Source of the DNA: Salinispora vitiensis
Lineage (GTDB): Bacteria; Actinomycetota; Actinomycetes; Mycobacteriales; Micromonosporaceae
Assembly (NCBI RefSeq): GCF_000378825.1
Contig: NZ_KB900388.1
Span: forward strand, 2,735,818 to 2,799,817
Length of the DNA: 64,000 bases
Direction of reading: 5' to 3'
Shown: piece by piece, positions 1 through 64,000 of the stretch
How positions within the stretch are numbered: the first letter of the stretch is position 1
How the letters are laid out: every line of letters begins with the position of its first letter
Notes under the pieces: model-generated
The model's input: only the letters and a program-made list of their open reading frames with translations
The model's database searches: none
Told to the model about the DNA's origin: nothing
Position numbers and translations under genes: made by a program

Positions 1-548
1 GTCACCAGCACCTTCTTGACCGAGTCCCGGCTGCGCGCATCGGTCAGCACGAGCGGCACGTCCGCCGGGATGGCGAGCGCCTCCCGCACCTCCTCCAACT
101 CGTAGTCGGGGGCGCCGTCGAACCGGTTGAGCGCGACCACGTACGGCAGTTTACGGTTCTCGAAGTAGTCCAGCGGGGCGAAGGCATCGGTGATCCGGCG
201 GGTGTCCACCAGGACGGCCGCGCCAACCGCACCACGGATGATCTCGTCCCACATGAACCAGAACCGAGTCTGGCCGGGCGTACCGAACAGGTACAGGATC
301 AGATCCTGCGCCATGGTGATCCGGCCAAAGTCCATGGCAACTGTCGTTGTCTCCTTGCCCGGCACTTTGGATGGATCGTCGATGCCGACACCGGCGGCGG
401 TCATGACCGCCTCGGTGGTCAGTGGTGTGATCTCCGAGATCGCGCCGACCAGCGTCGTCTTTCCCACGCCGAAACCGCCCGCAACGACGATCTTCGCGGA
501 GGTGATCTCCCGACCCGCCCCGGCGGGGTCATAGTTCGCGAAGTCCAC
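1..548 (-). CDS. Conservon small GTPase (CvnD-like), 3' end cut by window edge
   Basis: Ras/MglA-type GTP-binding protein, the last member of a four-gene conservon, thought to act as a membrane-proximal switch downstream of the sensor kinase. About 182 residues are visible and the C-terminus lies beyond base 1. The start is GTG at 548, inside the end of the DUF742 gene (20-base overlap, suggesting coupled translation). The P-loop GGFGVGKTT is near residues 24-32 and the G4 motif reads NRFD. The G3 region reads FGTPGQ instead of the Ras DxxGQ, which I recall as usual in this family. The specific signal is unknown. Confidence 0.9.
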   Translation of the reverse strand, partial: MDFANYDPAGAGREITSAKIVVAGGFGVGKTTLVGAISEITPLTTEAVMTAAGVGIDDPSKVPGKETTTVAMDFGRITMAQDLILYLFGTPGQTRFWFMWDEIIRGAVGAAVLVDTRRITDAFAPLDYFENRKLPYVVALNRFDGAPDYELEEVREALAIPADVPLVLTDARSRDSVKKVLV

Positions 549-894
549 TTAGCACCCTTCCAAGCAGGTTCATCCGCTCCACAAACCCCATCGTGGGAGC
601 GGCAGTGTGTAGCGTCAGCAAGCCCTCGGCCACCATGTCGGCCACCAGCACCCGGGTAACACCGAGGGGCATCCGGGTGTATGCGGCGATCTCCGCCAAC
701 GACTGCGCCCGGCCCTCACAAATCGTCGCGATACGGTGCTTGTCGTGCCCCGCGAAACGTGACTCGGTAACCGCCGTAGCGCTCGCGGACAGCACCGCTT
801 CCAGGGTGATGTCCCGCCGCGGCTCCGTTCGGCCCCGAGTGACCGCATACGGACGCACCAGCGCCCCACGCGGTTCGGTCCGCCGACCTTCCAT
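529..894 (-). CDS. DUF742 protein (CvnC-like), conservon component
   Basis: 121-residue DUF742 protein, the usual length for the family. It has a winged-helix-like middle region (residues about 55-95, containing SLAEIAAYTRMPLGVTRVL) and the typical LSGLREL C-terminus. The ATG at 894 follows a GGGGAGG Shine-Dalgarno sequence by about 9 bases. An upstream GTG at 904 is out of frame. It lies between the roadblock gene (gap 86 bases) and the GTPase gene (overlap 20 bases). In conservons this protein is thought to bridge kinase and GTPase. That role is family knowledge and is not shown by the sequence. Confidence 0.9.
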   Translation of the reverse strand: MEGRRTEPRGALVRPYAVTRGRTEPRRDITLEAVLSASATAVTESRFAGHDKHRIATICEGRAQSLAEIAAYTRMPLGVTRVLVADMVAEGLLTLHTAAPTMGFVERMNLLGRVLSGLREL

Positions 895-980
895 CCGCTG
901 TCACCTCCCCTCTCGCCCGACCTGCGCCCCTTCGGCGCCGGATCTGCTCTCCTCAGATGGCGCTGCCCGGAGCTCGATGA

Positions 981-1388
981 TCACGAAGAAACCGCGTCCC
1001 GAGGCAGCGGCACCAGCGCGGCACCGACCCGTTCCACCAGGAGTGCCATCTCGTAGCCAACCTGGCCTACGTCACAGCTGCGGGCAGCGAGCACCGCCAT
1101 CGACGAGCCGTCACTGATGGACATCAGGAAGAGGTAGCCGCTGTCCATCTCGATGACCGTCTGCAGCACCCCGCCAGCGCTGAACATGCGGGACGCACCG
1201 TCGGTCAGACTCACCACACCGGAGGTGATCGCCGCAAGCTGATCTGCACGGTCCGCGGGCAGGTCCCGGGACGAGGCGAGCAGCAGCCCGTCGGCGGACA
1301 CCGCAACCACGTGGGCGATGCCCGACACGCTGTCAGCGAAGTTACTGAGCAGCCAACCCATGTCCTGCATGGTTGCTGGCCTGTTCAT
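981..1388 (-). CDS. Roadblock/LC7 domain protein (CvnB-like)
   Basis: 135-residue single-domain roadblock/LC7 protein. In related systems such proteins bind MglA-like GTPases and modulate their nucleotide state. The fold is recognisable from MGWLLSNFADSVSGIAHVV at the start, the central DGLLLASSRDLP strand-helix, and the hydrophobic C-terminal half. The ATG at 1388 overlaps the kinase stop by one base (TGATG), so translation is probably coupled. A longer in-frame extension upstream is only read-through of the kinase 3' end in another frame. Confidence 0.92.
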   Translation of the reverse strand: MNRPATMQDMGWLLSNFADSVSGIAHVVAVSADGLLLASSRDLPADRADQLAAITSGVVSLTDGASRMFSAGGVLQTVIEMDSGYLFLMSISDGSSMAVLAARSCDVGQVGYEMALLVERVGAALVPLPRDAVSS

Positions 1389-4300
1389 CAGCTCGTCTCC
1401 TTGCTCGAAGTGCTGTTGGGGTCCGAGCCGGCCGCACGGCCGCGCTGCACGCCACGGTGATATGCCGACAGCAGGCCGCGGACTTCGTCCGGCGCCCGGC
1501 GGGTCCGTTTCCGGGTCCGGGACTCGATCCCGCCGGGTACGAGTTGCGCCTTTGGCACTCGCTTCGGCAGGCCGGAACGGGTGGTACCACCGTTGGTCGG
1601 CTCGGCAGCCTGACTGGCCCGGCTCCAACCCTCATCCGCGGCGGTGCGCCACGCATTGCCCTCGCCGACCGGAGCTCCGGAGGCGCTCGGCGGGGCCGGC
1701 GGCGCACTCGTCGGCGGCACGGCCGACGGCGCAGCCGGCGGCGCACTCGTCGGCGGCGCACTGGCCGGCGGCGCAGCCGGCGGAGGCGCACTGGCCGGCG
1801 GCACGGTCGGCGACGGCACGGTCGGCGGCACGGTCGGCGACGGCGCACTGGCCGGCGGCGCACCCAGCGGCGCAGCCGGCGGCGCACTCGTCGGCGGCAC
1901 GGTCGGCGACGGCGCGGCCGGTGGCGGCACGGTCGACGGCGGCGCGGCCGGTGGCGGCACGGTCGACGGCGGCAGTCCGGCGGATGAGGAAGTGGGAGCG
2001 ACGGAGTACGACGGCGCCGGGGTGGTGGCCGGCGGAGGCGTCGTCGTTCTGGGCACCCGGGTGGGTAGCTGCGGCGGGGCCGTGGAACTTGCCGTCCCGG
2101 ACGGGCCCGGCGCCATTCCGTCGAAGTCCGGCCGGGTGAAGATAGCGGTCGCATCGTTGCCGTGTGTCCGGAACCAGACCGCCTCCATCTCCCGGAAGAT
2201 CGGCGCCTCCGCTGGCACCTCCACCGGTGGCGCGGACGAGGGCGCCATGGCGATCGGAGCGGTGGCGGCCAGGTCCGCGCCGAGCCCACCGGTCAGTGCG
2301 CTGTCGGTGGCGAGCGCCTTGGCTGATGGCGGGTCAACTGACGGCGGTGGGGTGGCGGCCACGGTGGGGAAGGCCGCAGTCGACGGCTCCGGGCTCCGTT
2401 GGGGCAGTGGGTACGCCGCGCTGCCTGCTTCACCGGGCTGGCCCACAGCGCTGAGGCTGGGCCAAGTCTCGGTCGCCCCGGCGACTGACATCGGCGTTGT
2501 GCTCGCACCAGGGGACACCGGCACCACACCGGCATCAGCCGGCTCCCGCGTTGTGCTCGCACCAGCCGGCTCCGGCACCACACCGGCATCAGCCGGCTCC
2601 CGCGTTGTGCTCGCACCAGCCGGCTCCGCCACCACACCGGCATCAGCCGACACCAGCGTCTTCGGTAGGGCTGGCTCGGGCTGCCGCTGCTCCGGCAGGG
2701 TGGCGGCCCGCGTGGCACCCGCCATCGGGTCACCAACGCCGACCGAGGTGGACCGGCCCTGCTCCACCGCGAGTGGCTGACGCGCTCCGGTGAGCTGGGC
2801 GACCCCGTGATCAACGGGCAGCACAACCGCGGCCGTCGGCAGGGTTACCTGGGCAACGATGCCACCCTCAACGTTGCGCCGTAGTTCGACCTGAATGCCG
2901 TGCCGCTCAGCGAGCCGGTTCACCACGGCGAGGCCCATCAGCCGGAACGCCGCGACATCGACGCTCGGCGGCTCGGCCAATCGCCGGTTGAGCGAGTCGA
3001 GTTGCTCGTCGGAGAGGCCGAGACCCCGGTCTTCGACCTGGATGAGCACGTAGTCGCGGATCCGTCGCCCGTCAGCGACCACTGTGGTGTTCGGCGGCGA
3101 GAACCGGGTGGCGTTGTCGAGTAGTTCGGCGACGAGCCGGACCGCGTCATTGACCACGTTTGCGGCCACCGACACGTCCGTGTCAACGGTGCCGAACTCG
3201 ATCCGGTTGTAGAACTCGACCTCGGACTGGGCGGCCCGCAGCACGTCCACCAGGAGAGCATCCTCCCGCCGCGGTACGGTCGAGTCTGCTCCCGCGAGGA
3301 CCAGCAGGTTCTCGTCGTTGCGGCGCATTCGGGTGGCCAGGTGATCAAGTTCGAAGAGTCGGGCCAGCCGCTTCGGGTCCTCCTCACCACGCTCGATCGC
3401 GTCCAGTTCTCCGATCATGCGGTCGACCAGCGTCTGACTCCGGCGGGCCAGGTTGAGGAACATCGTCGAGACACTGGTCCGCAGCGCGGCCTGCTCCGCC
3501 GCCACCCGGACGGCCTCCCGGTGCACCAGGTTGAAGGCGACAGCGACCTGACCAACCTCGTCCTGGTTGCTCAACCGGATCGGTTCACGAATCTCCCGGA
3601 CAATTTCGTTGATCCCGCCCTCATCAACCGCCTCAATGCTCTGCAGGCGACGTACCGCTTCCGGTAGATCATGGTTCGCCACGGCCAGGGCACCCTCCCG
3701 GAGCCGGCGCAGCGAGCGGTCCAGCGAACGGGCCTGCACCACGGCGAGAGTGATCGCGATTATCAGGGTCACCAACACCAGCAGCGTCTCGATGAAGGCC
3801 TGCCGGACGACCTCCGCACGGTACTGCTCCGTCTCGTCGAGCAACTGCTCCTGGAGCCCAACCTCGGCAGACCGCATGAGGTCATGGACAGCGCTGATGG
3901 CGGCGCTGGCCTCCTCGGCGCCGACCCGGGGCTGCTGCCCGACCGAGCGGGTGATGTCCGCGGCGACCTGATCGGACAGGGCGACCGCGTCGCCCGTGAT
4001 GGCGTTCTCCGCGAGCGTGTGCTGCGGCGGGTCCGCCGCGAGGGAGAAGGCGAGCAGTGCCTGCTTCCGACTGGTCAACGTCGCCACGAAGGAGGCGTAC
4101 TCTTCCTCGTCGACCCGGCCGGCGCTCAACGCGGCGTAGGCGACGGACTCCTCCTCGGCGACTGCCGCCTTGGCCCGGACGAAGGCGGCAACCGCCCGCC
4201 GGTTCTCTGTCAGCTGCTCGTCGCCGGGTAGCTGAGCGAGGCCGTCGCTGAAGGCCACCAGGTCGGCCAGGATGGCGCTGTAGCGCAACGTCGACTCGGC

Positions 4301-4792
4301 GACCTCCGTCGACTTACGCTCCAGCACCTGCTGGCGAATCGCGTCCAGCTCATCGAGGTGTCCGTCGATGGCCGCCACCTGGTCACTGACGGCGGCGGGC
4401 AGCTCTTCGAAGAGCTCGCGTTCCTCCCGGTATGCCTGTGCCCGCTCGTCGGTATCACCCACCCGCAGGTTGTAGGCGGCAGCGGCCGCTTCCGTCTCTT
4501 CCACCGAAGCGATATAGGCCGCAGCAGCCATTCGTTCGATATGCACGTCCTGGGCGAGGGCGGAGATGTCGATGGAAAGTTCGGTGAGCGCCTTGGCCCG
4601 CGTGGCGTCGTACGCACCCTCGCCCACTGTGATCAGACGAACAGCGCCCAGCGCGATAACCGCGGCGACCGGCACGACCAGGATCAACGCCAACTTCGAG
4701 CGGATTCGCGCTTTACGGGGCCGCGGCAGCCAACGCCGCTTCGGCTGGTCAATGTCGCCGCTTGCGGGCAGGGTCGTCGGTCTGGTGCTCAC
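1388..4792 (-). CDS. Conservon sensor histidine kinase (CvnA-like) with nitrate/nitrite-sensor-type periplasmic region
   Basis: 1134-residue membrane sensor kinase. A basic N-terminus leads into TM1 (about residues 34-54), then a large extracytoplasmic helical domain of the nitrate/nitrite-sensing kind, then TM2 (about 332-355), a HAMP-like segment, and a kinase core. The N box is LVAELLDNATRFSPP (about residue 555) and the G1 box is VEDRGLGL (about 586). The C-terminal third is low complexity: an 18-residue repeat in about 2.8 copies (714-765), and a Pro/Ala/Ser/Thr region (about 935-1035). The start is GTG with GGAGG 7 bases upstream and a 4-base overlap with the preceding small ORF. The ligand is unknown. 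Confidence 0.9.
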   Translation of the reverse strand: MSTRPTTLPASGDIDQPKRRWLPRPRKARIRSKLALILVVPVAAVIALGAVRLITVGEGAYDATRAKALTELSIDISALAQDVHIERMAAAAYIASVEETEAAAAAYNLRVGDTDERAQAYREERELFEELPAAVSDQVAAIDGHLDELDAIRQQVLERKSTEVAESTLRYSAILADLVAFSDGLAQLPGDEQLTENRRAVAAFVRAKAAVAEEESVAYAALSAGRVDEEEYASFVATLTSRKQALLAFSLAADPPQHTLAENAITGDAVALSDQVAADITRSVGQQPRVGAEEASAAISAVHDLMRSAEVGLQEQLLDETEQYRAEVVRQAFIETLLVLVTLIIAITLAVVQARSLDRSLRRLREGALAVANHDLPEAVRRLQSIEAVDEGGINEIVREIREPIRLSNQDEVGQVAVAFNLVHREAVRVAAEQAALRTSVSTMFLNLARRSQTLVDRMIGELDAIERGEEDPKRLARLFELDHLATRMRRNDENLLVLAGADSTVPRREDALLVDVLRAAQSEVEFYNRIEFGTVDTDVSVAANVVNDAVRLVAELLDNATRFSPPNTTVVADGRRIRDYVLIQVEDRGLGLSDEQLDSLNRRLAEPPSVDVAAFRLMGLAVVNRLAERHGIQVELRRNVEGGIVAQVTLPTAAVVLPVDHGVAQLTGARQPLAVEQGRSTSVGVGDPMAGATRAATLPEQRQPEPALPKTLVSADAGVVAEPAGASTTREPADAGVVPEPAGASTTREPADAGVVPVSPGASTTPMSVAGATETWPSLSAVGQPGEAGSAAYPLPQRSPEPSTAAFPTVAATPPPSVDPPSAKALATDSALTGGLGADLAATAPIAMAPSSAPPVEVPAEAPIFREMEAVWFRTHGNDATAIFTRPDFDGMAPGPSGTASSTAPPQLPTRVPRTTTPPPATTPAPSYSVAPTSSSAGLPPSTVPPPAAPPSTVPPPAAPSPTVPPTSAPPAAPLGAPPASAPSPTVPPTVPSPTVPPASAPPPAAPPASAPPTSAPPAAPSAVPPTSAPPAPPSASGAPVGEGNAWRTAADEGWSRASQAAEPTNGGTTRSGLPKRVPKAQLVPGGIESRTRKRTRRAPDEVRGLLSAYHRGVQRGRAAGSDPNSTSSKETS
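1690..1990 (-). repeat. Low-complexity Pro/Ala/Ser-rich coding repeat in the kinase tail
   Basis: About 300 bases of degenerate repeats of the type PPASAPP / PTVPP / PPAAPP inside the kinase C-terminal tail. On the plus strand it appears as repeated ggcggcgca / ctcgtcggcggcac blocks. It encodes a probably disordered linker and is likely prone to in-frame length change. The repeats also create long false ORFs on the plus strand. Confidence 0.85.
2496..2650 (-). repeat. 54-base in-frame tandem repeat, about 2.8 copies, in the kinase gene
   Basis: Units begin at 2496, 2550 and 2604. The second and third are nearly identical and the first is diverged. Each encodes 18 residues of the form EPADAGVVPEPAGASTTR. 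The unit length is a multiple of three, so gain or loss of units would keep the frame. Confidence 0.88.
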
Positions 4793-5007
4793 GACATCGC
4801 CTCCGTCGTTCCATCCACGCCTGAACCGCCGACCCAGGTCTGGTCCAGCAGAAGTGAAACCACGCGCGGCACGGCCGCGATTTCATCAGACGAGACCGGT
4901 TTTGGGAAGCTGAGCTGGAGCCAGAAAGGGCCCGAGGCCGGCTGGTCGATGCCGCCGGCCACGAATGCCACCAATTCAACAACGCCCTGAACAGGCGATG
5001 TAGACAA
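4789..5007 (-). CDS. Small hypothetical protein upstream of the conservon kinase
   Basis: 72 codons from a TTG at 5007; I do not recognise the product. It ends TCGTGA, so its stop overlaps the kinase GTG start by four bases, the commonest coupling arrangement in this genome. The predicted protein is non-repetitive and of normal composition, with hydrophobic stretches GVVELVAFVAGG and PRVVSLLLDQTWVGG but no clear signal peptide. The TTG start has only a weak ribosome-binding site. It could be a real accessory protein of the conservon or a chance ORF in the kinase leader. Confidence 0.45.
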   Translation of the reverse strand: MSTSPVQGVVELVAFVAGGIDQPASGPFWLQLSFPKPVSSDEIAAVPRVVSLLLDQTWVGGSGVDGTTEAMS

Positions 5008-5019
5008 GCATTAGGGAAA

Positions 5020-5047
5020 TGGATACGGCTTGGTAATCAGGCGCCAA
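5020..5047 (-). promoter_or_regulatory. Candidate promoter for the conservon operon
   Basis: On the minus strand, TTGGCG (5047-5042) and TATCCA (5025-5020) are separated by 16 bases. It would start transcription near 5013, just before the small ORF. Weak evidence: consensus-like hexamers only. Confidence 0.35.
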
Positions 5048-5664
5048 CTTTGCGTCACCCCAGCATGTGGGATCTTTATCCCGAAACACCTCGCCCGGCC
5101 CGCTTGACCACAAGGTTCGGCATTGGCAAGGTCTGCCGGGCCGCGCGCACACCGCGCTAGTCCGCTGGAGCGGTCGTCCGACCAGTCTGGTGTAGAGAGC
5201 ACGATTGTCTGCCGCCCGCGGGCGGGCAGGCGGAGCTGCAGCCGGGGCCCGCCTCGGACGTTCGATCCGGACCTCGGGTTGACCAGACGCAGGAATCCCC
5301 GCCAAGTTCCAATAGAAGTGAGATGCGTTACCTCCCCGATTGAGGCGTCACCCCCCTCGGTGGAATCCGAGTCGCTGCTGTACGCCCAAACCGCCGTCCG
5401 GGCAGCGGCCGTTGTGGCTGCGGCGACCGTACGGGGCAGCCCTCTCCCATGAGTGCACCGCGCGCTTTCCGGCCGTAGGCCGAGAACCGACGCCAGTCAC
5501 ATCGAAACCGACCAGCAGACCAACAACGTCGGCCGTCGGATCCGGGGGCGGTGCACCTACTCGCCTCGGGGGCGATCCAACTACTGGCCCCGCTGGTCGA
5601 GCACAGGTATCCCGGCGACCGCACCCGTCCGGCGTGCCAGTGGCGCGCGCCCGCACCGGGACCG
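5048..5664. other. Intergenic region without a supportable gene
   Basis: About 620 bases between the divergent conservon and the membrane-protein gene. ORFs here are Arg/Pro-rich in the manner of GC-rich shadow frames and have no plausible start context. It presumably holds promoters for both sides, but I see no convincing plus-strand -35 element. Confidence 0.6.
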
Positions 5665-5670
5665 TAACGT
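5665..5670 (+). promoter_or_regulatory. Candidate -10 element for a leaderless transcript
   Basis: TAACGT lies seven bases before the ATG at 5678, the spacing expected if transcription begins at or next to the start codon. No good Shine-Dalgarno sequence precedes this ATG, which supports a leaderless mRNA. No strong -35 is visible. Confidence 0.35.
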
Positions 5671-5677
5671 GCCCGAC

Positions 5678-7153
5678 ATGGCGTTTCGGACCTTGGGCAA
5701 AATACTGCTCACGGCGCTCGGGGTGAGCCTGCTGGCCGGAGCCGGACAGCTCGGCGTCGCATTCGGCTTCGGCATCGTACGCTTCTCCGGCGCCTTCACC
5801 GGTACGGGCGTCAACCAGTGGCCGGCGCAGCTCGCCTGGGTCGCCTGGTTGGCGGCGAACGCCGCAGTCATCGGTGCCGTCTGTGCCGAACGGCTGGCGT
5901 GCCGGGGGGCCCCACTGATCAGCGCTGGTCGGCAGGCCGCTGTGGCGGGCGCCGCCGCGCTCGGCGCCACGGTCGTCGCGCCGCTGGGAATGCAGTCCGC
6001 CCGAGCCGCCGACGTGGGTACGGTGGAACCGGTCTGGTCCGTCGCCGCTGGTGCACTCGTCGGCGCGGTACTCGGCGGGGGCGCGGCGTTGGCCGTCCTC
6101 ATCCGACCCCCACTGCTTTGGAACCTGGCGTTCGTCTTCGGCGTGGGCTGGTTCCTCGCCCTGGCCTCGGTTGCCCCGTCGCTGAACGACACCGGCCCAC
6201 TTCGGGCAGTACGCCTCGGGGTGTGGGAACCCTCCTGGCTCGATCCCGCCGCGGCGAACCGCCTCTGCCTGCTGGGCCTTCCGGTGGCGGCGCTGCTGGC
6301 CGGGGCCGGCACCGGCGGCCTCGCCCGGCGGCGCGGGCAGGCCACATCCGTCGGCGCGCTGACCGGTCTTCCCGGGCCGGTGCTGTTAGCCGGCGCGTAC
6401 CTGACCGCGGGCCCCGGAGCGGATTCGGACCAGTACCAGGCCACGCCGTACCAGGCCGCCCTGCTCGCGGTGGTCGCCGGCGGGCTCGGCTCAGCCGCCG
6501 CCGCGACGCTGCGCTGGCCACTGATCGAACGCCCGGTCGAACGAGCCGCCACGATCCTGCGCTGGCCACGGAGCAAGCGCCGACCGGCGTCCAGGCCCGA
6601 ACCGACACCCGACACCGAACCACTGCTCGCCCCCGAGCCGACACCCGACACCGAACCACTGCTCACCCCCGAGCCGACACCCGACACCGAACCACTGCTC
6701 ACCCCCGAGCCGACGGCAGTCCCCCCGATACCGCTGGCTCCGGCCGAGGTCGACTCGGCCGCGCCGACCACCGGCGACCCCGTACCGGCGGCCCCGCCGC
6801 CTCCGGTGGCGGACGAGGGCGAGGCCGACCCGGGAACCACAGCCGACCCGGGAACCACAGCCGACCCGGGAACCACAGCCGACCCGGGAACCACAGCCGA
6901 CCCGGGAACCGCGGCCGACCCGTTGGTGGTCGGCACGACGCCTCCTGCGCCGCGCCGCCGAAGCCTCTTCCGACGCGGTCGCACCCGGGTCGACGAGGCG
7001 GGGAAGCCCCCAGCGGAAGCCCGGCTACCAGCACAGGACGAGGAGTTCGTGGACTGGGTCACCGGTCTGGGCGAGCCGGTGCCTAACAACGAACCCGACC
7101 GGGAAGGCGCTCGCCGCTCATTGCGCTCTGTCGGCCGGCATCACGCCGACTGA
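5678..7153 (+). CDS. Polytopic membrane protein with repetitive C-terminal tail
   Basis: About 491 residues; family not recognised. The N-terminal 290 residues hold roughly eight hydrophobic segments, starting with KILLTALGVSLLAGAGQLG. The cytoplasmic tail carries three 12-residue EPTPDTEPLLTP repeats, five ADPGTT repeats, a basic patch (RRRSLFRRGR) and an acidic DEEFVDWVTGLGEP motif near the end. The upstream in-frame extension to 5453 is Arg-rich and non-membrane in character, so I start at ATG 5678; GTG 5669 is an alternative. Transcribed toward the thiamine operon and separated from it by a bidirectional terminator. Confidence 0.75.
   Translation: MAFRTLGKILLTALGVSLLAGAGQLGVAFGFGIVRFSGAFTGTGVNQWPAQLAWVAWLAANAAVIGAVCAERLACRGAPLISAGRQAAVAGAAALGATVVAPLGMQSARAADVGTVEPVWSVAAGALVGAVLGGGAALAVLIRPPLLWNLAFVFGVGWFLALASVAPSLNDTGPLRAVRLGVWEPSWLDPAAANRLCLLGLPVAALLAGAGTGGLARRRGQATSVGALTGLPGPVLLAGAYLTAGPGADSDQYQATPYQAALLAVVAGGLGSAAAATLRWPLIERPVERAATILRWPRSKRRPASRPEPTPDTEPLLAPEPTPDTEPLLTPEPTPDTEPLLTPEPTAVPPIPLAPAEVDSAAPTTGDPVPAAPPPPVADEGEADPGTTADPGTTADPGTTADPGTTADPGTAADPLVVGTTPPAPRRRSLFRRGRTRVDEAGKPPAEARLPAQDEEFVDWVTGLGEPVPNNEPDREGARRSLRSVGRHHAD
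6599..6706 (+). repeat. 36-base in-frame tandem repeat, three copies
   Basis: Three near-identical 36-base units (starts 6599, 6635, 6671), each encoding 12 residues of the form EPTPDTEPLLTP, in the tail of the membrane protein. Confidence 0.92.
6827..6916 (+). repeat. 18-base in-frame tandem repeat, five copies
   Basis: Unit GACCCGGGAACCACAGCC, exact in the first four copies, with the fifth diverged by two bases. Each unit encodes DPGTTA. A perfect multi-copy short repeat of this kind is a likely slippage site. Confidence 0.95.
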
Positions 7154-7206
7154 CCGGGCCGCCCCGGTCTCGACCTGCCCGGTCAAGGTGGATTCCCCGG
7201 TAACCG

Positions 7207-7241
7207 CCGTGGCACCCCGCCTGCTGGTCGGGGTGCCACGG
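7207..7241. terminator. Bidirectional hairpin terminator
   Basis: A perfect 12-bp stem (7207-7218 with 7230-7241) and an 11-base loop between the convergent membrane-protein gene and thiC. There is no U-tract, as is common for actinobacterial terminators. Confidence 0.8.
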
Positions 7242-7251
7242 TGGTCAGAGA

Positions 7252-11218
<3,967 letters not shown>

Positions 11219-11228
<10 letters not shown>

Positions 11229-12418
11229 GACTCCTCCAGTGTGGTCGGCCGGGGCACGGCGGATCCGCACGCCGGGTCGGCGGTGGCGGTGGCGGGTGGA
11301 CGGGACAGCCCCGGACCGAGACGCTCCGGGGTGAAGGCGGCGAGGAGCGGATCCGGCGTACCGGTGGTGATCAGGTCGGCGATCAGGTCGGCGGTCACCG
11401 GGGTGAGCACCACCCCGTGCCGGTGGTGCCCGGTCGCGGCGAGCACCGCCGGCCGGTCCGGCAGCGGGCCAAGGATCGGCGCGTTGTCGGGGCTGCCCGG
11501 ACGGAGCCCGGCGACCGCCTCGACCAGCTCGTACTCAGCCACCTCGGGTACCAGGTCGGTGGCCGCCCGGAGTAGCCGCAGCACCGCACCGCTGGTCACC
11601 ATGGTGTCGGTGCGCTCCTCCGAGGTCGCCCCGACCACCACCTCCCCGTCCGGCCGCGGGACGAGATAGACCTGCTCCCCGTCGGCGAAGCCCCGGATCA
11701 CGTGCTGGAAGCCCGGCGCACCGGGAGCACGGAGCCGAAGCACCTGGCCCTTGACCGGGCGAACGGGCAGCCCAGTCAGGGCGGCGGAGCCGCAGCCGGC
11801 CGCGACCACCGTGGTCCCGGCGGTCACCTCGGTCAACCGCTGGACCGGCGTCGGCACCAGCACTCCCCCGGCCCGCTCGGTGGCGGTGCGCAACGCTGAC
11901 ACCAGCCGCCGCGGGTCCACCTGGTGATCGGTGCCGGCGTAGGCGCCGCCCCGCATCCGGGGTGACAGCGCCGGCTCCCGGTCTCGAAGCTCGGAGGGGC
12001 GCAGTGGGGTGACCGGCAGCCCCAGCCCCTGCTGGTACGCCCAGAGCCGGCGGGCCACGGCGAGATCGTCGGTGGTGAGCCCGACCATCAGGGTGCCCTC
12101 GCTGCGGTAACCGACATCGGCGCCGGAGGCGGCGGCCAGTTCGGCGGCGAACGCCGGCCAGCGCGCCGCCGACTCGGTGAGCAGGCCGGTCAGCTCGTGC
12201 TCCCCGAAGTACGCCTCGGCGACGGGCGCGAGCATCCCCGCCGCGGCGTGCACCGCGCCCGAGCCGGGATCCGGGTCGTGTACGACGACCCGCAGCCCGC
12301 GGGCCGCGCACCGCCAGGCGATGGCCAAGCCGATCGGCCCGGCCCCGACCACGGCAACGTCGGGGGTGGACAGCGAGTTTCGGCTGCCACGGGGGGTGTC
12401 GGGAAGTTTGCTCACCAT
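11219..12418 (-). CDS. thiO: Glycine oxidase ThiO
   Basis: 399-residue FAD-dependent amine oxidase that oxidises glycine to the dehydroglycine used by ThiG, the aerobic route also found in Bacillus. The N-terminal Rossmann motif VAVVGAGPIGLAIAW binds FAD. The C-terminal AVAGLRPGSPDNAPILGP and TGHHRHGVVLTP segments are typical of ThiO. It overlaps thiE by seven bases upstream and thiS downstream. Confidence 0.96.
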
Positions 12419-13038
12419 GTCAGTGCCGCCATTAGTTCGGTGGTGGTCCGGGCAGGGTCGGCGGCGTGCGAGAGCGCGCCGATCACCGCGACTCCGTACG
12501 CGCCCGCGGTCCGCAGGGCGGGCACGTCCGCCGCGGTCACCGCCCCGATGGCGATCACCGGCACGCTGACCGCGGCGGTGACCGCTCGTACCCCTGCCAC
12601 GCCGATCGGGGGCGGCAGTCCGTCCTTTGAGGTGGTGGAGTGGACCGGCCCGACCCCGAGATAACTGGCCCCGGCGGCGACCGCCTCGACGGCAGTGTCC
12701 GCGTACCGGGCGGTGGCGCCGAGGACCGCGGCGGAGCCGAGCACCGCCCGGGCCGCCCCGACCGGCAGGTCCTCGGCACCCACGTGCCCACCGGCAGCAC
12801 CAACCGCCAGGGCCACGTGTAGCCGATCGTTCACCAGGCAGGTCGCACCGTACGGGGCGCAGAGCGCGGCCACCTGGCGGGCCAGGTCGTACGCCTGTCG
12901 GTCGGTTGCGTCGTCGGTCACGCGGACCTGGACGACCAGTTCGGTACGGGCCACCGCCAGGGCGGCCCGCACCACATTGAGCGGGTTTTGCCCAGGTCGA
13001 GTGTCGGTAATCAGATGTAGACGCCCAAGGGACGACAC
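12412..13038 (-). CDS. thiE: Thiamine phosphate synthase ThiE
   Basis: 208-residue TIM barrel that joins HMP-PP and thiazole phosphate to give thiamine phosphate. Unlike its operon paralogue it retains the substrate-binding signatures: the VNDR segment, HVGAEDLP, and GVGPVHSTTSK. First gene of the operon. The GTG at 13038 is preceded by GGGAGGAG at 7 bases, and that ribosome-binding site directly follows the TPP aptamer, so it is the controlled start. Confidence 0.95.
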   Translation of the reverse strand: MSSLGRLHLITDTRPGQNPLNVVRAALAVARTELVVQVRVTDDATDRQAYDLARQVAALCAPYGATCLVNDRLHVALAVGAAGGHVGAEDLPVGAARAVLGSAAVLGATARYADTAVEAVAAGASYLGVGPVHSTTSKDGLPPPIGVAGVRAVTAAVSVPVIAIGAVTAADVPALRTAGAYGVAVIGALSHAADPARTTTELMAALTW

Positions 13039-13046
13039 GGCAACTC

Positions 13047-13137
13047 TCCTCCCTGCGCCGGCACTATCCGGATCAGGTTCAACGGTCGGGGGCTCTCAGC
13101 CCCCCTCTCAGCCCGGTTTACCGGGCTCCCGTGGGTT
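13047..13137 (-). promoter_or_regulatory. TPP riboswitch (THI element)
   Basis: On the minus strand the conserved core is clear: ACGGGAGCCCGG, then CTGAGAGG with a variable P3-type hairpin (GGGGGCTGAGAGCCCCC), then the diagnostic ACCTGATCCGGATAGTGCCGGCG and terminal CAGGGA. The aptamer's 3' strand runs directly into the GGGAGGAG ribosome-binding site of thiE (13052-13045). I infer translational control: TPP binding stabilises a fold that hides the Shine-Dalgarno sequence. No intrinsic terminator lies between aptamer and start. Confidence 0.96.
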
Positions 13138-13147
13138 ACTACTGACC

Positions 13148-13177
13148 ACCGTACGACAGACGCCGTACGGCTGCCAA
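13148..13177 (-). promoter_or_regulatory. Candidate promoter of the thiamine operon
   Basis: TTGGCA (13177-13172), 18-base spacer, TACGGT (13153-13148) on the minus strand. It predicts a start near 13141, immediately ahead of the aptamer. The spacer and flanks form an inverted repeat CCGTACG...CGTACGG (13149-13155 and 13164-13170). Confidence 0.55.
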
Positions 13178-13237
13178 GGCGGCATCTGCGGCACGGGGGT
13201 GCGGACCGGCCGCTACCGGAGCGGACCCGGACACGAA

Positions 13238-13271
13238 TCGGCCTCCCACCGCCGGGACGATGGGAGGCCGA
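13238..13271 (-). terminator. Hairpin terminator after the aldo/keto reductase gene
   Basis: 11-bp stem (13238-13248 with 13261-13271) and 12-base loop, starting 14 bases past the reductase stop codon. It separates that gene from the thi promoter. Confidence 0.75.
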
Positions 13272-13284
13272 GATTCTCCATCTG

Positions 13285-14244
13285 CTAGCTGTCGAGTACC
13301 GCCCGCAGGGCGGCCAGATCGTCGGCGTCGGGCACCCAGGCACCCGCCGCGGCATTGGCCCGTATCTGGTCGGGGGTGGTGGCACCGGCGATCACCGACG
13401 TCACCGCGGGCTGGGCGGCGAGCCCACCGATGGCGACCTGGAGCAGGCTGAGCCCCCGCTCGGCCGCGTATGCCTGGAGCGCCTCGATGGTGTCCCAGTC
13501 GGCGGCGGCCAGCCGGGCCGCGTACCGGCCGCCACCGGCGAGCCGACTGCCCGACGGCGGGGCCTCACCGCGCTTGTACTTGCCGGTGAGCAGGCCGTTG
13601 GCGAGGGGGAAGAAGGGCAGCAGGCCCAGCCCGAACCGCTCACATGCCGGGACAACCTCGGCCTCGACGCCCCGCTCAAGCAGCGAGTAGTGGTTCTGGG
13701 CGGAGATGAACCGCGTCAATCCGCGCGAGCTGGCGGTCCAGTCCGCGTCGGCGATCTGCCAGCCATCCAAATTGGAGTTACCCAGGTACCGCACCTTGCC
13801 GGCGGTGACCAGGTCGTCCAGCGCGGCGAGCGTCTCGTCGATCGGGGTGCCGGGGTCCGGTTCATGCAGCTGGTACAGATCAATGTGGTCGGTCTGCAGC
13901 CGACGCAGCGAAGCCTCCACCGCCCGCATCACGTAGCGCCGGGCACCGCGGGCGCCGTGGTCCGGTCCGTTGTGGCCGTCCATGTCCATGCCGAACTTGG
14001 TGGCGATCACCACATCGTCGCGGCGTCCCTTGAGCACCTGGCCGAGGAGTTCCTCGGAGCCGCCCGGCGGAGCCCCATAGATGTCAGCGGTGTCGAAGAA
14101 GTTGATCCCGGAATCGAGGGCGGCCGCCACCACCGCCCGGGTCCCGTCCAGGTCGACCCGACGGCCAAAGTTGTTGCAGCCGACGCCGACCGCGGACACC
14201 ACGAGCCCGGAGTCACCCAACCGGCGGTACGTCATCTCAGTCAC
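13285..14244 (-). CDS. Aldo/keto reductase
   Basis: 319-residue NADPH-dependent oxidoreductase with a TIM-barrel fold. The catalytic tetrad can be traced: Asp and Tyr in DTADIYG, Lys in ATKFGMD, and His in YQLHEPDP. The C-terminal NADP-binding region is AGATTPDQIRANAAA. The start is GTG at 14244, with GGTGG about 6 bases upstream; the in-frame ATG three codons later lies too far from that site. It lies 25 bases after the ABC-F gene and probably shares its transcript. The substrate cannot be told. Confidence 0.9.
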   Translation of the reverse strand: MTEMTYRRLGDSGLVVSAVGVGCNNFGRRVDLDGTRAVVAAALDSGINFFDTADIYGAPPGGSEELLGQVLKGRRDDVVIATKFGMDMDGHNGPDHGARGARRYVMRAVEASLRRLQTDHIDLYQLHEPDPGTPIDETLAALDDLVTAGKVRYLGNSNLDGWQIADADWTASSRGLTRFISAQNHYSLLERGVEAEVVPACERFGLGLLPFFPLANGLLTGKYKRGEAPPSGSRLAGGGRYAARLAAADWDTIEALQAYAAERGLSLLQVAIGGLAAQPAVTSVIAGATTPDQIRANAAAGAWVPDADDLAALRAVLDS

Positions 14245-14269
14245 GAAATCCACCCTATGTCGCCCGCGC

Positions 14270-15949
14270 TCAGGCCACCTCCCAGACCGGCTCGGCGGCC
14301 TCCACCACCTCGCCGTCCCCTTGGAACAGCAGGAATCGATCAAAGGACCGGGTAAACCATCGATCGTGGGTCACCGCCACTACCGTCCCCGCGAACGCGG
14401 CCAGCCCCGCTTCGAGCGCCTCGGCCGAGGCCAGGTCCAGGTTGTCCGTCGGCTCGTCAAGCAGCAGCAGGGTCGCCCCAGACAACTCCAGCAGCAGCAC
14501 CAGGAACCGGGCCTGCTGGCCACCGGAGAGAGTGCCGAACCGCTGGTCCCCCTGCCCGGCCAGCTCGTACCGGGACAACGCGGCCATCGCCGCGTGCCGA
14601 TCCAGGCCGGCGCGGTGCTCGTCACCCCGCCAGAGGATGTCGACCAGCGTCTGCTCCAGTAACTCCGGCCGGTCGTGGGTCTGGGAGAAGTGGCCGGGCC
14701 GGACCCGGGCACCGAGGCGGGCCACCCCGTCATGCCCGACGGGTGCGAGCCCCGCACCACCGTCGACCGGCTGGTTCGCCGGATCGGGGGCGGTTCCGCC
14801 CCGGGCGATCAGGCGGAGAAAGTGGGACTTACCGGTCCCGTTGGCACCGAGCACGGCGAGCCGGTCGCCGTACCAGAGCTCCAGGTCAAAGGGGTAGGTC
14901 AGACCGTCGAGCTCCAACTGCTCGCAGATCAGGGCACGCTTACCGGTGCGGCCGCCGGCCAGCCGCATCCGGATGTCCTGCTCCTTCGGGGGTACGGGCG
15001 GCGGCCCGGCCTCCTCGAACTTCCGCAACCGGGTCTGGGCCGCCTGGTAGCGGGAGGCCATACTCGAGTTGTACGCGGCCTTCTGCTTGTACATCAGCAC
15101 CAGTTCCCGCAGCTTCTGGTGTTCCTCGTCCCACCGCCGACGCTGCTCGTCGAGACGGTCGTGCCGGGCGAGACGGGCCTCGTGCCAGCTGGCGAAGCCA
15201 CCCGAGTGCACCCACGCGCCACCGCCCTCGACGGCCACCACCCGGTCCGCGGTACGAGCCAGTAGCTCGCGATCGTGTGAGACGTACAGCACCGACTTGC
15301 CGGATTCCCGCAGTCGCCCCTCCAACCAGCGCTTCCCGGGCACGTCTAGGAAGTTGTCGGGCTCGTCGAGCAGGAGCACCTCCTCAGGACCGCGCAGGAG
15401 CAGCTCCAGGGCGAACCGCTTCTGCTGGCCGCCGGAGAGCGTCCGGACCGGACGGTGCCGCGCCGTGTCCCACGGCAGGTCGAGCACGATCGTGGTCACC
15501 GTGTCGAAGAGCACCTCGGCGTCGTACCCGCCGGCCTCCCCCCAGGCGGCGAGCGCCTCCGCGTACGCGAGCTGGGCCTTGCCGGCGGCGGTGCTGTACT
15601 TGCCGCGCACCTCAGCCGCCCGCATCGCCGACTCCGTACCGGCGACCCGCCCACCCGCCTCGCGCAGCCGGGGCGGGGCGAGGGAGAGGGCCAGGTCGGC
15701 GAGGGTTGACTCGTCGCCGATCATGCCGATGAACTGACGCATCACGCCCAGCCCGCCGGCCCGGGCGACCGCGCCGCGCTGCACCGGCAGGTCACCGGCG
15801 ACCATGCGCAGCAGCGTCGTCTTGCCCGCGCCGTTCGGCCCGACCAGAGCGATTTTGGCGCCATCACCGACCCGGAAAGACACATCGCCGAAGAGCTGCC
15901 GCCCATCGGGCAGCCAGTGCCCAACGGCTGCCACGTCCACGTAACCCAC
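14270..15949 (-). CDS. ABC-F family ATPase
   Basis: 559 residues with two ATP-binding cassettes and no membrane segments, so an ABC-F protein (ribosome-associated translation factor or antibiotic-protection type) rather than a transporter. First cassette: Walker A GPNGAGKTT, signature LSGGQQKRF, Walker B LLLDEPDNFLD. Second cassette: Walker A GANGTGKSH, signature LSGGQQARF, Walker B LLLDEPTDNLD. The linker around residues 255-330 is basic and Arg/Gln-rich, the expected P-site tRNA interaction motif. GTG start with AGGA seven bases upstream. Confidence 0.92.
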   Translation of the reverse strand: MGYVDVAAVGHWLPDGRQLFGDVSFRVGDGAKIALVGPNGAGKTTLLRMVAGDLPVQRGAVARAGGLGVMRQFIGMIGDESTLADLALSLAPPRLREAGGRVAGTESAMRAAEVRGKYSTAAGKAQLAYAEALAAWGEAGGYDAEVLFDTVTTIVLDLPWDTARHRPVRTLSGGQQKRFALELLLRGPEEVLLLDEPDNFLDVPGKRWLEGRLRESGKSVLYVSHDRELLARTADRVVAVEGGGAWVHSGGFASWHEARLARHDRLDEQRRRWDEEHQKLRELVLMYKQKAAYNSSMASRYQAAQTRLRKFEEAGPPPVPPKEQDIRMRLAGGRTGKRALICEQLELDGLTYPFDLELWYGDRLAVLGANGTGKSHFLRLIARGGTAPDPANQPVDGGAGLAPVGHDGVARLGARVRPGHFSQTHDRPELLEQTLVDILWRGDEHRAGLDRHAAMAALSRYELAGQGDQRFGTLSGGQQARFLVLLLELSGATLLLLDEPTDNLDLASAEALEAGLAAFAGTVVAVTHDRWFTRSFDRFLLFQGDGEVVEAAEPVWEVA

Positions 15950-16009
15950 GTTGGCATCCTGCCGGGCCGCCCCGGCCCGGCCAACCCGTTTTACCGGACC
16001 AACCCCGCT

Positions 16010-16615
16010 CTACCGGGTCACCCGCAGCACCCGGTAGCCCTTCTGGCTCGCCGGTCGCGCCACCTGCCAGCCCCGCTCGGACAGCCAACGGTGTAGCGAG
16101 TCACCGCCGAGGTGCCGGGCGACCACCAGCCAGGCCACCCCGTCCGGTGCCAGCCGGGGCAGCCAGCGCAGCAGGAGCTGGTGCAGCTCGTTCTTGCCGA
16201 TCCGGATCGGCGGATTCGACCAGATCTGATCGAATGTCGCCGCCGCTGGCACCGCGTCCGGCGGGGAAACCCGGACCCGGGACGCCGCCCCGACCCGCGC
16301 GGCGTTGGCCGTGGTCAGCTCCCGAGCCCGCTCGTTGACATCGACCGCCCAGACGGTGGCCGACGGCACCGAGGTGGCGAGCACGCAGGTGATCGGTCCG
16401 AAGCCGCAGCCGAGGTCGAGCAGGTGACCGGTGCTCTCCGGTGCCGGTAGCTCGGCCTTACGCAGCAGCACCGCCGTACCCGGGTCGAGCCGCCCGGCGG
16501 AGAAGACGCCGCCGGCGGAGGCCAGGGTGTAGTCGCGGCCGGCCGCGGAGAAGACCACCTCCCGGGGTTGGGCGGCAGTCGCCGGTTCAGCAGTGAAGTA
16601 ATGGTCACCGGTCAC
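16010..16615 (-). CDS. Class I SAM-dependent methyltransferase, RsmC/RlmG-like
   Basis: 201 residues. SAM-binding motif I is LLDLGCGFGPITCVLA (about residues 65-80) and the catalytic NPP motif is WSNPPIRIGK, the combination seen in N2-guanine rRNA methyltransferases of the RsmC/RlmG type. It is shorter than E. coli RsmC because it lacks the N-terminal pseudo-domain, as in other actinobacteria. The GTG start has a weak ribosome-binding site. The target RNA is an inference from family and from its position beside truA and ribosomal genes. Confidence 0.85.
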   Translation of the reverse strand: MTGDHYFTAEPATAAQPREVVFSAAGRDYTLASAGGVFSAGRLDPGTAVLLRKAELPAPESTGHLLDLGCGFGPITCVLATSVPSATVWAVDVNERARELTTANAARVGAASRVRVSPPDAVPAAATFDQIWSNPPIRIGKNELHQLLLRWLPRLAPDGVAWLVVARHLGGDSLHRWLSERGWQVARPASQKGYRVLRVTR

Positions 16616-16653
16616 ACCGATGATTCTCGCACCGGCCCCGCCGACGCCCCGCC

Positions 16654-17484
16654 TCAGGCCGGCGGCGGCACCCGCAACCGGCGGGTCCGGATGGCCCGCC
16701 GACCATACTCGGCCGGGTCATCCGGGTAACCCACCTCGACCAGGGTCAAGCCGTGTGCCGGGGCGACGTTCACCTCGCTGGCGCGCTCCCGACGGGCGAG
16801 CAGCCCGGCCGGCCAGTCAGCGGGGCGGCGGCCATCCCCGACGGCCAGCATCGCACCGACCAGACTGCGTACCATCGCCTGACAGAAGGCGTCGGCCTGC
16901 ACGGTCGCCACGAGAATCCCGTCCGCGGCACGCCGCCAGTCCAGCCGGGTCACCTCCCGCAGCGTCGTCGCGTTCTCCTTACGCCGGCAGTACGCGGCAA
17001 AGTCGTGCTCCCCCACCAGCCCGTCGGCGGTCGTGTTCAGCGCGGCTAGGTCGAGCCGGCTCGGCCAGGCAAGGATGTCGTGGCGCCGCAGCGGCTCGGC
17101 CCCCCAGGGCGCGTCCGTGACCCGGTACTCGTACCGCCGGAAGGTCGCCGAGAAGCGGGCGTCGAAGTCGGCCGGCGCGTCCGTCATCGCCCGTACCCGG
17201 ACGTCGGCGGGGAGCAGCCGGGCCAGCCGCCGCAGCAGGGTGGTCTGGTGCTGGTGCCACAGCTCGGTCCGCAGGTCGACGTGACAGACCTGCCCGGTGG
17301 CGTGGACGCCGGCGTCGGTCCGGCCGGCGACGGTCAGCCCGGTCGCCGCGTCGGCACCGAGCACCAGGTCAAGCGCGGCCACGAGGGCACCGGCGACCGT
17401 ACGCCGCTGCGGCTGGACCGCCCAGCCGGAGAAGTCGGTGCCGTCGTACGAGACATCCAGCCGTACCCGGGTGCGCTCCTGCAC
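16654..17484 (-). CDS. truA: tRNA pseudouridine synthase A (TruA)
   Basis: 276-residue enzyme forming pseudouridine at positions 38-40 of tRNA anticodon arms. The catalytic aspartate lies in AGRTDAGVHATGQ. The FRRYEYRV and DAFCQAMVRSLVGAM segments are family hallmarks. GTG start preceded by GGAAGGGG. It follows rplQ, the standard actinobacterial order, but a strong palindrome lies between them. Confidence 0.97.
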   Translation of the reverse strand: MQERTRVRLDVSYDGTDFSGWAVQPQRRTVAGALVAALDLVLGADAATGLTVAGRTDAGVHATGQVCHVDLRTELWHQHQTTLLRRLARLLPADVRVRAMTDAPADFDARFSATFRRYEYRVTDAPWGAEPLRRHDILAWPSRLDLAALNTTADGLVGEHDFAAYCRRKENATTLREVTRLDWRRAADGILVATVQADAFCQAMVRSLVGAMLAVGDGRRPADWPAGLLARRERASEVNVAPAHGLTLVEVGYPDDPAEYGRRAIRTRRLRVPPPA

Positions 17485-17501
17485 TCGTGTCCCCTTCCGC
17501 G

Positions 17502-17539
17502 CGTCGGGCCCGACACCCGGATGGGTGTCGGGCCCGACG
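17502..17539. terminator. Perfect 17-bp hairpin between rplQ and truA
   Basis: Left arm 17502-17518, loop GGAT, right arm 17523-17539, with every base paired. No U-tract follows on the minus strand. It either ends the alpha operon partially or protects/processes the mRNA. The truA ribosome-binding site begins just beyond it. Confidence 0.8.
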
Positions 17540-17552
17540 AGAGCCTGGCCGA

Positions 17553-18125
17553 TCAGGCCTTGTTCTGCTCGTTGTTCTCCTCGACAGCGAGGTCGCTGTC
17601 TGCACGGGCCGCAGCGGTGTCACCCGAAACCGAGACGGGCGCCTCGGCGTCCTGGTCGCCGCTGCTCGGCGCCGGGGCCTCCGCAGCCGGGGCGAGCGCC
17701 TCGACCTTGTCCTGCTGCGCGGCCTTGCGGGCGGCGGTCTTCTTGTTCGCCTTCGGCTGCGCGACCGCCAGCTCCTCGACCAGCTCGATGATCGCCATCG
17801 GGGCGGCGTCACCCTTACGCGGACCGGTCTTCACGATCCGGGTGTAGCCACCGTTGCGGTTGGCGTACCGGGGCGCGATCTGTTCGAACAGGGTGTAGAC
17901 CACGTCCTTGTCCTTGACGACCCCGAGCACCCGACGCCGGGCGGCCAGGTCACCGCGCTTCGCCTTGGTGATCAGCTGCTCCGCGAGCGGGCGCAGCCGC
18001 CGGGCCTTGGTCTCGGTGGTCTGAATCTTGCCGTGCTGGAACAGCGACATGGCCAGGTTGGCCAGCATCAACCGCTCGTGCGCCGGGCTACCGCCGAGGC
18101 GGGCACCCTTGGTGGGCGTGGGCAT
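17553..18125 (-). CDS. rplQ: 50S ribosomal protein L17
   Basis: 190 residues. The first 120 form the conserved L17 core ([19 protein letters not shown] at the start). The remaining 70 are an Ala/Glu/Asp-rich extension typical of actinobacterial L17 and probably disordered. Last gene of the alpha operon, 32 bases after rpoA. L17 lies near the polypeptide exit region of the large subunit. Confidence 0.98.
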
Positions 18126-18157
18126 TCTCGGTGCTCCTCGTCAATCCTCAGCCGCGC

Positions 18158-19180
18158 TTACAGCTGCTCAGTCTCGCGGTAGTCCTCGGTGTCGTAGTCG
18201 GCCTCACCGAAGGCGTCCACGACGTTCGCCGGGTCGAAGTTCGGGGCCGAGTCCTTCAGCCCCAAGCCCATCCCGGCGAGCTTCATCTTGACCTCGTCGA
18301 TCGACTTCTGGCCGAAGTTACGGATGTCGAGGAGGTCAGCCTCGGTACGCCCAATGAGCTCACCAACGGTGTTGATGCCCTCGCGCTTGAGGCAGTTGTA
18401 GGAGCGGACGGTGAGGTCCAGCTCCTCGATCGGCAGCGCCAGATCCGCTGCCAGCTGGGCGTCCTGCGGGGACGGCCCGATGTCGATGCCCTCTGCGGTC
18501 TCGTCCAGCTCCCGGGCCAGACCGAAGAGCTCGACCAGCGTGGAACCGGCCGAGGCCAGGGCCGTGCGGGGCCCCATCGACGGCTTCGACTCGACGTCGA
18601 TGATCAGCCGATCGAAGTCGGTCCGCTGCTCGACCCGGGTCGCCTCGACCCGGTAGGTGACCCGAAGCACCGGCGAGTAGATCGAGTCAACCGGGATCCG
18701 ACCGATCTCGGCGCCCGCCTGCTTGTTCTGCGCCGCGGTGACGTAGCCACGGCCCCGCTCGACGGTCAGCTCCATGTCGAGCCGGCCCTTGCCGTTGAGG
18801 GTGGCGAGCTTCAGGTCCGGGTTGTGCACCGAGACGCCAGCCGGGGGCTGGATGTCACCCGCGGTCACGTCACCCGGGCCCTGCTTACGCAGGTACATGC
18901 TGACCGGCTCGTCATGCTCGGAGCTGACGCAGAGCTCCTTGATGTTCATGACGAGCTCGACCACATCCTCCTTGACCCCGGGGATCGTGGTGAACTCGTG
19001 CAGCACACCATCGATCTTGATCGAGGTCACCGCCGCGCCGGGGATGGACGACAGCAGCGTCCGACGCAGCGAGTTACCCAGGGTGTAGCCGAAGCCGGGC
19101 TCCAGCGGCTCAATGGTGAACCGGGACCGGGTCTCGTTGATCGACTCCTCGGAGAGCGAGGGCCGCTGGGAGATGAGCAT
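18158..19180 (-). CDS. rpoA: RNA polymerase alpha subunit
   Basis: 340 residues. The N-terminal domain (1-230) dimerises and nucleates the polymerase core, seen in [25 protein letters not shown]. The C-terminal domain (about 245-310, [17 protein letters not shown] and [13 protein letters not shown]) contacts activators and UP elements. I start at ATG 19180 (MLISQRPSL); the 17-codon upstream extension falls in the intergenic hairpin region. Located between rpsD and rplQ as in other bacteria. Confidence 0.98.
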
Positions 19181-19235
19181 CTCTTCTCTTTTCTTCCGGG
19201 GCGCCCGCCATATGACGCCCACGACACACACCGTT

Positions 19236-19269
19236 GTGGTGGTCCGCCCGGAAAGGGGCGGACCACCAC
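19236..19269. terminator. 14-bp hairpin between rpsD and rpoA
   Basis: A perfect stem of 19236-19249 with 19256-19269 and a six-base loop. It begins nine bases after the rpsD stop. It sits inside the alpha operon, where rpoA must be read through, so an mRNA-stability or processing role is as likely as termination. Confidence 0.6.
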
Positions 19270-19277
19270 CCGAGCAC

Positions 19278-19904
19278 CTACTTGGAGTAGAGCTCGACGA
19301 TCAGCTGCTCCTGGACCTGGGTGTCGATCACCTGGCGGCTCGGGAGCGAGTGCACGAGCACCTTCATCTGGCTCGGGATGGCCTCCAGCCACGCCGGCAC
19401 GCTCTTGGAGCCGGCCTCGGCCTGCGCCACCAGGAACGGGGTGAGCTCCTTGCTCTTGCCCCGGACCTCGATGATGTCGTGCTCCTTGACGCGGTACGAC
19501 GGGATGTCGACCTTCTTGCCGTTCACCGTGAAGTGACCGTGCTTGACCAGCTGCCGGGCCATGTCCCGGGACTTGGCGTAGCCGGCCCGGTAGACCACGT
19601 TGTCCAGCCGCGACTCGAGGATCTGCAGGAGGACCTCACCGGTCTTGGCCTGCTTCGCCACGGCCTCGTCGTAGTAACCGCGGAACTGCTTCTCCAGCAC
19701 GCCGTACACCCGGCGGGCCTTCTGCTTCTCGCGGTGCTGGAGCAGGAACTCCGTCTCCTTCGTGCGGCCACGACCGTGCTGTCCGGGCGGGAACGGCCGG
19801 GACTCGAACGGGCACTTCGGGCCATCGCACTTGCTGCCCTTGAGGAACAGCTTCATCTTCTCCCGCCGGCAACGGCGGCAGTCAGCACCGGTGTAACGAG
19901 CCAT
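19278..19904 (-). CDS. rpsD: 30S ribosomal protein S4
   Basis: 208 residues. It is the zinc-binding form: four cysteines occur near the N-terminus (CRRC and KCDGPKC). The S4 RNA-binding domain spans about residues 97-160 ([24 protein letters not shown]). A primary 16S-binding protein, and in other bacteria an autoregulator of the alpha operon. No obvious S4-type leader pseudoknot could be identified by eye. Confidence 0.98.
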
Positions 19905-19918
19905 CTCTTCCTAACCTC

Positions 19919-20326
19919 TCAGACCCGGCGACGCTTCGGCGGACGGCACCCGTTGTGCGGCTGCGGAGTCACGTCGGAAATTTGACCGACCTCCAGGCCG
20001 ACGGCCTGCAGCGAACGGATGGCGGTCTCCCGGCCGGAGCCGGGGCCCTTGACGAACACGTCGACCTTGCGCATGCCGTGCTCCATCGCACGACGCGCGG
20101 CGGCCTCGGCGGCCAGCTGCGCGGCGAACGGAGTCGACTTGCGGGAGCCCTTGAAGCCAACCTGGCCGGCGGAGGCCCAGGAGATGACCGCACCGGTCGG
20201 GTCCGTGACGGACACGATGGTGTTGTTGAAGGTGCTCTTGATGTGCGCCTGGCCGTGGGCGACATTCTTGCGTTCCTTGCGCCGGACCTTCTTGACGGCG
20301 GCTCCGGCACGAGCCTTCGGTGGCAT
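19919..20326 (-). CDS. rpsK: 30S ribosomal protein S11
   Basis: 135 residues, standard length. The [27 protein letters not shown] core and [16 protein letters not shown]-terminus are diagnostic. S11 forms part of the platform beside the E site. 18 bases after rpsM in the alpha operon. Confidence 0.98.
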
Positions 20327-20344
20327 AAGTCTTCTGCGCTCCTA

Positions 20345-20725
20345 TTACTTCCTGCCGGGCTTCTTCTTACCGGCGACGGTCCGCTTCGGGCCCTTGCGGC
20401 TGCGGGCGTTGGTCCGCGTCCGCTGACCACGAACCGGTAGGCCCCGGCGGTGCCGGATACCGGCGTAGCAGCCGATCTCGACCTTGCGACGGATGTCCGC
20501 GGCGACCTCGCGGCGCAGGTCACCCTCGACTTTGTAGTTGCCCTCGATGTGGTCGCGGAGCTGCACGAGCTCCTCGTCCGTGAGGTCCCGGGCGCGCTTG
20601 TCCGGCGAGATGCCGGTGGCGGCGAGCGTCTCCAGGGCGCGGGTGCGACCCACGCCGAAGATGTAGGTGAGCGCGATCTCCAACCGCTTCTCGCGGGGGA
20701 GATCCACGCCGACTAGCCGTGCCAT
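20345..20725 (-). CDS. rpsM: 30S ribosomal protein S13
   Basis: 126 residues. It opens with [20 protein letters not shown] and ends in a basic tail ([17 protein letters not shown]) that reaches the P-site tRNA. The ATG is preceded by GAGGAG at about 11 bases. A 264-base non-coding stretch separates it from rpmJ, longer than other gaps in this operon. Confidence 0.98.
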
Positions 20726-20989
20726 GTGCGGGCGTACTCCTCGTGGTTTCTGGCGGAGGTGTGGTCCCGTCCCATCCCGCTACCGACCATCCCCGTTCTC
20801 CGACGCCGATATCGACGCCGGCGACCGGTTCGGTCGCTGCCCGAGCGGGCCCCGGCCTCCGACCGGGGGTTAACCACGACGAGGTACGCGCTGCGCACTC
20901 CTGCGGCTGGAACGAGCATGTGCTGTGTTGTGACGGATCTGCGTCCGGGCCGGTGTCAACCGGTCGCGGTGTCACGACCGGCTGAACAG

Positions 20990-21103
20990 TCAGCCCTGAC
21001 GCTGCTTGTGGCGCGGGTCGGCGCAAATGACCATGACCCGGCCGTGCCGGCGGATCACCCGGCACTTGTTGCAGATCCGCTTGACGCTCGGCTTGACCTT
21101 CAC
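20990..21103 (-). CDS. rpmJ: 50S ribosomal protein L36
   Basis: 37 residues from a GTG start (AAGG five bases upstream). The sequence begins [14 protein letters not shown], and the full CxxC...C...H zinc site ([13 protein letters not shown]) is present, so this is the zinc-binding form. Easily missed because of its size. It sits between infA and rpsM, its universal place. Confidence 0.97.
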
Positions 21104-21195
21104 GGTTGCCTTACTTCCGATCTGGCCCGGCGACGCGGCAGGCGCGGCTCCGGGCGACGAAGACGGACACGGGATTCACCCGGCCGCCGTCAGGC

Positions 21196-21417
21196 TTACT
21201 TGTAGCGGTAGACGATGCGCCCTCGGGTCAGGTCGTACGGCGAAAGTTCGACGACGACCCGGTCCTCCGGCAGGATGCGGATGTAGTGCTGCCGCATCTT
21301 GCCGCTGATGTGAGCCAGCACCTTGTGCCCGTTCGCGAGCTCCACCCGGAACATGGCGTTCGGCAGGGGCTCGATGACCCGGCCCTCGATCTCGATGGCT
21401 CCGTCTTTTTTCGGCAT
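21196..21417 (-). CDS. infA: Translation initiation factor IF-1
   Basis: 73-residue OB-fold protein that occupies the A site of the 30S subunit during initiation. [20 protein letters not shown] and the C-terminal [15 protein letters not shown] are family signatures. First gene of the infA-rpmJ-rpsM-rpsK-rpsD-rpoA-rplQ cluster, with a good promoter about 150 bases upstream. Confidence 0.98.
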
Positions 21418-21572
21418 GTCCTCCGCTGTCCTGACGTCGGTTGCTCCGGACGGCCCACAACGTCTTTCACGGGATGACTGATCGAAATCAGGTGACCCGC
21501 GCCAGCCGCGGCTCCAGCACCCGCCGAAGCGCGGGCGGGCATGCCGGAGTGGACGCTGTGCGCCGATCAGAA

Positions 21573-21602
21573 AGTGTACGCCGGCCCATACGCCGTCGCC
21601 AA
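21573..21602 (-). promoter_or_regulatory. Candidate promoter of the infA/alpha operon
   Basis: TTGGCG (21602-21597), 18-base spacer, TACACT (21578-21573), minus strand. The predicted start near 21566 gives a leader of about 150 bases before infA. Confidence 0.6.
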
Positions 21603-21688
21603 ACCGACCACCCGACCGGGCAGGTGACCCCGCCGAACCGGACTATCGAGCAGCCAACTTCCGGGCCCACCCGGACATTGAGGGATGG

Positions 21689-22285
21689 TCAACCAGAAGT
21701 GCCCGGAAGCTCCCAGCCATCCGATTCAGCGGGCCGCCTCGCCTCTCTACGGAGTTGCTTCTCCCGCTTGCGCTGCCGCCGGCGCTCGCGCTTGGCCGCC
21801 TGACGCGCCGGCTCCCCTGTGGCGAGCCCCTGCACCGTCCGCACCGCCAACACCACACCCCAGGGGCCAGCCACCCAGCCAGGCCAGAAGAAGAAGAGAT
21901 CCTGGGCCAACAGCGACGTCACCGCCCAGATGCCGACCACGATCGGTACCGCCCTCAGCCACGGCCCCCACACCTCGACCACCCACCTCCGGGTGACCGA
22001 CCTCCCCCCGGAAGCCGGAACCACGGTCGAATCGACCGCCCCGGTTGCCACCAGCTCACCCCGCAGGTCCGGACCGGCACCATTCGCCACAACGGGCGCC
22101 GATCCGGTTGGCAGGTCGGCCAGCAGGACATCGAGATCGCCATAGGTCTTCGCGGTGTACGCCCGGTGCAGGCGCTCGTCGTACTCGTGCAGGTCGAGCC
22201 GGCCCTCGTCAACAGCCAACCGCAACTGGTCGGCGACCGCCTGCCGATCGTCGTCGGCCGCCCGCATTCCGGCACGATCCCGCAT
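21689..22285 (-). CDS. DUF1707 domain membrane protein
   Basis: 198 residues. The N-terminal 60 carry the actinobacterial DUF1707 motif (RAADDDRQAVADQLRLAVDEGRLDLHEYDERL...YGDLDVLLADLP). Then come a variable linker and two closely spaced hydrophobic segments (about 110-150), ending in a highly basic cytoplasmic tail (RERRRQRKREKQLRREARR). The function of the family is not established. The start at 22285 has no clear Shine-Dalgarno sequence; ATG 22267 fits the family alignment equally well. It sits between map and infA. Confidence 0.8.
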   Translation of the reverse strand: MRDRAGMRAADDDRQAVADQLRLAVDEGRLDLHEYDERLHRAYTAKTYGDLDVLLADLPTGSAPVVANGAGPDLRGELVATGAVDSTVVPASGGRSVTRRWVVEVWGPWLRAVPIVVGIWAVTSLLAQDLFFFWPGWVAGPWGVVLAVRTVQGLATGEPARQAAKRERRRQRKREKQLRREARRPAESDGWELPGTSG

Positions 22286-22346
22286 CTATTCAGAATGCCA
22301 TCGCTTTGCAAACCAGGCGACACCCGAGCCCGGGTCCGATTTCAGC

Positions 22347-23192
22347 TCAAGCGGTGGCCGCTGGTTGTCGGGCGGTCACCAGGTCACCAAGGCGCTCCCG
22401 CCCGCCATCAACCGCGGTGAGCACCCACACCCCGTCCGGCAACAGCGCCATGCTGTGCTCCACGTGCACTGCCCGGGAGCCATCCCGCGTCACCACCGTC
22501 CAGCCATCGGACAGCTCCGCCGTCCGCGGCGAGCCCAGGGTGATCATCGGCTCGATGGCCAGCGCCATCCCCGACACCAACCGGGGACCCTTACCCGGAC
22601 GGCCGTAGTTGAGCACATGCGGATCCTGGTGCATCTCGGTGCCGATTCCATGACCGCCATACCCGTCAACGATGCCGTACCGTCCGCCCTTACGGACCGC
22701 CGTCTCGACAGCGTGAGAGATGTCGGTGAGCCGTCCCCTGCCGCTGGCAGCGCCGCGGGCCGCCGCGGCGATACCGGCCCACATCGCGTCCTCGGCGACC
22801 GCGGCCATCCTCAGCAACGCCGGATCCACGTCGCCGACCGCGACGGTGATGGCTGCGTCCCCGTGCCAACCGTCCAGCACCGCACCGCAGTCGAGCGAGA
22901 TGATGTCTCCGTCCCGCAGCACCTGGGTGGGGGCCGGAATCCCGTGCACGACCTGCTCGTTAACCGATGCGCAGATCGAGGCGGGGAAGCCGTGGTAGCC
23001 CTGGAAGGACGGGACGGCCCCCGCCGCCCGGATCGTCGACTCGGCGATCGCGTCCAGCTCCGCGGTGCTGACGCCGGGAGCCACCGCCTCCCGCATCCGG
23101 CGCAACGCCTCCGCCACCACCAGCCCGGCGGCGCGCATCTTCTCGATCTGGTCCGGGGTCTTCAGCTGGATATCCAGCTGGGGACGACGCAT
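22347..23192 (-). CDS. map: Methionine aminopeptidase, type I
   Basis: 281 residues. It removes the initiator methionine from nascent proteins using a dinuclear metal centre. The five ligands are visible: Asp in SLDCGAVLDGW and GDAAITV, His in GGHGIGTEMH, Glu in ALAIEPM and in HVEHS. Follows adk by 78 bases in the secY-adk-map group, an order found across bacteria. Confidence 0.97.
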   Translation of the reverse strand: MRRPQLDIQLKTPDQIEKMRAAGLVVAEALRRMREAVAPGVSTAELDAIAESTIRAAGAVPSFQGYHGFPASICASVNEQVVHGIPAPTQVLRDGDIISLDCGAVLDGWHGDAAITVAVGDVDPALLRMAAVAEDAMWAGIAAAARGAASGRGRLTDISHAVETAVRKGGRYGIVDGYGGHGIGTEMHQDPHVLNYGRPGKGPRLVSGMALAIEPMITLGSPRTAELSDGWTVVTRDGSRAVHVEHSMALLPDGVWVLTAVDGGRERLGDLVTARQPAATA

Positions 23193-23270
23193 CGGGGTAA
23201 ACCTCTCTCACCGAAAAGCGGGCACGCCGCACGTACCCCGCTACCGGGGCTCTATCCGCGGTGCTGGTAC

Positions 23271-23924
23271 TCAGCCGCCGTAGGACCGCAGAGCATCGAT
23301 TGCCCGAACGGTGACATCCTCGACCGGGCCGGTGGCGTCGATGCCCACGAGCTTGCTCTGGGCACCGTAGTAATCCACCAGCGGCGCGGTCTTGTCCGTG
23401 TACTCCCGCAACCGGGTGGCGATGGTCTCCGGCTTGTCGTCGTCCCGCTGGAACAGCTCGGCGCCACACCGGTCGCAGCGCCCCTCCTGACTGGGAGCGT
23501 CGAACTCGACGTGCCAGATCTTGCCGCAGCCCCGGCAGGTACGCCGGCCGGAGAGCCGACGAATGACTTCGTCGTCGTCAACCACCAGCTCGAGCACCAG
23601 GTCCAGCGCGGCGCCCAGGTCAACGAGGAGCTTGTCCAGCGCGGCCGCCTGGGGGGTGGTCCGCGGGAACCCGTCGAGGAGGAACCCGGCACCGGCGTCC
23701 GGTTCGGCGAGCCGGTCCCGGACCATGCTGATGGTCACCTCATCCGGCACCAGCTCGCCAGCGTCCATGAATCGCTTGGCCTCAATCCCGAGAGGCGTGC
23801 CCTGCGAGACGTTGGACCGGAAGATATCCCCGGTCGAGATCTTCGGCACCGCGAGGTGCGCGGCGACGAACTCTGCCTGCGTGCCCTTACCCGCGCCCGG
23901 CGGGCCAACCAGAACGAGTCTCAT
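23271..23924 (-). CDS. adk: Adenylate kinase
   Basis: 217 residues, long form. P-loop [13 protein letters not shown] at the N-terminus. The LID domain contains a four-cysteine zinc site ([10 protein letters not shown] ... RCDRCGAEL), as in Gram-positive enzymes. Interconverts ATP + AMP and 2 ADP. Its ATG directly follows the secY stop codon with no gap, so translation is likely coupled. Confidence 0.98.
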
Positions 23925-25250
23925 CTAGCGCAGGAACCCTTCGTAGTTCCGCTGCATCAGTTGGCTCTCGATCTGCTTGGTGGTCTCGAGGCCGACACCA
24001 ACCATGATCAGAACTGCGGTACCACCGAACGGGAAGTTCAGGTACTGCTGACGGTCGAGCCAGATGAAGAAGAAGTTCGGCAGGATCGAGACGACGGCCA
24101 AGTAGAGCGCGCCCGGCAGGGTGATCCGACTGAGGATGAAGTCCAGGTAGTCGGCGGTCGGCTTGCCCGGACGGATGCCCGGAACGAAACCGCCGTACTT
24201 CTTCATGTTGTCCGCGACCTCGGTCGGGTTGAAGGTGATCGAGACGTAGAAGTACGTGAAGAAGATGATCAGCAGGAAGTAGACCCCGATGTAGATCGGG
24301 CTGGTCGGGTCGACCAGGTTGTTCTGGATCCACACCTGGGTCCGGCCCTGGTTGTTCTGGTCGAAGAACTGCAGGGCCAACTGCGGCAGGTAGAGCAGCG
24401 ACGAACCGAAGATGACCGGGATGACACCAGCCTGGTTCACCTTCAACGGGATGTAGGTGGACGTGCCGCCGTACATCCGCCGACCGATCATGCGCTTGGC
24501 GTACTGCACCGGGATCCGGCGCTGCGACTGCTCGATGAAGGTAACCGCGGTGATGATGACCAGCACCAGGGCGATGACGAGCAGGAACTTGGCCCAGCCC
24601 TGGCTCTCCTTGATCGTCCAGCCCTCGGCGGGGAGCCGCGCCGCGATCGAGGTGAAGATCAGCACGGACATGCCGTTACCGACACCGCGGCCAGTGATCA
24701 GCTCGCCGAGCCACATCACCACACCGGTGCCCGCGGTCATCGTCATGACCAGGATGGTCAGGGTCAGCCAGTCCGGGATTCCGGTCCCTTCCGGGATGAT
24801 CGGGAACTGGTCGCACTGGTTCTGGAAGAGCTGCCCGGAGCGGGCCAGCGCCACGAAGGCCGACGCCTGCAGGACACCGAGCCCAAGAGTCAGGTAGCGG
24901 GTGTACTGCGTGATCTTCGCCTGGCCGGCCTGGCCCTCCTTACGGAGCTGCTCCAACCGGGGGATCACCACCGTCAACAGCTGCAGGATGATCGACGCGG
25001 TGATGTAGGGCATGATCCCCAGCGCGAAGACCGAGAGCTGCAGCAGCGCCCCGCCGGAGAAGAGGTTGAGCAGGTTCAGTACGCCGGTGCTGCCCTGGGT
25101 CGCGTCGATGCACTTCTGCACGTTGGTGTACGACACACCGGGGCTGGGCAGCGCGGCACCGAGGCGGTAGATCGCAATGATGCCGATCGTGAACAGCAGC
25201 TTCTTGCGCAGGTCAGGCGTACGGAACGCACTGAGAAAGGCAGACAGCAA
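23925..25250 (-). CDS. secY: Protein translocase subunit SecY
   Basis: 441 residues with ten membrane segments, the channel of the Sec translocon. The N-terminus LSAFLSAFRTPDLRKKLL and plug/TM regions match the family. The start is TTG at 25250, three bases after a strong GGAGGAAG; no ATG or GTG nearby fits. It is separated from rplO by about 920 non-coding bases, unlike the tight rplO-secY arrangement common elsewhere, so it probably has its own promoter. Confidence 0.97.
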   Translation of the reverse strand: MLSAFLSAFRTPDLRKKLLFTIGIIAIYRLGAALPSPGVSYTNVQKCIDATQGSTGVLNLLNLFSGGALLQLSVFALGIMPYITASIILQLLTVVIPRLEQLRKEGQAGQAKITQYTRYLTLGLGVLQASAFVALARSGQLFQNQCDQFPIIPEGTGIPDWLTLTILVMTMTAGTGVVMWLGELITGRGVGNGMSVLIFTSIAARLPAEGWTIKESQGWAKFLLVIALVLVIITAVTFIEQSQRRIPVQYAKRMIGRRMYGGTSTYIPLKVNQAGVIPVIFGSSLLYLPQLALQFFDQNNQGRTQVWIQNNLVDPTSPIYIGVYFLLIIFFTYFYVSITFNPTEVADNMKKYGGFVPGIRPGKPTADYLDFILSRITLPGALYLAVVSILPNFFFIWLDRQQYLNFPFGGTAVLIMVGVGLETTKQIESQLMQRNYEGFLR

Positions 25251-26090
25251 GTTCTTCCTCCTGCGCGAAGGCCGCGTGGCCTTTCGCCAACACGGGCACC
25301 ATCAGACTGGCGACCTAGACGACGCCGAAGTCACACCTTAACAGGCTTGCCCAACACCACACCACTGGGTGCCTACATGTCTTGTTCCGTCAGGTCGCGG
25401 CATACGAAGCTGACAGCGGAGGGAGCGAACCTCGACGGCCCAGATCGGGCTCGGAGCAGCTTACGCGCCCATCCGGGCAGCAGAGAGCGACGCACCGATT
25501 TATCGAGCCTATAATCTTCTATTGACCCCGGCACCACCCGTACGCTAGCGTGCAGAATTGTTGGCAACTATAGCGAACGACTCTGGGGCGACTCTCGTGC
25601 ACCCCGACCTGGCTCCGGCACCGATGCCCTGATCCCGGTTTGGGTCTCAAGCCTCGACCTCAGGCCTGGTCTCGCTACGGCCGTCACCCTGGTGCTCGCC
25701 CCGGGTGCCCCGGACCTCAGCCACACCTCCACCACGGCCGGCGGAGTCCACATCAGGTATGCCACGCGAACATGAAAGTGGTATCGCTGACCATTAACAC
25801 ATCGGGGCTCCGAGTGTGCCGGACCATAACGCGGCAGCACCTGTAAACAGAGCTCCCCGGACCCCTCGGTCAATTCGAAACAATTCTAACGCGATCAACG
25901 CGGCCACATTTCCCGAAGCTACCGCAGCCGTAGCGAACGCGGGCCACAAGACTACGGTCTCACTCTTTCGGGAAACAGAACCGAAAGCGGTCGTGGTCGG
26001 CATTACCAAACGCGGTGCGACCCTTCGGTCATTCACCAGCCGACCACACCGCCGCCGGTTCAGGACGCTTCACGTTTCCCACGGACCAAG
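25251..26090. other. Long non-coding region between rplO and secY
   Basis: About 840 bases, less GC-rich than its surroundings, especially 25780-26000. Short ORFs exist on both strands but none has a plausible ribosome-binding site plus recognisable protein. It contains a strong plus-strand promoter candidate (25522-25551) and, on the minus strand, TATAGT at 25572-25567, a good -10 without a clear -35 that might serve secY. It could encode a small RNA. Confidence 0.55.
25522..25551 (+). promoter_or_regulatory. Candidate plus-strand promoter in the secY upstream region
   Basis: TTGACC, 18-base spacer, TAGCGT: the best consensus match on the plus strand in this region. It would start transcription near 25558, reading away from secY into non-coding DNA and toward the 3' end of rplO. 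Confidence 0.5.
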
Positions 26091-26162
26091 CCCACGCCGC
26101 ATAACGTCGGCAAATAAGTCGCGGCGTGGGCCTGGTCGGTTTCCCAACCAGGCCCACGCCGC
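26091..26162 (-). terminator. Three-arm competing hairpin after rplO
   Basis: In minus-strand order: arm 26162-26147, complementary arm 26136-26121 (perfect 16 bp, 10-base loop), and a third segment 26100-26091 that repeats the outer 10 bases of the first arm and can pair with the middle arm instead. The first hairpin is a plausible terminator eight bases past the rplO stop. The alternative pairing resembles an attenuator. Confidence 0.65.
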
Positions 26163-26169
26163 AGAACTC

Positions 26170-26613
26170 TTACAGCTCGGTGATCGAACCACCGGCAGCA
26201 GTGATCTTCTCCTTGGCCGACGCGCTGAACGCCTGCGCCGAGACCTGGAGGGTCACGCCACCGAGGTCACCGGTCCCGAGGACCTTGATCGGCTGCCCCT
26301 TGCGGACCGCGCCGGCATCAACCAGCTCGGCCGGGCCAACCTGACCACCGTTCGGGAACAGCTCGGCGAGCCGCTCCAGGTTGACGACCTGGAAGGTCAC
26401 CTTGAACTTGTTCTTGAAGCCCTTCATCTTCGGCAACCGCATGTGGATAGGCATCTGCCCACCCTCGAACGCTGCCGAGATGTTCTTCCGGGCCTTGGAC
26501 CCCTTGGTACCGCGACCGGCGGTCTTGCCCTTGGAGCCTTCACCACGACCCACCCGGGTCTTGGCGACCTTGGCACCCGGCGCCGGACGCAGGTGGTGGA
26601 CCTTGATCGTCAT
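26170..26613 (-). CDS. rplO: 50S ribosomal protein L15
   Basis: 147 residues. It begins [28 protein letters not shown]-type, the Gly-rich L15 N-terminus, and ends [15 protein letters not shown]. The ATG at 26613 overlaps the rpmD stop by one base (TAATG). The longer in-frame extension runs through rpmD and is not coding. Last gene of the S10/spc series. Confidence 0.98.
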
Positions 26614-26795
26614 TACTCGACCTCCTCGACCTTCACGAGGTGGTTGACCGTGAAGATCATGCCGCGAATCTCCGGACGGTCTTCCTTGACCACCACGTCG
26701 TTGATCCGCTTGAGCCCGAGCGAACGCAGCGAGTTCCGCTGGTTCTGCTTGGTCCCAATCTCGGACCGGACCTGGGTGACCTTCAGGCGAGCCAT
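26613..26795 (-). CDS. rpmD: 50S ribosomal protein L30
   Basis: 60 residues, standard L30 ([22 protein letters not shown]; ending [11 protein letters not shown]). One-base overlaps with both rpsE and rplO make this a tightly coupled trio. Confidence 0.97.
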
Positions 26796-27409
26796 CAGGA
26801 CGCCACCTCCGCCCGCGACGCCAGCATGGCCGCCGGCGCGACATCCTCGACCGGCAGGCCCCGCCGGGACGCGACGGCTTCGGGGGACTCAAGCCCCTTC
26901 AGCGCCGCCAACGTGGCGTGCACGATGTTGATCGGGTTGGACGACCCGAGGCTCTTCGAGAGCACATCGTGAATGCCGGCGCACTCCAGCACGGCACGGA
27001 CCGGGCCACCGGCGATGACACCGGTACCGGCCGAAGCCGGCTTCAGCAGCACGACACCAGCGGCGTCCTCGCCCTGCACCGGGTGCGGGATGGACTGACC
27101 GATCCGCGGCACCTTGAAGAAGTGCTTCTTGGCCTCCTCGACACCCTTGGCGATCGCCGCGGGCACCTCCTTGGCCTTTCCGTATCCCACACCGACGGTG
27201 CCGTCGCCGTCGCCCACGATCACCAGGGCGGTGAAGCTGAAGCGACGACCACCCTTCACGACCTTTGCGACGCGGTTGATTGCGACGACCCGCTCAAGGT
27301 GCGGGGTCTTCTCGACGGGCGCGTTTCCGCGGCCGCCCTCACGGCGGTTGTCGCGGCGACCACCCTCGTTGCCACCGGACCCGCCGCCACGGCGCTGTTG
27401 ACCTGGCAT
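26795..27409 (-). CDS. rpsE: 30S ribosomal protein S5
   Basis: 204 residues. The N-terminal 30 residues form a Gly/Arg-rich extension ([18 protein letters not shown]) common in actinobacteria. The S5 double-stranded RNA-binding fold follows ([22 protein letters not shown] and [15 protein letters not shown]). S5 helps translational fidelity and mRNA entry. Confidence 0.98.
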
Positions 27410-27443
27410 CAGCAGCCTTCCTTCTCTCTCGTGACGGGGTTTG

Positions 27444-27833
27444 TCAGAACTCGAGCCCGGCTTCGCGGGCGGCGTCGGCTAGCGCGGCGACCCGCCCCGC
27501 GTACCGGTTGCCACCGCGGTCGAAGACGACCTTGGCGATACCAGCGGCCTTCGCCCGCTCGGCGAGCAGGACGCCGACCTTGCCGGCCAGAACACTCTTG
27601 TCGCCCTCGGTGCCCCGCAGCGAGGCATCCAGGGTCGAGGCCGACACCAGGGTGTGACCCTTGGTGTCGTCCACGATCTGGGCGACGATGTGCCGCAGCG
27701 AACGGGTGACCACCAGGCGGGGACGCGCGGGCGTCCCACTGACCTGCCGGCGGACCCGGAAGTGCCGGCGCGCCCGCCCGACGGCGCGCTTGGCGGCGAC
27801 ACCGCGGCGACGCTTGAGCAGCGTGGCGCTCAC
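27444..27833 (-). CDS. rplR: 50S ribosomal protein L18
   Basis: 129 residues. 5S rRNA-binding protein, recognised by [26 protein letters not shown] and the C-terminal [21 protein letters not shown]. Four-base overlap with rplF upstream (ATGA type). Confidence 0.98.
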
Positions 27834-28372
27834 TTCTTACCTGCCTTTCCGGCCTTACGGCGGATCACTTCACCCTGGTACTTCACGCCCTTGCCCTTGT
27901 AGGGCTCCGGCGGACGGATCTTCCGGATGTTCGCGGCGACCTCACCGACCAGCTGCTTGTTGATGCCGGCCACGTGGAACAGCGTCGGCTTCTCCACCGA
28001 GAAGGTGATGCCCTCCGGCGGCACCACGGTGACCGGGTGCGAGAACCCGAGCGCAAACTCGAGGTCCTTGCCCTTCGCGGTCACCCGGTAACCGGTGCCC
28101 GCGATCTCCAGACTCTTCCGGTACCCCTCGGTCACACCGACGATCATGTTGGCGACCAGGGTACGGCTCAGTCCGTGCAGCTCCTTGGCCTTGCGCTCGT
28201 CGTTCGGGCGAGCCACGTTCAGCTGCCCGTCCTCCGCCTGCTCGATCGTGATCGGCTCGGCGATGGTGTGCGAGAGTTCGCCCTTGGGGCCCTTGACCGT
28301 GACGGTCTGGCCGGCGATCGTGACGTCAACGCCGGCTGGTACCGGGATCGACTTACGTCCAATACGCGACAT
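27830..28372 (-). CDS. rplF: 50S ribosomal protein L6
   Basis: 180 residues, two homologous domains, ending in [20 protein letters not shown], the diagnostic L6 C-terminal motif. The ATG at 28372 gives the standard [15 protein letters not shown]-terminus; longer in-frame extensions enter rpsH. L6 lies near the sarcin-ricin loop and factor-binding centre. Confidence 0.98.
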
Positions 28373-28388
28373 TTCTACCTGTCTCCCG

Positions 28389-28796
28389 TTACCAGACGAA
28401 GGCGAGGACTTCCCCGCCAACGCTCCGCTTGCGGGCCTGCCGATCGGTGAGCAGCCCCTGGGACGTCGAAATGATCGCCACGCCAAGCCCGCCGAGCACC
28501 CGCGGGAGCTCACCCGACTTGGCGTACACCCGGAGGCCGGGCTTGGACACGCGCTTGATGCCGGCCAGGCTCCGCTCGCGGTTCTGGCCGTACTTCAGCT
28601 CGACGACCAGTCGCTTGCCGACGGCGCTCTCCTCGGGCTCCTCGACCAACCAGGTGCTGATGTACCCCTCGGACTTGAGGACCTCGGCGATATTCGCCTT
28701 GATCTTCGAGTAGGGCATCGTCACCCGGTCGTGGTACGCCTGGTTGGCGTTACGCAGACGCGTGAGCATGTCTGCGATCGGGTCGGTCATCGTCAT
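28389..28796 (-). CDS. rpsH: 30S ribosomal protein S8
   Basis: 135 residues beginning [17 protein letters not shown] and containing [26 protein letters not shown], both S8 hallmarks. ATG 28796 is preferred over the in-frame TTG at 28808 and ATG 28790 by comparison with the family. S8 binds the central domain of 16S rRNA and in E. coli represses the spc operon. Confidence 0.97.
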
Positions 28797-28888
28797 TAAA
28801 CTCGTCAACCTTTCTCGCCGGGGTTCCCGGTGCTCCCGGGCCTACGGCGAAGAGACAGTGCAGCTGACGCGCGGAGCGCGCCGGGCAA

Positions 28889-29074
28889 TTACCAGGAAGC
28901 CTTGGACACGCCGGGCAGCTCACCGCGGTGGGCCATCTCCCGGATGCAGACCCGGCAGAGACCGAACTTGCGGTAGACCGCCTTCGGACGCCCGCACCGC
29001 TGGCAGCGGGTGTACGCGCGAACCGAGAACTTCGGCTTCGCGGCCGCCTTGAGGATCAGCGCCTTCTTGGCCAT
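28889..29074 (-). CDS. rpsZ: 30S ribosomal protein S14, type Z (zinc-binding)
   Basis: 61 residues, the short zinc form of S14, with the two CxxC pairs [10 protein letters not shown] and LCRVCIRE. The ATG at 29074 lies two bases from the rplE stop. The 54-base upstream extension overlaps rplE and is not used. A second, zinc-free S14 may exist elsewhere in the genome; it is not in this window. Confidence 0.97.
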
Positions 29075-29075
29075 C

Positions 29076-29645
29076 TCAGTTCTCCTTGAACGGGAAGCCC
29101 AGGAACTTGAGCAGCGCCCGGCCCTCATCGTCGGTCGTGGCGGTGGTGACCACCGTGATGTCCATGCCCCGCTGGCGATCGATCTTGTCCTGGTCGATCT
29201 CGTGGAACACCGACTGCTCGGTCAGACCGAACGTGTAGTTACCGTTCCCGTCGAGCTTGCGCCCGTCGAGACCGCGGAAGTCACGGATACGCGGCAGCGC
29301 GATGGAGAGCAGCCGGTCCAGGAACTCCCACATCCGGTCGCCGCGCAGCGTGACCTTCGCGCCGATCGGCATCCCCTCCCGCAGCTTGAACTGCGCGATG
29401 GACTTGGTGGCCCGCCTGACCTGCGGCTTCTGGCCAGTGATGGTGGCCAGATCGCGGACCGCACCGTCGATCAACTTGGCGTCCCGAGCGGCCTCGCCGA
29501 CGCCCATGTTGACGACGATCTTGACCAGGCCCGGCACCTGCATCGGGTTGCCGTACTTGAACTGCTCCCGCAGCTGGCCCACGATCTCGTTGCGGTACCG
29601 CTCCTTGAGTCGCGGCATGGTCTTGGTTTCGGTAGCCGTGGTCAT
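29076..29645 (-). CDS. rplE: 50S ribosomal protein L5
   Basis: 189 residues. 5S rRNA-binding protein with [16 protein letters not shown] and the C-terminal [27 protein letters not shown]. The ATG at 29645 overlaps the rplX stop by one base (TGATG) and has AAGGA six bases upstream; GTG 29648 is a less likely start. Confidence 0.97.
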
Positions 29646-29959
29646 CACAGGTCCTTACCGGTGCTACGCGCGATGCGGACCTTCTGGCCATTGTCGTCGA
29701 TCCGGTAGCCGACTCGGGTCGGCTTGCCGTCGGAGTCCACGACCATCACGTTCGAGACGTGGATCGGAGCCTCCTGGGTGACGATGCCACCGGTCTTCGC
29801 GCCACGCTGGGTGGTGCTGATGCGGGTGTGCTTCTTGACCCGGTTCACGCCCTCGACCAGGACCTTGTCCTGCCGCGGGTAGGCCGCGATGACCTTGCCC
29901 TTGGCGCCCTTGTCCTTGCCGGCGATGACGACGACCGTGTCGCCCTTCTTGACCTTCAC
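29645..29959 (-). CDS. rplX: 50S ribosomal protein L24
   Basis: 104 residues from GTG 29959 ([18 protein letters not shown], the KOW motif). This start matches the family N-terminus. GTG 29965, which overlaps the rplN stop by three bases, would add two residues and is closer to GGAGG. An early assembly protein of the 50S subunit. Confidence 0.95.
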
Positions 29960-29961
29960 GG

Positions 29962-30330
29962 TCACAACACCTCCGGCGCGAGAGAAATAATCTTCATGAA
30001 CCGCTTGTCCCGCAGCTCCCGGCCAACCGGGCCGAAGATACGGGTGCCACGCGGATCCCCACCGTCCTTGATGATGACGGCGGCGTTCTCGTCGAAGCGG
30101 ATGTACGAGCCGTCCGGCCGCCGCTTCTCCTTGGCGGTACGAACGACTACCGCCTTCACGACATCGCCCTTCTTGACACCGGCGCCCGGGATCGCGTCCT
30201 TGACGGTGGCCACGATGACGTCGCCGATGCTCGCGTAGCGCCGACCGGAGCCACCGAGCACCCGGATGCACAGGATCTCCCGGGCACCCGTGTTGTCGGC
30301 GACGCGCAGTCGCGACTCCTGCTGAATCAC
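29962..30330 (-). CDS. rplN: 50S ribosomal protein L14
   Basis: 122 residues, invariant family length: [20 protein letters not shown] at the start and [19 protein letters not shown] at the end. Binds 23S rRNA and bridges to the 30S subunit. A 98-base gap to rpsQ upstream holds no other gene. Confidence 0.98.
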
Positions 30331-30428
30331 GTCTATCTCCTATGTCTGCCGGTTCTCCGGCCGCACCACGGCGGCCGGAGCCTGGCGGAACCTGCGCCCG
30401 ACCGGAACCGGCCGAGCTCGAGCCTTCG

Positions 30429-30704
30429 CTACTTGGCCTTCTCGAGGATCTCCACGAGCCGCCACCGCTTGGTGGCAGACAACGGCCGGGTCTCCATGAT
30501 CAGGACCCGGTCGCCGATGCCGGCCGAGTTCTGCTCGTCGTGGACCTTCAGCTTGCTGGTGCGGCGCATGATCTTGCCGTACAGCCCGTGCTTGACGCGG
30601 TCCTCGACCTCGACGACAACCGTCTTGGCCATCTTGTCGCTGACCACGAGGCCCTCACGAACCTTCCGGCGGGCCCGCGTGGTCGCGGTGGTGTTCTCGC
30701 TCAT
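30429..30704 (-). CDS. rpsQ: 30S ribosomal protein S17
   Basis: 91 residues. OB-fold S17, seen in [19 protein letters not shown] and [23 protein letters not shown]. The N-terminus has a short Thr-rich extension. Overlaps rpmC by four bases. Confidence 0.98.
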
Positions 30705-30937
30705 CCTGCAGTCACCTCAGTCGGCGCGGCCGAGAGCCCCAGCTCGCGTTCACGCATGATCGTGTAGATCCGGGCGATCTCCCGACGAATGACCTGCAGC
30801 CGCCGGTTGTTGTCCAGCTGCCCGGTTGCGGCCTGCACGCGGAGGTTGAACAGCTCCGCCTTAGCCTCGCGCAGCTTCGTGACCAACTCCTCCTCGGAGA
30901 GCTCACGCAGCTCGGCGGCCTTAACGCCCGCTGCCAT
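30701..30937 (-). CDS. rpmC: 50S ribosomal protein L29
   Basis: 78 residues. Helical hairpin L29 with the [28 protein letters not shown] signature. L29 sits at the peptide exit tunnel near the SRP and trigger-factor docking site. Overlaps of one base with rplP and four with rpsQ. Confidence 0.98.
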
Positions 30938-31362
30938 CAGGATTCACCCACTTCGCGTGTAACAATCCGGCACTTCATCGGGAGCTTGTGAATCGCGCGA
31001 CGCATCGCCTCACGCGCGATCTGCTCGTTGGGGAAGGACATCTCGAAGAGAACCCGCCCCGGCTTCACGTTCGCGACCCACCACTCGGGAGAGCCCTTAC
31101 CGGAACCCATCCGGGTCTCCGCCGGCTTCTTGGTGAGCGCCTGGTCCGGGAAGATCGTGATCCAGACCTTGCCACCACGCTTGATGTGCCGGGTCATCGC
31201 GATACGCGCCGACTCGATCTGGCGGTTGGTCACGTAGGCCGGCTCGAGAGCCTGGATCCCGAACTCGCCGAACACCACCCGGTTACCGCCCTTGGACGCG
31301 CCACTGCGGTCCGGGTGGTGCGGCTTGCGGAAGCCCTTCGGGGGCTTGCGCGGCATCAGCAT
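30937..31362 (-). CDS. rplP: 50S ribosomal protein L16
   Basis: 141 residues ([19 protein letters not shown]...), with the conserved [28 protein letters not shown]. The ATG at 31362 has GGAGGG eight bases upstream and is preferred over the ATG two codons later. L16 lines the A-tRNA path at the peptidyl-transferase centre. Confidence 0.98.
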
Positions 31363-31365
31363 CTG

Positions 31366-32232
31366 TCAGCCCTCCTGCTGCGTTTCTGCCGGCTGGGTAG
31401 CGGCCGACGCGATCGCGCCAGCGTCCACCGACTCGCCGCTCGGCGTCTCGGCCGCCTGCGCGATGGTGGTTGCGGCGGCTCGGCCGGTCTCGGTGCCACC
31501 GGCGGTGGTGCCGGACGAACCGGACCTACCCCGACGCGGCCGCTCCGAGCGGTCGCCGCGCTCCCGGCGCGGACGCGACGGAGCCTCGGCCGGGGTCTCC
31601 CGGCCCGGTACCGCGTCGCCCTTGTAGATCCAAACCTTCACGCCGATCCGGCCGAAGGTGGTCCGGGCCTCAAAGAAGCCGTACTCGATGTTGGCCCGCA
31701 GCGTGTGCAGCGGGACCCGGCCCTCGCGGTAGAACTCGGTCCGGCTCATCTCGGCGCCACCGAGCCGCCCCGAGACCTGCACCCGGATGCCCTTGCAGAC
31801 CGGGTTCTTCATCGCGGACTGCATGGCCTTGCGCATCGCCCGACGGAAGCTGACCCGGCTGGACAGCTGCTCGGCCACGCCCTGCGCGACGAGCTGCGCG
31901 TCCGACTCGGGGCTCTTCACCTCGATGATGTTGAGCTGGACCTGCTTGCCGGTCAGCTTCTCGAGCTTGCCGCGGATCCGGTCGGCCTCAGCACCCTTAC
32001 GGCCGATCACGATGCCCGGCCGGGCGGTGTGGATGTCGACGCGGACCCGGTCCCGGGTGCGCTCGATGTCAACCTTGGAGATTCCCGCCCGCTCCAGGCC
32101 CTTGGACATCATCCGCCGGATCTTGACATCCTCGCCGACGTAGTCCTTGTAGAGCTTGTCCGCGAACCAGCGCGACTTCCAGTCGGTCGAGATGCCGAGC
32201 CGGAACCCGTGCGGGTGAACCTTCTGACCCAT
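31366..32232 (-). CDS. rpsC: 30S ribosomal protein S3
   Basis: 288 residues. The first 215 are the conserved S3 core: [13 protein letters not shown], the KH motif [19 protein letters not shown], and the C-terminal [15 protein letters not shown]. The last 70 residues are an Arg- then Ala/Thr-rich actinobacterial tail. It begins one base inside rplV (TAATG). S3 helps form the mRNA entry channel and helicase. Confidence 0.98.
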
Positions 32233-32687
32233 TACTCGGCACCCTCCGTCTTGCTCTCGGTCGCAGCTGGCGTGGTCTCCTTCGCCGGGGCCGCCTTCTT
32301 CGCCGCCGCCTTCGGCGCAGCCGGCGCGACCGCCTCAACCACCACCGTGATGTGACAGGTGCGCTTCCGGATCCGGTACGCCCGGCCCTGGGCGCGCGGC
32401 TGGAACCGCTTCATCGTCGGGCCCTCGTCCACGTACGCCTCGCGGACGAGCAGCGCGTCGGGGTCCAGCCGCTCGTTGTTCTCCGCGTTGGCGATCGCGC
32501 TCGCGAGTACCTTGTACACCTGCTCGCTCGCGGCCTGTGGCGCGAACTGCAGCACCGTGAGCGCCTCCTTCGCGGGCAGGCCGCGGACGAGGTTGACCAC
32601 CCGGCGCGCCTTCATCGGCGAGATGCGCACGTACCGCGCAACCGCCCGCGCGCCCGGAAGCACCGGAGCGTCGCCCTTTCCTGGCAT
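32232..32687 (-). CDS. rplV: 50S ribosomal protein L22
   Basis: 151 residues. The core includes [24 protein letters not shown] and [16 protein letters not shown], the tunnel-lining beta-hairpin where macrolide-resistance changes arise in other species. The C-terminal 35 residues are an Ala/Lys/Thr-rich extension. Confidence 0.98.
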
Positions 32688-32727
32688 CGCTGTAACCCCT
32701 TGTTCCTCTATCCGTATGCCCGCGGCG

Positions 32728-33009
32728 TCAGCGCCGACGGCTCTTCCGGTCGTCCTTCTCGTGACCCTTGAACGTGCGGGTCAGCGCGAACTCGCCGAGC
32801 TTGTGCCCGACCATCGCCTCGGTCACGAATACCGGGACGTGCTTGCGTCCGTCGTGCACAGCGATCGTGTGACCCAGCATCTCCGGGGTGATCGTCGAGC
32901 GCCGCGACCAGGTCTTGATGACGTTCTTGGTGCCCTTGTCGTTCTGCGTCTCCACCTTCTTGAGCAGGTGGTCGTCGATGAACGGGCCCTTCTTCAGGCT
33001 GCGAGGCAT
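32728..33009 (-). CDS. rpsS: 30S ribosomal protein S19
   Basis: 93 residues, family length ([32 protein letters not shown]-like segment reads [13 protein letters not shown]). Located in the head of the 30S subunit near the A site. 12-base gap to rplB, 40-base gap to rplV. Confidence 0.98.
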
Positions 33010-33021
33010 CTCTTATCTCCC

Positions 33022-33861
33022 TCAGCCGCGCTTACGCGTGGCGTAGCGACGGCGGACGATCAGCCGGTCACTCGGCTGGCCCTTACGGCGGGTACGGCCC
33101 TCGGGCTTACCCTGCGGGTTGACCGGGTGACGGCCACCAGAGGTCTTACCCTCACCACCACCGTGCGGGTGGTCGACCGGGTTCATGGCCACACCACGGA
33201 CGGTCGGGCGCTTGCCCTTCCACCGCATCCGGCCGGCCTTGCCCCAGTTGATGTTTGACTGGTCGGCGTTGCCGATCTCACCAATGCTGGCCCGGCAGCG
33301 CACGTCAACGCGGCGGATTTCACCGGAGGGCATCCGCAGGGTCGCGTAGGCGCCCTCCCGGCCGAGCAGCTGGATTCCGGTCCCCGCGGAGCGGGCCAGC
33401 TTGGCGCCGCCACCCGGACGCAGTTCCACGTTGTGGATGGTCAGACCGACCGGGATGTTCCGCAGCGGCAGGTTGTTGCCCGGCTTGATGTCGGCGCCCG
33501 GACCCGACTCGACGATGTCGCCCTGCTTCAGGTCCTTCGGCGCGAGGATGTACCGCTTCTCGCCGTCCCGGAAGTGCAGCAGCGCGATCCGCGCGGTGCG
33601 GTTCGGGTCGTACTCGATGTGCGCGACCTTCGCCGGCACGCCGTCCTTGTCGACTCGCTTGAAGTCGATGATTCGGTACTGGCGCTTGTGGCCGCCACCC
33701 TGGTGCCGGGCGGTGATCCGGCCATGGGCGTTCCGCCCGCCCTTCTTGGGCAGCGGGGCCAGCAGCGACTTCTCCGGCGTGGACCGGGTGATCTCGGCGA
33801 AGTCGGCAACACTCGAGCCGCGTCGGCCCGGCGTCGTCGGCTTGTACTTACGGATAGCCAT
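33022..33861 (-). CDS. rplB: 50S ribosomal protein L2
   Basis: 279 residues. Contains the [24 protein letters not shown]-terminal region and the highly conserved [23 protein letters not shown] motif with the histidine important for subunit association and peptidyl-transferase assembly. Confidence 0.98.
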
Positions 33862-33873
33862 TGTCTACACCCC

Positions 33874-34176
33874 TCAGCTGACCGGGCCGCCGAAGGCCTC
33901 GATGCGGTCACCGTCAGCCAGCTTCACCATCGCCCGCTTGGTGTCCTTGCGCTTGCCGAACCCGGTCCGGGTCCGCTTACGCTTGCCCACGCGGTTGAGC
34001 GTGTTGACCGTCAGGACGCGGACGTTGAAGATCTGCTCGATGGCGATCTTGATCGCGGTCTTGTTCGCGTCCGGGTGCACCAGGAACGTGTACCAGTTGC
34101 GGTTCAGCTCGCTGTAGCTCTTCTCAGAGACGACCGGCGCAATGATGATGTCGCGCGGGTCGGCGATCGTGCTCAC
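33874..34176 (-). CDS. rplW: 50S ribosomal protein L23
   Basis: 100 residues ([29 protein letters not shown]). At the exit tunnel it docks trigger factor and SRP. GTG start inside a four-base overlap with rplD. Confidence 0.98.
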
Positions 34177-34823
34177 TTGCCACCCTCCTCGGTGGTCTCA
34201 GCGGGAACGCCCAGGAACTCCTCCAGGGCCTCCTTGGTGAAGACCACGTCGTCGGCCAGCAGCACGTCGTACGTGTTGAGCTGGCCGGACTCGATCAGGT
34301 GCACCCGCGGCTCGTTGCGCAGCGACACCCAGTTCACCTCATCGGTGCTGCTCAGCACCACCAGCACCCGGCGTGCGTCGGTCAGCTTCGCCAGGGTGGC
34401 CAGAGCCGCCTTCGTTGACGGCTTCTCGCCGGCGACGAACGCCTCGACGACGTGCACCTTCTCGGCGCGGGCCCGGTCCGAGAGGGCCCCCCGCAGCGCG
34501 GCGGCCTTCATCTTCTTCGGGGTGCGCTGGCTGTAGTCACGCGGCACGGGGCCGTGGACCACGCCGCCCCCGGCGAACTGCGGAGCGCGGATCGAGCCCT
34601 GGCGGGCGCGGCCGGTGCCCTTCTGCTTGTAGGGCTTCTTGCCGCCGCCGGCGACCTCGCCCCGCGTCTTGGTCTTGTGCGTGCCCTGTCGAGCCGCCGC
34701 GAGCTGAGCAACCACGACCTGGTGCATCAGCGGGATGTTGGCCTGCGCGTCGAAGATGTCAGCGGGCAGCTCGACGGAGCCGGCCTTGGTACCTTCGACG
34801 GTGTGGACATCAACGGTGGTCAC
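34173..34823 (-). CDS. rplD: 50S ribosomal protein L4
   Basis: 216 residues. The tunnel-extending loop carries [31 protein letters not shown]. In E. coli L4 represses the S10 operon; the rpsJ leader here shows no obvious equivalent but carries another shared element (35879-35898). GTG start overlapping rplC by four bases. Confidence 0.98.
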
Positions 34824-35479
34824 TTGGCTGCCCCACCCTTCTTCGCCTTGGCCGCAGTGCGAACCAGGACCAGCGCGCCCTTGGGGCCAGGAATGGCACC
34901 CCGGACGAGCAGGAGATTGTTCTCGGTGTCAACCGCCTGGACGGTGAGGTTCTGGACGGTGTACCGCACACCACCCATCCGGCCGGCCATCCGGGTGCCC
35001 TTGAAGACGCGCCCCGGAGTGGCGCAGCCGCCGATCGAGCCCGGCGAGCGGTGCTTGCGCTCGACACCGTGACTGGCGCGCAGGCCGTGGAAGCCGTGCC
35101 GCTTCATCGGGCCGGCGTAGCCCTTGCCCTTGGTCTTTCCGGTCACGTCAACCGAGATACCCGCCGGGAACTCCTCGACCGTGACCTCCTGGCCGAGCGA
35201 GTACTCGGCGGCGTCGGTGGTGCGCAGCTCGACGATGCGCCGGCGCGGCGCGACCTCGGCCTTTGCGAAGTGGCCGCTGATCGGCTTCTTGACCTTGCGC
35301 GGGTCGATAGCGCCATACGCCAACTGGACGGCCGCGTAGCCGTCCTTTTCCTGGCTACGGACCTGGCTGACGACACACGGGCCGGCCTGCACCACAGTCA
35401 CCGGGACAACACGGTTGTTGTCCCAGACCTGGGTCATGCCGAGCTTCGCGCCCAGGATCCCCTTGACTTGCCTGTCCAT
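34820..35479 (-). CDS. rplC: 50S ribosomal protein L3
   Basis: 219 residues. Begins [19 protein letters not shown] and has the long central extension reaching the peptidyl-transferase centre ([24 protein letters not shown]). Eleven bases after rpsJ. Confidence 0.98.
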
Positions 35480-35490
35480 TTGTCCGATCC

Positions 35491-35799
35491 CTACAGCTTG
35501 ATCTCGATGTCGACGCCAGCCGGCAGGTCGAGGCGCATGAGCGAGTCGACCGTCTTCGGGGTCGGGTCGATGATGTCGATCAGCCGCTTGTGCGTGCGCA
35601 TCTCGAAGTGCTCGCGCGAGTCCTTGTACTTGTGCGGCGAGCGGATAACGCAGAAACGGTTGATCTCCGTGGGCAGCGGCACCGGCCCTGCGACCTGCGC
35701 CCCGGTGCGCGTCACCGTCTCGACGATCTTCCGAGCCGAGGAGTCGACGACCTCGTGGTCATAGGCCTTGAGCCGGATGCGGATCTTCTGTCCCGCCAT
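35491..35799 (-). CDS. rpsJ: 30S ribosomal protein S10 (NusE)
   Basis: 102 residues beginning [28 protein letters not shown], the invariant S10 signature. Also acts as NusE with NusB and NusG. ATG 35799 is chosen; upstream in-frame codons fall in the leader. First gene of the S10 operon; its leader holds a 20-base element identical to one before rpsL. Confidence 0.98.
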
Positions 35800-35878
35800 A
35801 GTGGCTTCTGTTCCTTCTCTCGATGCCGCTGTGTTGCGGACGCCTGCGCCGAGTGGCACCGGGCCCGCTTCGCCGACC

Positions 35879-35898
35879 CCCGCGGTCGGGCGTGTCGC
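35879..35898 (-). promoter_or_regulatory. 20-base leader element shared with the rpsL leader (copy 1)
   Basis: Minus strand GCGACACGCCCGACCGCGGG, ending 80 bases before the rpsJ start. Identical over all 20 bases to 40696-40715. Here the CCGACC can pair with GGTCGG a few bases on to make a short hairpin. Confidence 0.8.
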
Positions 35899-35994
35899 GC
35901 CCTCGGTTCAGAATCCGCCCCGGGATTCCGGAGCGATCCTGCCGCGGTGGGTCATCACGTCGATCGCACTATGGCGATCTAGACGCCGCGCGAG

Positions 35995-36025
35995 GGTGGT
36001 CAGCGACAGAGTCGCTGACCACCCT
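35995..36025 (-). terminator. Hairpin terminator after tuf
   Basis: Perfect 14-bp stem (35995-36008 with 36012-36025), AGA loop, about 125 bases past the tuf stop. No U-tract. Confidence 0.75.
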
Positions 36026-36148
36026 GCGCCCGACTGGTTCCCCCGCCCGGAGGTTCGGCGCTGCCGAACGCGAACGGGCGAACCATCGTTACGCAACCTG
36101 ACTAGTATGCCGCACGAGCGGCGGCACACCTAATCGGGGTTACCTAGC

Positions 36149-37342
36149 TCACTTGATGATCTTGGTGACGCGACCCGCGCCAACCGTGCGGCCACCCTCG
36201 CGGATCGCGAACTTGAGGTTCTCCTCCATCGCGACGGGCTGGATCAGCTTCACGGTCATCGTGGTGTTGTCGCCCGGCATGACCATCTCGGTACCCTCGG
36301 GGAGGGTAACCACGCCGGTAACGTCCGTGGTCCGGAAGTAGAACTGCGGACGGTAGTTCTGGAAGAACGGCGTGTGGCGGCCGCCCTCCTCCTTGGAGAG
36401 GATGTAGACCGTCGCCTCGAACTCGGTGTGCGGGGTGGCGGTGCCCGGCTTGATGACAACCATGCCGCGCTCGACGTCCTCGCGCTTCACACCACGCAGC
36501 AGCAGACCGACGTTCTCACCCGCGCGCGCCTCGTCCAGCAGCTTGCGGAACATCTCGATGCCGGTGCAGGTGGTCTTCGTCGACTTCTCACGGATACCGA
36601 CGAGCTCCACCTCCTCGTTCGGCTTCAGCACGCCACGCTCGGCACGACCGGTGACGACCGTGCCCCGGCCGGTGATCGTGAAGACGTCCTCGATCGGCAT
36701 CAGGAACGGCTTCTCGGTCTCGCGCTCCGGCTGCGGGATCGAGGTGTCGACCGCGGTCATCAGCTCCATGAGCTTGCCGGCCCACTCCGGGTCACCCTCA
36801 AGGGCCTTCAGCGCGGAGACCCGCACGACCGGCAGGTCGTCACCCGGGTACTCCTGCGAGGAGAGCAGCTCACGGACCTCGAGCTCGACGAGCTCAAGGA
36901 GCTCCTCGTCGTCAACCATGTCGCTCTTGTTGAGCGCCACGACGATGTACGGCACGCCGACCTGGCGGGCCAGCAGCACGTGCTCGCGGGTCTGCGGCAT
37001 CGGGCCGTCGGTCGCCGCGACCACGAGGATCGCGCCGTCCATCTGGGCCGCACCGGTGATCATGTTCTTGATGTAGTCGGCGTGCCCGGGGCAGTCGACG
37101 TGCGCGTAGTGCCGCGCCTCGGTCTGGTACTCGACGTGCGCGATCGAGATCGTGATACCGCGGGCCTTCTCCTCCGGCGCCTTGTCGATCTCGTCGAACG
37201 GCATGTACGGGTTCAGGTCCGGGTACTGGTCGTGCAGGACCTTGGTGATGGCCGCCGTCAGCGTCGTCTTACCGTGGTCGATGTGACCAATGGTGCCGAT
37301 GTTGACGTGCGGCTTAGTCCGCTCGAACTTCGCCTTCGCCAC
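36149..37342 (-). CDS. tuf: Elongation factor Tu
   Basis: 397-residue GTPase that delivers aminoacyl-tRNA to the ribosome. G1 GHIDHGKTT, effector-region Thr in EKARGITI, G3 DCPGHADY, G4 NKSD, G5 SALKALEG. Domain II/III sequence is full length (ends [10 protein letters not shown]). The GTG at 37342 follows GGAGG by 7 bases; the earlier in-frame codons lie in the leader. Last gene of the str operon. Confidence 0.98.
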
Positions 37343-37502
37343 TGGTGTCCTCCTGTGGACTTTCTTGGTTCGTTCGCCCCGGCGCGCCGGTCGGCGCTTA
37401 GGACTCTGTCGACAGCCTTTCCGGCCTGACGGCCGGGAAGCCATTTGCGGGCTCTGCGGCGATGAAGCCTACAGGCCCAGATTCATGCCCTCCGACCGAG
37501 GT

Positions 37503-37531
37503 GGTCGCGGGCGGGAGACCCTCCCGCGACC
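37503..37531 (-). terminator. Hairpin between fusA and tuf
   Basis: GGTCGCGGG/CCCGCGACC, 9 bp, with an 11-base loop that can itself rearrange (GGGAG/CTCCC). About 35 bases past the fusA stop, inside the 221-base fusA-tuf gap. It may reduce read-through or mark a separate tuf transcript. Confidence 0.55.
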
Positions 37532-37563
37532 CGCCCCGGCTCATCAACCGGCTCAGGCGAGTG

Positions 37564-39660
37564 TCACTCGCCGGTCGCCTTCGCGATGATCTCCTTCGCC
37601 ACCGAGGACGGGACCTCGGCGTAGGAGTCGAACTGCATGCTGTAGCTAGCCCGGCCCTGGGTCTTCGACCGCAGGTCGCCGACGTAGCCGAACATCTCCG
37701 ACAACGGCACCAGGGCACGGACGACGCGGGCACCGCCGCGATCCTCCATCGCCTGGATTATGCCTCGACGGGAGTTAATGTCGCCGACGACGTCACCCAT
37801 GTTCTCCTCTGGAGTGGTGACCTCAACGGCCATCATCGGCTCGAGCAGTGCCGGATCAGCCTTGCGGGCCGCGTCCTTCAACACCATCGAACCGGCGATC
37901 TTGAACGCCATCTCGGACGAGTCGACCTCGTGGTACTGACCATCCACCAGCGTCAGCTTCACGCCGACCAGCGGGAAGCCGGCCAGAATGCCGTACTGCA
38001 TGGCATCCTGCGCACCCGCGTCCACCGAGGGGATGAACTCCCGGGGGATGCGGCCACCGGTGACGGCGTTGGCGAACTCGTAGGTCGGAGCGTCGTTGTC
38101 CAGGGGCAGCGGCTCCAGGCTGATGATCACCCGAGCGTACTGGCCGGACCCACCGGTCTGCTTCTTGTGGGTGTACTCGACCTTCTCCACCTTGCGGCGG
38201 ATGGTCTCGCGGTACGCCACCTGCGGCTTACCGATGTTCGCCTCGACGTTGAACTCGCGGCGCATCCGGTCCACCAGGATGTCCAGGTGCAGCTCACCCA
38301 TGCCGGAGATGACCGTCTGCCCGGTCTCGTCGTCCAGCTTGACGCGGAAGGTCGGGTCCTCCTCGGCCAGCCGCTGGATGGCGGTGCTGAGCTTCTCCTG
38401 GTCGGCCTTGGTCTTCGGCTCGATGGCCACCTCGATGACCGGCTCCGGGAAGGTCATCGACTCGAGGATGACCGGGTTCGCCGGGTCACAGAGGGTGTCA
38501 CCGGTGGTGGTCTGCTTCAGACCCTGAACCGCGATGATGTCGCCAGCCTTGGCGGAGCCGCGCTCCTCCCGCTTGTTGGCGTGCATCTGGTAGATCTTGC
38601 CGATCCGCTCCTTGCGGTCCTTGGTGGAGTTGACCACCTGCGAACCGGTCTCGACCACACCGGAGTAAACCCGGACGTAGGTGAGCTTCCCAAGGTGCTT
38701 GTCGGTCTGGATCTTGAATGCGAGACCGGAGAAGGGCTCCGAGGTGGACGGCTTCCGCAGCAGCGGGGTCTCACCGTCGGTCGCGGTGCCCTCGATCGCC
38801 GGGACGTCCAGCGGCGACGGCAGGAAGTCGACCACGGCGTCGAGCATCGGCTGGACGCCCTTGTTCTTGAAGGCGGAGCCGCAGAGGACCGGGTTGGCCT
38901 TACCGGCGATGGTCGCCCGACGGATGGCGGCCTTGATCTCCTCGACGGAGAACTCCTCGCCCTCCAGGTACTTCTCCATCACCGCGTCGTCGACGTCGGC
39001 CAGCGTCTCCATCAGCTTCTCGCGCCACTCGGCGGCGACGTCGGCCAGCTCGGCCGGGATCTCCTCGACCGCGTAGTCCTCGCCCTTCTGGGTTTCCCCA
39101 CGCCAGGTAAGGGCACGCATTTCGATCAGGTCAACGACGCCGATGTGCTCAGACTCGAGCCCGATCGGGACCTGAAGCACCAACGGGGTGGCCTTGAGCC
39201 GGTCCACCATCATCTGGACGCAGCGGAAGAAGTCCGCACCGGTCCGGTCGAGCTTGTTGACGAAGCACATCCGCGGGACGTTGTACTTGTCGGCCTGACG
39301 CCAGACGTTCTCCGTCTGCGGCTCCACGCCGGCGACGCCGTCGTAGACCGCGACCGCGCCATCCAGAACCCGCAGCGACCGCTCGACCTCGACCGTGAAG
39401 TCGACGTGGCCGGGCGTATCGATGATCTGAATCGTGTGGCCCTTCCACTCGCACTTCGTGGCGGCGGAAGTGATCGTGATACCGCGCTCCTGCTCCTGCG
39501 CCATCCAGTCCATGACGGCGGCGCCCTCATGAACCTCACCGATCTTGTAGGTGATACCGGTGTAGAACAGGATTCGCTCGGTGGTAGTGGTCTTACCGGC
39601 ATCGATGTGCGCCATGATGCCGATGTTGCGTACGTTGGCGAGCGCGTCTGCGGCGGCCAC
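37564..39660 (-). CDS. fusA: Elongation factor G
   Basis: 698-residue translocase GTPase. G1 AHIDAGKTT, Thr of switch I in [12 protein letters not shown]3 DTPGHVDF, G4 NKLD. Domains II-V are complete (domain IV tip [15 protein letters not shown]-terminal [24 protein letters not shown]). GTG start with AGGGA five bases upstream. Confidence 0.98.
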
Positions 39661-39699
39661 TTCAATCCCTACTTATCGTCGTCTCGACACAACTGGTGT

Positions 39700-39728
39700 G
39701 GTTCCGGCGCCGAGACGGCGCCGGAACC
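39700..39728. terminator. Perfect 13-bp hairpin between rpsG and fusA
   Basis: 39700-39712 pairs with 39716-39728 around an AGA loop, beginning seven bases past the rpsG stop. It lies inside the str operon, so it may set differential expression or mRNA processing rather than full termination. Confidence 0.6.
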
Positions 39729-39734
39729 CGGGTG

Positions 39735-40205
39735 TTACCAGCGGTAGTGCGCGAAGGCCTTGTTGGACTCGGCCATCTTGTGGGTGTCCTCGCGCCGCTT
39801 GACGGCGGCACCGAGGCCGTTGCTCGCGTCCAGCAGCTCGTTCATCAGCCGCTCAACCATGGTCTTCTCGCGCCGGGCACGGGCGTAGGTGACCAGCCAG
39901 CGTAGGCCCAGGGTGGTAGCGCGGGCCGGACGAACCTCGACCGGCACCTGGTAGGTGGCGCCACCAACCCGACGGCTGCGCACCTCGAGCGTCGGCTTGA
40001 CGTTGTCCATCGCCCGCTTGAGGGTGACCACCGGGTCGGTGCCGGACTTCTCCCGGCAGCCCTCCAGCGCCGCGTAGACGAGGGTCTCGGCGAGCTGACG
40101 CTTGCCGCGCAGCAGGATCTTGTTTACCAGCTGGGTGACCAGCGGCGAGTTGTACACCGGGTCAGCGACCAGCGGCCGCCGCGGAGCGGGTCCCTTACGC
40201 GGCAT
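39735..40205 (-). CDS. rpsG: 30S ribosomal protein S7
   Basis: 156 residues, family length: [22 protein letters not shown] to [18 protein letters not shown]. Nucleates the 30S head. ATG 40205 lies one base from the rpsL stop triplet. Upstream in-frame extension overlaps rpsL and is rejected. Confidence 0.98.
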
Positions 40206-40206
40206 G

Positions 40207-40581
40207 TCAGCTCTTCTCCTTCTTCGCGCCGTAGCGGCTGCGCGCCTGCTTGCGGTTGCGGACACCCTGGGTGTCCAGCGAGCCACGTACGATCTTGTAC
40301 CGCACACCGGGGAGGTCCTTCACCCGGCCACCGCGGACCAGCACGATCGAGTGCTCCTGGAGGTTGTGACCGACGCCCGGAATGTAGGCGGTCACCTCGA
40401 TCTGGCTGCTGAGCTTGACCCGAGCGACCTTACGCAGCGCCGAGTTCGGCTTCTTCGGGGTGGTGGTGTACACCCGGGTGCACACACCCCGTCGCTGCGG
40501 GGACCCCTTCAGGGCGGGGGTTTTCGTCTTGGTCGTCTTGGCCTGACGGCCCTTTCGGACCAGCTGCTGAATGGTGGGCAC
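40207..40581 (-). CDS. rpsL: 30S ribosomal protein S12
   Basis: 124 residues beginning [17 protein letters not shown]. The decoding loops read [12 protein letters not shown] and [17 protein letters not shown], so both lysines changed in high-level streptomycin-resistant mutants are wild type here. GTG start at 40581 with GGAG upstream. First gene of the str operon. Confidence 0.98.
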
Positions 40582-40695
40582 CGGGTTTCTCCGCTCCCTT
40601 CGGTCGCCAGCAGGCAACCGCGCCGTCTGCTTCTAGCCGGCCGGATGGACGGCTCTCCTACATTCCAACCAGGGCCACCTGCCGGGGTCCCAGCA

Positions 40696-40715
40696 CCCGC
40701 GGTCGGGCGTGTCGC
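40696..40715 (-). promoter_or_regulatory. 20-base leader element shared with the rpsJ leader (copy 2)
   Basis: Minus strand GCGACACGCCCGACCGCGGG, ending 115 bases before the rpsL start and identical to 35879-35898. It lies about 160 bases inside the predicted transcript, so it is a leader-RNA element rather than a core promoter. Confidence 0.8.
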
Positions 40716-40849
40716 CGATTCGCGGTTTCCCGGTCGTCACTCACGGGCGAAAACCGGGTTTGGTCACCGGCGCGAGGTGGCCGGATCTCTGGCTGTCGTC
40801 GTGCACCGCGAGAACACCCACGTAGCGAGATCACAGCGCACACACGAGC

Positions 40850-40869
40850 TGCCCAGGCACGCCTGGGCA
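40850..40869. repeat. Palindrome at the predicted 5' end of the str-operon mRNA
   Basis: TGCCCAGGC-AC-GCCTGGGCA (20 bases). It would form a 5'-terminal stem-loop in the transcript from the promoter at 40879-40907. Confidence 0.6.
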
Positions 40870-40878
40870 CAAGGGGAA

Positions 40879-40907
40879 AGGGTACCTACCACAACCGCGC
40901 AGGTCAA
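40879..40907 (-). promoter_or_regulatory. Candidate promoter of the str operon (rpsL-rpsG-fusA-tuf)
   Basis: TTGACC (40907-40902), 17-base spacer, TACCCT (40884-40879): a close match to the actinobacterial vegetative sigma consensus. Predicted start near 40872. Confidence 0.7.
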
Positions 40908-41062
40908 AACTGGGTGGCCAGCGGGTTCGCCCACCGGTCGAGACCGTTCGGCCTGCGCGCCCATGCCGGGCACCTACCGAGTCGAGTGTACCGGCTGCAC
41001 CTGGCGACGATCCCCCGGCCCTTGCTTCCCAACGCCCACACAATCAACCGCAAACCCGACGA

Positions 41063-41680
41063 TCAGGACCACCCCACGAGCAATGCCAACCCGAGCCCGC
41101 CCAGGTTGAGGAGCAGCCCGGCACCACCGCAGCTCACCCCGGCCCAGGCCAGCCCCCGCCCGGAGAACCGGACCGCCGGCGGCGGCGACGGCCGCCGGAT
41201 CTGCCGCAGCCCGAACAAACCGATACCAACAGCGCCCGCACCGGTAAGGACGCCCAGCATGGCGAAGGCTCCGGCAGCCCACGCACCGTCCCCACCGGCC
41301 CCAATCATGCCGATACCGGCCACCGGCAACGAAACCAGAATCGAAACAATCCCCACGACCAGGGACCCCACCGCGAGACCGGAGGTAACCGCCGGTACGT
41401 CGAGGTGCACCACCCCGAACGGCGTACCCGGCACCGGATGAATCTGACTCGGCCGACCCAACGCCTCCCGCGGTGGAGGCGGAGACACCACCGGCAGGGG
41501 GCCCCAGCCGGGGGTTGAGGTCGGTGGCGTGCCCGCCGGGCCGGACGGCGCTGGCGGCCGGATCCACGGGTCCGGCGTCGGCGCTCCCACCCGGGGCGGA
41601 GCGGGCGCGCCCTCCGCTGGCCCCTGCGGCCCACCGGGCGCCGTCGGGTCGTTGCCCTGCGGGCGTGCCGGATCGGTCAC
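41063..41680 (-). CDS. DUF4190-like membrane protein with Pro-rich N-terminus
   Basis: 205 residues. The first 110 are Pro/Gly-rich and presumably cytoplasmic. A hydrophobic region from about residue 115 (SGLAVGSLVVGIVSILVSLPVAG) to the end has three to four membrane segments with the small-residue pattern of DUF4190 proteins. The GTG at 41680 has GGAGG four bases upstream; the longer in-frame extension has no ribosome-binding site. Function unknown. Confidence 0.7.
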   Translation of the reverse strand: MTDPARPQGNDPTAPGGPQGPAEGAPAPPRVGAPTPDPWIRPPAPSGPAGTPPTSTPGWGPLPVVSPPPPREALGRPSQIHPVPGTPFGVVHLDVPAVTSGLAVGSLVVGIVSILVSLPVAGIGMIGAGGDGAWAAGAFAMLGVLTGAGAVGIGLFGLRQIRRPSPPPAVRFSGRGLAWAGVSCGGAGLLLNLGGLGLALLVGWS

Positions 41681-41782
41681 GGGTCCTCCAAGTCGGCAGT
41701 CGACGCCCAAGCGCCGAACATCGGTCAGGCTACCGCTGCGCGACCAGCGGGCGATGCCCGACTTGGTCAACGCTCGCCACGG

Positions 41783-42157
41783 TCAGTCCACGTTCGGGGC
41801 AAAATCATGGCCATGGGGGGCCTCCGCCAGCCGGATGACACCGATCACCAGCAGGACGGTAACCACGACCATGGTCAGCACCAAGCCGGTCCAGGCCAGT
41901 CGCTCCCCGCGCCGCAGCCACGCCGCTCCGGTCAGAAACCCCCCAGACAGGTACGCCTCACGACGCGCCTGCCGCGCCAACACGAGTGCCACGGTGGCCG
42001 GCACCACTCCCCCGACGAACAGGCCGGTAAGTGCCCCGAACAGCCCGAGCGCGAAGACCGCCCGCGCCTTGGTCGACCGCACCGGATCTGGGTCCTGCGG
42101 GTGCCGGGGCAGCCCCGGCAGCAGGGCGAGCGGGTTGGGCTCGGCAGGGGTGCTCAT
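41783..42157 (-). CDS. Small conserved-type membrane protein
   Basis: 124 residues; family not recognised. It has a Pro-rich start (MSTPAEPNPLALLPGLPRHPQDPDP) and three hydrophobic segments (about 31-58, 68-80, 89-110). ATG 42157 lies in a four-base overlap with the short ORF upstream. Paired with the DUF4190-like gene 102 bases downstream; both may form one transcript after the rpoC terminator. Confidence 0.65.
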   Translation of the reverse strand: MSTPAEPNPLALLPGLPRHPQDPDPVRSTKARAVFALGLFGALTGLFVGGVVPATVALVLARQARREAYLSGGFLTGAAWLRRGERLAWTGLVLTMVVVTVLLVIGVIRLAEAPHGHDFAPNVD

Positions 42158-42366
42158 GCCCCCATCATGCCCGGACCCGGAAAGGAACAGACCTCGAGCC
42201 GGTCGCCCGGCGGATCACGAAAGCAGAACCAGATCACTGGCTGGCCGGGGGCCTGACTCAGCTCACCGACCTCGGCCGCACGCTCGACCAGCCACCGCCG
42301 GGCGCCCAACGCCGACACACCGAACACGACGCGGCCCCCAGCAATGCCGGGGGCCGCGTCAATCAT
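42154..42366 (-). pseudogene. Probable remnant of a glyoxalase/VOC-type gene
   Basis: A 70-codon ORF whose C-terminal part reads WFCFRDPPGDRLEVCSFPG, close to the terminal strand of glyoxalase/dioxygenase (VOC) domains (FRDPDGNRLEL-like). Only about half a domain is present and its 5' part lies within the rpoC terminator hairpin, so a functional protein is unlikely. The stop overlaps the next start (ATGA), which keeps a small real gene possible. Confidence 0.4.
42328..42360 (-). terminator. rpoC terminator
   Basis: 12-bp stem (42328-42339 with 42349-42360) and nine-base loop, 15 bases past the rpoC stop codon. Confidence 0.85.
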
Positions 42367-42374
42367 GGGGTGGT

Positions 42375-46268
<3,894 letters not shown>

Positions 46269-46313
46269 GTTATATCCCTCGTGTCGTGTCTGATCTCTAG
46301 CTAGCTCTCGGCG

Positions 46314-46341
46314 GGGTTGCGGGCCGGCCGGCCCGCAACCC
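46314..46341. repeat. Perfect 28-base palindrome between rpoB and rpoC
   Basis: 46314-46327 and 46328-46341 are exact reverse complements, giving a 12-14 bp stem with minimal loop. Centred in the 80-base rpoB-rpoC gap, 46 bases before the rpoC start. Confidence 0.85.
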
Positions 46342-46348
46342 TCGCCAC

Positions 46349-49780
<3,432 letters not shown>

Positions 49781-49846
49781 GATGCGTCCTTCCGAGGACC
49801 GGTGCTGCAGAACGGCTGGTACGCGCGCACTCCAATAACCCCACCA

Positions 49847-49870
49847 GAAATATCCGCAAACGGACATTTC
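49847..49870 (-). promoter_or_regulatory. A/U-rich hairpin in the rpoB leader
   Basis: In the RNA: GAAAUGUCCG-UUUG-CGGAUAUUUC, a 10-bp stem with one G-U pair and a four-base loop. It lies 30 bases into the predicted transcript and 67 bases before the rpoB start. Its composition stands out against the GC-rich surroundings. Confidence 0.6.
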
Positions 49871-49907
49871 CGAGCAGGGGTAAATTCGGAAGGCAGCGCA
49901 AACTAGC

Positions 49908-49936
49908 AGTGTAGCCGAGAGGCTGGCCGCTGTCCA
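49908..49936 (-). promoter_or_regulatory. Candidate rpoBC promoter
   Basis: TGGACA (49936-49931), 17-base spacer, TACACT (49913-49908). Start predicted near 49901, leader about 120 bases. Confidence 0.65.
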
Positions 49937-50249
49937 GCCAACCCCGCAGTTCATCGCGGAACGCGCCTCGGAACCTCATGCCGGGCCGCTCAGAACGCGA
50001 CACTCCCACCGGGCGACTCGCCGAGCCCGCACCGAAGTGGCGGCGTTGCAAGCGCGGAAAGTCTTGCTGGTTTCAGCGTGCCTGCCGGGCCGGGCCGCGT
50101 CAAGAGCCGGCTACCGCTGGCTGCGACCCACCGCTCCCCGTCGGCGTCGGAGCGCCGGCGCAGCCACGTGGGCAGCGCAGACAGGCCAGGCTCCCACCAA
50201 CCGCGGAACACCCAGCTCGGCCGGGGCAGCTCACGCCACCAACACGGGC
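49937..50249. other. Intergenic region upstream of the rpoB promoter
   Basis: About 310 bases between the rplL terminators and the rpoB promoter. No gene, tRNA or clear motif seen. Confidence 0.6.
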
Positions 50250-50280
50250 GGGCGGCGATCCGCTGACCGGATCACCGCCC
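50250..50280 (-). terminator. Second hairpin downstream of rplL
   Basis: GGGCGGcGATCC pairs with GGATCaCCGCCC (one mismatch), seven-base loop. Tandem with the hairpin at 50289-50326. Confidence 0.65.
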
Positions 50281-50288
50281 GTCGTGCC

Positions 50289-50326
50289 GCAGGGTGCCCC
50301 GGCACACGTACACCGGGACACCCTGC
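50289..50326 (-). terminator. First hairpin downstream of rplL
   Basis: GCAGGGTG(c)CCCGG pairs with CCGGG(a)CACCCTGC, ten-base loop, 16 bases past the rplL stop. With the next hairpin it probably ends the rplJL transcript before rpoB. Confidence 0.75.
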
Positions 50327-50342
50327 CGGGGTTAGCACAAAG

Positions 50343-50729
50343 TCACTTGAGGGTGACCTTGGCGCCCTCGCCCTCGAGCTTGGCCTTGGCCTTGTCGGCG
50401 GTCTCCTTGTTGGCCTTCTCCAGGATCGCCTTCGGAGCGGACTCAACCAGGTCCTTGGCCTCCTTGAGGCCCAGGCCGGTCAGCTCACGCACGACCTTGA
50501 TGACCTGGATCTTCTTGCCGCCGTCGGCCTCGAGGACGACGTCGAACTCGTCCTTCTCCTCCTCGACCGGCGCAGCAGCACCGGCGGCCGGGGCACCAGC
50601 GGCCACGGCGACCGGCGCCGCGGCGGTGACCTCGAAGGTCTCCTCGAACTGCTTCACGAACTCAGAGAGCTCGATCAGCGTCATCTCCTTGAACGCGTCG
50701 AGCAGCTCGTCGGTGCTGAGCTTCGCCAT
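50343..50729 (-). CDS. rplL: 50S ribosomal protein L7/L12
   Basis: 128 residues: N-terminal dimerisation domain ([29 protein letters not shown]), Ala/Pro/Gly hinge, and C-terminal factor-binding domain ([35 protein letters not shown]). Present in several copies on the L10 stalk. 55 bases after rplJ. Confidence 0.98.
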
Positions 50730-50784
50730 ATCTGGCGTCCTTTCTCAAGTGGTGTTGCTAAGAATCGTGTGCACCGGGGCAGCC

Positions 50785-51330
50785 TCAGGCCGCCTCGGCG
50801 CCTTCCTTCTCGCGCTTGTCCTGCAGGGCAGCCGCCAGGCGGGCCGTCTTGGCCATCGGCGCCTGGAACAGCGACGCGGCCTTGCTCAGGTTGCCCTTCA
50901 TGGCACCGGCCAGCTTGGCCAGCAGCACCTCGCGGGACTCCAGGTCGGCGAGCTTCGTGACCTCGGCCGCAGAGATGGCCTTGCCCTCGAAAACGCCGCC
51001 CTTGATGACCAGCTTCGGGTTGGTCTTCGCGAAATCGCGAAGACCCTTGGCCGCCTCGACGACGTCGCCCGAAACAAAAGTCAGCGCGGTAGGACCGGTG
51101 AACAGCTCGTCGAGCCCGGAGATACCCGCGTCCGCCGCGGCACGCTTGGCCAGCGTGTTCTTGGCGATGGTGTAGGTGGTCTCCGTGCCGAGCGAGCGCC
51201 GCAGCTGGGTGAGCTGGGAGACCGTCAGACCACGGTACTCGGTCAGCACGGTCGCACCCGCGTTGCGGAAGCTCTCGGTCAGCTCGACGACGGCCGTGGC
51301 CTTGTCGGCCCGGATCGGCTTGTCCGCCAT
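50785..51330 (-). CDS. rplJ: 50S ribosomal protein L10
   Basis: 181 residues, the stalk base that carries L7/L12 ([37 protein letters not shown]-terminal helix for L12 dimers). ATG preceded by GGAGGG. In other bacteria the L10-L12 complex represses its own operon through the leader. Here the leader is about 265 bases long and contains a terminator and a matching antiterminator arm. Confidence 0.98.
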
Positions 51331-51370
51331 GTCCCTCCTCTCTCGTTACTCCAGGCTGGTCACCGTCATC

Positions 51371-51402
51371 GGCGGTAGCCGACGGCGGTAGCCGACGGCG
51401 GA
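51371..51402. repeat. 13-base direct repeat in the rplJ leader
   Basis: GGCGGTAGCCGAC occurs twice in tandem (51371-51383, 51384-51396), followed by GGCGGA. It lies between the leader terminator and the rplJ ribosome-binding site. Confidence 0.8.
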
Positions 51403-51429
51403 TCCGGAGGAAACACAGCAACGAGAAAA

Positions 51430-51453
51430 GCCCCGGCGCAGGGCGCACGGGGC
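51430..51453 (-). terminator. Intrinsic terminator in the rplJ leader (attenuator)
   Basis: RNA GCCCCGUGCGCCCUGCGCCGGGGC followed directly by UUUUCU: a ten-bp stem with one bulge, three-base loop and a U-tract. One of the few U-tract hairpins in the window, and it lies before, not after, the coding region. Confidence 0.75.
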
Positions 51454-51514
51454 GAAAGGCTGGTGCTGGCACCACAGTCGGCGGACCGTGGGAGACAACC
51501 TGTTTTTCGCTTAC

Positions 51515-51524
51515 CGCCCTGCGC
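51515..51524 (-). promoter_or_regulatory. Antiterminator arm in the rplJ leader
   Basis: Minus strand GCGCAGGGCG, an exact 10-base complement of the inner part of the leader terminator (51445-51436). Pairing would break the terminator stem. Confidence 0.6.
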
Positions 51525-51601
51525 GGGTCGCCCGTCGTCGCGGAACCTTCGACCGTGCCGAGGCACGGTGACCAGCGGTCTCTGGGTGGAACTTCGCGAC
51601 A

Positions 51602-51631
51602 AGAATACGCGATGCCCGCAGGGGCTGCCAC
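51602..51631 (-). promoter_or_regulatory. Candidate rplJL promoter
   Basis: GTGGCA (51631-51626), 18-base spacer, TATTCT (51607-51602). Start predicted near 51595. A perfect 8-bp palindrome (51552-51569) lies early in the leader. Confidence 0.5.
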
Positions 51632-51697
51632 ACGGCCCCCCACCAGCCCTACCGCCCACCACCCGGCCGTCAGCCGTCAGCCGTCAGCCAGAAAGCC

Positions 51698-51731
51698 GAA
51701 CGGGGCCCCACCAGCCGGCAGGGCCCCGTTC
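51698..51731 (-). terminator. rplA terminator
   Basis: 11-bp stem (51698-51708 with 51721-51731), 12-base loop, 14 bases past the rplA stop. It separates the L11 and L10 operons. Confidence 0.8.
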
Positions 51732-51745
51732 GAACGCAGTCGTGC

Positions 51746-52462
51746 TCAGCCCTCGGCGGAGCTCTCCTGCAGGTTCTTCACCGCGTTCGGGTCGACCGGA
51801 ACACCCGGGCCCATCGTGGTGGTGAGGGTGACCTTCCGCAGGTACTTACCCTTGGCCGCGGACGGCTTCACCCGCAGGATCTCGTCGAGGACCGCCGCGT
51901 AGTTCTCCACCAGCTGGCTCTCGGAGAACGAGGCCTTCCCGATGATCAGGTGCAGGTTGGAGTGCTTGTCCACCCGGAAAGCGATCTTACCGCCCTTGAT
52001 GTCCGCAACCGCCTTGGCGACATTCATCGTCACCGTGCCGGTCTTCGGGTTCGGCATCAGACCGCGCGGGCCCAGGATCCGCGCGATCCGACCGATCTTT
52101 GCCATCTGGTCCGGCGTGGCGATCGCCGCGTCGAAGTCGAGCCAGCCGCCCTGGATCCGGGCGACCAGTTCGTCCGTGCCCACCTCGTCGGCGCCGGCGG
52201 CAACGGCCTCCTCGGCCTTCGCGCCGGCGGCGAACACGATCACACGCGCGGTCTTACCAGTGCCGTGCGGCAGGTTGACCGTGCCGCGCACCATCTGGTC
52301 CGCCTTACGCGGGTCGACGCCGAGGCGCATCGCGACCTCGACCGTGGCGTCGAACTTGGTGGAGGTGCTCTCCTTGGCCAGCTTGACGGCCTCGGCGGGG
52401 GTGTACAGCTTCGACCGGTCGATGGCCGCAGCCGCCTTGCGGTAGTTCTTGCTGTGCTGCAT
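51746..52462 (-). CDS. rplA: 50S ribosomal protein L1
   Basis: 238 residues. [29 protein letters not shown] at the start, the RNA-binding [18 protein letters not shown], and [14 protein letters not shown] are diagnostic. L1 forms the mobile stalk that moves deacylated tRNA and in other bacteria represses the rplK-rplA mRNA. 80 bases after rplK. Confidence 0.98.
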
Positions 52463-52542
52463 CTGTGGTTACTCCTGTGGTCTCTGGCGGGCCGCGGTGC
52501 TCGCGAGCCCTCCCACAAACGGGATCGGCGGGTCGGCTCGGG

Positions 52543-52974
52543 TCAGTCGACGACGTTCAGGCCCATCGACCGGGCGGTGCCGGCGATGATCTTCTCGGCC
52601 TGGTCGAGGTCCTTGGCGTTGAGGTCAGCCATCTTCTTCTCGGCGATCTCCCGCAGCTGGGCGCGGCTGACCTGGCCGACCTTCTCCATGTGCGGGACAC
52701 CCGAGCCCTTCGCCACACCAGCGGCCTTGATCAGCAGCCGGGCGGCGGGCGGGGTCTTCAGCACGAAGGTGAACGAGCGGTCCTCGTAGACGCTGATCTC
52801 GGCGGGGACGATGTCGCCCCGCTGGGACTCGGTCTGCGCGTTGTAGGACTTGCAGAACTCCATGATGTTCACACCATGCTGACCCAGCGCGGGGCCAACC
52901 GGCGGCGCCGGGGTGGCCTGGCCCGCCGGCAGCTGAAGCGTGAACGTCTTGACGAGCTTCTTCTTCGGAGGCAT
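52543..52974 (-). CDS. rplK: 50S ribosomal protein L11
   Basis: 143 residues ([36 protein letters not shown]). The proline-rich N-domain loop is the thiostrepton/micrococcin site region, and L11 is required for RelA activation. ATG 52974 has AGGA six bases upstream; in-frame codons further up are in the leader. Confidence 0.98.
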
Positions 52975-53085
52975 GTCACTTCCTGGGACGTGGAACGGAA
53001 ATTCGCACCGCCTGCCGGGCATGCACGGTCAGCATGCCGCGTAGACGGCGACGTTCTAGGGTAGCGCACCCCGACTGCCGGCTTT

Positions 53086-53114
53086 CCGGGGTCCGACTGC
53101 CAGCCGGACCCCGG
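53086..53114 (-). terminator. Second hairpin downstream of nusG
   Basis: 10-bp stem (53086-53095 with 53105-53114), nine-base loop. Confidence 0.65.
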
Positions 53115-53123
53115 CCAGAAACG

Positions 53124-53163
53124 AGTACGTCGGCGGTGGGTAGCTACCCACCGCCGACGTACT
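53124..53163 (-). terminator. Perfect 40-base palindrome downstream of nusG
   Basis: 53124-53143 and 53144-53163 are exact reverse complements, giving up to 18-20 bp of stem, five bases past the nusG stop. With the hairpin at 53086-53114 it probably ends the secE-nusG transcript before rplK. Confidence 0.85.
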
Positions 53164-53168
53164 GAAGA

Positions 53169-53897
53169 TCAGATCTTGGCGACCTGGTTGAAGTTCAGCT
53201 CCACCGGGGTCTCTCGACCGAAGATCGACACCAGCACCTTGAGCTTCTGCTGGTCAGCGTTGATCTCGCTGATCGTCGCCGGCAGGGAGGCGAAGGCACC
53301 GTCGGTGACGGTGACCGAGTCGCCGACCTCGAAGTCGAGGACCTTGACCTCGGGCTTCGCCTTCTTTTCCACGGCCTCGACCGCTGGCGCCAGCCACTTC
53401 AACACCTCGTCGAGGCTCAGCGGCGCCGGACGGTCGGCCCGATCGGTGGCGCCCACGAAGCCGGTCACCCCGGGCGTGTTCCGCACGCAGGAGTACGACT
53501 CCGCGGTGAGCTCCATTCGCACCAGGATGTAGCCGGGGAAGACCTTGGCCTGGATCTGGGACCGCTTGCCGTTCTTGACCTCGACCTCGTCCCGGGTCGG
53601 CACCTCGACCTGGTAGATGTAGTCCTCCATGTCGAGGGAGGTGATCCGGGTCTCAAGGTTGGTCTTGACCTTGTTCTCGTAGCCGGCGTACGAGTGCACC
53701 ACATACCAGTCACCCGGCGCGTAACGCAGCTTCTGCCGCAGCTCGGCGACCGGGTCGAACTCGTTCTCCTCGGCCGGCTCGCTGGCGCTGGCGGAGAGCT
53801 CCGGCTCGCTGGCGGCCTCAACCGACATGTCACCAGCCGCCGTCGCGACCGTGGACTGCTCGTCCACAGGCTCGGCGGTCTCGTCGTACTCAGGCAC
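53169..53897 (-). CDS. nusG: Transcription elongation/termination factor NusG
   Basis: 242 residues. The first 60 are an acidic, low-complexity actinobacterial extension. The NGN domain (residues about 62-180, [21 protein letters not shown]) binds the polymerase clamp. The C-terminal KOW domain ([24 protein letters not shown]) contacts S10 or Rho. GTG start. 38 bases after secE. Confidence 0.98.
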
Positions 53898-53935
53898 GCT
53901 TGCTCACTTCCGTCACTATCAGCACAGTCAGCCGG

Positions 53936-54313
53936 TCAGCTGGGGTTACCGAAAGCCCACAGCACAACCTCGGCGAAGCCGAGGTCCAGGCCAGCCACGA
54001 TCGCCAGCATCACGGCGACGAACACGATCACCACGGAGGCGTAGGTCAACAGCTCCTTGCGCGTCGGCCAGATGACCTTACGCAGCTCAGCCACGACCTC
54101 GCGGATGAATCGCGCAACTCGACCAATCGGGCCAACCTTGTCACCCTGGGTACGGCTCTTCGGCCGGTCAACCGACTCGGCCCGAGACGAGCTGCTCGCG
54201 CTTTCACCCCGGGAGGCTGGCTCATCGTCGGCGCCGGCATCGCCGGCAGCGTCGAGCTCGCCGTCCAGACGCTCGTCGTCGGCATCCTCGCCACGCCGCT
54301 TGTTGTCGGCCAC
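53936..54313 (-). CDS. secE: Protein translocase subunit SecE
   Basis: 125 residues: a charged Ser/Asp-rich cytoplasmic region (1-65), the amphipathic motif RVARFIREVVAELRKVIWPTRKELL that clamps SecY, and a single membrane segment (YASVVIVFVAVMLAIVAGL). GTG start. Follows tRNA-Trp, as in many actinobacteria. TATGCT at 54360-54355 is a possible -10 for the secE-nusG transcript. Confidence 0.97.
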   Translation of the reverse strand: MADNKRRGEDADDERLDGELDAAGDAGADDEPASRGESASSSSRAESVDRPKSRTQGDKVGPIGRVARFIREVVAELRKVIWPTRKELLTYASVVIVFVAVMLAIVAGLDLGFAEVVLWAFGNPS

Positions 54314-54519
54314 ATCGCCCTCCGTCGCGGGATGTCGGTTCGCACGCCGTCACAGCATACGCGGCGTCTGGTCACGCCGGCCCGACCGTCCGCGACGGGC
54401 CGTAGCCAGCGGTCCGAACTTGGGGCCCGAGTGCCTCGGAGCCGCCCTGCCGATACCACCACCACGGGCCGGACGCCGCCAGCGGCGACGCGACCCACGA
54501 AACGATCAGGCCTGAGGCG

Positions 54520-54592
<73 letters not shown>

Positions 54593-54717
54593 ATGCGGCG
54601 GACGTCACCTCACCCCGCCAAAACGGCTGGGCAGGGTCACGTGCCCCACGGCGGACCAGTGTACGGGTAGTGGCACGACTTTCCCAACCGGTCCGCCCCT
54701 GGCACGTCAAAGATCGA

Positions 54718-55110
54718 TCAGCCGGACGTCCGAATCGTCGCCCTCGCCTGCGACAACACCTTCTCCCCGCCGCAGGTCGCGGTGATGTCGATCCTGGTCA
54801 GGCCCGCATCGGTGACCTCCCGAACCGCCGCCGTCACCTCGATCTCGGTGCCCTGGTCATCGTCTGGGACAACTACCGGCCGGGTGAATCGGACCCCGTA
54901 GTCGACCACCGCGTCGGCAGCGCCGGCCCACTCGGCGACGGCCCGGCCCACCAAAGCCATCGTGAACATGCCGTGGGCGATCACGCCCGGCAGCCCGACG
55001 GAGGTCGCGATCCGGTCGCTCCAGTGGATCGGGTTGAAGTCTCCCGAGGCACCCGCGTAACGGATCAGGTCCGCCCGGGTTACCCGGAATGTCTTGGTCG
55101 GCAGCTCCAT
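54718..55110 (-). CDS. MaoC-type dehydratase, HadB-like catalytic subunit
   Basis: 130 residues, single hot-dog domain. The hydratase-2 motif is intact (GDFNPIHWSDRIA, catalytic Asp and His), so this is the catalytic member of the pair. In mycobacteria the HadB orthologue dehydrates 3-hydroxyacyl-ACP in the FAS-II system that makes mycolates. Micromonosporaceae lack mycolates, so the substrate here is open. ATG 55110 lies one base from the stop triplet of the partner gene. Confidence 0.88.
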   Translation of the reverse strand: MELPTKTFRVTRADLIRYAGASGDFNPIHWSDRIATSVGLPGVIAHGMFTMALVGRAVAEWAGAADAVVDYGVRFTRPVVVPDDDQGTEIEVTAAVREVTDAGLTRIDITATCGGEKVLSQARATIRTSG

Positions 55111-55111
55111 C

Positions 55112-55558
55112 TCAGCCCTCCCCCCGTACGACAATCTTCGACCAGACGGTGACCACCGACGCACCATCAGGCGTGGTGACCTCGGTGCGGGTGGTCAGGA
55201 ACCCGTGCCCGCCGCGGGTGCGGACGTCCTCGATGGTGTTGACGCAGACCAGTTCGTCCCCCGCCACCACCGGGCGGGTGTAGGCGAAGCGTTGGTCGCC
55301 GTGGACCACCCGGCTGTAATCGACACCGAGATCCGGATCCTCCACGATCTGACGGGTGGCGGCCATGGTGACCACGATCGGAAAGGTCGGCGGGGCGACC
55401 ACGTCCGGGTGGCCGAGTGCACGAGCGGCAGTCGGGTCGTAGTGGGCCGGTTCGGTGGCGCCGATCGCGGTCGCGAACTCACGAATCTTCTCTCGGCCCA
55501 CCTGGTAGGGGGCGGTCGGCGGGTAAGTCCGGCCGACAAAGGAGGGGTCCAGGGACAT
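55112..55558 (-). CDS. MaoC-type dehydratase, HadA-like non-catalytic subunit
   Basis: 148 residues, N-terminal MaoC-like hot-dog domain (DPSFVGRTYPPTAPYQVGREKIREFATAIG). The Asp/His hydratase motif is missing (ATEPAHYDPTAARALG), as expected for the substrate-binding HadA subunit. Adjacent to and presumably co-translated with the HadB-like gene. No hadC is present in the cluster. Confidence 0.88.
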   Translation of the reverse strand: MSLDPSFVGRTYPPTAPYQVGREKIREFATAIGATEPAHYDPTAARALGHPDVVAPPTFPIVVTMAATRQIVEDPDLGVDYSRVVHGDQRFAYTRPVVAGDELVCVNTIEDVRTRGGHGFLTTRTEVTTPDGASVVTVWSKIVVRGEG

Positions 55559-55669
55559 GCCGCGAACCTACACGCAGAACACGGCCGCCGACCCACCCGA
55601 CCGGCAGTGGCAAAGCCACGCGGGCGGAGGATCGGCGACCGTGGATAGATCAGCGGTGGACCGCCAGGA

Positions 55670-55837
55670 TCAGCGGGTCTCGCGGTGGATCGTGTGCCGG
55701 CCGTCACGCGGGCAGAACTTCTTCAGCTCGATACGGTCCGGGTCGTTACGCCGGTTCTTGCGCGTGATGTAGTTGCGCTCCTTGCACTCCACACACGCCA
55801 AAGTGATCTTCGGCCGGACATCGGTCGCCTTCGCCAC
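55670..55837 (-). CDS. rpmG: 50S ribosomal protein L33
   Basis: 55 residues from GTG 55837. The sequence [19 protein letters not shown] and the ending HTIHRETR are typical of the actinobacterial rpmG beside hadA/secE. The first zinc pair CVEC is present but the second reads CPRD, not CPxC, so one of the four expected cysteine ligands is replaced by Asp. Too short to be noticed by length filters. Confidence 0.95.
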
Positions 55838-55914
55838 GGCGGAGTGCCTTCCTCGTAAATGGGTGACAACTACGGGCGCATCAGCCTACGCGCAGAGCAC
55901 GTGGACATGCAAAG

Positions 55915-55933
55915 CGGGCGCCGAAGGCGCCCG
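55915..55933 (-). terminator. Hairpin after the tRNA pair
   Basis: CGGGCGCC-GAA-GGCGCCCG, 8 bp with a three-base loop, 38 bases past tRNA-Met. It probably ends the tRNA-Thr/tRNA-Met transcript before rpmG. Confidence 0.7.
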
Positions 55934-55970
55934 TCCCATCATCCGCCGGGTGAGGCCCGATGGACGAAAG

Positions 55971-56043
55971 TAGCGGTGGCCGGACTTGAACCGGCGACAC
56001 AGCGATTATGAGCCGCTTGCTCTGCCACCTGAGCTACACCGCC
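55971..56043 (-). tRNA. tRNA-Met (CAT)
   Basis: 73 bases. Acceptor GGCGGTG/CACCGCT (first pair G-U), discriminator A, anticodon CAT in loop CTCATAA. The acceptor end is paired, not the C1-A72 mismatch type, and the anticodon stem lacks the three G-C pairs of initiator tRNA, so this is the elongator. Confidence 0.95.
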
Positions 56044-56067
56044 GGGTGGGTCCAGCCGGACCCTCTG

Positions 56068-56140
56068 AGCCCCCTTACGGAATCGAACCGTAGACCTTCT
56101 CCTTACCATGGAGACGCTCTGCCGACTGAGCTAAGGGGGC
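56068..56140 (-). tRNA. tRNA-Thr (GGT)
   Basis: 73 bases. Acceptor GCCCCCT/AGGGGGC, discriminator T, anticodon stem TCTCC/GGAGA with loop ATGGTAA. First of a two-tRNA transcript with tRNA-Met, 24 bases apart. Confidence 0.96.
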
Positions 56141-56232
56141 CTGCGCAACCACTCGGTGGCCGTGCAGAGGTAAGCCTACACGGCGGGATCGCGGAGCTGA
56201 AATCGGATCCCCCGGTGGCCCGTGGGCCCAGC

Positions 56233-58761
56233 TCACGGCACGACCCGCAGTCGCGGCGGCTCCCCCGCGGCCGCTGTCCCCGACTCCAGCTGGGCGCCGA
56301 ACCACGCCTCCAGCCGCTCATAGGGCAACGGCCGGCTGAACAGGAACCCCTGCCCGTACTCACAGCCGATGTCCTGGAGAAGCTCCAGGGTCAACTCGCT
56401 CTCCACCCCCTCGGCCACCACGGTGAGGCCGAACTGCTGGGAGAGCGTGACCACCGCGTTGACGATCGCCAGGTCACCGGGGTCGGTCGCCATCCCCTGC
56501 ACAAACCGGTGATCGACCTTCACCTCGTGCACGGGGAGCCGGCGCAGGTGGGCAAGCGACGAGTTACCCGTACCAAAGTCATCCACCGACAGGCGGACGC
56601 CCAGATCGCGCAGGCGCCGCAGGGTCGGAATGGGGCGGTCGGTGCCGTCCAACACCCCGGACTCCCGGATCTCCAGCGTGAGCCGCTCCGGCGGCACCTC
56701 GTACTCCTCGAGCAGCTCCCGCACCCGCTCCGGAAAGTGCTGGTCAGTCAGCGTACGCGGGGAAAGGTTGACCGCGATGGAGAGCGGGTGCTCCCCGAGC
56801 GCCCAGTCACGGCTACGCCGTAGCCCCTCCCGGAGCACGAACTCGGTGAGCCGCCCCAGCTGACCGGTGTGCTCCGCGACCGCCACGAAGTCCTCCGGGG
56901 CGACTGTCCCGTGGGCCCGGTCCTCCCAGCGGGTGAGGCACTCGACGCCAACCAACCGCCGGTCCCGCAGGGTGACCTTGGGCTGGAAATACACCTCCAA
57001 ATCGCCGTTGTCCAGAGCCCGCCGCAGGTCGCTGGCGAGACCAAGACGCCGCAGCGACCGGGATTCCAGCACCGGGTTGAACAGCTGGACGTCCCCGGGG
57101 GCGGCCTTGGCCGCGGCCAGGGCCAGGTCGACCCGTTGCAGCAACACGGCGGCCCCACTGCCGTGGTCCGGGTGGACAGCGACGCCCACCGCGGTGTCCA
57201 CGTCGAGGGGGAGCCCGTCAAAGGTCACCAATGCCCGGATCTGCTCCCGCATCCGCGCCGCCAGGTCCCGCGCCTCGGCGGCGCCCGGTAGCCGCAGGGT
57301 CACGAGAAACTCGTCACCGCCGACCCGCCCCACCAGCGCGGACGACGGCGCACAGGAGCGAAGCCGCTGGGCGACCTCGACCAGGACCTTGTCCCCGGCG
57401 GCACGCCCGAGGGACTCGTTGACCTCCCGGAGTCGCCCAACGTCGAAGAGCAACAACGCCACCACCTCACCCGGCGCTCGGATCTTCACCGCCTCGTCGA
57501 GTGCCGCGGTGACCCGCCGCCGGTTGGGTAGCTTGGTGAGCGTGTCGTGGTCGGCGTCGTGCCGCAGCCGGTCGACCAGCCGGGAGTTCTCGAGAGCGAC
57601 CGCGGTGTGCGCGGCGACGGTCTCGAAGGCGGGGATGTCATCGGGGGTGAAGTGGCCGCCGTCGCTGAGCCGGTTGACGACCTCCAGGGTGCCGATGACC
57701 GCCTGTCCCGACCGCAACGGGACGACGATCACGTCCTTCACCCCATGCCCGGCCAGGTCCCGCGAGATGTCGGGGAGTTTCGGAAGAGCCCGGCCCGCCG
57801 CGAGGGTCACCCCGGACTCCCGGACCTGTTCCCGCAGTTCGGCAGGGGTTGGGGCGATGTCGAGCAGGCCCCGGTCGTCCACCCGGGCGCTGAGCAACAG
57901 CTCTGGATAGCGGCCCAGAGCGGGAAGCCACAGGGTCGCGTACTCGGCCTGCATCAGCGCCCGGATCCGGCCCAGCAGCGCATCGGCGACGGCGCCCTCC
58001 CGACCGCCCTCGGCCATCGCCCGGGTCAGCTCGTACATGCTGCTCAACATGCGATGCTGCCGGAGGAACTGCGCGTACGAGCGGTAGAGCACCACCATCG
58101 CGACGGCCAGCACGGCGATCAACAGAATCGACCACCCGGTCGATTCCAACGCCAGCAGCAGGATCAGGCCGATCACCGCGTTGATCGAATTGACCAGCTG
58201 GGTCACCGGCGACCTGCGGAACAGCTCCCGGCCGGCCTGCCAGCCGTGCAACCAGCTCACCACGCCGCTGATTGCGAGCAGCGAAACCACCGAGTTCACC
58301 GTCACCGCGGCGAACAGGACCGCCCACGTCCGCGGGCCAGTTCCATCCACACCAGAGAGTCCGACTAGGACGACACCGCCGAGCGAGGCGGCCGCGCCGG
58401 TGCGGGCCAGGTTGAACCCGATCTTGACCACGCCGAGCCGACGCCAGAGATGCCCGGCGAGGGCGGACAGCACCATGAGCACCACCACCGTCACCGGTGG
58501 CAGGTAGTAGAAGGCCAGCACGAGTGGGATCTCGGTGGCGATCACCTCGAGCGCCTGGCGACGGACGACGATCTGCAGGACCTGCGTACTCGCCGCGACC
58601 ATCGCGACGAACAGGGCTGTGGTGATGGTCAGGTTGGCGGGCGACGACTCAGTCGCGAGCGCCAGGAAGACGGTACAGAGCACCGCGACCATCGCCAGCG
58701 GGGCGGTGATCAGCCAGACCTGCTCGGCGGTCCTACGCACCGGCGGAGAATTGACTGACAT
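56233..58761 (-). CDS. Membrane-anchored GGDEF-GAF-EAL cyclic-di-GMP protein
   Basis: 842 residues. Seven or so membrane segments fill the first 225 residues. A GAF-like domain follows (about 245-395), then GGDEF (VGRVGGDEFLV, about 478-488) and EAL (about 572-820). The cyclase signature GGDEF is intact. The phosphodiesterase motif reads ECLTRW instead of EALxRW, but the metal/catalytic residues seen elsewhere are kept (NLSPR, LEIRES, DDFGTGNSSL, KVD, VVAEGVE). A bifunctional enzyme is possible. ATG with AGGGGG five bases upstream. Confidence 0.93.
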   Translation of the reverse strand: MSVNSPPVRRTAEQVWLITAPLAMVAVLCTVFLALATESSPANLTITTALFVAMVAASTQVLQIVVRRQALEVIATEIPLVLAFYYLPPVTVVVLMVLSALAGHLWRRLGVVKIGFNLARTGAAASLGGVVLVGLSGVDGTGPRTWAVLFAAVTVNSVVSLLAISGVVSWLHGWQAGRELFRRSPVTQLVNSINAVIGLILLLALESTGWSILLIAVLAVAMVVLYRSYAQFLRQHRMLSSMYELTRAMAEGGREGAVADALLGRIRALMQAEYATLWLPALGRYPELLLSARVDDRGLLDIAPTPAELREQVRESGVTLAAGRALPKLPDISRDLAGHGVKDVIVVPLRSGQAVIGTLEVVNRLSDGGHFTPDDIPAFETVAAHTAVALENSRLVDRLRHDADHDTLTKLPNRRRVTAALDEAVKIRAPGEVVALLLFDVGRLREVNESLGRAAGDKVLVEVAQRLRSCAPSSALVGRVGGDEFLVTLRLPGAAEARDLAARMREQIRALVTFDGLPLDVDTAVGVAVHPDHGSGAAVLLQRVDLALAAAKAAPGDVQLFNPVLESRSLRRLGLASDLRRALDNGDLEVYFQPKVTLRDRRLVGVECLTRWEDRAHGTVAPEDFVAVAEHTGQLGRLTEFVLREGLRRSRDWALGEHPLSIAVNLSPRTLTDQHFPERVRELLEEYEVPPERLTLEIRESGVLDGTDRPIPTLRRLRDLGVRLSVDDFGTGNSSLAHLRRLPVHEVKVDHRFVQGMATDPGDLAIVNAVVTLSQQFGLTVVAEGVESELTLELLQDIGCEYGQGFLFSRPLPYERLEAWFGAQLESGTAAAGEPPRLRVVP

Positions 58762-58788
58762 ACCGCCCCCTGGTCGGTGGCGCGGAAG

Positions 58789-58944
58789 CTACTGCAGTAC
58801 CGATACGCCTGCTTCCAGGGCAGGCGCGGTCCAGTTGTAGTCAAAGAGCTGGGCACTCGACCCCACAGCCAGCAAGCCACCCACGAACGCAGCCACAACC
58901 GCGAACGCGAGGATGGCACGCCAGCGGTACGTCGATTTAGACAT
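58789..58944 (-). CDS. 51-residue predicted membrane or secreted peptide
   Basis: Small gene with ATG at 58944 and AGGAG seven bases upstream. It has a basic N-terminus (MSKSTYRWR), one hydrophobic segment (AILAFAVVAAFVGGLLAVG) and a short polar tail (AQLFDYNWTAPALEAGVSVLQ) that would face outside. No homologue recognised. It lies just upstream of the GGDEF-EAL gene (gap 27 bases), so they are probably co-transcribed. Confidence 0.65.
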   Translation of the reverse strand: MSKSTYRWRAILAFAVVAAFVGGLLAVGSSAQLFDYNWTAPALEAGVSVLQ

Positions 58945-59035
58945 AGGTCAACTCCTGTCGAGGGGGACCGGAGGTGGTTGCCGGTGCCACGATGGTGCCA
59001 CACGTGAATCGTCCGGCAAAGCCACCGGAACCACT

Positions 59036-59626
59036 ATGGCAGCCAAGCGGGAGGCCCGGCTGAACGGACTCATCGGTACAGCATGGGACGAACCCGATCT
59101 GCACCTGCGCCTGCCGCCGTCCCGGCACACCCCCTCGGGTGCAGCCCGGCGATTCCGGGGTATCTCAGCCGCCATGCCAGATCAGGAGCGGTCAGTGGAC
59201 GCGGAACACTCCCGGCCGGCCGGGCTCGATGACGCCGCCGTCGAAGCACTGGGCGGATTGAGCGAGGCGTTGGAGACAGTCCACCGGGCGCGGGGTCACC
59301 TGTATTCGGCACACCAGCTCATCGGGGGAGCAGACCTCACCCTCGACCGGGTGGTACGGCTGCTCCGCGAGGCCGGGCACGACGACATGGCCGACCGGGT
59401 CGAGCACGAGCTGCTGGGCCGCAACGTGCTACCCGGACGGTGGACATTCCAGATCGTGGAGGAGTTCGACGACGGTTACTACGCCACGTTCCAGAAGATC
59501 GAGCGGGACGCACGGGAGCGCCTGGCCGGCGGGCGGCGGCACATCTACGAGGCGGAGATGAAGCAGCGGCGCCGTACCCACGGGTTGCGGGGGCACGAGG
59601 CCACACCGGAGGCGGGAGCTCCGTAA
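59036..59626 (+). CDS. Conserved actinobacterial hypothetical protein
   Basis: About 196 residues, soluble. The C-terminal 150 residues (ALGGLSEALETVHRARGHLYSAHQLIGGADL... GRNVLPGRWTFQIVEEFDDGYY... RRRTHGLRGHEA) look like a conserved actinobacterial family I have seen without assigned function. ATG 59036 is chosen because the KREARLNGLIGTAWDEPDLHLRLP segment looks like real protein; ATG 59174 is the alternative. The longest in-frame start (58913) overlaps the small peptide gene and is rejected. Convergent with the MFS gene. Confidence 0.75.
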   Translation: MAAKREARLNGLIGTAWDEPDLHLRLPPSRHTPSGAARRFRGISAAMPDQERSVDAEHSRPAGLDDAAVEALGGLSEALETVHRARGHLYSAHQLIGGADLTLDRVVRLLREAGHDDMADRVEHELLGRNVLPGRWTFQIVEEFDDGYYATFQKIERDARERLAGGRRHIYEAEMKQRRRTHGLRGHEATPEAGAP

Positions 59627-59679
59627 CGTGGCCGGGCAGCACCACGAGTTGCGCCGCTCGGGCAACGCCACTCGAACGT

Positions 59680-60888
59680 TCATCGGTTGACCGGGACTGG
59701 CGGGAGCCCGACCCGAGTGGTACGCAGCGGCGCGGACAGCAGTGCCAACAGCCCGACGCCGCCGGTGGCCACCGCGCAGATCACGACCGCCACCACCGCA
59801 CCACGGTGTTCGACGACAGTGCCGAGCACGTTGAGCATGACCAACGAGGCCAGGCTCTGCACCAGGGTCAGCAGGGCCTGAATCCGGGACAGGTGCGTCT
59901 CCGGGGTCGTCCCCAGGATCAGGGGCCCGATGTGCGCGGCGAAGAGGCCACTCCCGAGTCCCAGGACCACCGCCGCGCCGATGGCGACAGCGGCGGTGGG
60001 CGAGAGCGCCAGTCCGAGGACACCGGTGCTCGCTATCAACAGACCCCAGGCGGAGAGGAGACCGGGCCGGCCGAGCGGGCCTCGGCGCGCGACAGCCAGG
60101 GTGACGACCAGCATGCCGATGCTCTGTGCCCCAAGAATGAGACCGGCAGCCGCGGCATCCCAGTCTTCCGCCCGCGCGAGCAGCGGGACCAGCAACGACA
60201 GCACCGGGAGCAGGAACGCCGCCGCGGCCCCGGTCATCGTCAACCCGGGACGCAGGAGCGGATCACGAAAGCCAACGCGGAGGCTGTCGAAGGCGTCACG
60301 GACAACCCCGCCGCCCCCGGGCGGCGGCGGGGCGCCGTACCGCGGCCGGATGGCGATCAGCAGCATCAGTACCGCGGCGAAGGTCACCGCGTTGACCAGG
60401 GCGGCCCCCGCCAGCCCGGCCAACCCGACGAGAACCCCGCCGAGCGGACCGCCGCCCACGGCCACCACCTGACCGCCGGCCTGACGTAGCGCCAGGGCCC
60501 GCGACAGTTGGTCCGGGTTGACCAGCCGTCGCGGCATCGAACCGGACGCCGGCAGATAGAAGGCGTCAGCGACCCCCACGGCAACCCCGGCGGTGAGCAA
60601 CAACCAGGGTGGCGCCCCGAGGTGGTAGGCCGCTGCCGCCAGGGCGACCGAGAAGACGAGCATCGCCGCATCGCCGATGATGAGCACTCGGCGGGCGCTC
60701 ACCCGATCCCCGACCGCCCCACCGATCAAAAGCAGCAGCACCCGCGGCAGCGTGATGGCGGTGAGCACCAGACCGGCGATGGCACCGCCATGCGCACTCG
60801 CCTGCCAACCGAGGGCGAAGTAGAACAGCGAGTTGCCCAGCAGCGAGGCGAGGATCCCGACGAGCCAGAGCAGGTACGAGGTGGGCAG
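59680..60888 (-). CDS. MFS transporter
   Basis: About 402 residues with 10-12 hydrophobic segments, a drug/siderophore-exporter type MFS protein. The cytoplasmic loop between TM2 and TM3 has GGAVGDRVSARRVLI, the motif-A equivalent. The start is uncertain. Homology-like sequence begins at PTSYLLWLVGIL, and GGAGGT lies five bases before a CTG at 60888, so I propose CTG; TTG 60933 is the nearest conventional start. The in-frame extension to 61095 overlaps mqnD and is implausible. The substrate is unknown. Confidence 0.85.
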   Translation of the reverse strand: MPTSYLLWLVGILASLLGNSLFYFALGWQASAHGGAIAGLVLTAITLPRVLLLLIGGAVGDRVSARRVLIIGDAAMLVFSVALAAAAYHLGAPPWLLLTAGVAVGVADAFYLPASGSMPRRLVNPDQLSRALALRQAGGQVVAVGGGPLGGVLVGLAGLAGAALVNAVTFAAVLMLLIAIRPRYGAPPPPGGGGVVRDAFDSLRVGFRDPLLRPGLTMTGAAAAFLLPVLSLLVPLLARAEDWDAAAAGLILGAQSIGMLVVTLAVARRGPLGRPGLLSAWGLLIASTGVLGLALSPTAAVAIGAAVVLGLGSGLFAAHIGPLILGTTPETHLSRIQALLTLVQSLASLVMLNVLGTVVEHRGAVVAVVICAVATGGVGLLALLSAPLRTTRVGLPPVPVNR

Positions 60889-60988
60889 TTGGTACCTCCG
60901 GCGGCCGCGACGCAGATCTGGACCACCGGACAATGCCGGATCTTGGCCGCTGCCACAAGGCCGGCCAGGAACGGCCGTACCGCGGGGA

Positions 60989-60994
60989 TACCGT
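60989..60994 (+). promoter_or_regulatory. Candidate -10 for a leaderless mqnD transcript
   Basis: TACCGT six bases before the GTG at 61001, the spacing of a leaderless mRNA. No Shine-Dalgarno sequence is present. No clear -35. Confidence 0.4.
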
Positions 60995-61000
60995 AGGTGC

Positions 61001-61894
61001 GTGACGCTCTCGCTGGCGATCTCGCCCTGCCCCAACGACACGTTCGTCTTCCACGCGCTGGTGCACGGGCAGGTCCCCGGCGCCCCTGCGGTCACGGTGA
61101 CCTACGCCGACGTGGACGTGACCAACACGGCCGCCGAGCGGGGTGCGTTCGACCTGGTGAAAGTGAGCTACGCGGCGCTGCCGTGGCTGCTCGAGGACTA
61201 CCACCTCCTGCCCTGCGGTGGAGCACTCGGCCGGGGGTGCGGACCCCTGGTGCTGACCCGAACCGACCCGACGCTCGCCCCTACTGCGGCACCCGAGGGC
61301 TCGGGCGGCCGGGTGACCGGGATCCCGGACCGGGCCGACCTCTCCGGGGCCACGGTTGCCGTACCCGGCGACCGGACCACGGCCTACCTGCTCTTCCGGC
61401 TCTGGTCAGCCGGGCGGCCACCCGCCCGGGTCGAGGTGGTGCCATTCCACGAGATCATGCCGGGAGTCGCCGCCGGCCGGTACGACGCCGGCCTGGTGAT
61501 CCACGAAGCCCGGTTCACCTACCCCCGGCACGGGCTGACCGCCCTGGTCGACCTGGGCGAGTGGTGGGAGGCCGACACCGGCCTCCCGATCCCGCTCGGC
61601 GCGATTCTCGCCCGCCGCGGCAGCGTGGACCCCGAGGCCGCCACCGGATGGATCCGGGAGTCGGTCCACCACGCCTGGGCGGACCCGGCGGCCAGCCGCG
61701 ACTATGTGCTGAGGCACGCGCAGGAGATGGAGCCCGACGTGGTCCAGCGGCACATCGACCTCTATGTGAACGAGTTCACCGCCGACCTGGGTGCGGCCGG
61801 GTACGCCGCCGTCAACGCGCTGCTGGGCCGGGCCGCCGACGCCGGCCTGGTGCCTCAGACCTCCAACTCGCGGGCGACCGCGTGGACCAGCTGA
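61001..61894 (+). CDS. mqnD: 1,4-dihydroxy-6-naphthoate synthase (futalosine pathway)
   Basis: 297 residues. It converts cyclic dehypoxanthine futalosine to 1,4-dihydroxy-6-naphthoate in the alternative menaquinone route. The signature AISPCPNDTFVFHALVHG at the N-terminus and VIHEARFTYPRHGL with the catalytic histidine are clear. The GTG at 61001 matches the family start. Its 3' end overlaps the convergent cold-shock gene by 40 bases. Other mqn genes are not in this window. Confidence 0.93.
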   Translation: MTLSLAISPCPNDTFVFHALVHGQVPGAPAVTVTYADVDVTNTAAERGAFDLVKVSYAALPWLLEDYHLLPCGGALGRGCGPLVLTRTDPTLAPTAAPEGSGGRVTGIPDRADLSGATVAVPGDRTTAYLLFRLWSAGRPPARVEVVPFHEIMPGVAAGRYDAGLVIHEARFTYPRHGLTALVDLGEWWEADTGLPIPLGAILARRGSVDPEAATGWIRESVHHAWADPAASRDYVLRHAQEMEPDVVQRHIDLYVNEFTADLGAAGYAAVNALLGRAADAGLVPQTSNSRATAWTS

Positions 61895-62241
61895 GCGATT
61901 TTCTGCGCGGTCTTCCGGTCCGGGAACCGGCCTCGGCGTAGGTTCGGCTGCACCTTCGCCTCCAGAACTTTGATCATGTCTTCGACGAGGCCGTGCAGCT
62001 CCTCCGCCGGGCGGCGACGCAGCTCCGCCACCGACTGTGGGGCCTCCAACAGCTTGACCCCCATCGCCTGGGTGCCACGACGGCTGTCAACCACGCTGAA
62101 GTCGACCCGCTGCCCACCCTTGAGGTCGGTGACACCTGCCGGAAGCGCCGCCTTGGGCAGGAACACGTCGCCGCCCTCGTCACTGGTGACGAACCCGTAT
62201 CCCTTGGTCGCGTCGTACCACTTCACTCGACCCGTCGGCAC
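61855..62241 (-). CDS. Cold-shock-domain protein with C-terminal extension
   Basis: 128 residues. The N-terminal 67 form a CspA-type OB fold with RNP1 KGYGFVTS and RNP2 DVFLP. A further 60-residue basic/helical extension follows (AELRRRPAEELHGLVEDMIKVLEAKV...), giving the longer actinobacterial type. GTG start with AGAGG seven bases upstream. Predicted to bind single-stranded RNA or DNA. Confidence 0.93.
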   Translation of the reverse strand: MPTGRVKWYDATKGYGFVTSDEGGDVFLPKAALPAGVTDLKGGQRVDFSVVDSRRGTQAMGVKLLEAPQSVAELRRRPAEELHGLVEDMIKVLEAKVQPNLRRGRFPDRKTAQKIAQLVHAVARELEV

Positions 62242-62449
62242 TTGAAAACCTCTGCTTCACTCACGACGTCTACTGCTCTAAGGCTAGCCGGACCGCGGCG
62301 TCGGGCGCCGCTGGGAATCCAGTGAGATCATCGCGCACCGGCGTCACCCCGGCCGCGGCTGCCACCGGTACGGCGGTCACCGATGCGGTGGGGGCGACTG
62401 GCCGACCGAGGGGCGGAGCGGGCACCCGCCGGGCTAGCGTGGAAAGACG

Positions 62450-64000
62450 ATGACCAACTCACTCGCCGACCACCTGCGTGCGCTGCCCGACCAGGAGCTC
62501 GCGGCCCTGCTCCAGCAGCGGCCGGACCTGGTCGTACCGGTCCCCAGCGACCTCGCCGCGCTCGCCCTCCGAGCCCAGTCCCGGGTATCGGTGGCCCGCG
62601 TGCTGGACAGCCTGGACCGGTTCACGCTTCAGGTCCTCGACGCCGCCCGGCTCACCCGCGACGCAGCGGCCGACACGACCAGCCTCGACGTGATCCTCGC
62701 CATGGCCGCGGCCAACGCGCGCCCCCCTGACCCGGCCGCCGTACGCGAAGCGGTGCGACTTCTCCGGTCCCGCCTGCTGCTGTACGGGCCCGACGAACGG
62801 CTGCACGTGGTCGGCGGCATCGACGAGATCTCCCCGTACCCCGCGGGGCTGGGCCGGCCGGCAGCGGAGCTGGACTCGCGGGCGGCGGCCCTCTGCGCGG
62901 ACCCGGCGAAGCTGCGGCGCACCCTGCTCTCGGCACCGCCGTCGGCGCGGGCCATCCTGGATCGGCTCGCCGCCGGTCCGCCGGTCGGCAGCGTGCCACC
63001 GGGGGCGTTGCAGGCCCCGCCCCTGGGCGCCGAGGATGCCCTGCCGCCGGACCCCACGAACGGCGGCGCGCCCACCGGCTCACCGGTGCGCTGGCTGGTT
63101 GACCACCGGCTCCTGGTTTCGGTCACCACCGGTGGGGGCGGCCGCCCCGGGACCGTCGAGCTGCCCCGGGAGGTGGGGCTCCTGCTTCGCCGGGACACCG
63201 GCCCGCTCGGCCCCATGCCCACCGACCCACCAGAGGTCGCGAGCCCACCGCGGGAACCGAAAGCGGTCGACTCGGCCGGAGCCGGCCAGACCATGGAGGT
63301 GGTCCGCCAGGCCGAGGCACTGCTGGAACAGCTCGCCGCGGAGCCGGCCTCGGTGCTTCGCTCCGGCGGTCTGGGCGTCCGCGACCTGCGCCGACTGGCC
63401 CGCGCCCTCGGCCTGGACGAACCGACCGCCGCGCTGCTGCTGGAGGCGGCGCACGCCGCCGGACTGACCGGGGAGTTGGAGGCGCCCGGGCTCGCCGCGC
63501 CCCGAACCGGTGGCGACCAGCAGGTGCTGCCGAGCACCGGGTACGAGGCCTGGCGCGCCGGTTCGCTGGCGCAACGGTGGGAACAGCTGGCCCGGGCGTG
63601 GCTGACGATGACCCGACAGCCCGGGCTGGTCGGCCAACGCGACGACCGGGACCGGCCGATCACGGTGCTCTCCCCCGAGGCGGAACGCGCTGGGACGCCG
63701 ATCGCCCGGCAGGCGGCGCTCGGTGTCCTCGCCGACCTGGAGCCGGCGACCGCACCCACCCCGGACGAGGTGTTGGAGCTGCTGGACTGGCGAGCGCCCC
63801 GGCGCAGTCGGGGACGGGAGGCGGCACACCGGGAGGTGCTGACCGAGGCGGCCACGCTGGGCGTGACCGGGCTGGGGGCGCTCACCTCGTACGGGCGGCT
63901 GCTACTCACCGACGCCACCGCCGGCGAGCAGCGGGGCGCGGACGACCCGCTGGGCCTGCACGTCGACGGTGAGCCGTCAACGGCGGTACGGGCGCTGGAC
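62450..64000 (+). CDS. Helicase-associated (XPB/Ssl2-like) domain protein, 5' part
   Basis: 517 codons are visible with no stop; the gene continues past the right edge. It resembles the long actinobacterial helicase-associated protein found next to the DNA repair helicase XPB gene: winged-helix-type repeats at the N-terminus (LADHLRALPDQELAALLQQRPDLV, SRVSVARVLDSLDRFTLQVLDAARL) and an Ala/Leu-rich middle. No helicase Walker motif is seen so far. ATG 62450 has GGAAAG close upstream, and TAGCGT nine bases before the ATG may be a -10. Confidence 0.75.
   Translation, partial: MTNSLADHLRALPDQELAALLQQRPDLVVPVPSDLAALALRAQSRVSVARVLDSLDRFTLQVLDAARLTRDAAADTTSLDVILAMAAANARPPDPAAVREAVRLLRSRLLLYGPDERLHVVGGIDEISPYPAGLGRPAAELDSRAAALCADPAKLRRTLLSAPPSARAILDRLAAGPPVGSVPPGALQAPPLGAEDALPPDPTNGGAPTGSPVRWLVDHRLLVSVTTGGGGRPGTVELPREVGLLLRRDTGPLGPMPTDPPEVASPPREPKAVDSAGAGQTMEVVRQAEALLEQLAAEPASVLRSGGLGVRDLRRLARALGLDEPTAALLLEAAHAAGLTGELEAPGLAAPRTGGDQQVLPSTGYEAWRAGSLAQRWEQLARAWLTMTRQPGLVGQRDDRDRPITVLSPEAERAGTPIARQAALGVLADLEPATAPTPDEVLELLDWRAPRRSRGREAAHREVLTEAATLGVTGLGALTSYGRLLLTDATAGEQRGADDPLGLHVDGEPSTAVRALD

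Follow-up and report, generated by a model that had tools for sequence, protein, structure and literature searches.

Synthesis of the stalk proteins L10 and L12 has to keep to a ratio of 1:4 and to match rRNA. For the rplJL operon of B. subtilis, a leader working by anti-antiterminator, antiterminator and terminator has been proven (Yakhnin et al., 2015, PMC4538822; here and below as described in the accessible portion of that paper), and a UAA element is needed by the Firmicutes L10 according to the same source. According to the available part of a review (PMC10931766), L10 leaders in Actinobacteria were described by Fu et al. (2013; NAR 41:3491). No description of an attenuator of this kind in Actinomycetia was found in the literature searched, outside of which most subscription papers lay, and the accessible portions of PMC2965389, PMC8914203, PMC13236596, and PMC2422843 yielded nothing on rplJ. 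The available part of the first of these reports that intrinsic terminator predictions are fewest in high-G+C bacteria (PMC2965389).

The window considered here is a stretch of 64,000 nt of Salinispora vitiensis DNA, and the locus lies on its minus strand. The gene order there is what we take, from the proteins, to be rplK, rplA, rplJ, and rplL. The ORF that is presumably rplJ, a name also given in a preliminary description of this leader, spans 50785–51330 (ribosomal protein L10, 181 aa, ATG at 51330–51328); the next ORF, presumably rplL judging by its protein sequence, spans 50343–50729 (ribosomal protein L7/L12, 128 aa). Searches for L10 detected homologues in 59 of 61 close genomes and in 197 of the 200 family genomes. 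The stop codon of rplA is at 51746, and the gap between it and rplJ consists of a terminator-like hairpin, a −10-like box, and the leader. Directly 3′ of rplA, at about 51732–51697, is a strong hairpin, CGAACGGGGCCC..GGGGCCCCGUUCG, followed by GCUUUCU; rplKA seems to end here, so rplJL would need its own promoter. Since a strict sigma-70 scan found no promoter here, the −10-like TATTCT read by eye at 51602–51607 (TAACCT in many genus members) is a putative box. A start near 51595, 7 nt after it, is predicted, and the resulting predicted leader (51331–51595) fits the 265 nt of the preliminary description; the Shine-Dalgarno (SD) sequence of rplJ, AGGAGG, is read from the sequence at 51334–51339. 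The accessible text of PMC2904383 (citing Blanco et al.) reports that the S. coelicolor rplJL operon has just one start, which precedes rplJ.

Rfam searches of the locus gave weak matches to toxic sRNA and anti-hemB models, which were rejected as reflecting a terminator shape and falling far below cut-off. Between rplK and rplA, at 52540–52465, there is a stretch GUUUGUGGGAGGGCUC which we take to resemble an L1-binding mRNA site; Rfam gave no L1 family for the rplK-rplA region at E up to 10.

The preliminary description proposed a switchable attenuator of the L10 type before rplJ. This reading is essentially right, in that a terminator and an antiterminator are conserved as competing predicted structures and have a candidate L10-type recognition domain upstream, but incomplete, because that domain (51585–51518), which contains the putative anti-antiterminator and is the best supported part, was missed. 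At a probability of roughly 0.75, the leader is an autogenous transcription attenuator of rplJL, with L10(L12)4 as the presumed ligand.

The upstream domain is predicted to consist of a kink-turn-like motif next to a long-range helix, P2, within which lie two hairpins, P3 and P4. The long strand of the motif (51577–51585) begins with the C-stem CC (51585–51584), followed by AGACC (51581–51577), and its short strand is CAGG (51518–51521). The C-stem is nearly invariant and paired in 100% of cells, AGAC occurs in 92 of 94 distinct leaders, and [CU]AGG in all 94 (CAGG in 90). The 5′ strand of P2, CGCUGGUC (51570–51577), which would be the anti-antiterminator, pairs with its 3′ strand GACCCGCG (51522–51529), of which 51527–51522 are common to the antiterminator. 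P3, ACCGUGCC..GGCACGGU (51552–51569), shows both-sided changes in seven of seven pairs, and P4, UCCG/CGGG (51531–51544), in five of five across leaders. The junction CGAAGGU (51545–51551) occupies the position that the UAA element has in known L10 leaders; GAA is found in 90 of the 94 distinct leaders and UAA in two. Upstream of relatives' L10 genes there is a recurring block of ACCnAAGACCGCUGGUC, a hairpin, CGAAGG, a hairpin, CGRCCCGCGCAGG, a variable hairpin, GCCCCGUGCGCCCUGCGCCGGGGC, and a U-rich tail.

Other candidate pairings were rejected. A helix P1 (GUCGCG/CGCGAC) dominates folds started at 51604, but was discarded because it involves bases located at or 5′ of the predicted start and some genus members do not preserve the pairing. 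In a possible GCGGGC/GGCCCGC pairing between the P4 and P2 strands the changes follow P4, and in a CCAG/CUGG hairpin at the 5′ end an A/G change is uncompensated.

Two alignments bear on the proposed structure. The first, A1, comprised 68 leaders, nine from the genus and 59 others (L053–L112 without L054, left out because the motif search matched it twice). Across it, 94.7% of cells are paired and 14 of 21 pairs have both-sided changes, with none of 500 shuffles reaching any of the measures; when the partner is slid by 1–3 columns, pairing falls to 36–44%. RNAalifold, working from the A1 alignment alone, recovered P2, P3, and three P4 pairs, with 13 of 18 pairs backed by double changes. The second alignment, A2, consists of 98 leaders (94 distinct) collected with R1, a covariance model of the sensor domain; all are from the class except L144/L211 (f59) and L199 and L200 (f28). 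Its pairing (96.2% of cells) and covariation score (0.509, against 0.182 shuffled and reached by none of 500 shuffles) have to be read as those of an alignment fitted to the R1 model; in the count of pairs changed on both sides, 14 of 500 shuffles equalled or exceeded A2. The P2 strands hardly vary except at one pair, which in A2 is C-G in 78, U-A in 14, and U-G in two of 94 leaders, unbroken throughout, and in 62 further leaders (families f8 and f28) C-G in 16, U-A in 45, and U-G in one, again never broken. As f8 includes C-G members (L256, L260, L265) and f28 a U-A one (L199/L218, from a single genome), the change arose more than once, in at least two lineages. Among the helices, P2 matters most, since its 3′ strand would double as an antiterminator strand. 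The predicted helices P2, P3, and P4 are established by strong covariation.

When the domain is aligned to RF00557, the Rfam L10_leader family, its AGAC and [CU]AGG strands flank P2 where RF00557 has AGACA..CGAGG; relative to the RF00557 core, ACC-nnAGAC../..GAGG, the short strand here reads GCAGG instead of CGAGG. In the 23S rRNA of this genome, CAUAGACAACCAG..CUGGUCAAGUG occurs at what we take to be helix 42. By pattern, the sensor resembles the L10 site of 23S rRNA, and on this likeness it may bind L10.

The model R1 matches 249 of 296 class genomes (233 of 267 of good quality), leaving 47 of the 296 without a match, and 147 of 151 genomes of family f8; searches over 40 genomes used stricter filters and scored only some candidates per genome. 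Among the matches listed there is one per genome, with one exception: contig C1 of G517 has three equal matches, at 10756, 7710221, and 7710600, possibly an assembly or chromosome-end repeat. Across the phylum, R1 matches 14 of 149 genomes (11 among the 12 class members listed, three outside the class), as well as 14 of 36 in the order of one phylum genome outside the class. The RF00557 model (gathering score 44 bits), a search with which the preliminary description had suggested as a check, gave no match at E up to 10 in window positions 50000–53000, none in 18 loci from other families, and none in the same 296 class genomes. It does match 48 of the 149 genomes across the phylum, none of them among the 12 class members listed, while R1, at E up to 10, recognised none of 20 RF00557 loci. 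Within the samples examined, each model covers a different part of the phylum.

In named genomes, the motif pattern was found in at least 118 stretches, and 77 of 80 among the matches listed agree with R1; this agreement is partly circular, because the pattern holds the sensor's own motifs. L318 (a Clostridia MAG), L324, and L349 have pattern matches without an R1 match and without rplJ downstream, and are taken as chance matches. Named R1 matches include Streptomyces, Mycobacterium, Corynebacterium, Nocardia, Microbacterium, Frankia, and Micromonospora rosaria, the last scoring 87.6 bits to the window's 87.2. Among those listed, 74 of 77 have rplJ within 400 nt, the other three being too short downstream. 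Where R1 alone led to the locus, rplJ follows on the same strand in 74 of 75 cases, and the remaining locus stops at a contig end. By tblastn, rplJ was present in 126 of 186 loci, of which 126 some 52 had been fetched because of rplJ; of the 60 without it, 59 had been trimmed at the rplJ start by the analyst and one is at a contig end. Over all loci tested, the distance from sensor to rplJ is 66–180 nt. The domain is a 5′ leader element of rplJ.

Further downstream, the intrinsic terminator hairpin of the preliminary description is present at 51453–51430 (minus strand) as GCCCCGTGCGCCCTGCGCCGGGGC, followed by TTTTCTCGTT, and all other strings it quoted are likewise in place. The U-tract UUUUCU (51424–51429) comes directly after the hairpin, whose core is found in all 52 genus leaders (the window and L002–L052). 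A hairpin GGUGC-CA-GCACC (GGTGCCAGCACC, 51473–51462), which had been counted as part of the device, did not hold up: it occurs in one of the 52 genus leaders, that of this strain only, and its 2-nt loop as written is sterically too small. The loop of the predicted antiterminator does contain a hairpin, P5 (CACGGUC-CGCC-GACUGUG, 51473–51490), whose motif is present in 51 of the 52; within it, the loop of GGUCCGCCGAC(C/U) is kept in 51 of 52 and the stem, in the next three pairs down, varies compatibly. The P5 loop sequence was not found among the other-family leaders listed. A script taking the best hairpin with at least four T in nine bases, which sometimes picks an unrelated hairpin (L210), found a terminator-like hairpin after the sensor in 174 of 182 non-duplicate leaders and none in the other eight (L109, L150, L110, L193, L181, L206, L144, L200).

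The segment 51524–51515 (GCGCAGGGCG) is the exact reverse complement of 51445–51436, as the preliminary description had noted, and is included in a longer predicted antiterminator 5′ strand, CCCGCGCAGGGCG (51515–51527), with a 3′ strand CGCCCUGCGCCGGG (51432–51445) inside the terminator. The P2 strand 51529–51522, the antiterminator 51527–51515/51445–51432, and the terminator 51453–51430 are thus overlapping and mutually exclusive predicted structures. The exact 10-nt complement is present in 30 of the 52 genus leaders, and several others carry GCGUAGG, corresponding to a G-U pair, which this count leaves aside. In the window, the 5′ segment can form a Watson-Crick run of at most 10 with the terminator, a length reached by 2% of dinucleotide shuffles of the terminator, and the antiterminator duplex energy has a z of −2.4 (p 0.02). 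A 10-nt complementarity is modest for a single sequence in DNA of 67–72% G+C, and alone is weak evidence.

The comparison between families, in which run and energy tests used the first leader of each, goes further. In 43 of 44 families, the native terminator gives a stronger antiterminator duplex than its shuffled versions do (mean z −2.17; p ≤ 0.05 in 27 of 44), and among sensor 21-mers the antiterminator 5′ strand pairs best with the terminator in 34 of 44. The longest Watson-Crick run averages 6.2, against 5.2 shuffled (paired test, p 1.4e-4), and is individually significant in six of 44. Swapping terminators between families hardly weakens the duplex, the native antiterminator being better in only 41 of 70 cases (duplicates L211, L001, L135, L106, and L093 were dropped here, as in the tail/SD test described below and the triple table), and with swapped terminators pairing nearly as well as native ones, little antiterminator covariation is to be seen. 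The covariation between 51515–51524 and 51436–51445 looked for in the preliminary description is accordingly weak: the segment is nearly invariant, with one informative position, and U-A leader rows have the matching U in the terminator in 17 of 62 cases (12 of 17 in A2, 5 of 45 in A3), or 12 of 43 distinct ones. These compensation counts, and the duplex counts derived with them, were drawn from the full set of 160 alignment rows with duplicates left in, 13 of which have no terminator. From the swap and compensation results, the case for the antiterminator rests on conserved complementarity and that for the anti-antiterminator on covariation.

The same results, with the 2% chance level in the single leader, could also mean that the L10 site and terminator are real and the antiterminator a by-product of G+C-rich complementarity, with L10 acting on termination directly. 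This is unlikely, as the complementarity goes beyond shuffles in all but one of the 44 families and is kept despite differing terminator arms in L191 and L199 (runs of 8; p 0.017 and 0.01), that of L199 being weak by energy (z −0.56).

In calculated folds, the window leader has a free energy of −78.0 kcal/mol unconstrained, a structure containing the 10-bp antiterminator, −75.3 with the full antiterminator forced, and −68.1 with P2 and the terminator, so that forcing the latter pair costs about 10 kcal/mol relative to the free fold of the whole leader. The terminator is without weight in the free ensemble. For the sensor alone, P2 is not the thermodynamic minimum, costing 1.8 kcal/mol (−25.6 forced, −27.4 free); in 174 of 187 rows all seven P2 pairs can form, and the mean P2 pairing probability exceeds 0.5 in 49 of 187 (duplicates included). 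Folding from the predicted start, the antiterminator forms once the RNA of its 3′ strand has been made (with a mean probability of 0.99 at 51436). Given these energetics, early protein binding would be a natural way to divert the fold, and we infer that it may do so early in transcription.

The attenuator we envisage has a logic like that of B. subtilis, as the P2 3′ strand would also be the antiterminator 5′ strand. The first ~80 nt of the leader, P2 enclosing P3 and P4 together with the kink-turn, would be the L10(L12)4-binding domain, with the kink-turn mimicking the L10 site of 23S rRNA. When free L10(L12)4 is scarce, all of it being on rRNA, the P2 3′ strand, in the form CCCGCG-CAGGGCG, would pair with CGCCCUGCGC-C-GGG inside the terminator, and this antiterminator, part of the most stable predicted fold, would let polymerase read through. 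With L10(L12)4 in excess, the protein would hold P2 and the kink-turn closed, depriving the antiterminator of its 5′ strand; the terminator at 51453–51430 would then form, and transcription would stop near 51425. The comparison of leaders supports the predicted P2, P3, and P4, the terminator, a conserved antiterminator complementarity, and their overlap; the ligand, termination itself, and the direction of control are what we infer from them. Against an attenuator stand the marginal free energy of P2, GAA in place of UAA, the short U-tract, the 41 of 70 in the swap test, and the 47 of 296 class genomes without an R1 match.

L10(L12)4 might instead bind the conserved domain and, like its E. coli counterpart, repress translation and not transcription. 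The terminator tail UUUUCUCGUU (51429–51420) can pair with AACGAGAGAG (51347–51338) before the rplJ SD, which could help to mask the site; the duplex is calculated at −20.6 kcal/mol in the window and is altered but matching (CUCUUGU/ACAAGAG) in family f3. In swap tests, native tail/SD helices beat swapped ones in 11 of 17 and 10 of 17 cases within the order (p 0.045 and 0.057), but in 13 of 24 outside it (p 0.89) and in 19 and 22 of 37 in other genera of the family (p 0.56 and 0.27); class-wide, in a comparison that lost seven leaders without a recognised SD, the native helix was ahead in 19 of 39 families (p 0.17), which does not go beyond chance. It is supported at best within the order, and since control of translation would give no role to the terminator or to the sensor strand's overlap with it, this explanation is highly improbable. 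That the terminator is unregulated or under general factors (NusA, NusG, Rho), with the domain serving only mRNA stability or folding, would fit the marginal P2 and short U-tract, but is very unlikely for a class-wide covarying three-helix domain with an L10 motif, found before rplJ wherever the locus is long enough and with its P2 overlapping the antiterminator.

A more speculative extension of the attenuator reading, which we consider doubtful, is that the class Actinomycetia has a separate rplJ-leader RNA family, with a three-way junction and GAA, which co-evolved with L10, and that rplJL is controlled at two levels, by attenuation through P2, antiterminator, and terminator, and, in this order, by a tail helix over the ribosome-binding site. 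A sensor of covarying helices with a mapped switch strand makes the proposed mechanism directly testable in high-G+C bacteria, and R1 provides an annotation model for class genomes in which the current Rfam model finds nothing.

Compared with known systems, the leader would, like that of E. coli rplJ, be under autogenous control exerted by L10(L12)4 at a kink-turn site; the E. coli leader acts on translation, and no comparable attenuator is described for it in the accessible parts of the literature covered. With RF00557 it has in common the position before rplJ, the ACC-nnAGAC strand of a putative kink-turn, a hairpin followed by (U/G)AA, and a terminator in the model, and it differs in P4, which is without counterpart in the RF00557 structure line, in GAA for the unpaired UAA, and in that the models do not cross-match. 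The likeness to B. subtilis rplJL (PMC4538822, in its accessible portion) extends to the whole predicted arrangement, an anti-antiterminator with an L10 target and kink-turn, an antiterminator, and an intrinsic terminator, overlapping and placed before rplJL; here there is an extra hairpin, P4, forming a three-way junction, GAA replaces UAA, and ligand and termination are presumed. Judged by its conserved motifs and helices, this leader is a divergent, class-wide variant of the known L10 leader kind, lying outside the current Rfam model.
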